From contig JAIMBL010000008.1 in NCBI GenBank assembly GCA_023511615.1, forward strand, positions 1 to 52,367: 52,367 nt of DNA. Reading direction: 5' to 3'. The translations under genes and the position numbers were made by a program. The DNA is from Leptolyngbyaceae cyanobacterium HOT.MB2.61 (GTDB lineage Bacteria > Cyanobacteriota > Cyanobacteriia > Leptolyngbyales > Leptolyngbyaceae). Below, piece after piece: positions 1-52,367 of this stretch (within the stretch, counting starts at the first letter, position 1; each line of letters begins with the position of its first letter). The notes under the pieces were generated by a model. The model searched no databases and was not told the DNA's origin. It saw nothing but the letters and a program-made list of their open reading frames with translations.

Positions 1-3
1 CTC

Positions 4-123
4 CTGTATAGCTTTAGCCACCATGCTTAGGGCGGGGTGCAGGGGTTCCACCCCTGGCTGGGGGGGAAGTCCCCACACCCCCCTTAAACCCCGTGTCCTA
101 AGCAACTTGGCGACAGCTATAGT
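4..123. repeat. Family A miniature palindromic element, copy A1
   Basis: The segment runs from a TATAGCTTTAGCCA-type end to a GGCGACAGCTATAGT end, an imperfect terminal inverted repeat. Its interior holds the GC-rich core of this family: GGGGTTCCACCCC followed by a G-rich/CCCC hairpin. Related copies lie at 2362-2573, 22956-23180, 46298-46420 (diverged) and 52251 to the window end. It carries no reading frame and looks like a non-autonomous miniature element. Confidence 0.7.
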
Positions 124-198
124 GCCTAAATCGTAATGATTTTTGAGTCGTTAATGATGGCGGCTAGCGCCGCTCATCATTACCTTGTCAGGTCTACC
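124..198. repeat. Family D hairpin element, copy D1
   Basis: This 75-bp block is nearly identical to one at 39985-40060. Its centre, 152-182, folds as left arm TAATGATGGCGGC, loop TAGC, right arm GCCGCTCATCATTA. The second copy carries the compensating change of one C-G pair to T-A. It sits between the end of element A1 and the stop codon of the exporter gene. It could be a REP-like element or a relic transposon end. No flanking direct repeat is visible for this copy. Confidence 0.7.
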
Positions 199-205
199 TG
201 ATCTT

Positions 206-1933
206 CTACTCCTGAAATTGCTGGGCATAGAACCTGGCATACCGTCCCCCCTGGTCAAGCAGTTCGGCATGGGTTCCAGCTTCAACCAGCCGTCCCTGTT
301 CCAGTACCAGGATGCGATCGGCGCGGCGAACGGTGGCGAGACGATGGGCAATGATGAAGACTGTGCGGTTTTGCATCAGGCGTTCCAGAGCTTCCTGAAC
401 CAGGGCTTCTGACTCTGAGTCGAGGGCAGAGGTCGCTTCATCCAGGATCAGAATGCGGGGATTGAGCAGCACCGCACGGGCGATCGCCAGCCGTTGCCGT
501 TGCCCGCCCGACAGGTTCACCCCCCGTTCACCAACCCAGGTCTGATAGCCCTGAGGAAACTCATCAATGAACTGATGGGCATTGGCGATCATTGCCGCCT
601 TTTGAACGGCGTCCAGGTCAAACTCGGCCTGACCAAAAGCAATGTTTTGGGCGATCGTGCCCGAAAAGAGAATGGTTTCCTGGGGCACAATACCAATTTG
701 CCGCCTCAAACTGGGTAAAGTGACATCGCGGATATCAATGCCATCAATTAAAACCTGCCCTTCCTGAGGGTCATAGAAGCGGGGCAGCAAATTGGCCAGG
801 GTTGATTTCCCAGCCCCAGAAGAACCAACCAGAGCGATCGCTTCTCCAGGCATTGCCAGCAAACTGAGGTTCCGCAGGACAGGCTGATTGGGCTGATAGG
901 CAAAACTGACGTTGCGATATTCCACCTTCCCTGTAACAGGAGGCAACGCAAAGGCACCCGGTCGATCCAGCACCGTTGGCTGAATATCCAGCAATTCAAA
1001 GATGCGCTCAATCGATGCCTCTCCCTGCTTGAACTCGTTGTAATTGCTGGTCACCAGGGAAATCGGGTCAATCAGCATCAGTACGGCGGTCAGGTAACTG
1101 ACAAACTGTCCACCCGTCAGGTTTTGCTGGGAAACCTGCCAGCCCCCCAGCAACAATAGCAGCAGCAAACTGAGCGACTCCAGAAAACCAACAACCGGAA
1201 GCTGAATCGCTTTCAGTTGCTCAGTCCGATAGCGAGCCCGGCGGTTGCGCTCTGCCTCCCGACTAAAGCGATCAAGCATGTAATCTTCCGCTGCAAAGGC
1301 TTGTAACAGGCGCATGCCACTGAACACCTCTACCAGCATGGCGGACAGGTTGGATATGCGGCTCTGGCTGCGGAAAGAGAGTTTACGGAGTTGCTCTCCA
1401 AAAAAGGTGATGAGCAATGCCATTAACGGCGCAATGATCAGGGCAGCGAGGGTCAACTGCCAGTTGAGGTAAATCATGTAGGCCAACACCACAAGCAGTT
1501 GTAGCAAACTGGGTACAAACTGGTGAAAGACCTTGTTTACCACTTCCCCGATGCGATCGACGTCTTCCGTTAATCGGTAAGCCAGGTCACCGCTCTGGGT
1601 GGTCTCAAAGTAGCTGAGGCTGAGCCGCTGAAGATGGGCATAGACCTGTTTTCGTAGATCAAAGGCGATCGCCAGTGATGCTTTCGCGATCAGCGAATCC
1701 TGTCCATACTGGGCAATTTTTTGGATCAAGAAGACGACGGTGCTAATTCCCGCCAAACGGGCGATTGTCAGCACATCCCCTTTAGCAATTGATACGGCGA
1801 TCTCGCCTGCCAAACTTGCCAGGATGGGCCAGATCGCCATGAAAATCAACGTACATAGCAGTGCTTGAACAATAATCCGACCCTGGGGTCGAATGTATGC
1901 AATAAGCTGCCAGTAGCGATCGCGAAATTTCAA
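206..1933 (-). CDS. ABC exporter, fused permease-ATPase (MsbA/HepA-like)
   Basis: This 575-residue half-transporter pumps lipids, glycolipids or drugs out of the cytoplasm using ATP and should work as a homodimer in the inner membrane. The N-terminal 300 residues hold about six membrane segments (for example near 20-60, 130-175 and 245-270). The C-terminal ATPase has Walker A GSSGAGKST at 370-378, the signature LSGGQRQR near 474, Walker B ILILDEATSALD near 495 and a switch His in IIAHRL. Length and order match the MsbA/LmrA group. Cyanobacterial relatives include HepA, which exports heterocyst envelope polysaccharide, but nothing nearby supports that role. The gene stands alone and its 3' end abuts repeat D1. 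The family call is firm; the substrate is unknown. Confidence 0.9.
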   Translation of the reverse strand: MKFRDRYWQLIAYIRPQGRIIVQALLCTLIFMAIWPILASLAGEIAVSIAKGDVLTIARLAGISTVVFLIQKIAQYGQDSLIAKASLAIAFDLRKQVYAHLQRLSLSYFETTQSGDLAYRLTEDVDRIGEVVNKVFHQFVPSLLQLLVVLAYMIYLNWQLTLAALIIAPLMALLITFFGEQLRKLSFRSQSRISNLSAMLVEVFSGMRLLQAFAAEDYMLDRFSREAERNRRARYRTEQLKAIQLPVVGFLESLSLLLLLLLGGWQVSQQNLTGGQFVSYLTAVLMLIDPISLVTSNYNEFKQGEASIERIFELLDIQPTVLDRPGAFALPPVTGKVEYRNVSFAYQPNQPVLRNLSLLAMPGEAIALVGSSGAGKSTLANLLPRFYDPQEGQVLIDGIDIRDVTLPSLRRQIGIVPQETILFSGTIAQNIAFGQAEFDLDAVQKAAMIANAHQFIDEFPQGYQTWVGERGVNLSGGQRQRLAIARAVLLNPRILILDEATSALDSESEALVQEALERLMQNRTVFIIAHRLATVRRADRILVLEQGRLVEAGTHAELLDQGGRYARFYAQQFQE

Positions 1934-2361
1934 CGTTTGTTCAATTTACGTGCTTGGTCAAGGCGAACAGTGGATGGTGTAAATAGGGCAACCACAATCA
2001 CCCACACTATTGGTACCAAATACTTGCAACATCAGGAATAACTTTTCCTAAAAAAAGCTCAGCTGTACCACACCAAATGTCCAGAAAAAACACCAGCGCT
2101 CATAGCAGGAGACAAACATCTAGTATCCCTTGTTGCCCATGTCAACCACAATGGAAGCAGAGGTGTACCCAGTCGGCACAAAGCCAGGACAGTAAGTCTA
2201 TTTCCGTGTTTCTCATAAAAATCCTGGACTGTAGTAAAACCTGGACCGCAACTCAGGGACACTCTATGGAAAAATTCTGAATCTTCCCACCCAGACAGCA
2301 AGGGGCCTGTCTGTGGCCAATGACATAGCCAACATCATCCCCTACAACTGTACCGAACTAT
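1934..2361. other. Gene-free stretch, possible decayed coding DNA
   Basis: No convincing gene is seen between the exporter and the repeats that start near 2362. Two opposing short frames (2059-2301 minus, 2077-2280 plus) overlap completely and have no ribosome binding site. The minus-strand reading looks like scrambled protein sequence across two frames, as a decayed transposase might, but I could not assign it to a family. Confidence 0.3.
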
Positions 2362-2573
2362 TTGTAGTTATCACCAAATTGCTCAGGACATGGGCTTTAA
2401 GGAGCATGGGGTCTTTCCCCCAAGGGGTTCCACCCCTGCACCCCCGCCGGAGCCTAGTGTTCCGCCAGGAAAATTTTGACGAGTCGCAGACCCTCAAAAT
2501 TTAACTCCCATCAACTTCCTGGGTATTCGCTAACCGTTAAATTCAATTTGATAGAGTACTAGTGGCTATAGCG
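2362..2573. repeat. Family A element A2, interrupted by a family B element
   Basis: The left end (TTGTAGTTATCACCAAATTGCT) and right end (AGTGGCTATAGCG) match the two ends of family A, and the GGGGTTCCACCCC core is present. The element is split at the sequence CCTA/GTGGC by the 103-bp family B element at 2457-2559. Removing B with one TA restores continuous family A sequence. Confidence 0.7.
2457..2559. repeat. Family B 103-bp miniature element, copy B1
   Basis: This element begins GTGTTCCGCCAGG and ends GATAGAGTAC, and is flanked by TA on both sides (2455-2456 and 2560-2561). It is the same length as copies at 22962-23064 and 48539-48641. The ends form an imperfect inverted repeat (GTGTTCCGTCA against GTACTCTGTCA). 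A TA target duplication is typical of IS630/Tc1-mariner elements, so it is probably a miniature element mobilised by such a transposase. It is inserted in element A2. Confidence 0.8.
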
Positions 2574-2678
2574 ATATTGCTACGGCTCAAATCGTAGCAG
2601 GGTAGGCATCCTTCACCCATTGCAAGAAGTTTTCAGATAGTGATGGGTTTTTCCGATGGGTAGGAAATGCCAGCTAAT

Positions 2679-2798
2679 TTAAGTAGCTGGGTGCAATTAA
2701 ATTAAAGATAATTTTGGGGGTGGAGGGGGTGAAACCCCTTGCCTGGGGGCAACGACCCCATTCCCCTTTCTTCCAATTAATGATGTCTACCTACTTTA
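2679..2798. repeat. Family C miniature element, copy C1
   Basis: Reading in reverse, the element begins TAAAGTAGGTAGACAT and ends TGCACCCAGCTACTTAA. Similar elements lie at 37112-37229, 40817-40946 and 48532-48738. The short terminal repeat is TTAAGTAG. The interior has a G-rich/C-rich double hairpin like that of family A. Its right end supplies the TAA stop codon of the dedA gene (2796-2798). Confidence 0.75.
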
Positions 2799-3416
2799 GA
2801 GATGCCGTTTTCTAGCCCGGAGTTTTCTCTTGCGCTTAAAGACCCAGATCCCCAGCCAGACAACGAGTCCAATCAACACAAATTTAGAGACGGGACCCAG
2901 ATACTCCTCTACCAGGTAGTAATTGCTGCCCAGAAAGTAACCCAGGGCAGTAAGGAAGACAATCCAGAGCGTCGTCCCCAGGGTTGAGTAAACCAGAAAG
3001 GGAGCGATGGGCATTTCACTAATTCCTGCGGGTAGGGAAATCAAAGTACGGACTCCTGGTACCAGGCGACAAAGAAACACGGCCCTGCTTCCGTGTTTCT
3101 GAAACCAGTAGTTGGCTTTATCAATATCCCGACCTGAAAGGGCCAGCCACTTGCCGTAGCGATTAGCCCAATGCCTCAACCGAACTTCACCCAAAATTTT
3201 GCCCGCATAATACCAGGGCAAGGCTCCCAGGATGGTGCCGACCACTCCTGCCAGCACTGCCATTTCAAAACCCATTTTCCCCTGGGCCGCCGTGAACCCT
3301 GCCAGAGGCATGATCAGTTCCGAGGGAATGGGGGGAAAGAGGTTCTCTAGAAACATCAATAGTCCAATTCCCACGTAGCCCATGGAATTCATCGTATTCG
3401 TAATCCATTCAACCAT
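2796..3416 (-). CDS. DedA family membrane protein
   Basis: This 206-residue protein belongs to the DedA/SNARE-associated (VTT) family, implicated in flipping undecaprenyl phosphate or phospholipids across the inner membrane and in envelope homeostasis. The family motifs are visible: Glu24 followed by FPPIPSE at 27-33, GALPWYYAGK near 64, and FLCRLVPGVRTLISLPAG in the second half. There are four to five hydrophobic segments and a very basic C-terminus (KRKRKLRARKRHL). The ATG at 3416 follows GGAGACACCC-type sequence. The stop codon is formed at the edge of repeat C1, so the last few basic residues may be an altered tail. It stands alone. The family assignment is secure; the lipid handled here is unknown. 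Confidence 0.88.
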   Translation of the reverse strand: MVEWITNTMNSMGYVGIGLLMFLENLFPPIPSELIMPLAGFTAAQGKMGFEMAVLAGVVGTILGALPWYYAGKILGEVRLRHWANRYGKWLALSGRDIDKANYWFQKHGSRAVFLCRLVPGVRTLISLPAGISEMPIAPFLVYSTLGTTLWIVFLTALGYFLGSNYYLVEEYLGPVSKFVLIGLVVWLGIWVFKRKRKLRARKRHL

Positions 3417-3654
3417 CTGGGTGTCTCCTAACAGGGGCGATCGCGACAGCAGGTCTTTACGGAAGATTAATTAAGTTTTGTCAAAGAACATTTTGGCAAA
3501 CCAGGGCCCTTTTTCCAATTGAGTGAAATGGAGTAAACGAAATCTTTATTTCAGGTTTGTGGCTCTCTGCCAACCTTAGCCATGGGAGAGTTTGACGTGG
3601 CAGAATCTTAAGTACCATTAAGTTTTGATAGAGTTTTCACCGAGTCCACTTCCC

Positions 3655-6417
3655 ATGACTGCACCCCACCTGAACCTGCCGAGCCAGTATGACCCTACCA
3701 CTACCGAAGCCAAGTGGCAGAAGTCCTGGGAAGCCAATCAGGTGTTCAAAGCAAACCCTAACCACCCAGGTGAACCCTACTGTATTGTGATTCCCCCGCC
3801 CAATGTAACGGGGAGTTTGCACATGGGGCACGCCTTTGAGCACTCTTTGATTGATGTTTTGATCCGCTATCACCGGATGATCGGGCGCAACACTCTCTGG
3901 TTGCCCGGAACTGACCACGCCAGTATCGCAGTCAGCACCATTCTGGATCGGGAACTTCAGGCCCAGGGAAAAACGCGCCAGGATGTTGGACGGGAAGCCT
4001 ATCTGAAACGGGCCTGGCAGTGGAAGGAGGAGTCGGGCGGCACCATCGTCGGTCAGTTGCGCCGATTGGGGCTTTCTGTAGATTGGAGTCGGGAGCGCTT
4101 CACTATGGATGAGGGACTCTCGAATGCAGTGGTGGAAGCCTTTAATCAGTTGTATGAGGAGGGTTTGATTTACCGGGGAAACTACCTGGTGAACTGGTGC
4201 CCTGCCAGTCAGTCGGCGGTTTCTGATCTGGAGGTTGAAAATCAGGAGGTAAATGGTCACCTCTGGCACTTCCGCTATCCGCTAACGGACGGTTCGGGTT
4301 ATGTGGAAGTGGCAACCACCCGCCCAGAAACGATGCTGGGTGACACTGCCGTAGCAGTAAACCCCGATGACGATCGCTACCGACATCTCATCGGCAAAAC
4401 TGTGACTCTGCCCATTATGAATCGACCGATCCCAATTATTGCCGACGAGTTGGTTGATGCCAGCTTTGGAACGGGTTGTGTTAAGGTCACTCCAGCCCAC
4501 GACCCGAATGATTTTGAGATGGGCAAACGGCACAATCTGCCCTTCATCAATATCATGAACAAGGACGGTTCTCTCAACGAGAATGCAGGTCCCTTCCAGG
4601 GGCAAGACCGATTTGTGGCCCGTAAGAATGTGGTAGCAAAGCTGAAGGAAGAAGGCTTTTTAGTCAAAGTAGAGGATTACAAACACACTGTTCCCTATAG
4701 CGATCGCGGCAAAGTTCCGGTTGAACCCCTCCTCTCAACCCAATGGTTCGTGAAAGTTGATCCCCTCGCTACGCGAGCACTCCACTTTCTTGACCAGGAA
4801 AATTCTCCCATCTTTGTTCCCGAACGCTGGATGAAGGTCTATCGGGACTGGCTCGTCAGCCTGCGAGACTGGTGCATTTCACGCCAACTCTGGTGGGGGC
4901 ACCAGATCCCGGCCTGGTATGCCATCAGCAAAACGGGTGGCGAAATTACCGACTCGACTCCCTTTGTTGTGGCCCGGAATGAAGCCGAAGCACGGGAGAA
5001 GGCGATCGCCCAATTTGGTGCCGATGTGCAGCTAGAGCAAGATCCAGATGTATTGGATACCTGGTTTTCCTCTGGGTTGTGGCCCTTCTCCACGCTGGGC
5101 TGGCCTGACCAGACCGTCGATCTGGAACGCTACTACCCCACCACCACCCTGGTAACCGGCTTTGACATCATCTTCTTCTGGGTTGCCCGCATGACCATGA
5201 TGGCTGGTCACTTTACTGGACAGATGCCCTTCAAGACGGTTTACATCCACGGACTGGTGCGGGATGAAAACAATAAGAAGATGTCCAAATCCGCCAACAA
5301 CGGCATTGACCCACTGTTGTTGATTAACAAGTACGGCACCGACGCCCTGCGCTACACCCTGGTGAAGGAAGTTGCTGGGGCGGGACAGGACATCCGGCTC
5401 GAATATAATCGCAAGACAGATGAATCTGCTTCCGTCGAAGCTTCCCGCAATTTCACCAACAAGCTGTGGAATGCCTCTCGGTTTGTCTTAATGAATTTAG
5501 GAGAGGATTACGAGTTCGCAACCCTAAGTTCTGAGTGGGAGCAAACTCTACAAAACCCAAAACTCACAACCCAAAATACGTTACAACTGGCAGACCGTTG
5601 GATCCTGTCGCGGTTTCACCAGGTGACCCAACAAACCCGTGACTACATTGATAAATTTGGCCTGGGTGAAGCGGCGAAAGGCCTATACGAATTTATCTGG
5701 GGCGACTTTTGTGACTGGTATATTGAACTGGCCAAATCCCGTCTCCAAGGAGAAGACCCGGACTCCCGGCGTACGGTTCAACAGATTCTGGTGTACGTCC
5801 TGGAAGGAACCCTCAAACTGCTCCATCCCTTTATGCCCCACATTACCGAAGAGATCTGGCACACTCTGACCCAGGCTAACGATGATGAATACCTGGCGCT
5901 GCAAGCCTACCCGGAACCCGATCGCACCCTCATCGATCCCGAACTGGAACAGCAGTTTGAGCTACTGATCAACACCATCCGTACCATCCGTAATCTGCGA
6001 GCAGAGGCCGAAGTGAAACCTGGAGTCAAGGTGGAAATCATACTTCAGAGCGAGAGCGATCGCGAACGCCAGATTTTGACCCAGGGGCAGACCTATATTC
6101 AAAATCTGGCAAAAGTTGCAACGTTAACCATTACCCCCACTCCCCCCGCAGAAACTAGCAAAATGTTCGCAGGGGTGGTTGGCACTGTCCAGGTCCTCAT
6201 GCCCTTAGCTGGAGTGGTGGACATTGATGCCCTCCGCACCAAGCTTGAGAAAGATTTGAAGAAGATTGAGGCCGAGATTCAATCCCTCAATGGCCGCTTA
6301 AACAACCCGAACTTTGTTAACAAAGCGCCGACCGACGTTGTTGAGGGAGCACGCGCATCCCTGGCAGAATTGGAAAAGCAGGCAGAAATCCTGCGCACCC
6401 GACTTAACAAACTCTAG
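3655..6417 (+). CDS. valS: Valyl-tRNA synthetase
   Basis: ValRS charges tRNA-Val with valine in the cytoplasm and hydrolyses mischarged Thr-tRNA-Val. The 920-residue protein is a standard class I enzyme. It has HMGH (the HIGH motif) at residues 56-59, an editing domain containing [22 protein letters not shown] at 542-546, an anticodon-binding domain, and the C-terminal coiled coil typical of ValRS (last 65 residues, [19 protein letters not shown]). I chose the ATG at 3655. An in-frame TTG at 3625 would add ten residues with no conserved character. The gene is monocistronic in appearance. No T-box or other leader was recognised in the 240-bp upstream spacer. Confidence 0.97.
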
Positions 6418-6667
6418 TCAGGCCTCAAGAACTCCGATAAGCAGTGCCAGTTGTCCAGGTTGAACGGAACCGAATGGAGGGGAAGAATTATCGTTCTTCT
6501 AAGGAATCCAATCCGCCCTCCGGTAAGTTTGATGATAACCTTCGCTTATCCTTCAGACAGGAACAATACTTCAAAGATTTTTCTAGAAGCGAAAGAGTTT
6601 TTTCTACTCTTTACCCGGGCAGGCTAGGAAGCGATTGGTTGGGTAGGGGTAGAATAAGAACATTATT

Positions 6668-6775
6668 ATGGCTGGTGAAGTTATTGGCAAGTCCGTAAAG
6701 CTCCCCTTGAAGATAGAACAAGAGGGCTATTATGGTTATTTTTACAATGACCAGTTGGTTAGAGAGATAGGGTGA
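6668..6775 (+). CDS. Candidate 35-residue small protein, coupled to the next gene
   Basis: A short frame beginning MAGEVIGKSVKLPLK and ending QLVREIG stops with TGA at 6773-6775. That stop overlaps the ATG of the downstream gene as TGATG, a classic translational-coupling arrangement. The peptide is soluble and mixed charge, with an aromatic GYYGYFY stretch. The Shine-Dalgarno sequence is weak (a purine-rich GTAGGGGTAGAATAAG lies somewhat far upstream). I do not recognise the family. The overlap geometry and sensible composition make it a plausible real gene. Confidence 0.5.
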   Translation: MAGEVIGKSVKLPLKIEQEGYYGYFYNDQLVREIG

Positions 6776-7239
6776 TGCTGTATCTGGCACAGGTACAAAA
6801 AAAAGGATTCCTGGGCAAGGCAGGGCTACTTCTGCTTGCCCGTCAGAAGTCTGAAAATGCCTGGGCTGTTATGACAGAGGGAGAAATTGTTCTTTCTACA
6901 GAAGCTGGCAATTTCAATGAAGGAGTGCTGGTTCTGATAGATCTTTCAAATACCCGCCAGGTTCTTTCTATCAAAGACGCCAAGGATTGGATTCTGGACA
7001 TTATTCAGAAATTTCTAGTTACAGGAATTACGCCTGCCTTTTTGCAGCAGGAAACTGAACGCGCAGAACAATGGCGGCAGTCGTTAACCTTACAAAGTCA
7101 GGAACTTGATCGCCGCGCCCTGGAACTCGAAGCTCGCCGAGAGCAAGTGCAGGAACTAGAGGAAAAGCTCAAGCGCGAAAAAAAAACTTTGGAAACAATG
7201 GCCGCTCAGATTAAAACTAAGCCTAATCCATCGAACTAG
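6775..7239 (+). CDS. Conserved cyanobacterial protein with C-terminal coiled coil
   Basis: This 154-residue protein has a compact N-terminal alpha/beta-looking half (residues 1-85, beginning MLYLAQVQKKGFLGKAG). The second half is a long charged helix (about 90-145, with ELDRRALELEARREQVQELEEKL) that should form a coiled coil. No signal peptide or membrane span is present. I prefer the ATG at 6775 to a GTG one codon upstream because GAGAGATAGGG lies just before it and it overlaps the stop of the preceding small ORF. I have no functional assignment. The coiled coil suggests a scaffold or binding partner. Confidence 0.75.
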   Translation: MLYLAQVQKKGFLGKAGLLLLARQKSENAWAVMTEGEIVLSTEAGNFNEGVLVLIDLSNTRQVLSIKDAKDWILDIIQKFLVTGITPAFLQQETERAEQWRQSLTLQSQELDRRALELEARREQVQELEEKLKREKKTLETMAAQIKTKPNPSN

Positions 7240-7298
7240 TAGAGCCTGGCGTAGTCAAATCTGCCCTTTTCCATCAGGATGGTGGATTACGAGTTTGC

Positions 7299-8621
7299 CT
7301 ATGCCCGTACTGCCTGCCCGTGACGCAAAATCACCCGACCTGATAATTCGTGCCTCAGCCAGGGTGTGTTACTTGAGAGAGATTTAAGTGTATGCGGTTC
7401 TACTATCCAGGGCTGATTGGGATTGAACAAAATCAGTTCTGCAGCAGCGTCAGGCACGATCGCGCTCGGTTTCTGCTGCAAACAGCGGGCTGGGTTGGTG
7501 CTGAGGCAACGCCACAGTTCCAGTGCAGACCATTGACCCGTTTCGACCAGTGCCTGCCAGAGTAACGGCAGAGCCAGCTCCAGCCCAATTGCACCGGGAG
7601 GCGCTTCGGCAAAGGCAACCGTTTTTTCTTCGTAAGTGTAAGGGGTGTGGTCAATGGCGATCACATCCAGTACCCCCTCCTTTAACCCTTTTAAGAGAGC
7701 CATCTGGTCTTCCAGATTTCCCAACGGAGGGTTTAACCGCAGATTAGGATCATAGCTGCCAACAGCTTCACTATTAAGTAACAGGTGCATCCAGGAAGTG
7801 CTGGCAGTCACGGGTACCCCACGAGCCTTTGCCGCTCGAACCAGTTCCACTCCGCGGGCTGTGGAAATTCGCATCAGGTGAACGGGAGTACCAATGGTTT
7901 CAACACATTCCAGTAGGGCAGAGAGGGAAGCGGTTTCGGCGATCGCAGGCACCCCTGGCAACCCAAACTGCATCGATTCTCGCCCCTCTCGCATCACACC
8001 ATTGCCCGCCAACCCAACATCCCATGCCCAGAGGGCGATTGGTTTGCCAATGGGTTTTAAGTACTCCAGCAAACGGCGCACCATTGCCAGCTGGCTCAAC
8101 GGTTTTCCATCCGCAAAACCAGCAATCTCGGCCATTGCCAGTTCTGCCAGTTCGCTCATTTGCTGCCCCTGAGTGTCAATTGTAAGGGCAGCCCAACAGT
8201 GGAGATGGGGGTAGTAGAGAACTGAGGGGCAACTTCCTACATCTCTCCTGGCTTGCCATTCCCTCCAGTTCCTGGCCTTTTCTCTCAACCACGCCACAGT
8301 CGCTGGATTATCGATGGCAGGGACAGTATCAGGCAGAATGACAACCTGGGTAAAACCGCCTGCCGCTGCCGCTTGCATCAAGGACTCCAGAGTTTCTCGC
8401 TCTTCAAAACCAGGTTCTCCCGAATGGCTATAGAGGTCAACTAACCCAGGACCCAGGATGAGCCCCTGGCAGTTGTGAATGATGGTTTCACTGGGCAGCT
8501 CAGTGATGTTATCACTCACCTCCCGAATGATGCCGCCTTCAATTAAAACGTCTGCAACTCGATCCGTCCCCGCAACTGGATCGATAACCCGCACCTGTTT
8601 TAAGAGTTCAACAGCATCCAT
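7299..8621 (-). CDS. Dihydroorotase-like protein, probably non-catalytic
   Basis: The 440-residue protein has the amidohydrolase fold and overall sequence of class I dihydroorotase (PyrC), the third step of pyrimidine synthesis. The key ligands are largely gone. The usual HxH after the GLVD motif reads Y64-S65-H66 (DLYSHSGEPG). The conserved His of HxED is Trp (ALWAWDV). The His of HVST is Arg (LMRISTARG). Only the Asp of IDHTPY (D324) remains. By analogy with pseudo-dihydroorotases in other bacteria, it may be a structural partner of aspartate transcarbamoylase, or it may act on something else. The start is ATG 8621. Upstream in-frame translation to 8801 is Pro/Ser/Leu-rich spacer sequence and was discarded. 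Confidence 0.85.
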   Translation of the reverse strand: MDAVELLKQVRVIDPVAGTDRVADVLIEGGIIREVSDNITELPSETIIHNCQGLILGPGLVDLYSHSGEPGFEERETLESLMQAAAAGGFTQVVILPDTVPAIDNPATVAWLREKARNWREWQARRDVGSCPSVLYYPHLHCWAALTIDTQGQQMSELAELAMAEIAGFADGKPLSQLAMVRRLLEYLKPIGKPIALWAWDVGLAGNGVMREGRESMQFGLPGVPAIAETASLSALLECVETIGTPVHLMRISTARGVELVRAAKARGVPVTASTSWMHLLLNSEAVGSYDPNLRLNPPLGNLEDQMALLKGLKEGVLDVIAIDHTPYTYEEKTVAFAEAPPGAIGLELALPLLWQALVETGQWSALELWRCLSTNPARCLQQKPSAIVPDAAAELILFNPNQPWIVEPHTLKSLSSNTPWLRHELSGRVILRHGQAVRA

Positions 8622-8763
8622 GTTTTGAGGAGAAGGGAAAGAGCCAGGAGCCAGAGTAAGTAAGGGGAAAGATAGTGTGGGTGGAAGGAGCAGGAGAGCA
8701 GGGGACAGGGGTAAAGAGATGGAAAGGTGAAGGGTAAAGGGGGGCAACTTAAAACTTAAAACT

Positions 8764-10125
8764 CTAAAGTGCTCCAGCGGCTGTTTTATCCAGCACCCCA
8801 CCCAAATGAGTCGTGATGTTCATGGCAGTCAGGACTGGTTTTTCACTTCTCTGGGAATAGTCAATCACGCTAACGGCCCCATTGCCCTGCTTAAAGTTCC
8901 AGAAATGATCTGGCCCCAACCCTAAAACGTAGCAGAGGATAGCCTTATTAATGGCGTCGTGGGCAACGACCAAGGTGATTCCAGGTTCGCGCTGGTAAGC
9001 AGCCTGTACGATGCTATCCCAGGCAGCGATCGCCCGTTCCCAAACCTGTTGCAAATTTTCACCCTCTGGCATTTGCACAGTTTCCGGTGAATTTTGCCAC
9101 TGCTGAAGCATGCCTGGATAGGAAGCTTCAATCTCAGTCTCCAGCTTACCTTCCCACAGCCCGTGGCTGATCTCCCTCAGGTTATCCTCCAGTTCTAACT
9201 GGACATCAGGATGATATTGCAAAATGACTTCAGCAGTCTCCTTAGGGCGCAGCATGGGGCTGGTAACGGCGGCCTGAATTGGAACGGATTTCAAAAACTC
9301 TGCCGCCTGTTGGGACTGCACACGACCTGTATCGTTCAATGGCACATCAATCTGCCCCTGAAAGCGTTTCTGCCGATTCCAGTCAGTTTCTCCGTGGCGC
9401 ACTAGCAGAAGGCGTGGTCCCTTTCTTCCCTGCTTCGGTTTGGGCAGGGGTTCTCCTAAATGAGCGGTGAGATTGAGCGACTCTAGCTGAACGGGATCAC
9501 CCCACCCACCCGAAAAATTCAGAACGCTGATGCCACAGTTGGACTGGTGAACGGATTGATAGCGCTCCGGGGACAATCCCACAGCCGTACTTACCAGAGC
9601 CCGGTTGATTCCACTATGGGCAACAATCAGAATCGTTTGTCCCCCATGGCGTGGCAACAAATCCTTCCAAAAATCCCTGGCCTGATTGTAGAGAGCCAGA
9701 ACGGGGTAGAAATCGGTCGATCGCCCGTCCGAATCAGTAACCACCATCCGCAACTTTTCGGGGGCTTGCTGCCAGTTACGATATTCCTCCGGGTACTTCT
9801 CCGCCACCTCTGTAAACAGCATCCCTTCCCACAGCACCAGATTAATTTCCTTCAGGTTATCCGTAATCTGTAGAGGGATTGCAGGGGGGGTGCTTAGCTT
9901 TGAAAGAATAATCTCAGCAGTGTCCTTTGCCCGACTGAGCGGACTGGTGTAAACCGCATCAAATTTTATCTCCCTGAGAGCATCCCCAACTTGGCGAGCT
10001 GATTCCTTTCCTTTTTCAGTCAGTGTGGATTTATCCCAGTGACCCTGAACTCGGCGCTCAAGGTTGAAACTGCTTTCGCCATGACGAACGAGAATAACGC
10101 GGGTTGTTGAGAATTGGGTTGGCAT
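8764..10125 (-). CDS. Tandem histidine-phosphatase (phosphoglycerate mutase-like) protein
   Basis: This 453-residue cytoplasmic protein holds two complete histidine phosphatase domains. The first (about 8-215) has ILVRHGESSFN and a second catalytic His in IVAHSGINRA. The second (about 236-445) has LLVRHGETDWN and VVAHDAINKA. The RHG histidine becomes phosphorylated in this superfamily. Members include cofactor-dependent phosphoglycerate mutase, alpha-ribazole phosphatase and cyanobacterial metal-independent phosphoserine phosphatases. The substrate cannot be read from sequence. Both active sites look intact, so this is a true double-headed enzyme or an obligate internal dimer. It lies upstream of and co-directional with the dihydroorotase-like gene, 142 bp away. 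Confidence 0.88.
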   Translation of the reverse strand: MPTQFSTTRVILVRHGESSFNLERRVQGHWDKSTLTEKGKESARQVGDALREIKFDAVYTSPLSRAKDTAEIILSKLSTPPAIPLQITDNLKEINLVLWEGMLFTEVAEKYPEEYRNWQQAPEKLRMVVTDSDGRSTDFYPVLALYNQARDFWKDLLPRHGGQTILIVAHSGINRALVSTAVGLSPERYQSVHQSNCGISVLNFSGGWGDPVQLESLNLTAHLGEPLPKPKQGRKGPRLLLVRHGETDWNRQKRFQGQIDVPLNDTGRVQSQQAAEFLKSVPIQAAVTSPMLRPKETAEVILQYHPDVQLELEDNLREISHGLWEGKLETEIEASYPGMLQQWQNSPETVQMPEGENLQQVWERAIAAWDSIVQAAYQREPGITLVVAHDAINKAILCYVLGLGPDHFWNFKQGNGAVSVIDYSQRSEKPVLTAMNITTHLGGVLDKTAAGAL

Positions 10126-10542
10126 AGGAGAAGGGATATAGGGATTAGGGGTTAGGGATTAGAGGAGTTTGGAGTTTGGAGTTCTGTCCCCTCACCGCTC
10201 ACACCTCTCTCCTCACTTATATGAGTTTGGAGTTCAAGAGAAAAGAGATAGAGAGGAGTAATGGGGGGAGGAATGGAGTAATAGATGGAAAGGGCCATTA
10301 CCCTATCCCCCTATCACCCCTACTACCCTATCACCCCTGTTCTCACTCCTGACTTCTGGCTTCTTTCTTCCTTTCTTCTTTCTATTCCCCGACCCCTTCT
10401 GGTTTTAACTTCTGACTCCTGTTAAGGACAATCCTCTTGCAGAATGACGGGTGGAAGCAATTACAGTGTCATAATCCTCTCAGACAGTTTACGCAAAATT
10501 GCGAAGGCGAACTGGCGTGTTTTGGTCACTTGGGAAGGGGTT
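10126..10542. other. Spacer rich in short direct repeats
   Basis: The spacer between two divergent genes contains purine- and pyrimidine-rich short repeats such as GGGATTAGGGGTTAGGGATTAG, GGAGTTTGGAGTTTGGAGTT and CCCTATCCCCCTATCACCCC. These are typical of heptamer-like STRR sequence in cyanobacterial spacers. It must also hold both promoters; I could not place them. An in-frame extension of the downstream gene to 10444 was judged non-coding. Confidence 0.5.
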
Positions 10543-12057
10543 ATGACATTCAAGCGGTTGGTTTTGATTGTGCTGACGGTGTGTGTGGCGTTTTCCGTTG
10601 GCTTACGCTTATGGCAAAGCTGGAGTCAGCCTCAATTCCAGAGTCGATTGGAGCTTTATCAAACGAATCTGGTGCTTCAGGCATCGGAATACCGGGGCGA
10701 TGATGTGAATCTCAATTCTGCCCGGCAGACTTTGTTAGGGACAGAACCTATTAAAATCGCCACGGAGGAGTACCAAACCTTCCGCAAGTCTGTCCAGAAA
10801 AGCCTAGAGCGCACACAATCTTTACTTGATGCTTCTCCAGCCGAACTGGACACGCTAAAGCTAAGCGCTTCCAGGCAAAAGCAGCTTGCCCTGGAGCTGG
10901 ATTTGAGAATGGGGATTTTGCAGGTTGCCAAAGGCCAGATCGATAACGCTCAAAGAATCTGGGCTGAGGCAATTCAACGAGCTGGCTCTGAGGCAAGTTT
11001 GGAATCTCTCAGCAAGACGGCGGGAACTCTGGTCGGTTTGTGGAGTACGCCCCCCCAGTTAATGCCTGATGCCGAGTCTTTGCTGAAAAAAAATCTGGAT
11101 GGCTGGTTTCGCTATCGATCGCTGACTCAGCTTTACCAGTTACAACAGCGCCAGGATGCTTTGCTCCAATTGCAAGCAGAAGAACAGCAGGCGGCAGAAC
11201 GCGCCTACCGCAACCTGGCGATCGTGGGTGGAATTCCCGTTCTAGGTTGCCTGATTGGGGTGGGTATTTTACTGTTTCTGTTGGGGCAGTGGCTGGTAAA
11301 GCGGAAGCAATCACTCCTTGCTGCCGATGGAATGGCATCGTGGTCAGTTCCCTGGGATGGGGAAATAGTCTGGCAGGTGCTGATTTTTGGCTTTTTCTTG
11401 ATGGGGCAGATTCTCTTGCCGTTTGTGTTAGACATCATGCAGGCTATTGCTGGGTTTAATCCATCGGCGCTGGGTGTGCGGGAAAAAGCGGTTTACGTTC
11501 TGGTGGACTACCTGCTGCTGACAGTTGGGGGACTGGGGGTGCTTTATCTCTCAATCAGAGAGTTTTTTCCCTTACCAGAGGGGTGGTTCCAGTTGAACTG
11601 GAGGGGTAACTGGTTCTGGTGGGGATGGGGGGGTTATTTTGCAGCGCTACCCCTGGTGATTGTGGTTTCGCTGATTAATCAGGCCATCTGGAAGGGGCAG
11701 GGAGGGAGCAATCCGATTCTGCCGATCGCCCTGGAAGTGAAAGACAACGCCGCCCTGGCGATTTTCTTTCTAACAGCTTCGGTGGCGGCTCCGATTTTTG
11801 AAGAAACTCTGTTTCGTGGCTTTTTGTTGCCTTCCCTGACCCGCTACATGTCAACTTGGGGTGCGATCGCGCTCAGTGCCGTGATTTTTGCTGTGGCCCA
11901 TCTCAGCCTGTCAGAGGTGCTGCCACTGACTACACTGGGAATTGTACTGGGATTCGTTTATTCGCGATCACGGAACCTGCTTTCCTCCATGCTGCTTCAT
12001 AGCCTGTGGAACAGTGGTACACTCCTGAGCTTAATCATCCTGGGCAACTCTGGTTGA
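10543..12057 (+). CDS. CPBP family intramembrane glutamic protease
   Basis: The C-terminal part of this 504-residue protein is a CAAX/bacteriocin-processing (CPBP) membrane protease domain with its motifs in order: FEETLFRGFLLPSL, then AVAHLS, then a final helix containing LLHSLWNSG. The Glu-Glu pair and the later His are the expected catalytic residues. The N-terminus has a membrane anchor (residues 5-22) followed by a helical, probably periplasmic, region of about 210 residues. Several further membrane spans follow. I chose ATG 10543 because GGGAAGGGG precedes it at good spacing; 33 upstream in-frame codons look non-coding. Its substrate is unknown. The long N-terminal helical domain is typical of cyanobacterial members. 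Confidence 0.85.
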   Translation: MTFKRLVLIVLTVCVAFSVGLRLWQSWSQPQFQSRLELYQTNLVLQASEYRGDDVNLNSARQTLLGTEPIKIATEEYQTFRKSVQKSLERTQSLLDASPAELDTLKLSASRQKQLALELDLRMGILQVAKGQIDNAQRIWAEAIQRAGSEASLESLSKTAGTLVGLWSTPPQLMPDAESLLKKNLDGWFRYRSLTQLYQLQQRQDALLQLQAEEQQAAERAYRNLAIVGGIPVLGCLIGVGILLFLLGQWLVKRKQSLLAADGMASWSVPWDGEIVWQVLIFGFFLMGQILLPFVLDIMQAIAGFNPSALGVREKAVYVLVDYLLLTVGGLGVLYLSIREFFPLPEGWFQLNWRGNWFWWGWGGYFAALPLVIVVSLINQAIWKGQGGSNPILPIALEVKDNAALAIFFLTASVAAPIFEETLFRGFLLPSLTRYMSTWGAIALSAVIFAVAHLSLSEVLPLTTLGIVLGFVYSRSRNLLSSMLLHSLWNSGTLLSLIILGNSG

Positions 12058-12083
12058 TCCCACTCCCAGGCCACCCTGAAATA

Positions 12084-12311
12084 ATGGCAATGGTGAAACA
12101 GAAAAAACCGATTTTGATAGGGCTACTGGCGATCGCAGGCGGAGTCTACTTCAGTACCTACTCCAGCCTGGATAGCCATTTTTCACTCAGTGCCTGGGTG
12201 ATACTACCACTCCAGGCAGGGGCATGTCTCTACCTGCTTTATGCTTACTGGAGTGGGCAGATCAAAGGAACATCCCGGTATCAGAAACAGCGGCGGGAGA
12301 ATGACTCCTGA
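12084..12311 (+). CDS. Small two-span membrane protein
   Basis: This 75-residue protein starts MAMVKQKKPILIG and has two hydrophobic segments (about 10-27 and 38-58) followed by a basic, hydrophilic tail ending QKQRRENDS. It lies 26 bp after the CPBP protease stop on the same strand and may be cotranscribed with it. An earlier start at 12006 would overlap the protease gene and give non-conserved-looking sequence, so ATG 12084 is preferred (ATG 12090 is an alternative). No family is recognised. Confidence 0.65.
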   Translation: MAMVKQKKPILIGLLAIAGGVYFSTYSSLDSHFSLSAWVILPLQAGACLYLLYAYWSGQIKGTSRYQKQRRENDS

Positions 12312-12375
12312 CCGATGATGACTGAATAAAAATGATGCCCACAGAACCAGCGAGACTAATTGTTTTTCAGGCTCC

Positions 12376-15009
12376 ATGCAATTCACTTCAGCAACGACAA
12401 CTCCTTCTTCGAAGATCGAAACCATTACCCTCGACGTCAGCGGGATGAAATGTGCTGGTTGTGTTAAAGCGGTGGAAAACCAGCTGACTCAACAATCGGG
12501 GGTGATTTCAGCCTGCGTGAATCTGGTCACAGAAGTGGCAGTCGTAGAGTATGAACCGGGAGTTATTAGCCCAGAGATACTAGCCGAAAAACTAACCAAT
12601 GCAGGATTTCCAGCTCAGCCCCGCTCTCCCTATTCAGGTACCGCGGTAGATACACCGGAGTTAAAGGCTCTGGAAGAGCGACGGCGGTTAGAGTCGCAAC
12701 AACAATTGGGGCAGTTGGCGATCGCAACCCTCCTGCTGGTACTTTCTTTTCTGGGCCATTTGGGACAACTGGGTGGTTTCACCATTCCCGGTTTAAGCAA
12801 CATCTGGTTTCACTGTGGGTTGGCAACCGCCGCCCTGCTTGGACCAGGGCGCTCCATGCTGGTAGATGGCTGGCGCGGGCTGCGCCATAACGCCCCCAAC
12901 ATGAATACCCTGGTTAGCCTGGGAACCTTAACCGCTTACCTCACCAGTCTGGTTGCCCTACTATTTCCCCAGTTGGGCTGGGAATGTTTCTTTGATGAGC
13001 CTGTCATGCTGGTGGGCTTCATCCTGTTGGGGCGGACTTTAGAACAAAAAGCCAGAACTCGTGCTGCATCTGCATTCCATACATTGTTAGCTCTACAGCC
13101 CAGAGTGGCAAGGGTGATACGAAGAGCAGAGATCGGAGAGTGGGAAGACATCGCCCTTTCTGACTATTCCCCAGCGTTCACCTCCCACTCCTGCGTCGAA
13201 ATCCCGGCAGAGCATGTTCGCATTGGAGAGTGGTTACAGGTACTGCCAGGGGACAAAATTCCCGTTGACGGAAAAATTGTGGCTGGGCAAACCACAGTCG
13301 ATGAATCCATGCTGACCGGAGAACCGATGCCCGTCTTAAAGCAGCCAGGAGACTGGGTGGCAGCAGGTACTCTCAACCAGTCTGGGGCGATCGCCCTGCA
13401 AGCAAGCCGCACGGGGAGAGACACCACTCTAGCCCAAATGATTACTCTCGTAGAAGCAGCACAGACTCGTAAAGCACCGATTCAAGCTCTGGCTGATACT
13501 GTGGCTGGTTACTTTACCTATGGAGTCATAGCCATCGCTTCCCTCACCTTTCTCTTCTGGTATTTCATCGGCACCCACCTCTGGTTCAACAATTTGGACG
13601 GTGGTCAAGGACACCTTCCCACCCTGTCTACAGAACTGATGGAGCATGGGCACTCGATGGCCCATCATCTCTTGACCAACGCCTCCCTGCCTACCGCTTC
13701 GCCACTCCTGCTCAGTCTCAAACTGGCGATCGCCGTCCTCGTAATTGCCTGTCCCTGTGCCCTTGGTCTGGCAACTCCAACCGCAATTCTGGTGGGAACC
13801 GGCATCGGTGCAGAACGGGGATTACTCATTCGTGGTGGAGACATCCTGGAGCAAGTTCACCATTTGGACACGGTGATTCTGGACAAAACTGGCACTTTGA
13901 CAACCGGTCAACCCACCGTGACCGACTGCATTGTTCTCCACGCAGGGGGGAGTCAGGAGACAGGCACGGGGGGTTGGGGGCTGGGAGCTAGAGACCAGGA
14001 AGCAGAGATTCACTCACAACTCACAACTCAAAACTTCCCTCATCCCCAACCTCTGGCCCCTGCTCCCTCTCCTTCCCTCCTCCAACTTGCTGCCAGTGTT
14101 GAGGTGGGCACCCGCCATCCACTCGCAATCGCCATTCGACAGGCAGCTGAACAGAAGGGATTGCCTCTTCTGCCAGCGCAGGACTTTGTGACTGAACCAG
14201 GGTTGGGAGTCGCAGCGACGGTTCTGGTTGGCGAGCCGCAAGGGGCTGAACCGGGATTGCAAGTGGTGCTAGGAACTGCTACCTGGCTGTTGCGAAACGG
14301 GATTGAGGTAACGGAAGAGGCAAAGGTACAGGCGCAAAACCTCGCCAGTAGCGGACAGACCGTGATCTACGGAGCCGCGGCTGGAAGGCTCGTCGGACTG
14401 ATTGCCGTAGCAGACAATTTAAGACCGGATGCAGTTAGTACCATCCGTGCCTTACAGCAAATGGGACTCAAAGTTATGCTGTTAACTGGCGATTGCCAGG
14501 CAGCGGCACAGGCGATCGCCCAACCCCTCGACTTACCCCTCGACCAGATTCTGGCAGAGGTACCGCCAGACGGCAAGGTGAAAACTATCGCCCAGCTTCA
14601 AGCACAGGGTTACCATGTTGCTATGGTGGGGGATGGTATCAACGATGCACCAGCTCTGGCTCAGGCCAATGTGGGAATCGCCTTACACTCTGGAACCGAC
14701 GTAGCCATAGAAACCGCTGGAATTATTTTGATGCGCGATCGCCTGAGCGATGTCATCGAAGCCATTCGGCTCGGACGAGCAACCTTCAACAAAATCCGCC
14801 AGAATCTATTTTGGGCATTTGCCTATAACATTCTGGGGATCCCCCTGGCTGCGGGAGGATTACTGCCCACCTTTGGTGTTCTGTTGAGTCCTGCAGCAGC
14901 AGGCGCTATGATGGCGTGTAGTTCGATTAGCGTTGTGACTAATTCCCTGTTGCTTTACCTGACTTTCGAATCATTCCAATTCACGGAAGCGAAAGATACA
15001 TCGGCATGA
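12376..15009 (+). CDS. Copper-transporting P1B-type ATPase (CtaA/PacS-like)
   Basis: This 877-residue pump moves Cu(I) across the plasma or thylakoid membrane; cyanobacterial relatives CtaA and PacS deliver copper to plastocyanin and cytochrome oxidase. It has an N-terminal heavy-metal domain with GMKCAGC (Cys26, Cys29), actuator TGEP, transmembrane CPC at 459-461, phosphorylation motif DKTGT from Asp503, HP in the nucleotide domain (TRHPLAIAI) and GDGINDAP from 752. A His-rich loop ([10 protein letters not shown]) lies between membrane segments. Residues about 522-568 are a low-complexity insert whose DNA resembles intergenic heptamer repeat. The frame stays open through it. Choice between CtaA and PacS is not possible here. 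Confidence 0.93.
13945..14085. repeat. STRR-like heptamer sequence inside the copper ATPase gene
   Basis: Within the coding region the DNA switches to GGGGGGTTGGGGGCTGGGAG, then CACAACTCACAACTCAAAACT, then C-rich CCCCAACCTCTGGCCCC. This matches the style of spacer repeats at 10126-10440 and 50567-50592 (AACTCAAAACTCAAAACT). It encodes a Gly/Pro/Gln-rich loop between DKTGT and the HP motif. The insertion keeps the reading frame. Confidence 0.6.
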
Positions 15010-15073
15010 TGTGAGTCAAAAGAAGAGTGTTGACCCCATCCATTTTGGTTCAAATTGTATGGTTCAGTGTCCA

Positions 15074-15646
15074 ATGTCCCTGGAACCAATCCAAAAACAC
15101 CTGCTCATCATTGAAGACGACAAAGGGAATCGTCAGCTTGTCCTTGATAAGCCAGTGTATTCGATTGGCCGTGATATTGATTGCGACATTCGGTTGGCGT
15201 CTCTATTCGTCTCCCGTCGTCACGCCACCCTGGTTCAGGTTTCCAATGCAGAAGGTAACTGCTCTTATCGCATTGTTGATGGCGATTTGGATGGACAGCG
15301 CAGCGCCAACGGGCTGTTGGTGAATGACAAAAGAATCCAATCCCACGACCTGCAAAACGAAGATGAGGTCGTTTTTGGTCCCCACGTCAAATTCACTTAC
15401 TATTGCCTTAGCCGCGACCCTGCACCAACCGAACCTCCCGATAGTGTATTTGACGATGTGACGCTGATAAATCCCCGAACAGCCGATAAGTCCCATCTCA
15501 CTGATTCGTTAGATTCTTTGGAAATTCCTCTGAGTAAACCACCACGACAATTCAATTTAGTGGGTAAGCGTGGACAATCACTGTTCAAATTTCTAAACTT
15601 CCGGCGGGAGAGAGGATTCCGCCTGAAAGGTGACAAATCACCGTAA
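15074..15646 (+). CDS. FHA domain protein, tandem copy 1
   Basis: FHA domains bind phosphothreonine on partner proteins, usually downstream of Ser/Thr kinases. In this 190-residue protein the domain covers about residues 8-110, with YSIGRDIDCDIRL, VSRRHATL and SANGLLVND carrying the conserved Gly-Arg, Ser-Arg-Arg-His and Asn residues. A low-complexity C-terminal tail is basic (RERGFRLKGDKSP). It is closely related to the next gene. I aligned starts with that paralogue and chose ATG 15074 (MSLEPIQKHLL); ATG 15059 or a GTG at 15011 would only lengthen the N-terminus. It follows the ATPase stop by 64 bp and could be read through from it. Confidence 0.85.
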   Translation: MSLEPIQKHLLIIEDDKGNRQLVLDKPVYSIGRDIDCDIRLASLFVSRRHATLVQVSNAEGNCSYRIVDGDLDGQRSANGLLVNDKRIQSHDLQNEDEVVFGPHVKFTYYCLSRDPAPTEPPDSVFDDVTLINPRTADKSHLTDSLDSLEIPLSKPPRQFNLVGKRGQSLFKFLNFRRERGFRLKGDKSP

Positions 15647-15863
15647 TTACCGATAGTTTCATATCCGTGAGCATAGAGCAGCAAGGATTATGCTGATGCA
15701 CAATCGCCAGAAGTAAGGTGTAGAATCGATTGATTGAGCCTAATAATACTTTAAGAAGCTCCGTTCTCTATTCGTCCCATGGGATTGGGAAACAGTAGTT
15801 TCCCCTGTTCTCTACGCTATCAGGATTGATTCCTTGAATTCAACTGTGCCATCTCATCATTCA
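15647..15863. other. Spacer between the tandem FHA genes
   Basis: A 217-bp AT-rich spacer separates the duplicated genes. I see no repeat or clear terminator in it. It presumably holds the promoter of the second copy. Confidence 0.4.
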
Positions 15864-16286
15864 ATGCCCTCAGAACCACATCAGAATCATCTGCTTATTA
15901 TCGAAGATGACAAGGGACGCCGAGAATTTGTCCTGGATCGTTCTGTTTATTCCATTGGCCGCGATCCTAAGTGCGACATTCGGCTGGTTTCGCAGTTTGT
16001 TTCCCGGCGTCATGCCACGCTGGTGCAGTTGCTCAATGAAGACGGAACCTATTATTACCGGATTGTAGATGGCAATTTGAAGGGAAAGCCCAGCGCTAAC
16101 GGGTTGCTGATCAATGGACGTAAACTTCAAGCCCACGATCTTCAAAATGAGGATGAAATTGTCTTTGGTCCTCAAGTCCGCGCAATTTATTACCTGTTGA
16201 AACGGGATGCGATTCTAACAGTCCCCCCTGATGAATTTGATATCACACTGATTAGCCCAAACATGGTGGGCGATCCGGAGGATTAG
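15864..16286 (+). CDS. FHA domain protein, tandem copy 2
   Basis: This 140-residue protein is essentially an isolated FHA domain: YSIGRDPKCDIRL, VSRRHATLVQLL and SANGLLING keep the phosphothreonine-binding residues. It matches copy 1 over about 110 residues (for example HLLIIEDDKG near the start and HDLQNEDEIVFGP), so the pair arose by tandem duplication. It lacks the basic tail of copy 1. The ATG at 15864 (MPSEPHQNHLL) aligns with the chosen start of copy 1; a TTG ten codons upstream is less likely. The phosphorylated partner is unknown. Confidence 0.85.
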   Translation: MPSEPHQNHLLIIEDDKGRREFVLDRSVYSIGRDPKCDIRLVSQFVSRRHATLVQLLNEDGTYYYRIVDGNLKGKPSANGLLINGRKLQAHDLQNEDEIVFGPQVRAIYYLLKRDAILTVPPDEFDITLISPNMVGDPED

Positions 16287-16289
16287 AAA

Positions 16290-16637
16290 TTAGCTTGCTA
16301 CAGCTTCAATCAGTTGCCACTGGTTATTCGCGGCGATCGCCTGATTGACCCGATCAAACATCTGGCGACAGTGATTGTTGCTATGAAGCGGCAGTTCCTC
16401 GTTCTTCATGACAAAATTCATACGAACGCCCCGCTCTTCTTGAGGCGTTTCGTCAATTAAAACTTCAATCGTTACTAGTTTTGGGTAAGCAACGCCACCG
16501 GGAACTTCGCGGGCAACCAGATAATCTCCCTTTTCATAAATGATGTCAAAATTGCAGGATTCCAGCGTTTGACCCAGCGGCTGCTTGATGCCGCTTTCTG
16601 AAGCTTCAACAGTGACTAAACAAGTGTAACGAGCCAT
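16290..16637 (-). CDS. Conserved small cyanobacterial protein
   Basis: This 115-residue soluble protein starts MARYTCLVTVEASESG and alternates beta-strand-like and charged segments (DIIYEKGDYLVARE, LVTIEVLIDE), ending in a helix (DRVNQAIAANNQWQLIEAV). There is no signal peptide or membrane span. It is convergent with the FHA gene, with only three bases between the two stops. I do not know its function. Its compact, low-complexity-free sequence and its own ATG make it a confident gene. Confidence 0.75.
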   Translation of the reverse strand: MARYTCLVTVEASESGIKQPLGQTLESCNFDIIYEKGDYLVAREVPGGVAYPKLVTIEVLIDETPQEERGVRMNFVMKNEELPLHSNNHCRQMFDRVNQAIAANNQWQLIEAVAS

Positions 16638-16783
16638 GATTAACCCCTAGCGCATGACGTTAAGTCTCTAGCCATCATAGCTTTTCTTTAAGCATGGCAT
16701 GGTTATATGCAGTCTAGAGTATCAACAGTTGTCAATATGTATTGCATAAACCGAAGAAATCTCCAATCAGGGAAGTTTTTCAA

Positions 16784-17479
16784 ATGGGAGAGGGGATGAA
16801 TGAAAAGCTGGGCAAATTTATCGTGTTTGAAGGAGTGGAGGGGTGTGGAAAGACAACTCAACTCCAGCGATCGCAACAGTGGCTGGTAGAAAGCGGCTGG
16901 CTGGCCCTGTTGCAATCGAAGGGGTATCTTCAGGAGGTCGTTACCACACGGGAGCCTGGCGGTACTGAGTTGGGTGCGGCTGTCCGTCAGATTCTGCTGG
17001 AACAACCCACCCAGGAACCCATTCAAGACCGGACCGAGTTATTGCTCTATGCGGCAGACCGGGCTCAACACGTGGAGGGATTTCTGCGTCCGCATCTGGC
17101 AAAGGGCTCTCTTATTTTGTGCGATCGCTACATCGACTCGACTATTGCCTACCAGGGCTATGGCCGGGGACTGGACCTGACGCTGATTGACCAACTGAAT
17201 CAGATTGCAACGGGTGGGTTAGTCAGTGATTTGACGCTCTGGCTCGACCTGGATGTTGAAATTGGATTGGCCAGAACCCGGCAGCGAGGAACCCGCGATC
17301 GCATCGAACAGGCAGACCTCGCCTTTCACCAGCGAGTCCAGCAGGGCTTCACCGAACTGGCCCATGCCCATCCCCATCGCATTACCCGCATCAATGCCAG
17401 CGGTTCTGAAACCGAAGTGGCTGGACAAATCCAACAGGCCTTAACCCAGCGGCTGGAAGAGTGGTATGGGGGTGGATGA
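16784..17479 (+). CDS. tmk: Thymidylate kinase
   Basis: Tmk phosphorylates dTMP to dTDP with ATP in dTTP synthesis. The 231-residue protein has the P-loop GVEGCGKT at 17-24, the REPGGTELG substrate motif, the DRY motif with YIDSTIAYQGYGRG, and a lid region with RGTRDRIEQ. A short extra stretch (ALLQSKGYLQEVV) lies between the first helix and REPGG. I chose ATG 16784 because AGGGAAG sits about seven bases upstream; ATG 16796 is possible. The upstream neighbour is divergent. Confidence 0.95.
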   Translation: MGEGMNEKLGKFIVFEGVEGCGKTTQLQRSQQWLVESGWLALLQSKGYLQEVVTTREPGGTELGAAVRQILLEQPTQEPIQDRTELLLYAADRAQHVEGFLRPHLAKGSLILCDRYIDSTIAYQGYGRGLDLTLIDQLNQIATGGLVSDLTLWLDLDVEIGLARTRQRGTRDRIEQADLAFHQRVQQGFTELAHAHPHRITRINASGSETEVAGQIQQALTQRLEEWYGGG

Positions 17480-17773
17480 GTGGGAGAGTGGGGGATGGAG
17501 TGAGGGAGACACTCATCCACCCCTCGCCTGTTAAAGTTTTCCTTCCTTTCAAACCCAATTCAATTTGTATTCTAAAATACAGGCATAATCGACCCAATGA
17601 GTAGTCTTTCTAATTTCTGACTACTGACTGCTTTGATGGACTCAGGTTTGGGAGTTTGCGCTGGAATCAGCGCGATCGCGAGGCTGCTAGTTGTCAACCT
17701 TCAAACTTCAAAATCGCACTCGACCCGGTAACAACTCCCCGTGCTTTTCGTTTTAATTCAGTGGAGTGAAACC
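17480..17773. other. Spacer with short G-rich repeats and a HIP1 site
   Basis: The region after tmk has GGGAGAGTGGGGGATGGAG-type repeats, a HIP1-related CGCGATCGCG, and GTGGAGTG just before the next start. No gene or clear terminator is seen. Confidence 0.35.
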
Positions 17774-18367
17774 ATGTTTAAGAAAACGATTCATTTCCCA
17801 TCCCACTTAACCCGTCACCCGTTTGTTAGTAAAGTTGCCCTGACTCTGGGTCTTCTGCTTCCAGGCTCCCTCTTAGCCCTCTCTGCAACCGCAGGTCAAC
17901 TCCAGGACGGTCGTTTTTACTTTGATCATGCTCCCCGCTTGGTGCGAACTGTTTCTACATTGCCAGCAACGCATCAGCCATCGACCTATCAATTCACCGT
18001 CAAGGTACCTGAAGACGCTGGGGCCAATTTGCACGCCCTGAGAATCACTCAAGATCCCAACGCTAACCAGGTCAATTTTGATGTGAACAGAAGTAGTGCT
18101 TTTCTGGGTGATAGCCTGGCAGGGGGACCGGCTGTGTCTCTGGCAAATGTTGGGGGAACTATGCCCACAGACTCCAACGAAGTCATGGTTGTTTTCGCTC
18201 CACCGATTTCTCCAGGACAAACCGTGACGGTAGAACTGCAAACGGACGCAAATCCTGATAGTAGTGGGATTTACCTGTTTGGCGTGACCGCTTTTCCACA
18301 AGGGCAAAACAGTCCAGGCATCCCTCTAGGTCACGGTCGGGTCAATGTTTATGACCACTCCCAGTAA
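17774..18367 (+). CDS. DUF2808 family secreted protein
   Basis: This 197-residue protein begins with a basic N-terminus, a hydrophobic core (about 22-38) and a likely signal peptidase site near ALSATAG, so it should be exported to the periplasm or cell surface. The mature part resembles DUF2808, a cyanobacterial beta-rich family: FDHAPRLVRTV, YQFTVKVPEDAG and FAPPISPGQTVTVEL. DUF2808 has no established function. The ATG at 17774 has GTGGAGTG at good spacing. Confidence 0.85.
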   Translation: MFKKTIHFPSHLTRHPFVSKVALTLGLLLPGSLLALSATAGQLQDGRFYFDHAPRLVRTVSTLPATHQPSTYQFTVKVPEDAGANLHALRITQDPNANQVNFDVNRSSAFLGDSLAGGPAVSLANVGGTMPTDSNEVMVVFAPPISPGQTVTVELQTDANPDSSGIYLFGVTAFPQGQNSPGIPLGHGRVNVYDHSQ

Positions 18368-18398
18368 CCCGGTAGGGGTGAAGAGCACCCATCGCCCT

Positions 18399-18890
18399 CT
18401 ACCCCCTTACCCATATCGCCTCCACCACTGCCGCTAAACCAGATTCACCTACTGCCATTAATGTCACCTGCCGTCCTGAGGCAGCCTCATAGGTAAGCCG
18501 GAGATGCAAATAGGCGGGGGGGCGATAGGGTAATCGCTCAGCCCACTCGATCGCCACAATTCCTGGTTCTTTCTCAACGCCTTCCCAGTAGGTTTCGGGG
18601 TAAAGGTCAGCCGCTTCCGCTGGATTCAGTCGATAAAGATCCAGGTGGTAAAGCGGCAACCGCCCACCCAAATACTCGCTAATCAGTGTAAATGTAGGGC
18701 TATCAATCCGGTCTGGAACTCCTAAACCCTGTCCTATTCCCTGCACCAAGGTTGTTTTACCACTTCCCAAATCGCCTTCCAGCAATATCACGGTTCCAGC
18801 TGAAAGCACTCGCCCTAACTGTACCCCCATCTGCTGGGTAGCTTCCGCATCTGGAAGAAAAAAGGTCTTAGACGGAGGGAGTTCTGTCAT
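18399..18890 (-). CDS. tsaE: tRNA threonylcarbamoyladenosine synthesis ATPase TsaE
   Basis: TsaE is the ATPase that helps the TsaB-TsaD complex install t6A at position 37 of ANN-decoding tRNAs. The 163-residue protein has the P-loop GDLGSGKTT at 39-47, the LDLYRL motif and a VAIEWAERL motif. Its length is typical. The ATG at 18888-18890 overlaps the stop of yvcK by four bases (ATGA), so the two genes should be cotranscribed and translationally coupled. Confidence 0.93.
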
Positions 18891-20266
18891 CCTGACTTTG
18901 CAACCCCTTCTACTCGACTGTACCAGCGCAACAAAACCCGCGCCAGAGCGATTGGATCGTGGCGAATTAAACCAGTTTGCTCATCTTCGTGCATCACATT
19001 TGCCAGAATGGCGCGGCGACCCAAACGGGTCAACACATCCCGATCCAGGGGAACGGGATTGGAGTTTTCTTGAGCATAGCGGATGAGAGCTCTGGCGGAG
19101 GGCACTTTTTTCTGCACCAGTACCGCTTCAAACAGCTTTTTGCCGCAGGCTTTATCAATCGCCCGGATATGATCCCCGACGCTGTATCCTTCGGTTTCGC
19201 CCTCCTGGGTCATGATGTTGCAAACGTAGATGCGAGGGACATCTCGCTGGGCGATCGCTTCGGTAATTTCGGGCACCAGCAGATTCGGAATAATGCTGGT
19301 ATAAAGGCTACCAGGACCAATGATGATGAAATCCGCCTCCTTAATCGCTTTGACTGCCTTAGGTAACGCAGGTGGATTGGCTGGAGTACACCCGATGCGC
19401 ACAATCCTTCCTTTCGCTTCGGTAATGCTGGACTCGCCCTCAATCCTGCGTCCATCAGCCAGTTCTGCCCAGAGGCGAACATCCGTCAGAGTGGCAGGCA
19501 ATACCTGTCCGCGGACTGCCAGCACCTGGGAACTGGCGGCGATCGCCTGCTCCAGATCCCCAGTCACCTCACTCATGGCTGTTAGAAACAGATTGCCGAA
19601 ACTATGCCCAACCAGCCCGTCCCCCGCTCGGAAACGGTATTGAAATAGCTCAGTCACTAACCGTTCTTCATCCGCCAGGGCTGCCAGACAGTTACGAATA
19701 TCGCCCGGCGGTAGCACCCCGATTTCCCGTCGCAGCCGCCCTGAAGAGCCGCCATCATCGGCAACGGTGACGATCGCTGTGATATTGGCACTGTATTCTT
19801 TGAGGCCCCGCAGCAGGTTAGAAAGCCCTGTTCCGCCTCCAATCACGACAATGCGCGGTCCACGGTGTAGTCGGCGGTGAGTTAATAACAAATCCACCAG
19901 TTCTTCGTCCCGGTCAGGCATCAACACTTCGGTGATGGAACCCAGGGTGCGGGTTTGCCCCCACCAGACCAGCAACAGCCCGGTTGCGATCGCCAGCGGG
20001 CCGCTGACATGACTGGGGATGACATCGGTAATGGTTTGGAGAACGTCCCCAATGAATTGGGTGATGTAGTAGACCGGGGTACGCTTCATCCAGATGGCAA
20101 GCCCCAGAAAGGTCAGCATCACGCCACTGGCACTTAGCAACAACCAGCGCTTCACCAGTAATCCAGGAGACAGCCACTTGAACCACTGGTTCACCCGGTT
20201 AGGAGTGCGGTACAGCGACTCTTGCCGAATTACATGAAGCGCATGTTTCAGTAAACCGATTGTCAT
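18887..20266 (-). CDS. yvcK: YvcK/CofD-like gluconeogenesis factor with N-terminal membrane anchor
   Basis: YvcK proteins bind UDP-sugars and influence cell-wall synthesis and growth on gluconeogenic carbon; the fold is that of 2-phospho-L-lactate transferase CofD. This 459-residue protein has the nucleotide-binding GGGTG at 143-147, [15 protein letters not shown], and [17 protein letters not shown]. An extra N-terminal 130 residues contains two hydrophobic segments (about 42-62 and 90-104), typical of cyanobacterial members and absent from the Bacillus protein. Start ATG 20266 is chosen; a GTG at 20275 is an alternative. It overlaps tsaE by four bases. Confidence 0.9.
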
Positions 20267-20311
20267 GGCTGGCACAAACAGGGATTGGGGAAAAGGTTTG
20301 CCCGTACTTAA

Positions 20312-20500
20312 TCTAAACCGCTACGTTTGGATGCCATAGAGTTCAATGAGAATACTGCCCTGATTAACCATAGCACCCGTGTTTTGGAGATTCAGGAACT
20401 CCAGGCTAGAATTCCTAAAGATTTTACCGACCGTTCTGAGAATGAAGCAGCTTTATTGAATCAATTAAGTGATAAGAGTAAGTTAAAGCGAATAGGGTAG
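20312..20500 (+). pseudogene. Possible truncated gene remnant
   Basis: A 62-codon open stretch without an in-frame ATG reads like real protein (EIQELQARIPKDFTDRSE, then ALLNQLSDKSKLKRIG) and ends at TAG 20498-20500. It lacks a recognisable start or ribosome binding site. I cannot assign a family. It could be the 3' end of a gene lost by deletion. Confidence 0.3.
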
Positions 20501-20851
20501 GGGCCTGATGTCTTTCATAAACGAGTAAAACCCAGAAGATTTTATCTCACTCCTTTCAAAACCTTGCACTACATTACCCATTCTGGTGATTGCTTAGCCC
20601 AAAGATAGGGTCAGTATACTGCCTCATATCTCCCCAAGACTTATGGAAGCCAGGCCTACGGACTTTGATAAGGTATAGGTTTATGCATCGTTTACTCCTA
20701 AAAGGGATGATGCCAGCGCAATTGCTACTACCATTTGCACCCATTTTCGATTCCTGTGTAGGACCTGGACAAGCCCGCATCGCCGAGGTTATCCCAAACT
20801 GAAACTTTTCCCAAGATTTAAACTGATAGGGTTACGCTGTCCCCCTTGCTA
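20501..20851. other. Spacer before mlaF-like gene
   Basis: I see no supported gene here. A short frame at 20590-20802 has no ribosome binding site and looks like chance. The promoter of the MlaF-like gene is expected here. Confidence 0.3.
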
Positions 20852-21634
20852 ATGGCTGAACCGTTGATTGAACTTAAGGGAATCTCCAAAGCCTTTGGCA
20901 GCAATGTTGTGCTGGACAATGTTGACCTGACCATTTATCGGGGAGAAGCGCTGGGCATTATTGGTCCATCGGGTACGGGTAAATCGACTATTCTGCGAAT
21001 CATTGCTGGGTTACTGGCTCCTGACTCAGGAGAGGTGTATGTGCAGGGGCAGCGGCGACAGGGGTTGATTGATGACTCTGAAGACCCGATAGGAATTGGG
21101 ATGGTATTCCAGCAAGCTGCCCTGTTTGATTCCCTGACAGTGGAGGAGAATGTCGGTTTTTTACTCTACCAACACTCCAAATTGCCGCGGCAGCGAATTC
21201 GGGAACTGGTGGAGCACCGACTGGAAATGGTGGGGTTATCTGGTATCAGCGATCGCTTCCCAGCAGAGCTTTCTGGTGGCATGCGAAAGCGGGTCAGCTT
21301 TGCCCGTGCTATTATGTCTAACCCCGATAATCCTAAAGACACCCCTGAAATACTGCTCTATGATGAACCAACCGCTGGCCTTGACCCCATCGCCTCAACG
21401 GTGATTGAAGACCTGATTCGCCAGCTCCAGCAAATCCCTGCCGGATGTGGCACCTATGTCATGGTCACACACCAGGAAAGCACTATCCGTCGCACAACTG
21501 ATCGGGTTGTCTTTCTCTATCAGGGTAAGGTGCAGTGGGAGGGGTCTGTTGACGCAGTGGACTCTACAGATAACCCCTTGATTCGGCAATTCTTTAGTGG
21601 GAAGGTTGAAGGACCCATTCAAGTGATTGGCTAG
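20852..21634 (+). CDS. MlaF/TGD3-like ABC transporter ATPase
   Basis: This 260-residue cytoplasmic ATPase powers a Mla/TGD-type phospholipid transporter of the envelope. It has Walker A GPSGTGKST at 38-46, the MlaF-style signature LSGGMRKRV, Walker B ILLYDEPTAGLDP and a switch His in VMVTHQ. The GMRKR variant of the signature is characteristic of MCE-system ATPases. ATG 20852 is chosen over an upstream TTG. The next gene is the MCE-domain partner, 85 bp away. The permease MlaE is not in this window. Confidence 0.9.
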   Translation: MAEPLIELKGISKAFGSNVVLDNVDLTIYRGEALGIIGPSGTGKSTILRIIAGLLAPDSGEVYVQGQRRQGLIDDSEDPIGIGMVFQQAALFDSLTVEENVGFLLYQHSKLPRQRIRELVEHRLEMVGLSGISDRFPAELSGGMRKRVSFARAIMSNPDNPKDTPEILLYDEPTAGLDPIASTVIEDLIRQLQQIPAGCGTYVMVTHQESTIRRTTDRVVFLYQGKVQWEGSVDAVDSTDNPLIRQFFSGKVEGPIQVIG

Positions 21635-21719
21635 GGCGCAATTGGTGGGAGTATCCTGAGGAGTTAACAATCCAATCACTGCCAATTTTACTTGATGACA
21701 ACCAGAAGCTGTGAGGAAC

Positions 21720-22949
21720 ATGATGCGATCGCGAACAATTCGGGAGGGCTCCGTAGGGTTACTGATTCTGGTAGGGCTCGGTCTTTTTGCCGGGCTCATC
21801 CTATGGTTACGGGGGCTGACCCTGGGCCAACGTAGCTACAAGGTCATCATTGAATTTGCTAACATCGCAGGCTTAGAAGTCGGGGCTCCCGTTCGATACC
21901 GGGGCCTCAATGTTGGCAAAATTACGCAAACCCGACCAGGTCCCAATGGGGTTGAGGTTGAAGCGGAAATTGCTCCAGCCGATCTAGTGATTCCCAGAAA
22001 TGTCGTTGTAGAAGCCAGCCAGTCGGGCCTTCTAGGCAGTACGTTCATTCAAATCAATCCCACAAAGCCCCTCGCAACCACCGCCGTTGCCAAACCTCTT
22101 GACCCCAAATGTGACAGCAACCTGATTGTGTGCCACGAAGATCGCTTACCTGGCCAGGTAGGGGTCAGCGTGGATGAATTGATCCGGGCTTCTACTCGTT
22201 TTGCTGACGTGTATAGCGATCCAAAATTCTTTGAGAATGTCAATGCGGTTGCCAAAAACACTGCTGAGGCTGCATTAGAAGTGGCTAAACTGAGCCGCGA
22301 GTTCGGTGCCACTGCCAGAATCGCCAAGCAAGAAATTTCCACCTTTTCCGGTGCGGCCCGGTCTGTTTCTGAAACCGCAGGTAAATTGGGCCTTACAGCC
22401 GACGAAATTAATACCCTGCTGGCAAACAACCGGGCATCTCTGGTCAGTACACTGGACAATATCAATCAGATTACGGCTCAGTTACGCATAACCACCGCCA
22501 ACCTAGACCCGATTGTGAGTCGGATTCAGCAAGGGCAACTGTTGCAAAATCTGGAGATTTTAGCAGCAAACACGGCGGAGGCTTCTGCCAGCCTGCGGGA
22601 TGTTTCTAAGGCCCTCAATAGTCCCGCTAACATTTTGGCCCTGCAACAGACCCTTGATTCTGCTAGAGCGACCTTTCTGAATGCCCAAAAAATTACATCC
22701 GATCTGGACGAGCTAACTGGAGACCCTTTGTTTCGAGAAAATTTGAGGCGGCTGGTGAACGGGCTAAGCCAATTGGTGTCCTCAACTCAGCAGTTGCATC
22801 AGCAGGCTCACTACGCCCAATTTTTAGCACCGATGGCCCCGATCGCTACCGATCCTGATTCAACCTTACCCACTCCTTCAAAAAAAACAACCAGGAAGCC
22901 TAAAGCCTCTGTATTTGAACCTGAGGCAATTCCTGCTAATCCCCAGTAG
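21720..22949 (+). CDS. MlaD/TGD2-like MCE-domain protein
   Basis: This 409-residue protein is the substrate-binding subunit of the same lipid transporter. It has an N-terminal membrane anchor (about 12-32, GLLILVGLGLFAGLILWLRG) followed by an MCE domain (about 38-115, with VIIEFANIAGLEVGAPVRYRG and GSTFIQINP), then a long helical region rich in Ala/Ser that in relatives forms a channel or coiled coil. The tail is Pro/Lys-rich. Start: ATG 21720 (or 21723) with GTGAGGAAC just before it. It is cotranscribed in all likelihood with the MlaF-like ATPase. Confidence 0.9.
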   Translation: MMRSRTIREGSVGLLILVGLGLFAGLILWLRGLTLGQRSYKVIIEFANIAGLEVGAPVRYRGLNVGKITQTRPGPNGVEVEAEIAPADLVIPRNVVVEASQSGLLGSTFIQINPTKPLATTAVAKPLDPKCDSNLIVCHEDRLPGQVGVSVDELIRASTRFADVYSDPKFFENVNAVAKNTAEAALEVAKLSREFGATARIAKQEISTFSGAARSVSETAGKLGLTADEINTLLANNRASLVSTLDNINQITAQLRITTANLDPIVSRIQQGQLLQNLEILAANTAEASASLRDVSKALNSPANILALQQTLDSARATFLNAQKITSDLDELTGDPLFRENLRRLVNGLSQLVSSTQQLHQQAHYAQFLAPMAPIATDPDSTLPTPSKKTTRKPKASVFEPEAIPANPQ

Positions 22950-22955
22950 CAATTA

Positions 22956-23180
22956 CAGCTAGTGTTCCGTCAGGAAAATTTTGACGGGTCGCAGACCCTC
23001 AAAATTCAACCTCCATCAACTCCCTGGGTATTCGCTACCCGTCAAATTTGATTTGACAGAGTACTATGGCTGTCGCCAGGTTGCTTAGGACACTGGGTTT
23101 AATGGGGTGTGGGGGCGAAGCCCCCAGCCAGGGGTTCCACCCCTGCACCCCGTCCTAAGCCTAGTGGCTATAGCTATAGT
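22956..23180. repeat. Family A element A3, interrupted near its end by family B
   Basis: Family A sequence runs from about 23065 (TATGGCTGTCGCCAGGTTGCTTAGGAC) through a GGGGGCGAAGCCCCC hairpin and GGGGTTCCACCCC to CTAGTGGCTATAGCTATAG. The other end fragment AGCTA lies on the far side of the 103-bp B element at 22962-23064. Orientation is opposite to A1 and A4. Confidence 0.75.
22962..23064. repeat. Family B 103-bp miniature element, copy B2
   Basis: The copy begins GTGTTCCGTCAGG, ends TTGACAGAGTAC and is flanked by TA at 22960-22961 and 23065-23066. Removing it with one TA gives AGCTATGGCTGTCGCC, which matches the terminal sequence of family A. It is therefore inserted within A's terminal repeat. 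Confidence 0.8.
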
Positions 23181-23210
23181 TTCAAATGCAATAGCTATAG
23201 TTTCAAATGC
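23170..23210. repeat. 21-bp tandem duplication at the end of element A3
   Basis: The unit ATAGCTATAGTTTCAAATGC occurs at 23170-23189 and again at 23191-23210, with one A between. It spans the outer end of element A3 and its flank, so it probably arose by slippage or by a second end-directed event. Confidence 0.8.
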
Positions 23211-23299
23211 ATAAGCCACTCTTTAGTTCCTGGCCCCTAACCCCTGGTCTTAAAGAATGTAGCTAATTCAACTGAAAACCTCTGTAGCTCCCTCCTCCT

Positions 23300-23593
23300 C
23301 TAACTCCAATCCTCTCGCTGTGTTCCACGCCCCTTATAAACCTGGCTTGTGGCATGGATCTGGCGAGTTCTTTCGTGTAGCGTCTCCTCAGTTAGATTCC
23401 ATCGGTTGAGAATTTTTTCCAGGTCTGCCTGGATATCTCTGGCCCCCGGAAAACCGTGATAGCGAATCCGCAGGCGGGCCAGTTCTGCCAAGTTATAGTC
23501 GGTGGGTTCTCCTGCCAACAGGGTGTTGACAATCTGGCGATCGCTACTCCAGAGGGGATGCTGTTGGTCTTTCTTTTCAAATTCCTCAGCCAT
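23300..23593 (-). CDS. DUF3288 family protein
   Basis: This 97-residue soluble protein matches the cyanobacterial DUF3288 family as I remember it: DQQHPLWSSDRQIVNTLL, PTDYNLAELARLRIRYHGFPGA, and a helical C-terminus. Function is unknown. The start ATG at 23593 precedes MAEEFEKKDQQHP, the typical N-terminus. It is a single gene flanked by repeat-rich spacers. Confidence 0.85.
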   Translation of the reverse strand: MAEEFEKKDQQHPLWSSDRQIVNTLLAGEPTDYNLAELARLRIRYHGFPGARDIQADLEKILNRWNLTEETLHERTRQIHATSQVYKGRGTQREDWS

Positions 23594-24039
23594 ATTGAAA
23601 TCCTTCCCAACAAAAGCTTAAACTCCCAGCCTGGATCCTAACAGCCAATGGCAGGGGCAAAGCACTCAACTTGTAATTTTTGTTTACGATGTGGATATTT
23701 CTGGCAAACCCTGATATCGTTGCACTGGATTATTCCAACCCAAATTCTTTAACTGGAAGCTGGACGATCCTCCCAGCTTGCCAGCGCAAGGGTAGCTTAC
23801 GCCACTCTTGCATTTGAAGCGGAATCTCTGGAATATTTGGTTTTGTTTGAGAATAAGCGCCGCCTATCGCCAAACTCTCAGAAGAGCCAGAATAGCCAGA
23901 TGGACGACAAAAGAACACTGAACTGGTTCAAATCGTTCATTTGTCGATAATCCAGGTATCTTGAGAGTAGATTGATTTGGCAATGAGGCCTCTGGGAGCT
24001 TCATTGGAGAAGGCAGCGAGAGGAGTTGATGAAGAGCTA
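23594..24039. other. Spacer containing a split family E repeat
   Basis: This 446-bp spacer has no supported gene. Around 23770-23885 it contains family E end sequences (CCTCCCAGCTTGCCAGCG and GCCTATCGCCAAACTCTCAGAAGA), separated by about 75 extra bases compared with the copy at 31028-31082. Confidence 0.5.
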
Positions 24040-24597
24040 ATGTCCAACGCATACAGACCCCAAACTCGTTCCCGGCGAACTCCTTCGCGCCGTTCTCCGC
24101 TTTACTCGGTACCAGGGCAACCGAGGTCCGATCGCAGCATCCGGCCAGTTCCCCGGTCGATATCAACTCGAACGGCACCGCTTCTCTTTCCTACCAGCTA
24201 TCCAGGGTCTCCTGTACGGCGTTTACCCGTATCACGACCAATGCCGCTGTGGTTGCGGTGGCTGATTGGCTTACACCGTAGCTCTGTCATTGTGGTATTT
24301 CTGCTGGCGATCGCAATGTTGATTGCTTACAGCAGTACGGTTTATACCCAGCACCTCTGGAGCCGCGACTATCACAAGCTGAAAGGGTTGCAGCGGCAAG
24401 AACGGGAAATGATCGCCGCCCGTGAAAATATGCGAAATTACATTGCCAGACAGGCAGAACGCCCTGGTGCAGGGTTGATTAACAAGACTTCTGCCAGCAC
24501 CATCTTTTTGCAACCTGCTCCCAGGCGTCGTGCGCAGCCTGTCAAGCCACCCGTCCCAGAGGCAGAGCCTCAGTCAAGTAAGCCATTGGGCTACTGA
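24040..24597 (+). CDS. FtsL-like single-span division protein (candidate)
   Basis: This 185-residue protein has a long basic, Arg/Pro/Ser-rich cytoplasmic N-terminus (1-75), one membrane span (about 84-105, SSVIVVFLLAIAMLIAYSS), then a periplasmic helix (DYHKLKGLQRQEREMIAARENMRNY style) and a Pro-rich tail. That layout and its position directly upstream of ftsI match the FtsL-like proteins of cyanobacteria, which bridge FtsQ/FtsB and the septal synthase. Sequence identity alone does not prove it. ATG 24040 has AGGAGTTGATGAAG upstream; an in-frame ATG at 23977 region would lack this. Confidence 0.7.
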   Translation: MSNAYRPQTRSRRTPSRRSPLYSVPGQPRSDRSIRPVPRSISTRTAPLLFPTSYPGSPVRRLPVSRPMPLWLRWLIGLHRSSVIVVFLLAIAMLIAYSSTVYTQHLWSRDYHKLKGLQRQEREMIAARENMRNYIARQAERPGAGLINKTSASTIFLQPAPRRRAQPVKPPVPEAEPQSSKPLGY

Positions 24598-24715
24598 TTC
24601 CAGCTAACCAGCAGTTGATATCTTTTATTTTCACTTCTGGCTCACTTTCATTCATGGTGCTGTTTATTCATGGTGCTGTATTTGGTTCATTACTGCTAGT
24701 TCTCTCCGTCTAGCT

Positions 24716-26566
24716 ATGGGTAGTCGCTCTCGCCCCCTTCACTCTCATCGCAGTCGTCGGCTTTCGGTTGCAGGCGATCGAGTCCGGCGGGCATTATCCA
24801 TTTCCAAAGCAGCCCCCTCTCCCCTTAGGCTTATGCTCGTTTGGGGAGCTTTAGTCGCAAGCGCAGGGGGGCTGGTTCTAAATCTATTTCGGCTTCAGGT
24901 GGTGCAGGCTCCTGAACTTCAACAAAAGGCGCGGGACCAGCAAATGGTCTATCTACGCCCATTTGTTCCTCGCAGACAAATTATTGACCGCACTGGTGTC
25001 GTCCTGGCTCTAGATCGCCCCGTCTATACTCTCTTTGCCCATCCCAAACTGTTTAAGAAATCGAAAGAAGAAATTGCGGCTAAACTGGCACCCATCCTCA
25101 ATTGGCCGGTTGACACGTTGATCAAAAAGTTTGGTGAAGGAGAAAGTGGTATTCGCATTCAAAACTCTTTGTCTGAAAATATTGGCGATCGCATCACCAG
25201 CCTCCGCATTGATGGGCTGGAACTGATTCAGCACCAGCAGCGCTTTTATCCTCAGCAAGACCTGACAGCGGATGTCGTTGGCTATGTCAACGATGACCAG
25301 AAAGGACAGGCTGGAATCGAACTGAGCCAGCAGAATTTACTGGAACGAAGAGCCAAAGATGTGAGGCTGCGTCGAGCCGGAGATGGTTCCTTCTTACCGG
25401 ATGATGTTCCATCCGGTTTCTTAAACATGGATGCGCTGCAATTACAGCTAACTATCGACAATCGGTTGCAACGAGCTGGCTTAAACGCTCTCCGACAACA
25501 AATCAAGCAGTTTAATGCCAAGCGCGGTGCTGTGATTGTCATGGATGCGCGGGATGGTTCCCTCCTGTCTCTGGTTACAGCGCCGTCCTACGATCCCAAC
25601 CTGTACTACAAGTACCCGGTAGAGCGATTCAAAAATTGGGCCATTACCGACCTCTATGAACCCGGATCAACCTTTAAGCCCATTAATGTGGCGATCGCCC
25701 TGGAAGATGGCGCAATCAAATCCAACAGCATGTTTTATGACGAAGGACAAATTATCATTGCTGGCTGGCCGATCCAAAACTATGACTTTTCTACCTCTGG
25801 CGGCAGAGGCAGCATCAGCGTCACCGACATTATCAAATTCTCCAGCAATGTCGGGATGGTGCATATCGTCCAGCAAATTAAGCCTGCCGCTTACTATCGC
25901 TGGTTAAAACGCCTGGGTATGGGTGAACTCACGGGGATTGACCTACCTTCCGAATCACCCGGACAGTTTAAAGACAGAGACACTTTTATCAACTCCTCCG
26001 TAGAGCGGGCAACTGCGGCCTTTGGTCAGGGATTCTCACTCACGCCTATCCAACTGGCTCAGTTACATTCCGCCCTGGCCAATGGTGGCAAAATCGTTAC
26101 CCCCCATGTGATCCGGGGATTGTTTGACGCCGACGGGCAACTTTACTGGCAACCCAACCTCCCTGCCCCTCGCACCATCTTTTCTAGAGCCAACACGCAG
26201 GCGGTTCTGTCGATGATGGAAACCGTCGTCACCGATGGTACCGGCAAGAGTGCCCAAATTCCGGGCTATCGAATTGGCGGTAAAACAGGAACCGCTCAAA
26301 AGGCAAATCCCAATGGTGGCTATCTCGAAAATGCTAAAATTACTAGCTTCGTCGGCATTTTTCCATTGAACTCACCCCGCTATGTTGTGGTTGCCGTCGT
26401 TGACGAACCCCAGGGAGGGGATGCCTTCGGCTCAACGGTTGCCGCCCCAATTGTGAAAGCAGTCATCGAAACCCTCATTGTCCTGGAGAAGGTAGCACCC
26501 AGCAGCAAAGTCACTTCCCCCAGCCCCTCGTCCAGTCCAGAACTGGAAACAGAAGAGACTCCCTGA
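24716..26566 (+). CDS. ftsI: Septal peptidoglycan transpeptidase FtsI (class B PBP)
   Basis: FtsI (PBP3) cross-links septal peptidoglycan. The 616-residue protein has a basic cytoplasmic tail, one membrane anchor (about 38-60), a non-catalytic PBP dimer domain (RQIIDRTGVVLALDRPVY) and the transpeptidase domain with Ser318 in STFK, SSN at 376-378 and KTGT at 523-526. A Ser/Pro-rich C-terminal tail follows. The ATG at 24716 is chosen. It lies 118 bp downstream of the FtsL-like gene and is probably in one operon with it. Confidence 0.95.
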   Translation: MGSRSRPLHSHRSRRLSVAGDRVRRALSISKAAPSPLRLMLVWGALVASAGGLVLNLFRLQVVQAPELQQKARDQQMVYLRPFVPRRQIIDRTGVVLALDRPVYTLFAHPKLFKKSKEEIAAKLAPILNWPVDTLIKKFGEGESGIRIQNSLSENIGDRITSLRIDGLELIQHQQRFYPQQDLTADVVGYVNDDQKGQAGIELSQQNLLERRAKDVRLRRAGDGSFLPDDVPSGFLNMDALQLQLTIDNRLQRAGLNALRQQIKQFNAKRGAVIVMDARDGSLLSLVTAPSYDPNLYYKYPVERFKNWAITDLYEPGSTFKPINVAIALEDGAIKSNSMFYDEGQIIIAGWPIQNYDFSTSGGRGSISVTDIIKFSSNVGMVHIVQQIKPAAYYRWLKRLGMGELTGIDLPSESPGQFKDRDTFINSSVERATAAFGQGFSLTPIQLAQLHSALANGGKIVTPHVIRGLFDADGQLYWQPNLPAPRTIFSRANTQAVLSMMETVVTDGTGKSAQIPGYRIGGKTGTAQKANPNGGYLENAKITSFVGIFPLNSPRYVVVAVVDEPQGGDAFGSTVAAPIVKAVIETLIVLEKVAPSSKVTSPSPSSSPELETEETP

Positions 26567-26704
26567 GTGGCTGGTTGTTTGTTAGGAGAAGATCGGGCAG
26601 CAGGGGACGGGCGACAGGCGACAGGAGCAGGGGCATAGCGTGACAGTGTAATTTCCCTACTCTTTCACCCCTCACTCCCCACCACTCCCTCACCCTTTTG
26701 CCGA

Positions 26705-27157
26705 TTAGCCGTTGCCTCTTGCCGGCCCCATTGCTCTGATCATTTCCAGTGGTAATCCATCTGCATCAGCAATGAAGGCAACTTCGTAGACGCGATCGCC
26801 AATCATTTGCTGCTCTGGCTCCAGCAATACCTTTAAGGGCTGTATCTGGTCAGGCTGCTCCTGGCTTGCAGTGGTGAAGCGATCGCCCAACTCTTTTAGC
26901 CAGGTGGGTAGATCCTCGGTTACGGAGGTGAGGTCAAAGGAAAGATGGTAATAGCCGACATAGTGTTCATCCCCAAAGGCATCGGGGGCAGGTTTGGGAT
27001 GTGGAATTTGAATGAGCTCAATTCGTCCACCCCAGCCTTCCATCCAGCAGGCCAGAGTGTAGCCCGTGGTAAAGCGCTCTCGCATCTCAAATCCAAGCTG
27101 CTCATAGAATGCGATCGCCCGATGAATATTGGCTGTGCGAATTGAAACGTGATGCAT
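26705..27157 (-). CDS. VOC/glyoxalase I-like protein
   Basis: This 150-residue protein is a vicinal oxygen chelate family member. It reads MHHVSIRTANIHRAIAFYEQLGF, then IELIQIPHP and YHLSFDL, then VYEVAFIADADGLPLEMI. Candidate metal ligands are the N-terminal His, Glu in IELIQ, His in YHLSF and Glu in PLEMI, as in lactoylglutathione lyase. A detoxifying lyase or a dioxygenase-like role are both possible. ATG 27157 is preceded by AGGAGGG at about eight bases, so an upstream extension (to 27223) is rejected. It is divergent from the next gene, with only 60 bp between the two starts. Confidence 0.82.
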   Translation of the reverse strand: MHHVSIRTANIHRAIAFYEQLGFEMRERFTTGYTLACWMEGWGGRIELIQIPHPKPAPDAFGDEHYVGYYHLSFDLTSVTEDLPTWLKELGDRFTTASQEQPDQIQPLKVLLEPEQQMIGDRVYEVAFIADADGLPLEMIRAMGPARGNG

Positions 27158-27217
27158 TGGGTGATCCCTCCTGTCCCCTGCTATATAGTCTAGATTCATT
27201 ACCCCCAGGGGATTGTT

Positions 27218-27961
27218 ATGCATCGAGTCATGAAGCTACTGTTTATTCGCCATGCCCAGTCTACTGGGAATGTGGAGAAGCGAATGCAGGGACACGGAGA
27301 GTTTGCCCTGTCAGAAATCGGCAAGCAACAAACGGAAAAGCTCGCCCGCAGCCTTCTGGCGGAAGGTTGGTTTCCCTCCCATGTGTACAGCAGTCCACTC
27401 AAACGAGCCGCTGAAACAACTCAAATTCTGTTGGATTATTTTCTGGCAGCCCCCCTTCCTGCCGCCGTTAGTGATCTCATTGATGGAGCTGCTACCCCAG
27501 TTGATTTGCCTGAAAATGAATCCTGTACCATTCCGGTCAGCTATGCCGAGGAACTCAAAGAGTTTCAGAATGGCATTTTTCAGGGATTGACCTGGGCAGA
27601 GGCAGTGGAGCGCTATCCGGCACTATGCCAAAAGCTGGAAGCTTCTCCTGACTGGATTCCAATTCCCAATGCCGAAACCTTAGAGGATGCCAGAGAGCGA
27701 GCCAGCCAGTTTATTCAGCGGTTAATGAGCCAGCATCAAAATGGGGATCACATCTGGATTGTCACCCATAGCTGGATCTTGCAGCACCTGGTTGCAGAGT
27801 TGTTAGGGTGCGATCGCTCCTGGCGTTTACGCGCACAAAACACCGCCCTGTTTGAATTCTGGATTGATCGATCGCGCTGGCACCGCACAGACCAGAACCG
27901 ATTCAATACCGACCTCTGGCAGGTGCGCCGCTTCAACGATTGCCACCACCTGCAAACTTGA
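27218..27961 (+). CDS. Histidine phosphatase family protein
   Basis: This 247-residue cytoplasmic protein has the RHG-type motif LLFIRHAQSTGN, the YSSPLKRAAETT motif, an acidic Glu in EELKEFQNG, and the second catalytic His in IVTHSWILQHL. The first motif reads RHAQ rather than RHGE, which occurs in several phosphatases of the superfamily. The substrate is unknown. ATG 27218 has CAGGGGATTGTT before it. It is unrelated in position to the double-domain protein at 8764-10125. Confidence 0.85.
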   Translation: MHRVMKLLFIRHAQSTGNVEKRMQGHGEFALSEIGKQQTEKLARSLLAEGWFPSHVYSSPLKRAAETTQILLDYFLAAPLPAAVSDLIDGAATPVDLPENESCTIPVSYAEELKEFQNGIFQGLTWAEAVERYPALCQKLEASPDWIPIPNAETLEDARERASQFIQRLMSQHQNGDHIWIVTHSWILQHLVAELLGCDRSWRLRAQNTALFEFWIDRSRWHRTDQNRFNTDLWQVRRFNDCHHLQT

Positions 27962-28178
27962 ATTTGATCCCAACTTTGGCATACAATGTAGTATTAACGA
28001 TATTGCCACTGGAGAAAAGACGGTTCTCTCTATCCTGACACTCCAGGTCACCAGCCAAAAGCAACCTTTCCCAAGGAAGGTAGTTAATCTCTCAGCTATG
28101 CAGTATGCTGGAATATTCTGAAGCGGAGATTGAATTCAGAAATCGGGGTTTGTTTGAAGCTACCAACCGGATTCAGAG
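27962..28178. other. Spacer, nothing recognised
   Basis: A 217-bp spacer between co-directional genes. I see no repeat family or clear terminator. Confidence 0.3.
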
Positions 28179-29126
28179 ATGAGCGACGAAGCAAACAATA
28201 TCCTCAAACAAGCGAACCAGGGAAGCGTTGCGGCGATTATCCAGGTATTGAATGAGAAACTCGCCGACTCCGGAGTTCGAACCCGTGCCGTTTTTGCTGA
28301 TGGCGTCCTGCAACTGTTGTGCGAAGCCGCCACCCTGGAGCAACTGGAACAATCCGTTCTCGTTGAGCGTGTACGGCAAATTCTGGAGGCGATCGCTCCC
28401 CGCAATATTCGTCGCGTCAATATCAATAGCCGTATTGTACGCGAGCAGCAACTTCTCTGGCTGGAGGAGATCAGCCGTGATCCTCAAAACCAATTGCTCT
28501 GGTCGGAAGAAATCACTCTGCGTAAACCTAATTTTTTTCAACAGCTTTTGGCCGATTGGAAAACAAGTCGAGGAGAATCCAGTAAAGCAGAACTCCCCCG
28601 ATTTTCTCCCCATCGTCTGCGGGAACAAAAGCAATTCTGGCGTGGACTCACCGGAGGCGCAAGCCTGAGTTTACTATTGCTGCTGGTAGGCTGGGCACTT
28701 TACCAAAAATTTGGCACTTCCGACCTGAAGCAAACCCGGCTCCAGACAACTCTCCCAACTGCCTCCAGCCCCTCTGCCAACCCAATCAGTACTCCGGCAG
28801 TCTCCAGCAACCCCTCGCCAGCCCCCAGTCTCCCCGTTTCCCAGGGAGATGCCTTCGTCAGAGCGGTCAGGCTGGCAGAACAGGCATCACGGGCAGGGTT
28901 AAGCGCAAAATCTTCGGCTGAATGGTTGGAACTGGCTGCTCGCTGGCAACAGGCATCTGATTTAATGGCCAGCGTCCCTGACAATGACCCGCGCTACCAG
29001 ACCGCTCAAAATCGGGCTGTTGCCTATCAGGAAAACAGTGAAACCGCCCTCCAGCAGTCTGACAAGTACAAAGCCCAACTTTCTGAAACCCGTGAACAGA
29101 CAGACTTTTCTGAGCAGAGCGAGTAA
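28179..29126 (+). CDS. Single-span protein with N-terminal cyanobacterial domain
   Basis: The 315-residue protein has a compact N-terminal domain (about 1-90) whose GSVAAIIQVLNEKLADSGV and LEAIAPRNIRRVNIN patterns recall a small domain repeated in several cyanobacterial proteins. A membrane span follows near 163-183 (GASLSLLLLLVGWALYQ). After that come a Pro/Ser/Thr-rich linker and an Ala/Gln-rich helical region. I cannot name a function. The stop lies five bases from the stop of the convergent HerA-like gene. Confidence 0.75.
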   Translation: MSDEANNILKQANQGSVAAIIQVLNEKLADSGVRTRAVFADGVLQLLCEAATLEQLEQSVLVERVRQILEAIAPRNIRRVNINSRIVREQQLLWLEEISRDPQNQLLWSEEITLRKPNFFQQLLADWKTSRGESSKAELPRFSPHRLREQKQFWRGLTGGASLSLLLLLVGWALYQKFGTSDLKQTRLQTTLPTASSPSANPISTPAVSSNPSPAPSLPVSQGDAFVRAVRLAEQASRAGLSAKSSAEWLELAARWQQASDLMASVPDNDPRYQTAQNRAVAYQENSETALQQSDKYKAQLSETREQTDFSEQSE

Positions 29127-29131
29127 CTCTG

Positions 29132-30859
29132 TTACTCAATGCTGACCCCCTGGACTGTTTTTGATCGCGATCGCCCACTCACGGGAGCCTGCTGAATTTG
29201 CCGCTCCCGTACCCGGTGGGGCTGAAAATGCTGTTGCCAGAGGTCAGGCGCATCCAACGTTGCCCCACCGTGCTGAGTCAAACGCTGGCGTACCTGGCAC
29301 AGGACAGGCGTATTGACACAGGCTCCTGCAATGATGACCTGCCCCTTCGTCAGAGCAGGCAGTTCCTTTAACAAATCGCGCCCGGCGGCCTCCACCCCGT
29401 ACTTGAGGCTGTCCTGGTCTACCGGGTTCACAATCCGCATAATAAACTGGCTCATGCATTGGGATAACACATCCGAATCGAGTTTGCCAGGTCGCTGGGT
29501 AATTAACCCAACTCCCAGGCCAAACTTACGGCCTTCACTCAGAATTGTGCGCAGGACTGACTTACAGCGGGATGGCTCATGGGCGGGGGCAAAGCGATGG
29601 GCTTCCTCCAGGAGAATGAAGACAGGATAGGGCAGATAATTTTCATCTTCTGGCCCAATCAGTTCCTTCAGAGTGTTCATTCGAGCCTGGTTCGCCTGCC
29701 GCAAAATGGCTGCACAAATCACCTGCTGCTCTTCCTGATTAATCTCATTCATTTGCACTACCGTCACTTGCCCTGGCTCAAACAAATCCCTGGGAGCAAG
29801 GTGCTCAAAGGCATGGAAGTAAGGAGATCGCTCCATCCGCTCTAACTTCCACTCCAGCGCTGGGGCAGAGGACCCCGATTTTTCGTTACCTTCCTCATCG
29901 GTCTGCCGGTCTGCCTCCCGTACCGCCGCCATCAAGTCCTGTACACCCCAGCGGTATTCCCCAGAGCGATGCTTCCTCACCAGTGAAAAGGCTTTGCTGA
30001 GAATGGATTTCTGGCGTTCCGTCATCTCCGGCAGCAAAATCAAAATATCCGAGTAGTCCAGAGAAGATACTCGAATGCGGATATCTTCTGGCTTTAAGAT
30101 TTTGACCTTTGGTGCATAGCCATCCTGCCCCTTGAACAGGGGATGCCCGCGCATTTCCGTTAGCGTTTCGTACTCACCATGGGGGTCAAAAATCAGGACT
30201 GCTGCCCGATTATGAGGCAACAACAGTTCCTCTACCAGCACTCCCGCTGTATAAGATTTTCCCGACCCGGTTCCAGCCAAAATGGCCATGTGGGTGCTGA
30301 CCAGTTCCTTCACATCAAGCGTGATTGGAACGGCATTTTCTTTCCGCAAGAGTAGCGAACCGACCTGCGCCGAACCCACCTGTCCAGGCTGTTTCCGATT
30401 CAGGACTCGCCTTAATAAGTCGTCGTCTGCCAGATACACCTTGGATCCGGGATCGGGAGTCTGGCGGGGATTCATAAATCCCAGGCGAGGGTCAAAATAG
30501 CCGATGACCTCAACAGTGACTTCGTAAACTTCGGGATTTGGGTAAGTAAATCCAACCAGAGCAGCGATCGCCTCTGGACTAATCTCCGTATCAGCAAAAA
30601 TACGGTCTGGAAGATGATCGATCAAACAGCGATTGGAGATTTTACCTAAAATCTGTAGGGGCGATCGCACTGTAACCCGTTCTCCGCTGGCTTCGTAATA
30701 AACGAACTCGCCAATTTTGACATGGCGGTTGTCCGCCGTGATGAACACATACTGATTTCCATTCTCGCCGGGTCCCTTAACCGTTCCAATCACATTGGCC
30801 GATCCCATCGCTCCGGTTGGCAGTACTGAATCTATCAAACCCGAATCGTCAACCTTCAT
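29132..30859 (-). CDS. HerA-like hexameric ATPase (DUF87)
   Basis: This 575-residue cytoplasmic protein has an N-terminal beta-rich HAS-barrel-like region (about 20-130), then a RecA/FtsK-type ATPase with Walker A GTGSGKS at 196-202, Walker B FILLEEAHRFAP and a conserved ITQRP sensor motif. HerA ATPases translocate DNA and usually pair with the NurA nuclease for end resection; related proteins occur in antiphage systems. No NurA or Sir2 gene is adjacent here, so it may be a stand-alone housekeeping protein. ATG 30859 is clear. Confidence 0.85.
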   Translation of the reverse strand: MKVDDSGLIDSVLPTGAMGSANVIGTVKGPGENGNQYVFITADNRHVKIGEFVYYEASGERVTVRSPLQILGKISNRCLIDHLPDRIFADTEISPEAIAALVGFTYPNPEVYEVTVEVIGYFDPRLGFMNPRQTPDPGSKVYLADDDLLRRVLNRKQPGQVGSAQVGSLLLRKENAVPITLDVKELVSTHMAILAGTGSGKSYTAGVLVEELLLPHNRAAVLIFDPHGEYETLTEMRGHPLFKGQDGYAPKVKILKPEDIRIRVSSLDYSDILILLPEMTERQKSILSKAFSLVRKHRSGEYRWGVQDLMAAVREADRQTDEEGNEKSGSSAPALEWKLERMERSPYFHAFEHLAPRDLFEPGQVTVVQMNEINQEEQQVICAAILRQANQARMNTLKELIGPEDENYLPYPVFILLEEAHRFAPAHEPSRCKSVLRTILSEGRKFGLGVGLITQRPGKLDSDVLSQCMSQFIMRIVNPVDQDSLKYGVEAAGRDLLKELPALTKGQVIIAGACVNTPVLCQVRQRLTQHGGATLDAPDLWQQHFQPHRVRERQIQQAPVSGRSRSKTVQGVSIE

Positions 30860-31027
30860 AGGCAGTTTGCCTGAACAATCCTTTCCTAACGGTTATAGCA
30901 GCTTCTTGAATGAGCAAAACGCATCACCAATAGCGAAGGCACACTATTGCAATGGAAATACCCCAATGGCAATAGCTTTTGATCAGGGATAGTCCAGATT
31001 TCATTTCTAGTACTTTTTGGTGTAAGT

Positions 31028-31082
31028 GGTTCTCCCAGCTTGCCGGTGAAAGAGTCGCTGATCACCAAACTCTCAGGAGAGC
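31028..31082. repeat. Family E short inverted-repeat element
   Basis: GGTTCTCCCAGCTTGCCGG at one end and AAACTCTCAGGAGAGCT at the other enclose GAAAGAGTCGCTGATC. The reverse complement aligns over about 55 bp with 49087-49142, which has perfect outer arms GGTTCTCCTG and CAGGAGAACC. A split copy lies near 23770-23885. Confidence 0.6.
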
Positions 31083-31303
31083 TGCGTAAGTTTAGTGAAA
31101 GGAGGGGAGTCAGAAGGGGGCAGTCGGGAATGGTCGGTTGATTTACGCCAGGCGCTCCCAGGTAGTTTCTGAAATATTCTCTATTTTCTGGAGTCAAGAA
31201 AATACGGATACTTTGGTGTTTGAAGCAGTGTAATCTAGAGCAAATTGGGTTATCTAATTGACTGAGTGCAAAGAAACTATTGGAGAATGGCACCGAATAA
31301 GCT

Positions 31304-31391
31304 CAGAACTGAAGTTCTGGCTCAAAGCTAAAGTCAGTTGAAACTGACTGAAACGCAAAGTTGTTAGGGTTTGAACCTGTTTTAACAGGTT
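31304..31391. repeat. Three consecutive short hairpins
   Basis: Hairpin 1 is CAGAACTGAAGTTCTG (31304-31319). Hairpin 2 is AGTCAGT-TGAA-ACTGACT (31332-31349). Hairpin 3 is AACCTGT-TTTA-ACAGGTT (31374-31391). The series resembles a multi-hairpin repeat that I recall from other filamentous cyanobacterial spacers. It might be transcribed from the left. Confidence 0.6.
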
Positions 31392-31573
31392 TCCGCCTTG
31401 ATCTTGAGATTTATCCCAAGGCTCTCAGGTCAGTAACCTTCAACCATTGGGCTTTGTCTAAGCTTCTTGGAAGTTTTCCGCTACGAATGGAACTGATTCG
31501 GGAACTCTAAAACTAGATTTGCAATTTTAAACCTTAAAGCAAACGGCAGAAACAGAATGGGGTTCAGCAATTC

Positions 31574-33670
31574 ATGGATATGGAACAGGGGACAGCACTT
31601 TTTGTTCGGAGAGCTAACCCGAATGGTGGCATGTTCTCAGACCTGCCCAAAGCCCCTATGTCCTCGTTAACCCACATCATCAGAGTAATTTGGGCGAAAG
31701 CTCTTTCCACTCCAGTCATGCGGAATGAAGACTTCGCCAGTCTCTGGCATCAGATTCTCCAAATCACTTCTACCCATTCTGATTTCAGTTCAATTCTTGG
31801 GGAACTTGCGGCTTCTTTAGGGGAAGCTTTTCAGGTAGATGGTTGCATCATTGCCCTTCCCGATGCTCAAGTCGCTTGCTGGCATTCTGGAAAATTACAG
31901 TTCATTCCACGTTTGCAGGCGGCAGAGATGGTATTCAAAGATTTACCAGCTCAATCCTCCGTTAACCTCTCTGATGTTGCTACGCCCTCAAAATGTACTG
32001 CTGATGAATTGACCTGGAAGTTACCAGAGCTCTGGAAGGCTATCCTCCAGTCTGCGGAGACCTCTTTTCCTATCCAGGCCCTTCTTGGCACCACCACCCA
32101 GTTTCAGGAGCAAGCAAATGGGCTCATCAGTCTAATGAAATCACTCCCCCACCCGTGGACAGAAGCAGAAATTGAAACACTTCACCTGGTGTCACAACCA
32201 ATCGCGATCGCCCTCTTCCAACTCCAATTTCAACAACAGCTCAACAAACGGGTTGATTACCAGGCAGTTGTTAATCGGCTCACGTTGGCGATCCGAAACT
32301 CATCAAACTTGCCTGAGATTCTGCAACTGGCTACCGAAAGCACAGCAAAAACCCTTCAAGTTAAACGAGGGATGCTGCTTCAACTCAAGTACTCAGATCC
32401 TCTCTTCAAAAGTCGCTTTCAAGAACACCTGCCTAAAATCCGGGCAACCGTTGTTTGTGAATCGTTCAGTGAATCGGCCCCCAACCATCGAGACCATCCA
32501 CCCATCAGTGCCCTTCACCAATCTTTCTGGATATCCGAGTGCACCCTCTGCCAATACGTACTGAACCATTCCAATGGCCCCATCAGTGCCACCGATCCGC
32601 AGCACTTACCCCAATTGGATAATAGCTCTGGCCTTTCTCCTATCTTTAACCTGGACCAGTTGCCAGCCTTGCTGCTGTCTCCCCTGGAAAGCCAGGGAGC
32701 CATTCTAGGCTTTCTTGTGTTCCAGCACAATCAATCCCGCGTCTGGCAACCCGAAGAGATTGAACTGGTCGAGCTGGTCAGCGCTCAGGTCAGCACTGCT
32801 ATCATTCAAACAGAGACCCTGCGACAGGTTCAGGCCCTCGTCGAAAAGCGCACAGCAGAACTACAGCAGAGTCTTTCGGTACAGGCCAAGCTGTATGAGC
32901 GGACTCGTCAACAGCTAGAACAACTCCGTCGCCTGAACCAGTTGAAAGATGAATTTTTGAGCACTGTAAGCCATGAGCTACGCACCCCTTTGACCAGCAT
33001 GACCATGGCAATTCGGATGTTGCGTCAGGTGGGGCTGTCCAGCGATCGCAGTGCCCACTATCTCGACATTCTGGAGCAGCAATGTGCCCAGGAAACCAAC
33101 CTGATTAACGACCTTCTGGCACTTCAGGAACTGGAATCCAAGCAGGTTTCCATCCAGCTTGAAGAAATCGACCTCAAGGAGCTGATCCGCGATCTGGAAA
33201 AGTCATTCAACCAGCAGTGGGCCGAGAAGGGGCTGAGCCTTGTCCTCGACCTTCCTCAAAAAAAACTTAAACTCAACAGCGATCGCGATAGCCTCAACCG
33301 CATTCTGCTTGAGTTGCTAACTAATGCAGGTAAGTACTCCAATCCCAACAATCCTGTTCACCTCAAAGTCACTCACCAACTGGACCAGCCCGTCAGTAAA
33401 GTCATCCTCACTCTCACCAATATCGGACCTGGCATTTCCCCAAGCGAAATTCCCTTCATTTTTGACAAATTTAGACGGTGCCAGGGAGCCACGCAAAATG
33501 CGATTCAAGGAACGGGATTAGGGCTGGCGCTCGTCAAGTCATTGGTTCAACTGCTAAACGGCAGCATCACTGTCTCTAGCTGCCCAATCGCAGATCCCCA
33601 ATCCTGGGAAACAAGCTTTAGTCTTTGCTTGCCTCAGTCACTCGATATTTCCGGGTCATTGCCTGGTTGA
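31574..33670 (+). CDS. GAF-domain sensor histidine kinase
   Basis: This 698-residue cytoplasmic kinase has two GAF-like sensor regions (about 55-200 and 225-410), a helical linker, then HisKA with the phospho-acceptor His467 in SHELRTPLTSM and a C-terminal ATPase domain with N-box ELLTNAGKYSNP, FDKFRRCQG and GTGLGLALV. No membrane span, PAS or receiver domain is seen, so a separate response regulator is expected. It is not adjacent to one. The first GAF has no obvious bilin-binding Cys context, but the second contains Cys-rich ECTLCQYVLNHS. ATG 31574 begins MDMEQGTALF. Confidence 0.9.
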   Translation: MDMEQGTALFVRRANPNGGMFSDLPKAPMSSLTHIIRVIWAKALSTPVMRNEDFASLWHQILQITSTHSDFSSILGELAASLGEAFQVDGCIIALPDAQVACWHSGKLQFIPRLQAAEMVFKDLPAQSSVNLSDVATPSKCTADELTWKLPELWKAILQSAETSFPIQALLGTTTQFQEQANGLISLMKSLPHPWTEAEIETLHLVSQPIAIALFQLQFQQQLNKRVDYQAVVNRLTLAIRNSSNLPEILQLATESTAKTLQVKRGMLLQLKYSDPLFKSRFQEHLPKIRATVVCESFSESAPNHRDHPPISALHQSFWISECTLCQYVLNHSNGPISATDPQHLPQLDNSSGLSPIFNLDQLPALLLSPLESQGAILGFLVFQHNQSRVWQPEEIELVELVSAQVSTAIIQTETLRQVQALVEKRTAELQQSLSVQAKLYERTRQQLEQLRRLNQLKDEFLSTVSHELRTPLTSMTMAIRMLRQVGLSSDRSAHYLDILEQQCAQETNLINDLLALQELESKQVSIQLEEIDLKELIRDLEKSFNQQWAEKGLSLVLDLPQKKLKLNSDRDSLNRILLELLTNAGKYSNPNNPVHLKVTHQLDQPVSKVILTLTNIGPGISPSEIPFIFDKFRRCQGATQNAIQGTGLGLALVKSLVQLLNGSITVSSCPIADPQSWETSFSLCLPQSLDISGSLPG

Positions 33671-33743
33671 ATAGATTTTTAATTAGGAAAGCGTAAATTT
33701 TCGAACCCTCGGCATTTGACGGGTAGACTAGATTCAAACAACT

Positions 33744-35432
33744 ATGGCAATGCTGAACCCCGCTGCACCGTCCAAACCTTTACGTTGGCAGCGCGCCCAC
33801 TATTCTCCTCTGGCGCGCCAGATGGATGTGTTTCTGTCGGCGGCTCAGCTCATGGTCTACCTCTGGTGGGACAGGGCAACCGCCAGACGTTCTTCCAAAT
33901 ATCGCAATCTGCGAGCCCAGTGGCTGGTTGGCACCCTTCTGGAACTGGGGCCCACCTTTATTAAAATTGGTCAGGCATTGTCTACCCGCGCGGACCTACT
34001 GCCCCTTGAATACGTCAAAGCACTGGGACAACTCCAGGACCGGGTACCAGAGTTTAATACAGAGACTGCGATCGCCATTGTTGAATCTGAACTGGGGAGC
34101 CCCCTCTATAAGCTATACAAGGACTTTGATCCAAAGCCCATCGCCGCCGCCAGCCTGGGACAAGTCCACAAAGCCCGCTTGCACACGGGAGAAGAAGTTG
34201 TCGTCAAAGTTCAGCGCCCTGGCTTAGAAAAACTGTTTGACTTAGACTTCAAAGTTCTGCGCAAACTCCTCCGCTTTTGCCAGCGCTACCTCCCCTGGAC
34301 CAGGCAGTACGATCTGGACGCGATTTACCAGGAATTTGCTTACATCCTCTATCGAGAAATTGACTACATTCAGGAAGCTATCAATGCCGATCGCTTCCGC
34401 TACAACTTCCGGAACCATCCCCGCATCATCGTCCCTAAAGTCTATCCTGACTTCACCACCAAACGGGTATTGACCATGGACTACGTGCCCGGCATCAAAA
34501 TTAACGATCGCCGTAGTCTGGAAGCCTGTGGCATCAATGTTAAAGAAATCAATCAGATTGGCATCTGCTATTATTTGAAACAGCTACTCCAGGATGGCTT
34601 CTTTCAGGCAGACCCCCACCCTGGCAATATGGCGGTTAGCCAGGATGGCTGCCTCATCTTTTATGACTTTGGCATGATGGCAGAGGTGCAATCCATCGAT
34701 AAGGACCAGATGGTCAGAACGTTCTTCGCCGTTCTACGCAAGGACGCGGATCAGGTGATTGAGACTTTAATCACTATGGGGCTGATTGAACCCACCTCTG
34801 ACATGACTCCTATCCGACGGATCATGCGCTTCATTCTGGAGCAATTTACCGAAAAGCCTGTCGAACTTCAGGCCTTCAACCAGATGCGAAATGAGGTTTA
34901 TGCTCTGTTTGAACAACAGCCGTTTCGCCTGCCAGCCAAAATGACCTTTATCCTGAAAGCACTCACGACACTCGATGGAGTAGCGCGGGATCTGGATCCC
35001 CAGTACAATTTGCTAGCAGCAGCCAAACCCTTTGTTAAAAGTATCGCTACCACTAGAGGGCAAGGTAATAGTTTAGGAGAACTGGCTAAACAAGCCAGGG
35101 AATACATCGCCTACAAACTGCGCCAGCCCAATGCCGTAGAACGCGTAATTCAGCGGCTAGAGGAGCGGTTAGAACAGGGTGAACTGGAAATCCGGGTACG
35201 TTCGCTCGAAACGGAGCGAGCCCTACGCAGCCTCAACCTGGCCCTGCGTAGCATGATCTATGCCAGCTTGACGGGGTTTGCATTGTTATCCGGAGTGGTA
35301 CTGCTGGTGGGGAGCTATAAGACCTGGGCGATCGCCGCCTTTGCTCTGGCTGGACTCGCCATTCTATTCCTGATTCGTTCCATGATTGACCTGGCTATTC
35401 GCGATCGATTTGATCGCCTGGCTGGTCGATAA
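33744..35432 (+). CDS. ABC1/UbiB-type atypical kinase
   Basis: This 562-residue protein has all UbiB/ABC1K signatures: KIGQALSTRADLLP (KxGQ region), AAASLGQVHKA (the Ala-rich nucleotide loop), VVVKVQRPG with the catalytic Lys, QADPHPGNM and YDFGMM. Two hydrophobic helices near the C-terminus (about 505-525 and 530-550) anchor it to a membrane. In bacteria UbiB supports ubiquinone synthesis; cyanobacterial and plastid members act on plastoquinone/tocopherol metabolism or photosystem maintenance. Which applies here cannot be read. It is encoded 73 bp after the kinase gene. Confidence 0.92.
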   Translation: MAMLNPAAPSKPLRWQRAHYSPLARQMDVFLSAAQLMVYLWWDRATARRSSKYRNLRAQWLVGTLLELGPTFIKIGQALSTRADLLPLEYVKALGQLQDRVPEFNTETAIAIVESELGSPLYKLYKDFDPKPIAAASLGQVHKARLHTGEEVVVKVQRPGLEKLFDLDFKVLRKLLRFCQRYLPWTRQYDLDAIYQEFAYILYREIDYIQEAINADRFRYNFRNHPRIIVPKVYPDFTTKRVLTMDYVPGIKINDRRSLEACGINVKEINQIGICYYLKQLLQDGFFQADPHPGNMAVSQDGCLIFYDFGMMAEVQSIDKDQMVRTFFAVLRKDADQVIETLITMGLIEPTSDMTPIRRIMRFILEQFTEKPVELQAFNQMRNEVYALFEQQPFRLPAKMTFILKALTTLDGVARDLDPQYNLLAAAKPFVKSIATTRGQGNSLGELAKQAREYIAYKLRQPNAVERVIQRLEERLEQGELEIRVRSLETERALRSLNLALRSMIYASLTGFALLSGVVLLVGSYKTWAIAAFALAGLAILFLIRSMIDLAIRDRFDRLAGR

Positions 35433-35611
35433 CCTGGTTCCACCAGGTCACCTGCTCGTGGGTAACTACGATACTTCTCAGTTGCATCAGGTTTTCGGGA
35501 GGCGAGCAATCTGTTATCGCGGTAGTCATTGTGAGCGGGATGGGATCAGAGAGGAACCCATCTCACAAAGGAGAAGATTCCTGAAGCTCCTTCCCTTATA
35601 AAATCTTGAAA

Positions 35612-35684
35612 TACCCCCAGGGGAATTCGAATCCCCGTCGCCTCCGTGAAAGGGAGGTGTCCTAGGCCTCTAGACGATGGGGGC
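35612..35684 (-). tRNA. tRNA-Glu (TTC)
   Basis: The minus strand folds as a complete 73-nt tRNA: acceptor GCCCCCA/TGGGGGT (with G1-T72 wobble), anticodon stem CCTCC/GGAGG, anticodon loop CTTTCAC with TTC at 35648-35650, and T arm with GATTCGAATTC. The 3' CCA is not encoded. In cyanobacteria this tRNA also feeds tetrapyrrole synthesis through glutamyl-tRNA reductase. It lies downstream of the ABC1 kinase on the opposite strand. Confidence 0.97.
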
Positions 35685-35810
35685 ACATCAGCTACCCGTG
35701 TATTAACCAGACCTTTATTAAACTAACGAATGGAGTTACATCTTGTCAACTCGAAACTTCGAAAAGTCTTAATCCGCATCTGCCGCTATCGATTGAGATC
35801 GGGTACCATC

Positions 35811-36086
35811 CTACGCCAAATCCCTGGAATTCCGTAGCCGGATCAACCGACGTCGCATTTGAGGAGAAGCTTGCAGTTCAGGAACTTCGTGGGCTTCCAC
35901 CTCAATCTGGATTGGCTCCATATACTCGTCTGAACCACAAGCAAAGGCTTCAATCAACATCTCCAGGAGCTTGTCGCGATCGCTCAAAACTCCTTTTTCC
36001 TCAATCAGCCTGAACTTGAGATGAATTTCACACTCATAAACGCCCACCTCAGCGTTTGTGGGTCGACATTCTAAATCGTGTTTCAT
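35811..36086 (-). CDS. Small conserved cyanobacterial protein
   Basis: This 91-residue protein starts MKHDLECRPTNAEVGVYECE and ends in a basic helix (SPQMRRRLIRLRNSRDLA). It is predicted soluble, alpha/beta. It resembles a small family that annotation pipelines have linked to heterocyst differentiation regulators (Npun_R1517-like), but my recollection is weak and I would not transfer that name. ATG 36086 is chosen. A TTG at 36161 would add a 25-residue hydrophobic-mixed segment with poor support, although it cannot be excluded. Confidence 0.65.
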   Translation of the reverse strand: MKHDLECRPTNAEVGVYECEIHLKFRLIEEKGVLSDRDKLLEMLIEAFACGSDEYMEPIQIEVEAHEVPELQASPQMRRRLIRLRNSRDLA

Positions 36087-36801
36087 TGGTGGAAGCAGAC
36101 CTACCTGCACTACGAGAGAAAACGAATCACATTTGACGAGTTGCTGTTGCAGATTTTTCAAAGCCCAGATAACTGGATTCTATGAAAATTCCTCGTCTTA
36201 ACTTAAAGCTAACATTCCCACAATTTGATCTAGATCCGCTAAATAGCTGAACCTAAAAGTAACCAATTTTGAAAACTTGTTTTCTCCTTTAAAGAAGGTT
36301 TCTACTTTTAATAAATAGTCATCTAATTGTCATGTGATTTTGCAATTGATACACACAGTTAATGAATAACACTGATTTGTCCGTCAGGATATCGATTTGA
36401 ATAAATTTTTAGTGAGGACAGACGAGCAGTATTTGAAGCAAAATTGAAGACCACTCCTAGTCCTATCAGCAAAGCTATACCCTCCAGGGGAAGCGCCTAA
36501 TCGGCAATCTCCTTGATGAGAAAGTACTTTTTTCGACAAAGGTTTATTTTTTACATTTCCACTTATACGTACTTTTTCCCAATCATTTGAAGCATCAGCG
36601 TTATCTTGAAACATCTACCCGTTAGCCAAGACAATTATGATCCTTCTACTACTTAAGGATACTGATTCACGCTGCATTAACGCGTATCTCTCAAATTTTG
36701 CTAGCGGATTATACGGACGTCATGCTATTAACTGATACATCAGCAGTGTAAATTTTTAGAAAAAATTATTCCGAATTCATCTTGATTGTTAGTGATTAAA
36801 G

Positions 36802-36832
36802 CATCGACTAACTAATTCCAGCTTAGTCGATG
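36802..36832. other. Isolated perfect hairpin in AT-rich region
   Basis: CATCGACTAA (36802-36811) and TTAGTCGATG (36823-36832) pair perfectly with an 11-nt loop. On the minus strand it is followed by CTTTAATCACT, not a strong U-run, so a terminator role is uncertain. A small RNA is an alternative. Confidence 0.4.
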
Positions 36833-37111
36833 AGAAAGCACACCAGAATACTGTGATCTTCATCACGTTTCAAGTTGTTGACCGATTTGGAAACGGATTT
36901 AAAAATCAAATTGAGGAAAACCACTGTACAGTGAAGAGGGAGACGCTTTGAGAGGATGTTTTGTCTAAAGGGATGTTCTATAGAACGCCACCTTCAAGGA
37001 TTGATACCGACTCAGCCTGCGCCTATGAAGCTGACTGACAAGGGCTTTGAAAGACTTCTTGCTCCGTTTTCAACCCGCCCCATAATAGCGGCTTCCCCAA
37101 ACGTCTTAATG

Positions 37112-37229
37112 TAAGTAGGTAGACATAATTAATTGGAAGAAAGGGGAGTGGGGGCGTTGCCCTCAGGCAGCGAGCTTCACCCTCTCCACTCCCAAAACCA
37201 TCTTTAATTGAATTGCACCCAGCTACTTA
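37112..37229. repeat. Family C miniature element, copy C2
   Basis: The element starts TAAGTAGGTAGACATAATTAATTGG and ends TTGCACCCAGCTACTTA, with a GTGGGGGCGTTGCCC hairpin inside. It lies 27 bp before the GTG start of the next gene and so must contribute to that gene's leader. Confidence 0.75.
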
Positions 37230-37256
37230 TTTTTTCAACCGTCTTATTAACTACCT

Positions 37257-37814
37257 GTGCCAGAGCCATCGATCTCTATTTTCAAGATTTCTCCTCTCAT
37301 TCGCCTCACTTTACTGAGTCTCTATCTGGCTCTAACTATTCCGCTGCCATTTCTGCCACAGGTAGCGGGAACAGTGATTCCGCCTTCGCTTTTGTGGGCC
37401 GGACTTGGTTTGGGAGGAATAGCTTTGTACGGAGCCCTGGCTGAGCAAGTCGTTTTAGGTGAGCAGGGCATTCAAGTCACCTATCCCAGTTGGGTTCCTG
37501 GCTTGCTGCGTCGCGGTTGGTCTCTCTCGTGGTCAGAAATTAAGGCTTTGAAACCGCGTTCCACAGGGCAGGGAGGCGTGGTCTACTATTTTGTGAGCCA
37601 TTCAGGTGAAGCGTATTTACTGCCCATGCGCGTCGCAGGCTTTGCGCAACTTGTACGCCAGGTGCAGTTCTATACAGGAATCGATACCACTGATGTGCGT
37701 CCCCTTGCCCAACCCTGGATGTATTTCATTCTGCTGGGATTAACGTTGCTGCTGTTGACAGTTGACGGTTGGATAATTTGGACGGTGGTTAGCCAACCTT
37801 TTGCGCTTTCCTGA
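37257..37814 (+). CDS. Membrane protein with PH-like middle domain, unknown function
   Basis: This 185-residue protein has two hydrophobic segments at the N-terminus (about 15-35 and 40-65) and one at the C-terminus (about 153-178). The soluble middle (70-145) is beta-rich with GEQGIQVTYPSWVPGLLRRGW and SWSEIKALKPR, a pattern found in small PH-like membrane-associated domains of bacteria. Only a GTG at 37257 is available as start. It precedes an ABC ATPase by 129 bp and could be its neighbour in an operon, but it does not look like a classic permease. Confidence 0.65.
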   Translation: MPEPSISIFKISPLIRLTLLSLYLALTIPLPFLPQVAGTVIPPSLLWAGLGLGGIALYGALAEQVVLGEQGIQVTYPSWVPGLLRRGWSLSWSEIKALKPRSTGQGGVVYYFVSHSGEAYLLPMRVAGFAQLVRQVQFYTGIDTTDVRPLAQPWMYFILLGLTLLLLTVDGWIIWTVVSQPFALS

Positions 37815-37943
37815 GAGTTTCAGGATAATTGCTGTTAATTTCTGAGGCAGAATTAGGCTCTCCAAATTTGTTTGAGTTGAAAGAAAATCTGACGATGCTT
37901 TTCGGCAGCAAGCTGGTTGAGTCACCTTTTAGGGATGGGCGGA

Positions 37944-38747
37944 ATGATTACTGGGACAATGCAAGGGGCTGAAATCCGGGTTGAGCAGGTTAGCTTCAAT
38001 CCCAGATTAGTCTCGTTTAAGAAAGGCAGGGGAACCACCAATTTAGCTTTGGGAACGAACTATCTATTGAGAGATGTTTCATTTGCAATTTCGCGGGGCG
38101 ATCGCGTTGCCATTGTAGGTTCATCCGGGGCAGGCAAAACAACACTGCTACGGCTTTTGAATCGATTGATTGAGCCGACGAAGGGAGCGATTTACCTGGG
38201 TAACCAGTTACTCGGTCAAATTCCTGTCATTCAATTGCGCCAGCAGGTGGTGCTGGTTCTACAAGAGTCAAAATTATTAGGAATGACCGTGCAGCAAACG
38301 TTAGAATACCCATTGGTGCTGCGTCGTTTGGGGAAGAGCGCAATTCAACAGCGAGTGGGGGAATGGATTGAGCGGCTGCACATTCCATCGGACTGGTTAG
38401 AACGGACAGAGCTTCAGCTCTCGTTGGGACAACGCCAATGGGTGGCGATCGCCCGTGCCCTGATTATTCAACCGCGTGTTCTATTGCTAGATGAACCCAC
38501 CTCTGCGCTGGATATGGGCAAAGGTGAGTTTTTGATCAAGACATTGGTAGAGTTCGCCCAGAATTATGGAGCGACTGTATTGATGGTGAATCACCAACTA
38601 GATCTGGCAGAACAGTTTTGCCATCGCGTCTTTCACCTGCATCAAGGGCTCTTGATGGAAGATTTACCCAAAGAACAAATGAATTGGGAGAATCTACGGA
38701 AGAGCCTTCTGCAAGCAGAAACGCAACGGGTGGAAGAGTGGGGGTAA
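37944..38747 (+). CDS. Orphan ABC transporter ATPase
   Basis: This 267-residue cytoplasmic ATPase has Walker A GSSGAGKTT, Walker B VLLLDEPTSALD and a switch His in VNHQ. The signature reads LSLGQ instead of LSGGQ, an unusual substitution of the second position of the Gly pair. It resembles the YbbL/phosphate-type ATPases (its order and length fit an importer-style stand-alone ATPase). No permease with matching motifs is adjacent; the preceding membrane protein is the only candidate partner. ATG 37944 has AGGGATGGGCGG upstream; ATG 37935 and TTG 37917 are alternatives. It is convergent with glnB: only four bases separate the stops. Confidence 0.83.
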   Translation: MITGTMQGAEIRVEQVSFNPRLVSFKKGRGTTNLALGTNYLLRDVSFAISRGDRVAIVGSSGAGKTTLLRLLNRLIEPTKGAIYLGNQLLGQIPVIQLRQQVVLVLQESKLLGMTVQQTLEYPLVLRRLGKSAIQQRVGEWIERLHIPSDWLERTELQLSLGQRQWVAIARALIIQPRVLLLDEPTSALDMGKGEFLIKTLVEFAQNYGATVLMVNHQLDLAEQFCHRVFHLHQGLLMEDLPKEQMNWENLRKSLLQAETQRVEEWG

Positions 38748-38751
38748 GGGT

Positions 38752-39093
<342 letters not shown>

Positions 39094-39172
39094 CTATACT
39101 CCTTCCTTACACCTAGGGGCCATGCTGCTATCCAGCATGACACTTTCTACCACCGCCAAAAGCGAGTCTTTT

Positions 39173-39186
39173 GTAGATAAAGATAC
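39173..39186 (-). promoter_or_regulatory. NtcA binding site of glnB
   Basis: On the glnB strand the sequence is GTATCTTTATCTAC, a perfect GTA-N8-TAC NtcA box. A -10-like TAGAAA follows 23 bases downstream, which is the spacing of class II NtcA-activated promoters. This predicts activation of glnB under nitrogen limitation. Confidence 0.85.
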
Positions 39187-39299
39187 ACTTTTTCTATGAT
39201 GCGATCGCCATCCCAGTCAATAACTCCCCATGCTCTTGCCGGATAAACAAATCTTCGCATTGCTGTAGGCACAGGAATCAGACAAGGGCAGGGATAGGT

Positions 39300-39851
39300 T
39301 TATCGACTGGGTAAGAGTGGGCGCACAATCAAGAACCCGGTGCCAAAGGCCGTTACGACAATGACCAGGATTGCCAGCACTAGCCACCATCCTCCAATAT
39401 CTGAAGAACGGGGCGAGTCGCTCCTGCGTCGTGGTTGGGAAGGTCGTTCCGTGAATAGAGGATTTTTCGGAGGGGACAACTCAACCCCCTCATTCCTGGT
39501 GGTTCCAGGGGCTACCGGCTGCGGCGGTGGAGACTCGAAGTGGATTTCCACATCCGGTAGGGATGAGTCTGAGGCGGGTAAACGTCCTGTCTCATGGGTA
39601 TCTGCCAATTGTCGCAGGTGCAAGGCTGATTGCACAACCCGCTCGATTTCAACCCGGAGTCGTTGATTCTGCTCAAGCAACTCCTGGTTCTGTAATCTCA
39701 ACGACTCCAGCCTGGTCTTCGCGGTTTGCAACTCCGTAGTTACTTCCCGATAGAGTGAAATAGGCACAGAGGGTGCGTAGGGATTACTTGCTGGAGATTT
39801 AGGGGATTCAGGCACTTTAGGATGAGGCTTGGTGTTCGTTCTGGGCGTCAT
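39300..39851 (-). CDS. Coiled-coil protein with C-terminal membrane anchor
   Basis: The 183-residue protein has a Pro-rich N-terminus (1-32), a coiled coil (about 35-82, VTTELQTAKTRLESLRLQNQELLEQNQRL), a disordered Pro/Ser/Arg-rich stretch (about 85-150), and a single membrane span near the C-terminus (155-178, WWLVLAILVIVVTAFGTGFLI). It is a tail-anchored type of layout. Function is unknown. It lies 209 bp upstream of glnB in the same orientation. Confidence 0.7.
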   Translation of the reverse strand: MTPRTNTKPHPKVPESPKSPASNPYAPSVPISLYREVTTELQTAKTRLESLRLQNQELLEQNQRLRVEIERVVQSALHLRQLADTHETGRLPASDSSLPDVEIHFESPPPQPVAPGTTRNEGVELSPPKNPLFTERPSQPRRRSDSPRSSDIGGWWLVLAILVIVVTAFGTGFLIVRPLLPSR

Positions 39852-40165
39852 AGGTCGAAGGATAGTTGATCGGGCTCAATTATGCATGAGATCAGTCAAT
39901 TTGGAACATTCTTATTGCAATTAGTCAAAAAATTTACGGCGTTGCTGAAAAATTCACTCAGGAAGAAGCATTAGAAGTTGGGTGGTGCCCAAATCGTAAT
40001 GATTTTTGAGTTGTTAATGATGGTGGCTAGCGCCACTCATCATTACCTTGTTAGATCTACTAGAAGTTGGAGATAAGGCTGTACTACCTGGGATCAGGGA
40101 GGGTGGGGTGCAAAAGTGAGCAGAGGAACCTAAGATGAAAGAGTGAAGATACCACAGAAACCTCT
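39852..40165. other. Spacer with family D repeat D2 and flanking direct repeats
   Basis: The 314-bp spacer between divergent genes is partly occupied by family D element D2 (39982-40060). No gene is present. I saw no preQ1 riboswitch before queF. Confidence 0.5.
39982..40060. repeat. Family D hairpin element, copy D2, flanked by a 10-bp direct repeat
   Basis: This 79-bp block matches D1 and folds as TAATGATGGTGGC, loop TAGC, GCCACTCATCATTA. It is bounded on both sides by TAGAAGTTGG (39972-39981 and 40061-40070), which looks like a target site duplication. Compared with D1, one stem pair has changed C-G to T-A together. Confidence 0.75.
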
Positions 40166-40600
40166 ATGAGGCATCCTTCCATGCCGCAAACGCCCGAATT
40201 TGAACTGGATACCCAGGAAGTAACAGAAGTGAAATATGGAGAGCGCCTGATTACCGAGGGTCAGTTAATCACCTTTCCAAATCCCAGAGTAGGGCGACGC
40301 TACAACATCCATATCACTCTGCCGGAGTTTACTTGCAAATGTCCGTTCTCTGGTTATCCAGATTTTGCAACGATTTATCTTACCTATGTACCTGATCAAA
40401 AGGTGGTGGAACTGAAGGCGATCAAGCTTTACATCAATAGTTATCGGGATCGCTACATCTCCCACGAAGAATCGATCAATCAAATCCTGGATGACTTTGT
40501 AGCCGCTTGCGATCCTTTAGAAGTCAAAATCAAAGGGGACTTCAACCCAAGGGGCAATGTGCATACAGTGGTTGAAGTTGAGCATCGAAAAGAAAACTGA
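40166..40600 (+). CDS. queF: NADPH-dependent 7-cyano-7-deazaguanine reductase QueF
   Basis: QueF reduces preQ0 to preQ1 in queuosine synthesis. The 144-residue single-domain (Bacillus-type) enzyme has the signature FTCKCPFSGYPDFATI with nucleophile Cys59 and acid Asp66, and VELKAIKLYINSYRDRY with Glu78. The ATG at 40166 begins MRHPSMPQTP; ATG 40181 is nearly as likely. Other queuosine genes are not in this window. The stop codon (40598-40600) directly abuts tRNA-Phe encoded on the other strand. Confidence 0.95.
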   Translation: MRHPSMPQTPEFELDTQEVTEVKYGERLITEGQLITFPNPRVGRRYNIHITLPEFTCKCPFSGYPDFATIYLTYVPDQKVVELKAIKLYINSYRDRYISHEESINQILDDFVAACDPLEVKIKGDFNPRGNVHTVVEVEHRKEN

Positions 40601-40673
<73 letters not shown>

Positions 40674-40997
40674 AGGGAGAACGTCATTTCAGTGCTTAAT
40701 CAACTTAGCAAATCTATGTAACCAATTGCAAGTGAAATGCGGAGTATCGGGGAAACCAGATTGAGGAACCATTATGGTCATTAGCAACCTGGGTTAATCC
40801 TATTATCATTCACCCATTAAGTAGGTAGACATAGTCAATTGGAAAAAAGGGAAGTGGGGGTGTTGCCCCCAAGCAGGGGTTTTTCCCCCATCCCCAAACC
40901 ATCTTTAATTAATTGCACCCAGAATTTAATTGTACCCAGCTACTTACCTGCTCTCAATTGCTACAACCAGTTATGGAACTCACTTCAGGAACAAATC
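40674..40997. other. Spacer occupied by repeat C3
   Basis: The 324-bp spacer holds family C element C3 (40817-40946) and no gene. Open reading frame continues upstream from the DUF1350 gene through the repeat, but this is fortuitous. Confidence 0.5.
40817..40946. repeat. Family C miniature element, copy C3
   Basis: It starts TTAAGTAGGTAGACATAGTCAATTGG and ends TTGTACCCAGCTACTTA. The right end has a short duplication (AATTGCACCCAG then AATTTAATTGTACCCAG). It has the GGGGGTGTTGCCCCC hairpin core. It lies 51 bp upstream of the chosen DUF1350 start. Confidence 0.75.
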
Positions 40998-41762
40998 ATG
41001 GACTGGTTGGAAATTTCGGGTAACTGGGTCTTGTTGCCGCAACGACCCACAGCGATCATCCATTTTCTGGGAGGAGCATTTGTGGCAACCGCCCCCCAAG
41101 TGACCTACCGGCGTTTGTTAGAACGATTGGCATTACAGGGCTATGGGATTGTAGCCACGCCATTTGTTAATACCTTCGACCATGCCGCAATCGCCCAGGC
41201 CGTTGTCCGAAATTTTGACCGGGCCCTGGAAAATCTCTACGAAACCCAACTCCGGAGGCGCTATCTGCCCATTTACGGTATTGGTCACAGTATGGGTTGT
41301 AAGCTCCACCTTCTCATTGGCAGCCTGTTCTCCGTTGAGCGGGCAGGCAATATTCTGATTTCATTCAACAATTTTTCTGCCCGCGATGCCGTTCCCCTGG
41401 TAGAGCAATTCTCCTCCATGTTCTCTGTAGAATTTACCCCCTCCCCCCTGGAAACAAACCAAATTGTTGCCCAAAAATACCAGGTGCGTCGCAACCTGCT
41501 GATCCAGTTTACAAACGACACCATTGATCAGACTGCTGCTCTAAGCGAACTTCTTCAGACGCGCTTTCCAGGCATGGTGGTTGCTCAAAGTCTACCAGGT
41601 AATCATTTAACCCCGTTGGGGCCCGATGCAAACTTACAGGCGGGAGCGGTTTTTACTCCCTTCGATGCGATCGCCCAGTGGATGCGCCAGGAAGTATACC
41701 GGGAACTTCATCAACTGGAGCGGACAATCTTGCAGTGGCTCAATCCACTGGCAGGATTCTAA
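40998..41762 (+). CDS. DUF1350 family alpha/beta-hydrolase-like protein
   Basis: The 254-residue protein begins MDWLEISGNWVLLPQRP and matches the cyanobacterial/plastid DUF1350 family (WVLLPQRPTAIIHFLGGAF, TYRRLLERLALQGYGIVATPF, IGHSMGCKLH). The GHSMG motif is a serine-hydrolase nucleophile elbow, so a lipase/esterase-type activity is plausible but unproved. The chosen ATG 40998 follows AGGAACAAATC. An apparent upstream extension begins inside repeat C3 and was discarded. Confidence 0.85.
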   Translation: MDWLEISGNWVLLPQRPTAIIHFLGGAFVATAPQVTYRRLLERLALQGYGIVATPFVNTFDHAAIAQAVVRNFDRALENLYETQLRRRYLPIYGIGHSMGCKLHLLIGSLFSVERAGNILISFNNFSARDAVPLVEQFSSMFSVEFTPSPLETNQIVAQKYQVRRNLLIQFTNDTIDQTAALSELLQTRFPGMVVAQSLPGNHLTPLGPDANLQAGAVFTPFDAIAQWMRQEVYRELHQLERTILQWLNPLAGF

Positions 41763-41840
41763 TGTTGCAAACACTAAATTTTGCAACATGTGGGTTGGGG
41801 GGCTTCGTCCCCAAGCAAGGGTGAAACCCCTGCACTCCCA
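41762..41840. repeat. Hairpin element related to families A and C
   Basis: It opens with a perfect 10-bp hairpin ATGTTGCAAA (41762-41771) and TTTGCAACAT (41780-41789). The GGGGGCTTCGTCCCC and AGGGTGAAACCCCTGCACTCCC core that families A and C also carry follows. It starts at the last base of the DUF1350 stop codon. Confidence 0.6.
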
Positions 41841-41927
41841 ACAAAACTTTCGGTTTGCCGTATTGGAATCCTATCGGTTATACATTGTCAGGTGTTTATT
41901 GTGCCTGCACAATAAACAGTAATAAAT

Positions 41928-43628
41928 ATGACCGTATTGGACCCCCCGCCCATGCTGTATCCTGGAGGCAATTACAGTGAAATTAACCTGGCAGGACAAA
42001 ACTTACAAAACTTTGATTTAAGAGAAGTCAATCTCAGCAGAGCCAATCTCACAGGAGCCAATCTTAGAGGAACCGATCTCACGGGAGCTAATTTAAGAAA
42101 TGCCATTCTTGCCAATGCAGACCTGAGCGACGCCAATCTAAGTAGTGCAATCTTAAATAGAGCTGACCTCAGTGATGCTGTCTTAAACGGAGCCAATTTG
42201 CAATTTGCCCAGTTGAGGGGAGCCTATCTGAAGGGTGTGAGCTTAGAGCGCGCTAATTTGGAACAGGCAAAACTGCAAGGTGCCAACTTACGTAACGCGA
42301 ACTTAATTGGAGCAACTCTGAACTATGCCAAACTCACGCGTACCCAGTTACGAGGAGCAAAAATGCTCCAGGCTCAACTGTGCTACGCCCGACTAACTGT
42401 TGCTAACATCACCTGTGCTGATTTACGAGATGCAAATCTGAGCTATGCAGACATTGAAGCTGCGGATCTACAGGGTGCCAATCTAGATGGTGCAAATCTA
42501 GGGTATGCCGATCTGCGTCGTTGTAATCTCATTGCCACCAGTTTCATTGGAGCGAAACTACAGGATGCCTATCTAAGCAAAGCGGATTTGACTGGCTCCC
42601 TATTGAATCGGGCAGATTTGAGTAGAGCAAAACTGATCGGTGCTAACCTGATTGCATCTGAGCTAGTGGAAACTGATTTGTCTAATGCTTATCTGCTCCG
42701 TGCCAATCTCAGTTATGCCAACCTGCAAAGAGCAAACCTGTGCCTGGCTGATTTAAGGCGTGCCTACTTAAGTGGTGCTGATTTAAGTAGCACACAATTG
42801 CGAGCAGATTTGTGTAGAGCGAATCTATTAATGGCTTGTTTATGTCATGCTAATCTGCATGAAGCGCTTCTGAGTCGCGCTTACTTAAATAGCGTTAATT
42901 TTGAAAGGGCTAATTTATGCGGTGTTAATCTCAAATCTGCCGATCTCACTGGAGCTAATTTAAGTACAACCCTGGTAGAGGCAGCTGAATTTGGTGACAA
43001 TCCAGGTCTTTATAGAGAGGTGGCTGAAAGTTTGCAGCAACGGGGGGCAAATGTTATGAACTGCTCATCCAATATTAACGCACTGGAAGTCCCTCCAGAA
43101 TTAGCTGATGAAATTTCTCCCGAAGTTTTTAGAAAACTCATGGGTTATTTCTGCGCTCAAAACTTTTTTCGAGAAGATGACCCCCAAGAAATCCGGCGTA
43201 GAAATGACGACTTTCGTTCTAATATTCAGGATCGCCTGGCTGATTTACAGGGAGTTTTCGAAATGCTGCAAAGAAATATGACTGTCATTCAGACTAGAAT
43301 GGATGAGCTAAACACCACCGATAATGACAATAACGATTTTTCTGAAGTAATTGGTAGCCTTCCCGCAATTCGTGAAGTTTTAGCGGGAGTAATCCTAGAC
43401 ATTTCAGATGTAGAAGGCTGGATTAATCAGTATAAGCGTATAATGCAAGAGCGGTTTTCAAATACTAAGTTGGAGTTTTTGTCATCACAGGAAATGAACG
43501 AACAGTTGACTCATTTCAATGATTTGATCGAAAAGCTGATTAAAGATATACGATTTACACAGTTGCTAATTAATTGTCTGTATGGTGGCAACAATGACCT
43601 GTTCAGATCGTCGAGTCTACCTATGTAG
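41928..43628 (+). CDS. Pentapeptide-repeat protein with C-terminal helical domain
   Basis: The 566-residue protein is mostly A(D/N)LXX pentapeptide repeats, from about residue 18 to 350 (for example ANLTGANLRGTDLTGANL), which form a right-handed quadrilateral beta-helix. The last 200 residues are different: a helical, acidic region with FREDDPQEIRRRNDDF, coiled-coil-like MLQRNMTVIQTRMDEL, and LLINCLYGG near the end. Pentapeptide proteins are common in cyanobacteria and mostly have unknown roles; the helical tail may be an interaction domain. The DNA becomes AT-richer toward the 3' end. The 3' end overlaps the convergent gene by eight bases. Confidence 0.85.
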   Translation: MTVLDPPPMLYPGGNYSEINLAGQNLQNFDLREVNLSRANLTGANLRGTDLTGANLRNAILANADLSDANLSSAILNRADLSDAVLNGANLQFAQLRGAYLKGVSLERANLEQAKLQGANLRNANLIGATLNYAKLTRTQLRGAKMLQAQLCYARLTVANITCADLRDANLSYADIEAADLQGANLDGANLGYADLRRCNLIATSFIGAKLQDAYLSKADLTGSLLNRADLSRAKLIGANLIASELVETDLSNAYLLRANLSYANLQRANLCLADLRRAYLSGADLSSTQLRADLCRANLLMACLCHANLHEALLSRAYLNSVNFERANLCGVNLKSADLTGANLSTTLVEAAEFGDNPGLYREVAESLQQRGANVMNCSSNINALEVPPELADEISPEVFRKLMGYFCAQNFFREDDPQEIRRRNDDFRSNIQDRLADLQGVFEMLQRNMTVIQTRMDELNTTDNDNNDFSEVIGSLPAIREVLAGVILDISDVEGWINQYKRIMQERFSNTKLEFLSSQEMNEQLTHFNDLIEKLIKDIRFTQLLINCLYGGNNDLFRSSSLPM

Positions 43629-44103
43629 TTGAAGAACTACTTTTCCCAAACACATAACCAGCAACAGCAGTTGCGATCGCTGTCAATGTTGACCTGGCCC
43701 ACGTTTTCGACTCCTCAGAAGCATCTTTGTCGAAAAGGACGAATGAACTGGTTGAACCCAAAGCAATGATTAATAAAATTCCAACTGTATAGACCGATGC
43801 TTCTTTAAACAGAAACTTAGAACGTTCCAAAGCTCTTTTGTGAGCATCATCCAACCTTTCCTTTTCCAACCGTGCCGCCCGCTCGGTATTTTCTTTTTCT
43901 AAACGAGCACTCAGCTCAATCTCTTCGCGCCTGAGTCTCGCTTCCATCTCTGCCCGGCTTTCAATCTTTCCACTAAAACCGATCGCAGAAGGTTCCAATC
44001 CGATTTTTCTCCAGAGATCATCAGAAGATTGGATAATTTCAGGCGAAATCAGCGCCCCTTCGGAAGGAGAAGTTTCAGCAGGATTTTGAGGGAGCGAATC
44101 CAT
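43621..44103 (-). CDS. Coiled-coil membrane protein, unknown function
   Basis: This 160-residue protein has an acidic/Ser-rich N-terminus, a long charged coiled coil (about 48-96, with EMEARLRREEIELSARLEK), and two hydrophobic segments near the C-terminus (about 104-122 and 140-152). The ATG at 44103 is preceded by AAAGGAGAAG at good spacing. It lies 61 bp after the ribbon-helix-helix gene on the same strand, so the two probably form an operon. It converges on and overlaps the pentapeptide-repeat gene by eight bases. Confidence 0.7.
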   Translation of the reverse strand: MDSLPQNPAETSPSEGALISPEIIQSSDDLWRKIGLEPSAIGFSGKIESRAEMEARLRREEIELSARLEKENTERAARLEKERLDDAHKRALERSKFLFKEASVYTVGILLIIALGSTSSFVLFDKDASEESKTWARSTLTAIATAVAGYVFGKSSSSTT

Positions 44104-44164
44104 AAAAACTTCTCCTTTCGCAGGAAATATCCGCGGATCGTAAGTGTTAAAAAGTTTGAACCAC

Positions 44165-44440
44165 CTAGATCGCTACAATTTTGGTGACAACTTTGCCGTC
44201 TTCTTCAATCGCTAAACTACGGCCTTTCCGGCTCTCTTCATGGGCAAGGCCATAGAGAGCTAATCCGGTTCGTAATACGTCTGCCATATTTTTTCCAGAC
44301 TCATCAGCCAACTTCTGAAGCAACTCATAGGCTTCTGGCGTGAGGTCCAGGTTGAGGCGTTTCTTCTGCCGTGAGCTCTTCTCTTGAGTAGGAGAGATTT
44401 CTTCTGGAATAACGGAATCCGCTGCTTGAGGGTTTGACAT
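44165..44440 (-). CDS. Ribbon-helix-helix (CopG-like) DNA-binding protein
   Basis: The 91-residue protein has a disordered N-terminus and a C-terminal RHH-type domain: RLNLDLTPEAYELLQKLADES then KNMADVLRTGLALYGLA. The antiparallel ribbon plus two helices bind the DNA major groove, usually as autorepressors or antitoxins. ATG 44440 is chosen because AAGGAGTGTTT lies directly before it; the GTG two codons earlier is within that sequence. No toxin with a recognisable motif follows; the downstream gene is a membrane protein. Confidence 0.8.
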   Translation of the reverse strand: MSNPQAADSVIPEEISPTQEKSSRQKKRLNLDLTPEAYELLQKLADESGKNMADVLRTGLALYGLAHEESRKGRSLAIEEDGKVVTKIVAI

Positions 44441-44446
44441 AAACAC

Positions 44447-44632
44447 TCCTTATCTCTCTACGCGTATAGGATGTCCCTTTGAACACTAAATCGACCAGGT
44501 TTAACAGGTCGGCAAAGCAAACTACAATCGGACAAATTGAGATTACGCATATTTCTTACACATTCAATCATATATTCTCTATATCTTATTTAGTTAAATT
44601 AGGGGCAGATTCAATGCAAGCTCAATAGAAAG
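44447..44632. other. AT-rich spacer
   Basis: Between the RHH gene start and the terminator-like hairpin of the upstream operon the DNA is AT-rich (TCAATCATATATTCTCTATATCTT). It should contain the RHH operon promoter. I see no gene. Confidence 0.4.
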
Positions 44633-44663
44633 CTGGCGTTTATGAAGATTTCCTAAACGCCAG
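44633..44663 (-). terminator. Candidate intrinsic terminator
   Basis: CTGGCGTTTA and TAAACGCCAG pair perfectly over 10 bp with an 11-nt loop. On the minus strand it follows the stop of the 85-residue gene by 11 bp and is succeeded by CTTTCTATT, a moderately U-rich tract. Confidence 0.55.
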
Positions 44664-44674
44664 ATGGGAAGGGT

Positions 44675-44932
44675 TTATTCAAAGGCCGTTTCCTCCAGAT
44701 CGCCATCAGTTTCGGTGGGAGGATCACTCTGAGAGCTATCAGTTGAGGCAGAAACAGTCTGAAGAGTAGGAGAGCAACTTTTTTTCGGCATCTTTAGTGG
44801 TAGATGCTTAAACGTTATGCGGTATCGAGTAACCATAATTCTGAGATAGGAGGGATGCCTTGGACAATCGCACCGATAGCGATCGCGCTGATAATAGTTG
44901 GGGAGCCTTATCCAGGGATTTGTGCAGTTCAT
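44675..44932 (-). CDS. Small Cys-containing protein, unknown function
   Basis: The 85-residue protein begins MNCTNPWIRLPNYYQRDRYR, contains a CDCPRH stretch and Tyr/Arg-rich segments, and ends in an acidic Ser/Thr/Glu-rich tail. ATG 44932 is preceded by ACGGAGGTAGCT, a strong ribosome binding site, so this is probably a real gene. It is encoded 45 bp downstream of the NfeD-like gene on the same strand and is likely cotranscribed. No family is recognised. Confidence 0.6.
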   Translation of the reverse strand: MNCTNPWIRLPNYYQRDRYRCDCPRHPSYLRIMVTRYRITFKHLPLKMPKKSCSPTLQTVSASTDSSQSDPPTETDGDLEETAFE

Positions 44933-44977
44933 AGCTACCTCCGTCAAGGTTGATTGTTTGTTAGCACGACAGGGGCA

Positions 44978-45229
44978 TTATTCAACTACTGGCTCAACAA
45001 TGAGCGTCAGGTTTTCACGGTCAATGAGATATACGTTTGTGCCAACGGGAAGAACGATATTTTGTTCACATCGAGCAAACCACCATGTCCCTTGAAACTT
45101 GACACGACCAAGGTGGCCAGGTCGGATGGTTTCACTGACGGTTGCGGCCACAACGTGATGCATTGCTCCAGGAGGCAGCAGGGCTTGAATTCGGGCAGTG
45201 GCTTGAGGAAAAGATTTGGGGCCTGGCAT
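44978..45229 (-). CDS. NfeD-like OB-fold small protein
   Basis: The 83-residue protein matches the C-terminal OB-fold domain of NfeD proteins: GHLGRVKFQGTWWFARCE followed by LPVGTNVYLIDRENLTLIVEP. It lacks the membrane spans of full NfeD, so it is a stand-alone soluble version. NfeD domains normally partner SPFH/stomatin proteins at membranes; no such gene is here. ATG 45229 has CAGGAGTTAGG just upstream. It should be the first gene of a two-gene operon with the 85-residue protein. Confidence 0.75.
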   Translation of the reverse strand: MPGPKSFPQATARIQALLPPGAMHHVVAATVSETIRPGHLGRVKFQGTWWFARCEQNIVLPVGTNVYLIDRENLTLIVEPVVE

Positions 45230-45527
45230 AACCTAACTCCTGAAAAAGTAGGGAACAGCAATCGAGGTAGATGTGGTTCATATGAACAATATATACATAA
45301 AAAATATGTGAGTCAACCTCAAAATATATGGATTGACTCTGTGGGCAGGCTGGCACCATTGGGCGATGGCCGACGGGTAAGACATTGTGCTGTCATTAGC
45401 CTTAAGACGCGATCGCCACTTCCCCCAACTGGATGACCTGCGAGGGGAATGTTATTGCTACTTGATAGAGCTATTCTGAAATAGGCCAAAAATAGTCCAA
45501 GGTTTGGAAATTTTCGAGGAGGCTTTA

Positions 45528-45707
45528 ATGGAGTACCTGAGACCAGTCCTACTCTTCCTCGCACTGTTTATATTGACATCACTCCTGTGCTGGCTGTCCT
45601 ATGACCTGTTTTTGGTGAGCCCGCTATTTAGCGTCGGTTTCTTCTTATTTGGGGTGTTGGCTGTGGTGATGGCCGTTGATCTAATCAAGTCTGTACTTTT
45701 CCCGTAA
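45528..45707 (+). CDS. Small two-span membrane protein
   Basis: The 59-residue protein begins MEYLRPVLLFLALFILTSL and is almost entirely hydrophobic, with two membrane helices (about 6-25 and 33-54). CGAGGAGGCTTTA lies just before ATG 45528, an excellent ribosome binding site. Function is unknown. Confidence 0.65.
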   Translation: MEYLRPVLLFLALFILTSLLCWLSYDLFLVSPLFSVGFFLFGVLAVVMAVDLIKSVLFP

Positions 45708-45818
45708 GTTCTAACCGAAAGAGAGTTTGCACAGTCTGTCAATTTATCTCTTCCGCTAGTGTGGAACTTCCCAAATCTAATGCTAAGATTCCCTGAGTCT
45801 AGGGATAAAACTTTGCGA

Positions 45819-46172
45819 ATGGTTATGGAGACAGAAGTTGGCACTGAACACAGTGGGTTGATGGACATTGAAGCGGTTCAAAAAGCACTCAACCGTTCCA
45901 GGGCTTCAATCTATCGCTACGCCAATACGGACCCCACCTGCCTGAACCCACCCTACAATCCCCAGCGGCTTAACCCGGAACTGCGTCTCAGCAAAGACGA
46001 TCCGCTACTGTTTCATCCTAATGAGGTGGCTCGCTTCGCAAAGGATGTCCTGAAGATCAAGCAGGTAACAATTGAGGTTCGCGATGCAGTTCCAACTCCA
46101 ACTCAAGAGCTTCTGCAAGCAATTTTAATCGAACTGCAAAATATTCATCATTTGCTTAAAACCCGAAACTGA
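45819..46172 (+). CDS. Conserved cyanobacterial protein with HTH-like N-terminus
   Basis: The 117-residue protein begins MVMETEVGTEHSGLMDIEAVQ. Residues about 18-40 (VQKALNRSRASIYRYANTD) look like a helix-turn-helix, and the C-terminus is helical (TQELLQAILIELQNIHHLL). A DNA-binding or small regulatory role is plausible. ATG 45819 or 45825 is chosen; a GTG at 45759 or ATG at 45780 would add sequence without obvious homology. Confidence 0.65.
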   Translation: MVMETEVGTEHSGLMDIEAVQKALNRSRASIYRYANTDPTCLNPPYNPQRLNPELRLSKDDPLLFHPNEVARFAKDVLKIKQVTIEVRDAVPTPTQELLQAILIELQNIHHLLKTRN

Positions 46173-46297
46173 TGGGCTTTCAGGCAAACTTCAGGGGAAA
46201 GGTTCCCTTTGGGATTGTTTGCCATCAACTTTCTCTCTAGAGGGAGCCGTTAAAATAGTAGACAAAGCAGTTAGGGAATCCGCTCTCGCAGAGCTGA

Positions 46298-46420
46298 AGA
46301 TGTATAGCGGTAGTCAGTGTAGTCATGACGGGGGGCAAGGGCGGAATCCCTGGCTGAGGGGTGAAGCCCCCACTCTATCTAATTCCAATGTCCTAACGCA
46401 CCTGCGTAGAACTGTAGATT
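46298..46420. repeat. Diverged family A element (A5)
   Basis: TATAGCGGTAGTCA, then GGGGGGCAAGGGCGGAATCCC and GAGGGGTGAAGCCCCC, then GTCCTAACGCACCTGCGTAG follow the family A order of ends, core and TCCTAAGC-type motif. Identity is clearly lower than among A1-A4. It lies just upstream of the next small gene. Confidence 0.45.
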
Positions 46421-46446
46421 GTTGTTTCAAAGATCACTCCTTTGTT

Positions 46447-46611
46447 ATGGAATCAAGTAGTCAGTCTGCTAATTCGCCCGGTCGAACGTCTAGCCGAATT
46501 GCAGAAATTATTGGAACACTGATTGCCCTGTTGACCCTTACCTTGCCGTTAACGGTGGTATCCCACTATTCTAACAATGTCGAATTTCCCCAAACTACCA
46601 ACCAACGTTAG
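46447..46611 (+). CDS. Tiny single-span membrane protein
   Basis: The 54-residue protein has a Ser-rich N-terminus, then RIAEIIGTLIALLTLTLPL as a membrane helix and a short polar tail. I recall similar short proteins in other cyanobacteria, but no function is known. ATG 46447 is chosen; in-frame sequence upstream runs through repeat A5 and is not coding. Confidence 0.6.
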   Translation: MESSSQSANSPGRTSSRIAEIIGTLIALLTLTLPLTVVSHYSNNVEFPQTTNQR

Positions 46612-46730
46612 TCCATAATTGCCCTTGCATTCTGCAGTTGAAATCCTGGAGAATAATCGCAACTCAAATCCCCTCTTGAATCGCTATGATCCAGGAGGAA
46701 GGATTTATAGTTTTATTTTCTGGGCTAACC

Positions 46731-47375
46731 ATGACATCATACGCATCCTCGTCTGCAAAAGCCGAAATGAGTGAATTGCGGCGGTTGAGAACTTTGCTCC
46801 CTCCAGAATTGCAGAGCTGGGTTTCGGTAGAAGGCACAACGGCAGTTAATCCTCCCCTGATCCAGTGTGAAGAGATTGGTCGGGACGAGGTGGAAATTCA
46901 AATTGACATGGTGAAGTGGGAGCAGTTAGCGCTTGACCAGCGCAATTTACTGTTCTGGCATGAAGTTGCCCGCATTCAGAATGACACAATCCCCAAAGAT
47001 GGCTGGGAGATGGCAGCTTTAGCTATTGGCCTGGGTGGTGCCGTGGGTGAACTGTGGGTGCAGGATGGGCTACTGTTGCTGCTGGCCCTCGCCCTATGCG
47101 GAGTTTCGGGTTGGCGGCTGTGGCAAAAGAACAGTGGTGAGAAGGTGATGAATGACCTGATTGAGGCAGACGAGCGGGCGATCGCCCTCGCTCAACGCTT
47201 CGGTTACACGCTCCCAAATGCCTATAAGAGCCTGGGGAGTGCGCTTAAAACCTTGATTGAACAATCCCCCAAGAAACGCCTGCGGGCAAAGTACGAAGCC
47301 CGGTTGGATGCTCTGAAGAAAAGTGCTGCCAAGGCCAAGGCAAAACTCAAAAATCAAGCGGACGAAGTTTATTAA
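46731..47375 (+). CDS. DUF3318 family membrane protein
   Basis: This 214-residue protein matches DUF3318 as I remember it: it starts MTSYASSSAKAEMSELRRLR, then LLPPELQSWVSVEGTT. Two hydrophobic helices follow (about 93-128, with IGLGGAVGELW and LLLLLALALCGVSGW). The C-terminal half is a long basic helix (KKRLRAKYEARLDALKKSAAKAKAKLK). ATG 46731 is chosen over 46686, which adds an unconserved-looking stretch. Function is unknown. A candidate terminator follows. Confidence 0.85.
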   Translation: MTSYASSSAKAEMSELRRLRTLLPPELQSWVSVEGTTAVNPPLIQCEEIGRDEVEIQIDMVKWEQLALDQRNLLFWHEVARIQNDTIPKDGWEMAALAIGLGGAVGELWVQDGLLLLLALALCGVSGWRLWQKNSGEKVMNDLIEADERAIALAQRFGYTLPNAYKSLGSALKTLIEQSPKKRLRAKYEARLDALKKSAAKAKAKLKNQADEVY

Positions 47376-47407
47376 TGTAACAGATGGGTTGAGCTGCATT
47401 AGCTCTG

Positions 47408-47441
47408 TAATCTGGTTTAAACTTCCCCAGATTATTACTTT
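47408..47441 (+). terminator. Candidate intrinsic terminator of the DUF3318 gene
   Basis: TAATCTGG (47408-47415) pairs with CCAGATTA (47427-47434) around an 11-nt loop and is followed by TTACTTT. It lies 33 bp after the DUF3318 stop. The U-tract is modest. Confidence 0.5.
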
Positions 47442-47541
47442 CCCCACACTAATAGTGTTCTGCGATCGCAATTCATTGTTCATGACTGGTAAAGCGTTCT
47501 GATACAGTAGGGTTTCCCTGAGCCAAAAACCGTGCCTGACC

Positions 47542-48471
47542 TTACTGGAGGCGTGAGGCAAGGGGGTAGTAATCTTTCGTTGGAATCCCCTTCCTGGCCG
47601 TATCGGTTAATGTCCTGGTTCTGAAGTTGACCCCACTGAATATTTCGTAAGCACTCAGACTGCGGCTGCAACCCAACCCATAGGAACTCAACGAAATACC
47701 ACCCGAGTCCGGATTGAGTAATTGGTGCAATCGTTGATGGGAGAACTGGTCAAGCTGCCACCAGTTGGCATGGTCTTGCCAGTGGCGAGGTTTACCTGGG
47801 CGGTTGTATTCGTGAAAGCAAACAATCTGGTTGGGATGGTAAATATCCCAGCCATTGGTCCAGGCCCGCACGGTCAGGTTGAGCTCTTCACCATAAAAGT
47901 AGAGGTGTGGATCGTAGGGGATGTCTTGAATGAATTGCGATCGCGCAAACCAGAAGCCCGCGGCAATGAATAGTCCCAGTTGCGGCTGGTTGCAATGGGC
48001 CAGGCTGGTACCGCTAACCAGACTGAGACTCCCCTGTTCGTGGAAATGAGATGCGGCCAGGCGTGTGGGTTCTCCAGCATGAAGTATGTTGGGAGGGGTA
48101 TAGGCGGGAGGATAGGCAGTCAGCACTGGTTTGACACTGGGACATTGATGCAGCATTGTGATCAGGGTTTCATCCCAACCCGGTGCAAACCGCATGTGGC
48201 TATCGATTTGCAAAGTATACGTCTCGCCTTCCCAGAGGGATTGGGTTTTGGAACGTGCCCAACCAACCCCACGGGCGCGATCGCTATCCACCATTAACAC
48301 CCGGCAACACTCCATCCGCTCCAGTGGTAGCCGATCGTAGCCCACTTTTCCCTGCCATACCACGCCAAATGATAGACGCTGGGGATAGGTCGCCTTTTGC
48401 AACGCATCAGCGATCGTAGGCATCAGTTCGGGATCACGATAGCTGGCAATCTGGACAAAGATAGTGGTCAT
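47542..48471 (-). CDS. GlcNAc-transferase-like glycosyltransferase
   Basis: The 309-residue protein begins MTTIFVQIASYRDPELMPTI and has a GT-A-type pattern, with D90-S91-H92 in LQIDSHMRF as the DxD-like metal motif, then GLFIAAGFWFARS and YFYGEELNLTVRAWTNGWD. This arrangement is that of the GlcNAc family (soluble Skp1-type N-acetylglucosaminyltransferase relatives), which also occurs in cyanobacteria. The acceptor is unknown. No signal peptide or membrane span. ATG 48471 is chosen; a TTG four codons upstream is unlikely. Confidence 0.82.
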   Translation of the reverse strand: MTTIFVQIASYRDPELMPTIADALQKATYPQRLSFGVVWQGKVGYDRLPLERMECCRVLMVDSDRARGVGWARSKTQSLWEGETYTLQIDSHMRFAPGWDETLITMLHQCPSVKPVLTAYPPAYTPPNILHAGEPTRLAASHFHEQGSLSLVSGTSLAHCNQPQLGLFIAAGFWFARSQFIQDIPYDPHLYFYGEELNLTVRAWTNGWDIYHPNQIVCFHEYNRPGKPRHWQDHANWWQLDQFSHQRLHQLLNPDSGGISLSSYGLGCSRSLSAYEIFSGVNFRTRTLTDTARKGIPTKDYYPLASRLQ

Positions 48472-48531
48472 AGGTTGGCCCAAACCTCCGAGTTTTATGA
48501 CGGGATACTGATTGTTCCGTCTTATTCTCAG

Positions 48532-48738
48532 TTAAGTAGTACTCTGTCAAATCAAATTTGACGGGTAGTGAATGCCCGGGGAGTTGATGGAGGTTAAATT
48601 TCGAGGGTCTGCGACCCATCAAAATTTTCCTGACGGAACAGTAGGTAGACATCATTAAATTGGAAGAAAGGGGAATGGGGGCAACGCCCCCTCCACCCCC
48701 CAACACCATCTTTAATTTAATTGCACCCAGCTACTTAA
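48532..48738. repeat. Family C element C4, interrupted by family B
   Basis: The family C start TTAAGTA is separated from GGTAGACATCATTAAATTGG by the 103-bp element at 48539-48641. It then continues to TTGCACCCAGCTACTTAA. Deleting B with one TA restores an intact C element. Confidence 0.8.
48539..48641. repeat. Family B 103-bp miniature element, copy B3 (reverse orientation)
   Basis: The element reads GTACTCTGTCAAATC to TTCCTGACGGAACAG, the reverse orientation of B1 and B2. It is flanked by TA at 48537-48538 and 48642-48643 and interrupts element C4 seven bases from its left end. Confidence 0.85.
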
Positions 48739-48742
48739 AAAT

Positions 48743-48865
48743 GTCGTGGGTGCGTTAGAGAAGGGAGGCAAAAAGGCGTTGGAAAAGTTGGTTGATTATA
48801 CGGTGGCTGCGATCGCGATCGCAGTACACAAAGGCTGGCGAAAAGCTCAGAAGTGCAGGTATTAA
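48743..48865 (+). pseudogene. Possible 3' fragment of a gene cut by a miniature element
   Basis: Immediately right of element C4, forty codons read VVGALEKGGKKALEKLVDY, then TVAAIAIAVHKGWRKAQKCRY to TAA. The sequence looks like an amphipathic helical protein end. No ATG is available because the repeat abuts it, so it may be the remnant of a gene disrupted by C4. A tiny GTG-started gene is a weaker alternative. The family is unrecognised. Confidence 0.35.
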
Positions 48866-49086
48866 GAGCGTTCAAGTTTAATCGCAAAAGCCGACGAAAG
48901 AAGTGGTGCGGGGGCAATTGGGTTCTGATAGCAACAAAGCACAATCCATTAGCTTGAAGAAATCCAATCGCAAACAACCCACTCTCATCGGAGTGGCGAT
49001 CGCCAGTTAACTCTTCCATCACTAATAATTTCTAACAACCACCACCCCACTCCTACATCCTTCTGCTAGTCTTGAGCAAGCTCAAT

Positions 49087-49142
49087 GGTTCTCCTGCAAG
49101 TTTGGGAAGAGGCGACTCTTTTACCAGCAAGCCAGGAGAACC
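49087..49142. repeat. Family E short inverted-repeat element
   Basis: Perfect outer arms GGTTCTCCTG and CAGGAGAACC enclose CAAGTTTGGGAAGAGGCGAC and CTTTTACCAG. The whole unit aligns with the reverse complement of 31028-31082. It lies 37 bp upstream of the amidase start. Confidence 0.65.
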
Positions 49143-49178
49143 GCTAAATTTGCAAGCATTGTGAGAGGTGTTCCAGCT

Positions 49179-50567
49179 ATGCTGAAGGTCATCCTGGTTC
49201 CCCAAGGACCAGTTCAGGTCAAGCAGCCATTTTTGATTGCAGGGACAGCTTCGGCTGGCTGTGCAGGGAGAAACCTGAAGCTCACAATTGATAACCGGCA
49301 CAGCACAAACGGCCCGGCGATCGGGCTGGATGGCACCTGGCAGCTCAGCTTCTTGTTTCATCAGGTCGGAAACCGGACAATGAAATTCTCGGTGGAAGAC
49401 GAAAGTGTGGAGTTGACAGTTCAGATGGTAGCAGTAGTGGCTCCCCCACTGGGTACATCACGGCTACGGTTTACCATTGCTCCGCAAACTACCCAGACTG
49501 GGCAAATAACCACGTTTGCTGGAGAAGCGGATGGGTATGCCAATGGAACACAATTGCTGTTGCGGGCTGATCAACGCTATGAGTTGGGCCGTCCGCAGGT
49601 GCAGGGGGGTAGGTGGCAGGCTCCGGTGGTATTTGGTCAGGCAGGGAGCCGCATTGTGCTGGTAAACCGTAAGCGAGGCGGTCTGGCAGGCCTGGGCGGA
49701 GCCGCCGTCACTTCAATCGTGGTCTGTGCCCGGTCCTGCCCGGACCCAATCACCAGCATTCCCGGCCAGATCCGGGTAGAAGAAATGGTGGCGATCGCAG
49801 GCGAAGCTGATGGCTACCCGGAGGATGCCCAACTGGTTTTGCGCGTGGATCGGCAATTTGAACTGGCACGTCCACGGGTTAAAGCAGGAAAGTGGCAGGC
49901 TCCCGTACTATTCCATAAGTTGGGAAATCGGGTGATTGAAATCATTGGCTCAGAACAAGACCAGACAGAAGTGACCGTTAACGTGCAGCCAGGGGAATTA
50001 GAGATTACCCCGCGCAGTGCCTGGCTGAATCAGCCAACTCCGCCAGAATTGCCCAATCTTCAACCCAAGCGAATCACCCTGCATCACACAGCTCTCAGCA
50101 GTAGTCCTCCTATCGATGCAACCCCCGCTCAAGAAGCGGAGCGGATGCGGTTTATCTGGCGCAGCCATGTCAATGGCAACCGCTGGAGCGATATTGGCTA
50201 TCACTACATCATCATGCCTAGCGGCAGAATTTACGAAGCACGGGCTGAAACCAAACGGGGTGCTCATGACCTCACCAACGATGGCATTGGGATTGCCTTT
50301 GATGGCATATTTACCAGCGTAGCTATTAGCCAACCACAGTTTCAATCCGCAGTGATGTTATGCGCCAAACTCTGTCAACGGTATGGGTTGAACAATCCAG
50401 TCACTCCCATTCCCACACCAACCGCAGATTACGGAACTCGCAACCTCCCCCTGATTATCGGCCACCGCGATCGTCGCGTCGCGACTGAATGCCCCGGTTC
50501 CGAAGGCGGCAAAACCGTTCGCCTGGAAGAAATTCGTCAGGCCGTAAAGACGCGCCTGTCATTCTGA
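49179..50567 (+). CDS. N-acetylmuramoyl-L-alanine amidase-like protein, tandem copy 1
   Basis: This 462-residue protein has three Ig-like beta repeats in its first 280 residues (the GEADGY and LLLRADQRYEL motifs recur) and a C-terminal Amidase_2/PGRP-type domain with His302-His303 (LHHTA), GYHYIIMPSGRIYEAR, His429 (GHRD) and Cys438 (TECPG) as likely zinc ligands. It should cleave the amide between muramic acid and the stem peptide. No signal peptide or membrane anchor is seen, so export would need another route. The start ATG 49179 (MLKVILVPQGPVQVKQPF) aligns with the next gene. A variable segment (LVNRKRGGLAGLGGAAV) lies between repeats 2 and 3. Confidence 0.85.
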   Translation: MLKVILVPQGPVQVKQPFLIAGTASAGCAGRNLKLTIDNRHSTNGPAIGLDGTWQLSFLFHQVGNRTMKFSVEDESVELTVQMVAVVAPPLGTSRLRFTIAPQTTQTGQITTFAGEADGYANGTQLLLRADQRYELGRPQVQGGRWQAPVVFGQAGSRIVLVNRKRGGLAGLGGAAVTSIVVCARSCPDPITSIPGQIRVEEMVAIAGEADGYPEDAQLVLRVDRQFELARPRVKAGKWQAPVLFHKLGNRVIEIIGSEQDQTEVTVNVQPGELEITPRSAWLNQPTPPELPNLQPKRITLHHTALSSSPPIDATPAQEAERMRFIWRSHVNGNRWSDIGYHYIIMPSGRIYEARAETKRGAHDLTNDGIGIAFDGIFTSVAISQPQFQSAVMLCAKLCQRYGLNNPVTPIPTPTADYGTRNLPLIIGHRDRRVATECPGSEGGKTVRLEEIRQAVKTRLSF

Positions 50568-50738
50568 ACTCAAAACTCAAAACTCAAAACTCCATCTGAC
50601 TCCTGATTCCTTCATTGTCATTCCATTTTGGATTTTGGATTTTAGATTTTGGATTATGCAATCGTTGCAATCGCTGGTTCTATAAATCGATCTGCCAAAT
50701 TCGCAATATCAATTGGTATCAGAAAAGGTTGTCTAGCC
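50568..50738. repeat. STRR-like heptamer repeats between the amidase genes
   Basis: The spacer holds AACTCAAAACTCAAAACTC and TTTTGGATTTTGGATTTTAG, tandem heptamers and nonamers of the type known as STRR in cyanobacterial spacers. No gene is present. Confidence 0.75.
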
Positions 50739-52109
50739 ATGCTGAAAATTACTCAATCGCCTCAGGGTCCGATTCAAGTGAAGCAACCATTTCTGGTTGC
50801 AGGAGTTGCTTCCACCGAATATGCAGGTAGAAACTTGATTCTGACAATCGACAATCAGTACAACGCAACGGGACCTAAAATCGCAGCAGATGGCACCTGG
50901 CAACTCAACTTTTTGTTTCAACAGGTGGGGGCGCGGCGGTTGAAAATTGCGATCGCTAATGAAAGCGTCGAACTGGTGCTTAATGTGGTTGCGACCCTAC
51001 CCCGGTTGCGCTTTACCCAGTCTCCCGTGAGAACAAAAGTTGGCCAAGCCACAACCTTTGCTGGAGAAGCCGATGGCTATGCCGATGGTACAGCTCTTTT
51101 GCTGCGGGCCGACCAGCGCTACGAACTAGCCCGCCCTGTGGTGCAGGCAGAAAAATGGCAGGCTCCCGTTTCCTTTAATCAACCGGGCACCAAAGCAATT
51201 GAAGTCATTGGTTCCGGTCAGGATAAAGCGCAAACCTCAATTGAAGTGGATCCGGCTCCACCACGTCCGCCCCGGCTCAGCTTTACCAATCCACCCACCC
51301 AGATCAAAGTGGAACAAATGGTCACATTAACCGGAACGGCAACTGATTACGAGGATGGGGACCAGCTTTTGCTGCGAGCAGACCAACAGTTTACGCTGGC
51401 CCGCCCGCTGGTGACGAATCAGCGCTGGCAGGCTTCGATTTTGTTTCGCCAGCCCGGTAAACGACTGATTGAAATTCTGGGTTCTGAGCAGGACCGGGCT
51501 CAGGTAATCATCGAAGTGCAGGCAGTTCCGTCAGCTACACTCACCATTCAACCTCGCAGTAGCTGGACCAATACCCCGACTCCCTCCGATATACCAAATT
51601 TGACTTCCCCTAAAGGAATTACAATCCATCACACGTTCCTGGACGGGGCTCCCCCAGCAAATGCCACACTGGCTGAAGAGCAAGCTCGCATGAGAACGAT
51701 CTTAAGTAGCCACATCAATGGCAATGGTTGGAGCGACATTGGTTATCATTTCATCATCATGCCCAGCGGTCGGGTCTTTGCCGCGCGGTCTGAACGGAAG
51801 CGTGGAGCCCATGATTTGATCAACGATGGGTTAGGAGTTGCCTTTGATGGCATCTACTCCAGCAAAACTATTTCTCAACAGCAATATCAGGCAGCGGTTG
51901 CCCTCTGTACGCTCCTGTGTAAACGGTACGGCATTACCGATACCGTGACCCCAGTGCCCACACTAACCGCAGACTTTGGTACCCGTAACCTGCCTCGCAT
52001 TTTCGGCCATCGCGATCGCGTCGCCACCCTCTGCCCCGGCTCCGAAGGTGGCAGAACCGTAAGACTAGCAGAAATCCGTCAAGCAACAAATGCACAGTTG
52101 CGAGGGTAG
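50739..52109 (+). CDS. N-acetylmuramoyl-L-alanine amidase-like protein, tandem copy 2
   Basis: The 456-residue protein shares the layout of copy 1: Ig-like repeats (GEADGYADG, then TGTATDYEDG) followed by an Amidase_2 domain with HHTFLDG, GYHFIIMPSGRVFAAR, GHRDR and TLCPGSEGG. The N-terminal MLKITQSPQGPIQVKQPF matches copy 1 nearly residue for residue, and the amidase domains are very similar. It also lacks a signal peptide. ATG 50739 is chosen from that alignment; the frame extends 30 codons upstream without support. A tandem duplication is the simplest origin. Confidence 0.85.
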   Translation: MLKITQSPQGPIQVKQPFLVAGVASTEYAGRNLILTIDNQYNATGPKIAADGTWQLNFLFQQVGARRLKIAIANESVELVLNVVATLPRLRFTQSPVRTKVGQATTFAGEADGYADGTALLLRADQRYELARPVVQAEKWQAPVSFNQPGTKAIEVIGSGQDKAQTSIEVDPAPPRPPRLSFTNPPTQIKVEQMVTLTGTATDYEDGDQLLLRADQQFTLARPLVTNQRWQASILFRQPGKRLIEILGSEQDRAQVIIEVQAVPSATLTIQPRSSWTNTPTPSDIPNLTSPKGITIHHTFLDGAPPANATLAEEQARMRTILSSHINGNGWSDIGYHFIIMPSGRVFAARSERKRGAHDLINDGLGVAFDGIYSSKTISQQQYQAAVALCTLLCKRYGITDTVTPVPTLTADFGTRNLPRIFGHRDRVATLCPGSEGGRTVRLAEIRQATNAQLRG

Positions 52110-52250
52110 GGGAGTGACGGGGTGATGGAGCGGGAGAGTGGATGAGTTCAGATGAAGGCAACAGGCTGCGGACACCAGGTGACAGGTGTTCTTCCCGCCT
52201 GTCACATCGTGCCTATCGCCTTTCCCCTCACCCCTCACCCTTCACTAACA

Positions 52251-52367
52251 ACTATAGCTATAGCCACCAGGCTTAGGACGGGGTGCAGGGGTGGAACCCC
52301 TGGCTGGGGGCGAAGCCCCCCCCCCCCCATAAACCCAGGTTGCTAACCCACCAGGCCCCACCGAAAA
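52251..52367. repeat. Family A element, copy A4, at the window end
   Basis: ACTATAGCTATAGCCACCAGGCTTAGGAC is followed by GGGGTGCAGGGG, TGGAACCCCTGGCTGGGGGC and GAAGCCCCC, then a long C-run. The outer left end is a clear family A terminus. The right end deviates or is cut by the window boundary. Confidence 0.65.

Follow-up and report, generated by a model that had tools for sequence, protein, structure and literature searches.

What does a gene do whose protein family is named for dihydroorotase (DHO) and whose product has replaced residues that hold the metal in that enzyme? The question is raised by a gene on the reverse strand (positions 7299 to 8621) of the 52,367-nucleotide stretch of Leptolyngbyaceae cyanobacterium HOT.MB2.61 DNA analyzed here, hereinafter the window. 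Its 440-aa product scores 650.7 bits against the NCBIfam equivalog NF005614/PRK07369, named dihydroorotase (curated cutoff, 456), and is a type I DHO homologue according to this profile match, its alignment to the Aquifex DHO, and the fold match of its AlphaFold2 model found by Foldseek. Our answer, held with moderate confidence and based on the analogy with homologues of Pseudomonas aeruginosa and Sinorhizobium meliloti, is that this type I DHO has lost catalysis (a pseudo-DHO) and is kept for a structural role, as a subunit of aspartate transcarbamoylase (ATCase).

Substituted ligands in a widespread cyanobacterial family

Alignment to the Aquifex DHO identified three replaced histidines in the window protein, i.e., His61 to Tyr64 (reverse strand, as are all features below; positions 8430 to 8432; a zinc ligand in Aquifex), His180 to Trp198 (8028 to 8030), and His232 to Arg251 (7869 to 7871). 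The open reading frame, its coordinates, and all three residues are as the preliminary description had given them. Further changes are Arg65 to Gly68 (8418 to 8420) and His309 to Tyr328, while His66 (Aquifex His63), Asp324 (Asp305; 7650 to 7652), and Asp171 (8109 to 8111) are kept, the latter corresponding to Asp152 or Asp153, with one residue deleted here and the family alignment placing it at Asp153. The HxHxR region thus reads Tyr64-Ser-His66-Ser-Gly68, lacking the full set of HxH ligands plus Arg65 of a catalytic type I DHO. Loss of metal ligands is a trait of class A2 pseudo-DHOs and is seen in the window protein, where His66 is present, a residue not conserved in the family. Aquifex Arg65 presumably has a substrate-binding role. 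Since, according to PMC3880350, changing His180 and His232 to alanine leaves the activity of the Aquifex DHO almost intact, the substitutions that carry most weight are those that introduce Tyr64 and remove Arg65.

From the phylum, a first sample took in 244 genomes with a completeness of at least 90%, and 92 of them match NF005614 above the cutoff. Of the 244, 117 belong to the class: 24 are in family f19, which we read as picocyanobacterial, and the other 93 are here termed crown genomes, both names resting on genome size and kinship. The pseudo-DHO gene is present in 93 of 93 crown genomes (the G060 copy is frameshifted and below the cutoff), and family f19 has a divergent copy in 16 of 24 genomes and none in 8, all of genus g33 (1.6 to 1.7 Mb). 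In a second sample, 362 of 388 class genomes match NF005614. Outside the class (families f30 and f36), the 10 aligned homologues all bear the usual DHO motifs, and the f30 copies compared directly adjoin pyrB (e.g., in G192, G222, G184, and G236). Decay in a single genome is ruled out as the source of the substitutions, which are family-wide; because the same changes recur throughout the family, they amount to more than chance substitution. We found no account of a cyanobacterial pseudo-DHO in the PMC open-license literature; a 2004 ATCase paper by Labedan may already mention one. Where present in the rest of f19, the pseudo-DHO evolves fast.

Conservation and covariation at the former metal site

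Conservation was computed over 148 family members outside f19, some genomes being represented twice by a named and an unnamed locus; L075 (a frameshifted copy), L072, and one named locus of <380 aa were left out. The weighted percentages are 97% for Tyr64, 90% for Gly68, 94% for Asp171, 95% for Arg251, 94% for Asp324, and 99% for His325, and these six positions rank toward the conserved end of the alignment (entropy percentiles 6 to 26). Positions 66, 98, and 198 are variable, with His in 74% at the first and Trp in 66% at the last. That the loss of ligands is fixed family-wide while the protein stays conserved supports a role in ATCase.

Arg251 covaries with Asp324. Raw, unweighted counts for the pair 251/324 in the 148 sequences are Arg/Asp 143, Arg/Glu 1, Gly/Asn 3, and Asn/Asn 1. 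Of 108 new sequences, 20 with at least 98% identity to older ones were removed, leaving 82 crown sequences (Arg/Asp 77, His/Asp 1, Gly/Asn 3, Asn/Asn 1) and 6 from f19 (all Asn/His). Across the combined 246 sequences, 222 have a basic/acidic pair, 24 have Gly or Asn together with Asn or His, and none is discordant, a coupling that further supports the ATCase role. On a tree built without columns 251 and 324 there are four changes at each position, the four being joint, and column 324 is the best of 406 scanned against 251 (Fisher 5e-14, next 6e-9, values in which kinship is not corrected for). An independent-pairs sign test has four pairs only, gives p 0.125, and cannot reach 0.05 with that number. 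The out-of-sample set of 82 crown sequences did not reveal a further independent loss; it added members to three known lineages and showed one Arg-to-His change. The latter (L306, from G324) has at position 251 the residue that active DHOs carry there and keeps Asp324, the sole such case of the 246.

The metal center of the Aquifex DHO holds both equivalent positions (PMC3880350), and we infer an Arg251-Asp324 salt bridge where the zinc was. Zinc would be absent, Arg251 would stand in for its charge by pairing with Asp324, which is retained, and the pair would keep the entrance to what was once the active site folded with no metal present. Judged by its residues, the site is rebuilt, not erased or degraded; the word "degraded" in the preliminary description is misleading, given the family conservation and the 251-324 covariation of the new form. 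If a salt bridge did form, the strict covariation would make this a clear example of one having evolved where a metal site had been.

The low entropy of positions 64, 68, 171, 251, 324, and 325 would also suit a repurposed protein, whose pocket (Tyr64, Gly68, Asp171, Arg251, Asp324, His325, Tyr328) would either accommodate a new ligand, perhaps a nucleotide regulating ATCase, or turn over a new substrate. We consider this unlikely, as four independent lineages have replaced 251 and 324 jointly, which suits a structural over a catalytic pair, and the old-pocket positions 66, 98, and 198 are variable. Of the two options offered initially, a pseudo-DHO or a protein with a new substrate, the conserved family-wide loss favors the former, and the joint replacement of the Arg/Asp pair makes the latter less likely; the role of an ATCase scaffold, also suggested there, would be the best reading in view of homologues that act in this way.

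Other dihydroorotases and the gene neighborhood

A pseudo-DHO serving ATCase would leave the dihydroorotase step to a separate enzyme. One had been predicted to exist elsewhere in the genome, and it was indeed found: contig C90 of the window genome (G000) encodes a DHO of 455 aa with intact motifs and a score of 808 bits to NF005751/PRK07575. A separate catalytic DHO, in this case motif-intact by sequence, is what accompanies class A2 pseudo-DHOs, and the PRK07575-type enzyme would carry out the step here, no class II PyrC being detected above the cutoff in the genome of the window itself. Of the 93 crown genomes, 74 match PRK07575 above the cutoff and 18 match class II PyrC above it; the latter was looked for in a selection of 48 genomes that took in all crown genomes lacking PRK07575, with five f19 genomes outside the search. 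Altogether, an apparently intact second DHO is present in 90 of the 93, the broken copy of PRK07575 in G179 and the partial one in G191 having been excluded (G191 has the class II enzyme). This second DHO, in the window genome and in nearly all crown genomes, supports the ATCase role.

The remaining three genomes all have pyrB, pyrD, and the pseudo-DHO gene; no other DHO was detected in G125 and G239, and only the broken copy in G179. An assembly gap, an unrecognized DHO enzyme, or activity of the pseudo-DHO itself are possible explanations. These genomes count against the ATCase role and lend some weight to the view that the protein is still a DHO, with an altered metal site formed by Tyr64, His66, Asp171, and Asp324, as do the retention of the last three residues in the window protein and the name that NCBIfam gives the family. 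Such an enzyme is nevertheless very improbable: His66 is found in only 74% of the weighted family and Arg65 has become Gly in 90%, the copies in G125, G239, and G179 bear the same kind of substitutions, and nearly all crown genomes have another DHO. From its sequence, we are confident that the window protein is not a working DHO. Should the pseudo-DHO alone act in G125, G239, and G179, the pseudoenzyme reading would be challenged.

The same-strand upstream neighbor of the pseudo-DHO gene in the window encodes a two-domain histidine phosphatase (8764 to 10125; Pfam PF00300 in two stretches), and a similar same-strand upstream open reading frame was seen in 28 of the 60 loci that were compared and overlaps in one other. 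In five families (G054, G005, G123, G036, and G129), a PRK07575 DHO gene lies 0.8 to 1.9 kb from the pseudo-DHO gene, and in the intervals read we interpret the open reading frame between the two as signal-peptidase-like, mostly on the opposite strand. Three further genomes have a broken or partial PRK07575 copy close to an intact pseudo-DHO gene (G179:C31, G191:C79, and G056:C36), the last two genomes also having a class II PyrC.

Proximity to a catalytic DHO gene in five families supports the ATCase role. Together with the remnants in the three other genomes, it would also fit a structural role alongside some protein other than PyrB, for instance the catalytic DHO or carbamoyl phosphate synthetase. 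This we think is quite unlikely, for the pseudo-DHO is intact in G056 and G191, two genomes that carry a class II enzyme and whose neighboring DHO gene is broken or partial, and the inactive type I DHOs that we found characterized in print all pair with ATCase, as far as they are described in PMC7053772, PMC5929573, and PMC4581275.

PyrB linkage, relatives, and predicted structure

The proposal of an ATCase subunit finds no backing in pyrB linkage within the crown. Adjacency to pyrB, which is typical of class A2 without strictly defining it, is not seen in the window genome (pyrB on contig C120, the pseudo-DHO gene on C362), nor, by the gene positions in the first sample, does any crown pseudo-DHO gene lie beside pyrB, which counts against an ATCase role. 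In genus g33, 8 of 9 members in one sample lack the pseudo-DHO yet have pyrB and class II PyrC, so that the protein must be dispensable for some PyrBs, which likewise counts against the ATCase role. Nearly all sampled members of this genus are without it, and it is present in G211 and G485. Picocyanobacterial PyrB shows no conspicuous footprint of pseudo-DHO loss: changes affect 8 of the 108 conserved columns and are mostly conservative, hence no sign of a released interface in PyrBs without the partner.

Characterized relatives offer the closest guide to function. P. aeruginosa PyrB depends on its pseudo-DHO, the PyrC′ of a class A2 ATCase, both to trimerize and to be active (PMC7053772). Compared by its published description, this PyrC′ is likewise an inactive type I DHO homologue with an active PyrC encoded elsewhere, and it differs from the window protein in being a proven PyrB subunit. 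According to PMC5929573, disruption of the pyrB-adjacent DHO homologue smc01361 of S. meliloti, for which the name PyrX was proposed, causes pyrimidine auxotrophy despite an essential PyrC. The fungal CAD-like (Ura2) pseudo-DHO, as described in PMC7053772, also is an inactive DHO that serves ATCase, but as a domain of a fusion protein. What we call new relative to known class A2 partners are the unlinked gene, the near-universal presence in the crown, and the Arg-Asp replacement.

Four alphaproteobacterial homologues (L208 to L211), one of them a Sinorhizobium sequence, have pyrB no more than 0.7 kb upstream on the same strand at all four loci, with a hypothetical gene between in L210. Like PyrX, they belong to the same fold family and have lost both HxH histidines (4 of 4), which in pyrB-linked homologues supports the ATCase role; unlike the window protein, to which L208, L209, and L211 are 33 to 36% identical, PyrX and these four are pyrB-linked and have Met, His, Glu, or Gln at position 251. 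The best match of L210, below the cutoff, is NF006558/PRK09059, a curated "dihydroorotase" model that may also name pseudoenzymes.

Phylogenetically, the cyanobacterial pseudo-DHOs form one group (support 100/100). L208 to L211 group with them, with support of 98/94 using all columns and 88/76 without the metal-site columns, a weakening that counts against the ATCase role, and when PRK07575 DHOs are included they stand beside those instead (85/78). The AU test does not reject the alternative of a clade with active DHOs of the phylum itself (p-AU 0.097 and 0.326). By these trees, the pseudo-DHO may have arisen from the phylum's pyrB-linked active DHO or may share its origin with the alphaproteobacterial pseudo-DHOs.

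The AlphaFold2 model of the window protein (53 sequences; pLDDT 83, pTM 0.87) has as its best Foldseek match the Aquifex DHO within the class A1 ATCase complex (3d6n_A; TM 0.84 by query length). The free Aquifex DHO (1xrf) scores TM 0.70, with fewer ordered residues, which by itself depresses the score. This greater resemblance to the ATCase-bound form supports the ATCase role, although the Aquifex protein differs in being an active zinc enzyme with its ligands intact. Residues 318 to 350 (7572 to 7670) have a mean entropy percentile of 27, and their middle, 328 to 344, is well conserved, yet has a pLDDT of <50 in the model. Three loops of the Aquifex DHO are disordered until ATCase binding (PMC3880350); the low-pLDDT segment might correspond to these same loops, and we propose residues 318 to 350 as a putative partner-binding loop.

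By analogy with Aquifex and Pseudomonas, pseudo-DHO dimers would link a pair of PyrB trimers in a dodecamer and stabilize the PyrB active sites, which are located between subunits. More tentatively, and with somewhat less than even confidence, we suggest that the Arg-Asp bridge replaced zinc in the oxygenic cyanobacterial ancestor, giving a metal-free ATCase subunit phylum-wide that was loosened in picocyanobacteria and mostly lost in one streamlined genus. Most cyanobacterial ATCases would then be an uncharacterized class A2 complex, an assembly at the entry of pyrimidine synthesis across the whole phylum, and the lineages that have the partner and those that lack it would serve as natural experiments on the point at which PyrB can do without it. 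A curated "dihydroorotase" family found in essentially every sampled crown genome is very likely misnamed, which affects annotation and metabolic models.

The PyrB of the window genome (L212, open reading frame 445 to 1665 of C120) has a charged, repeat-like insertion of about 45 residues after profile position 196, and the PyrB profile match is also split in G054, G056, G062, G095, and G161.
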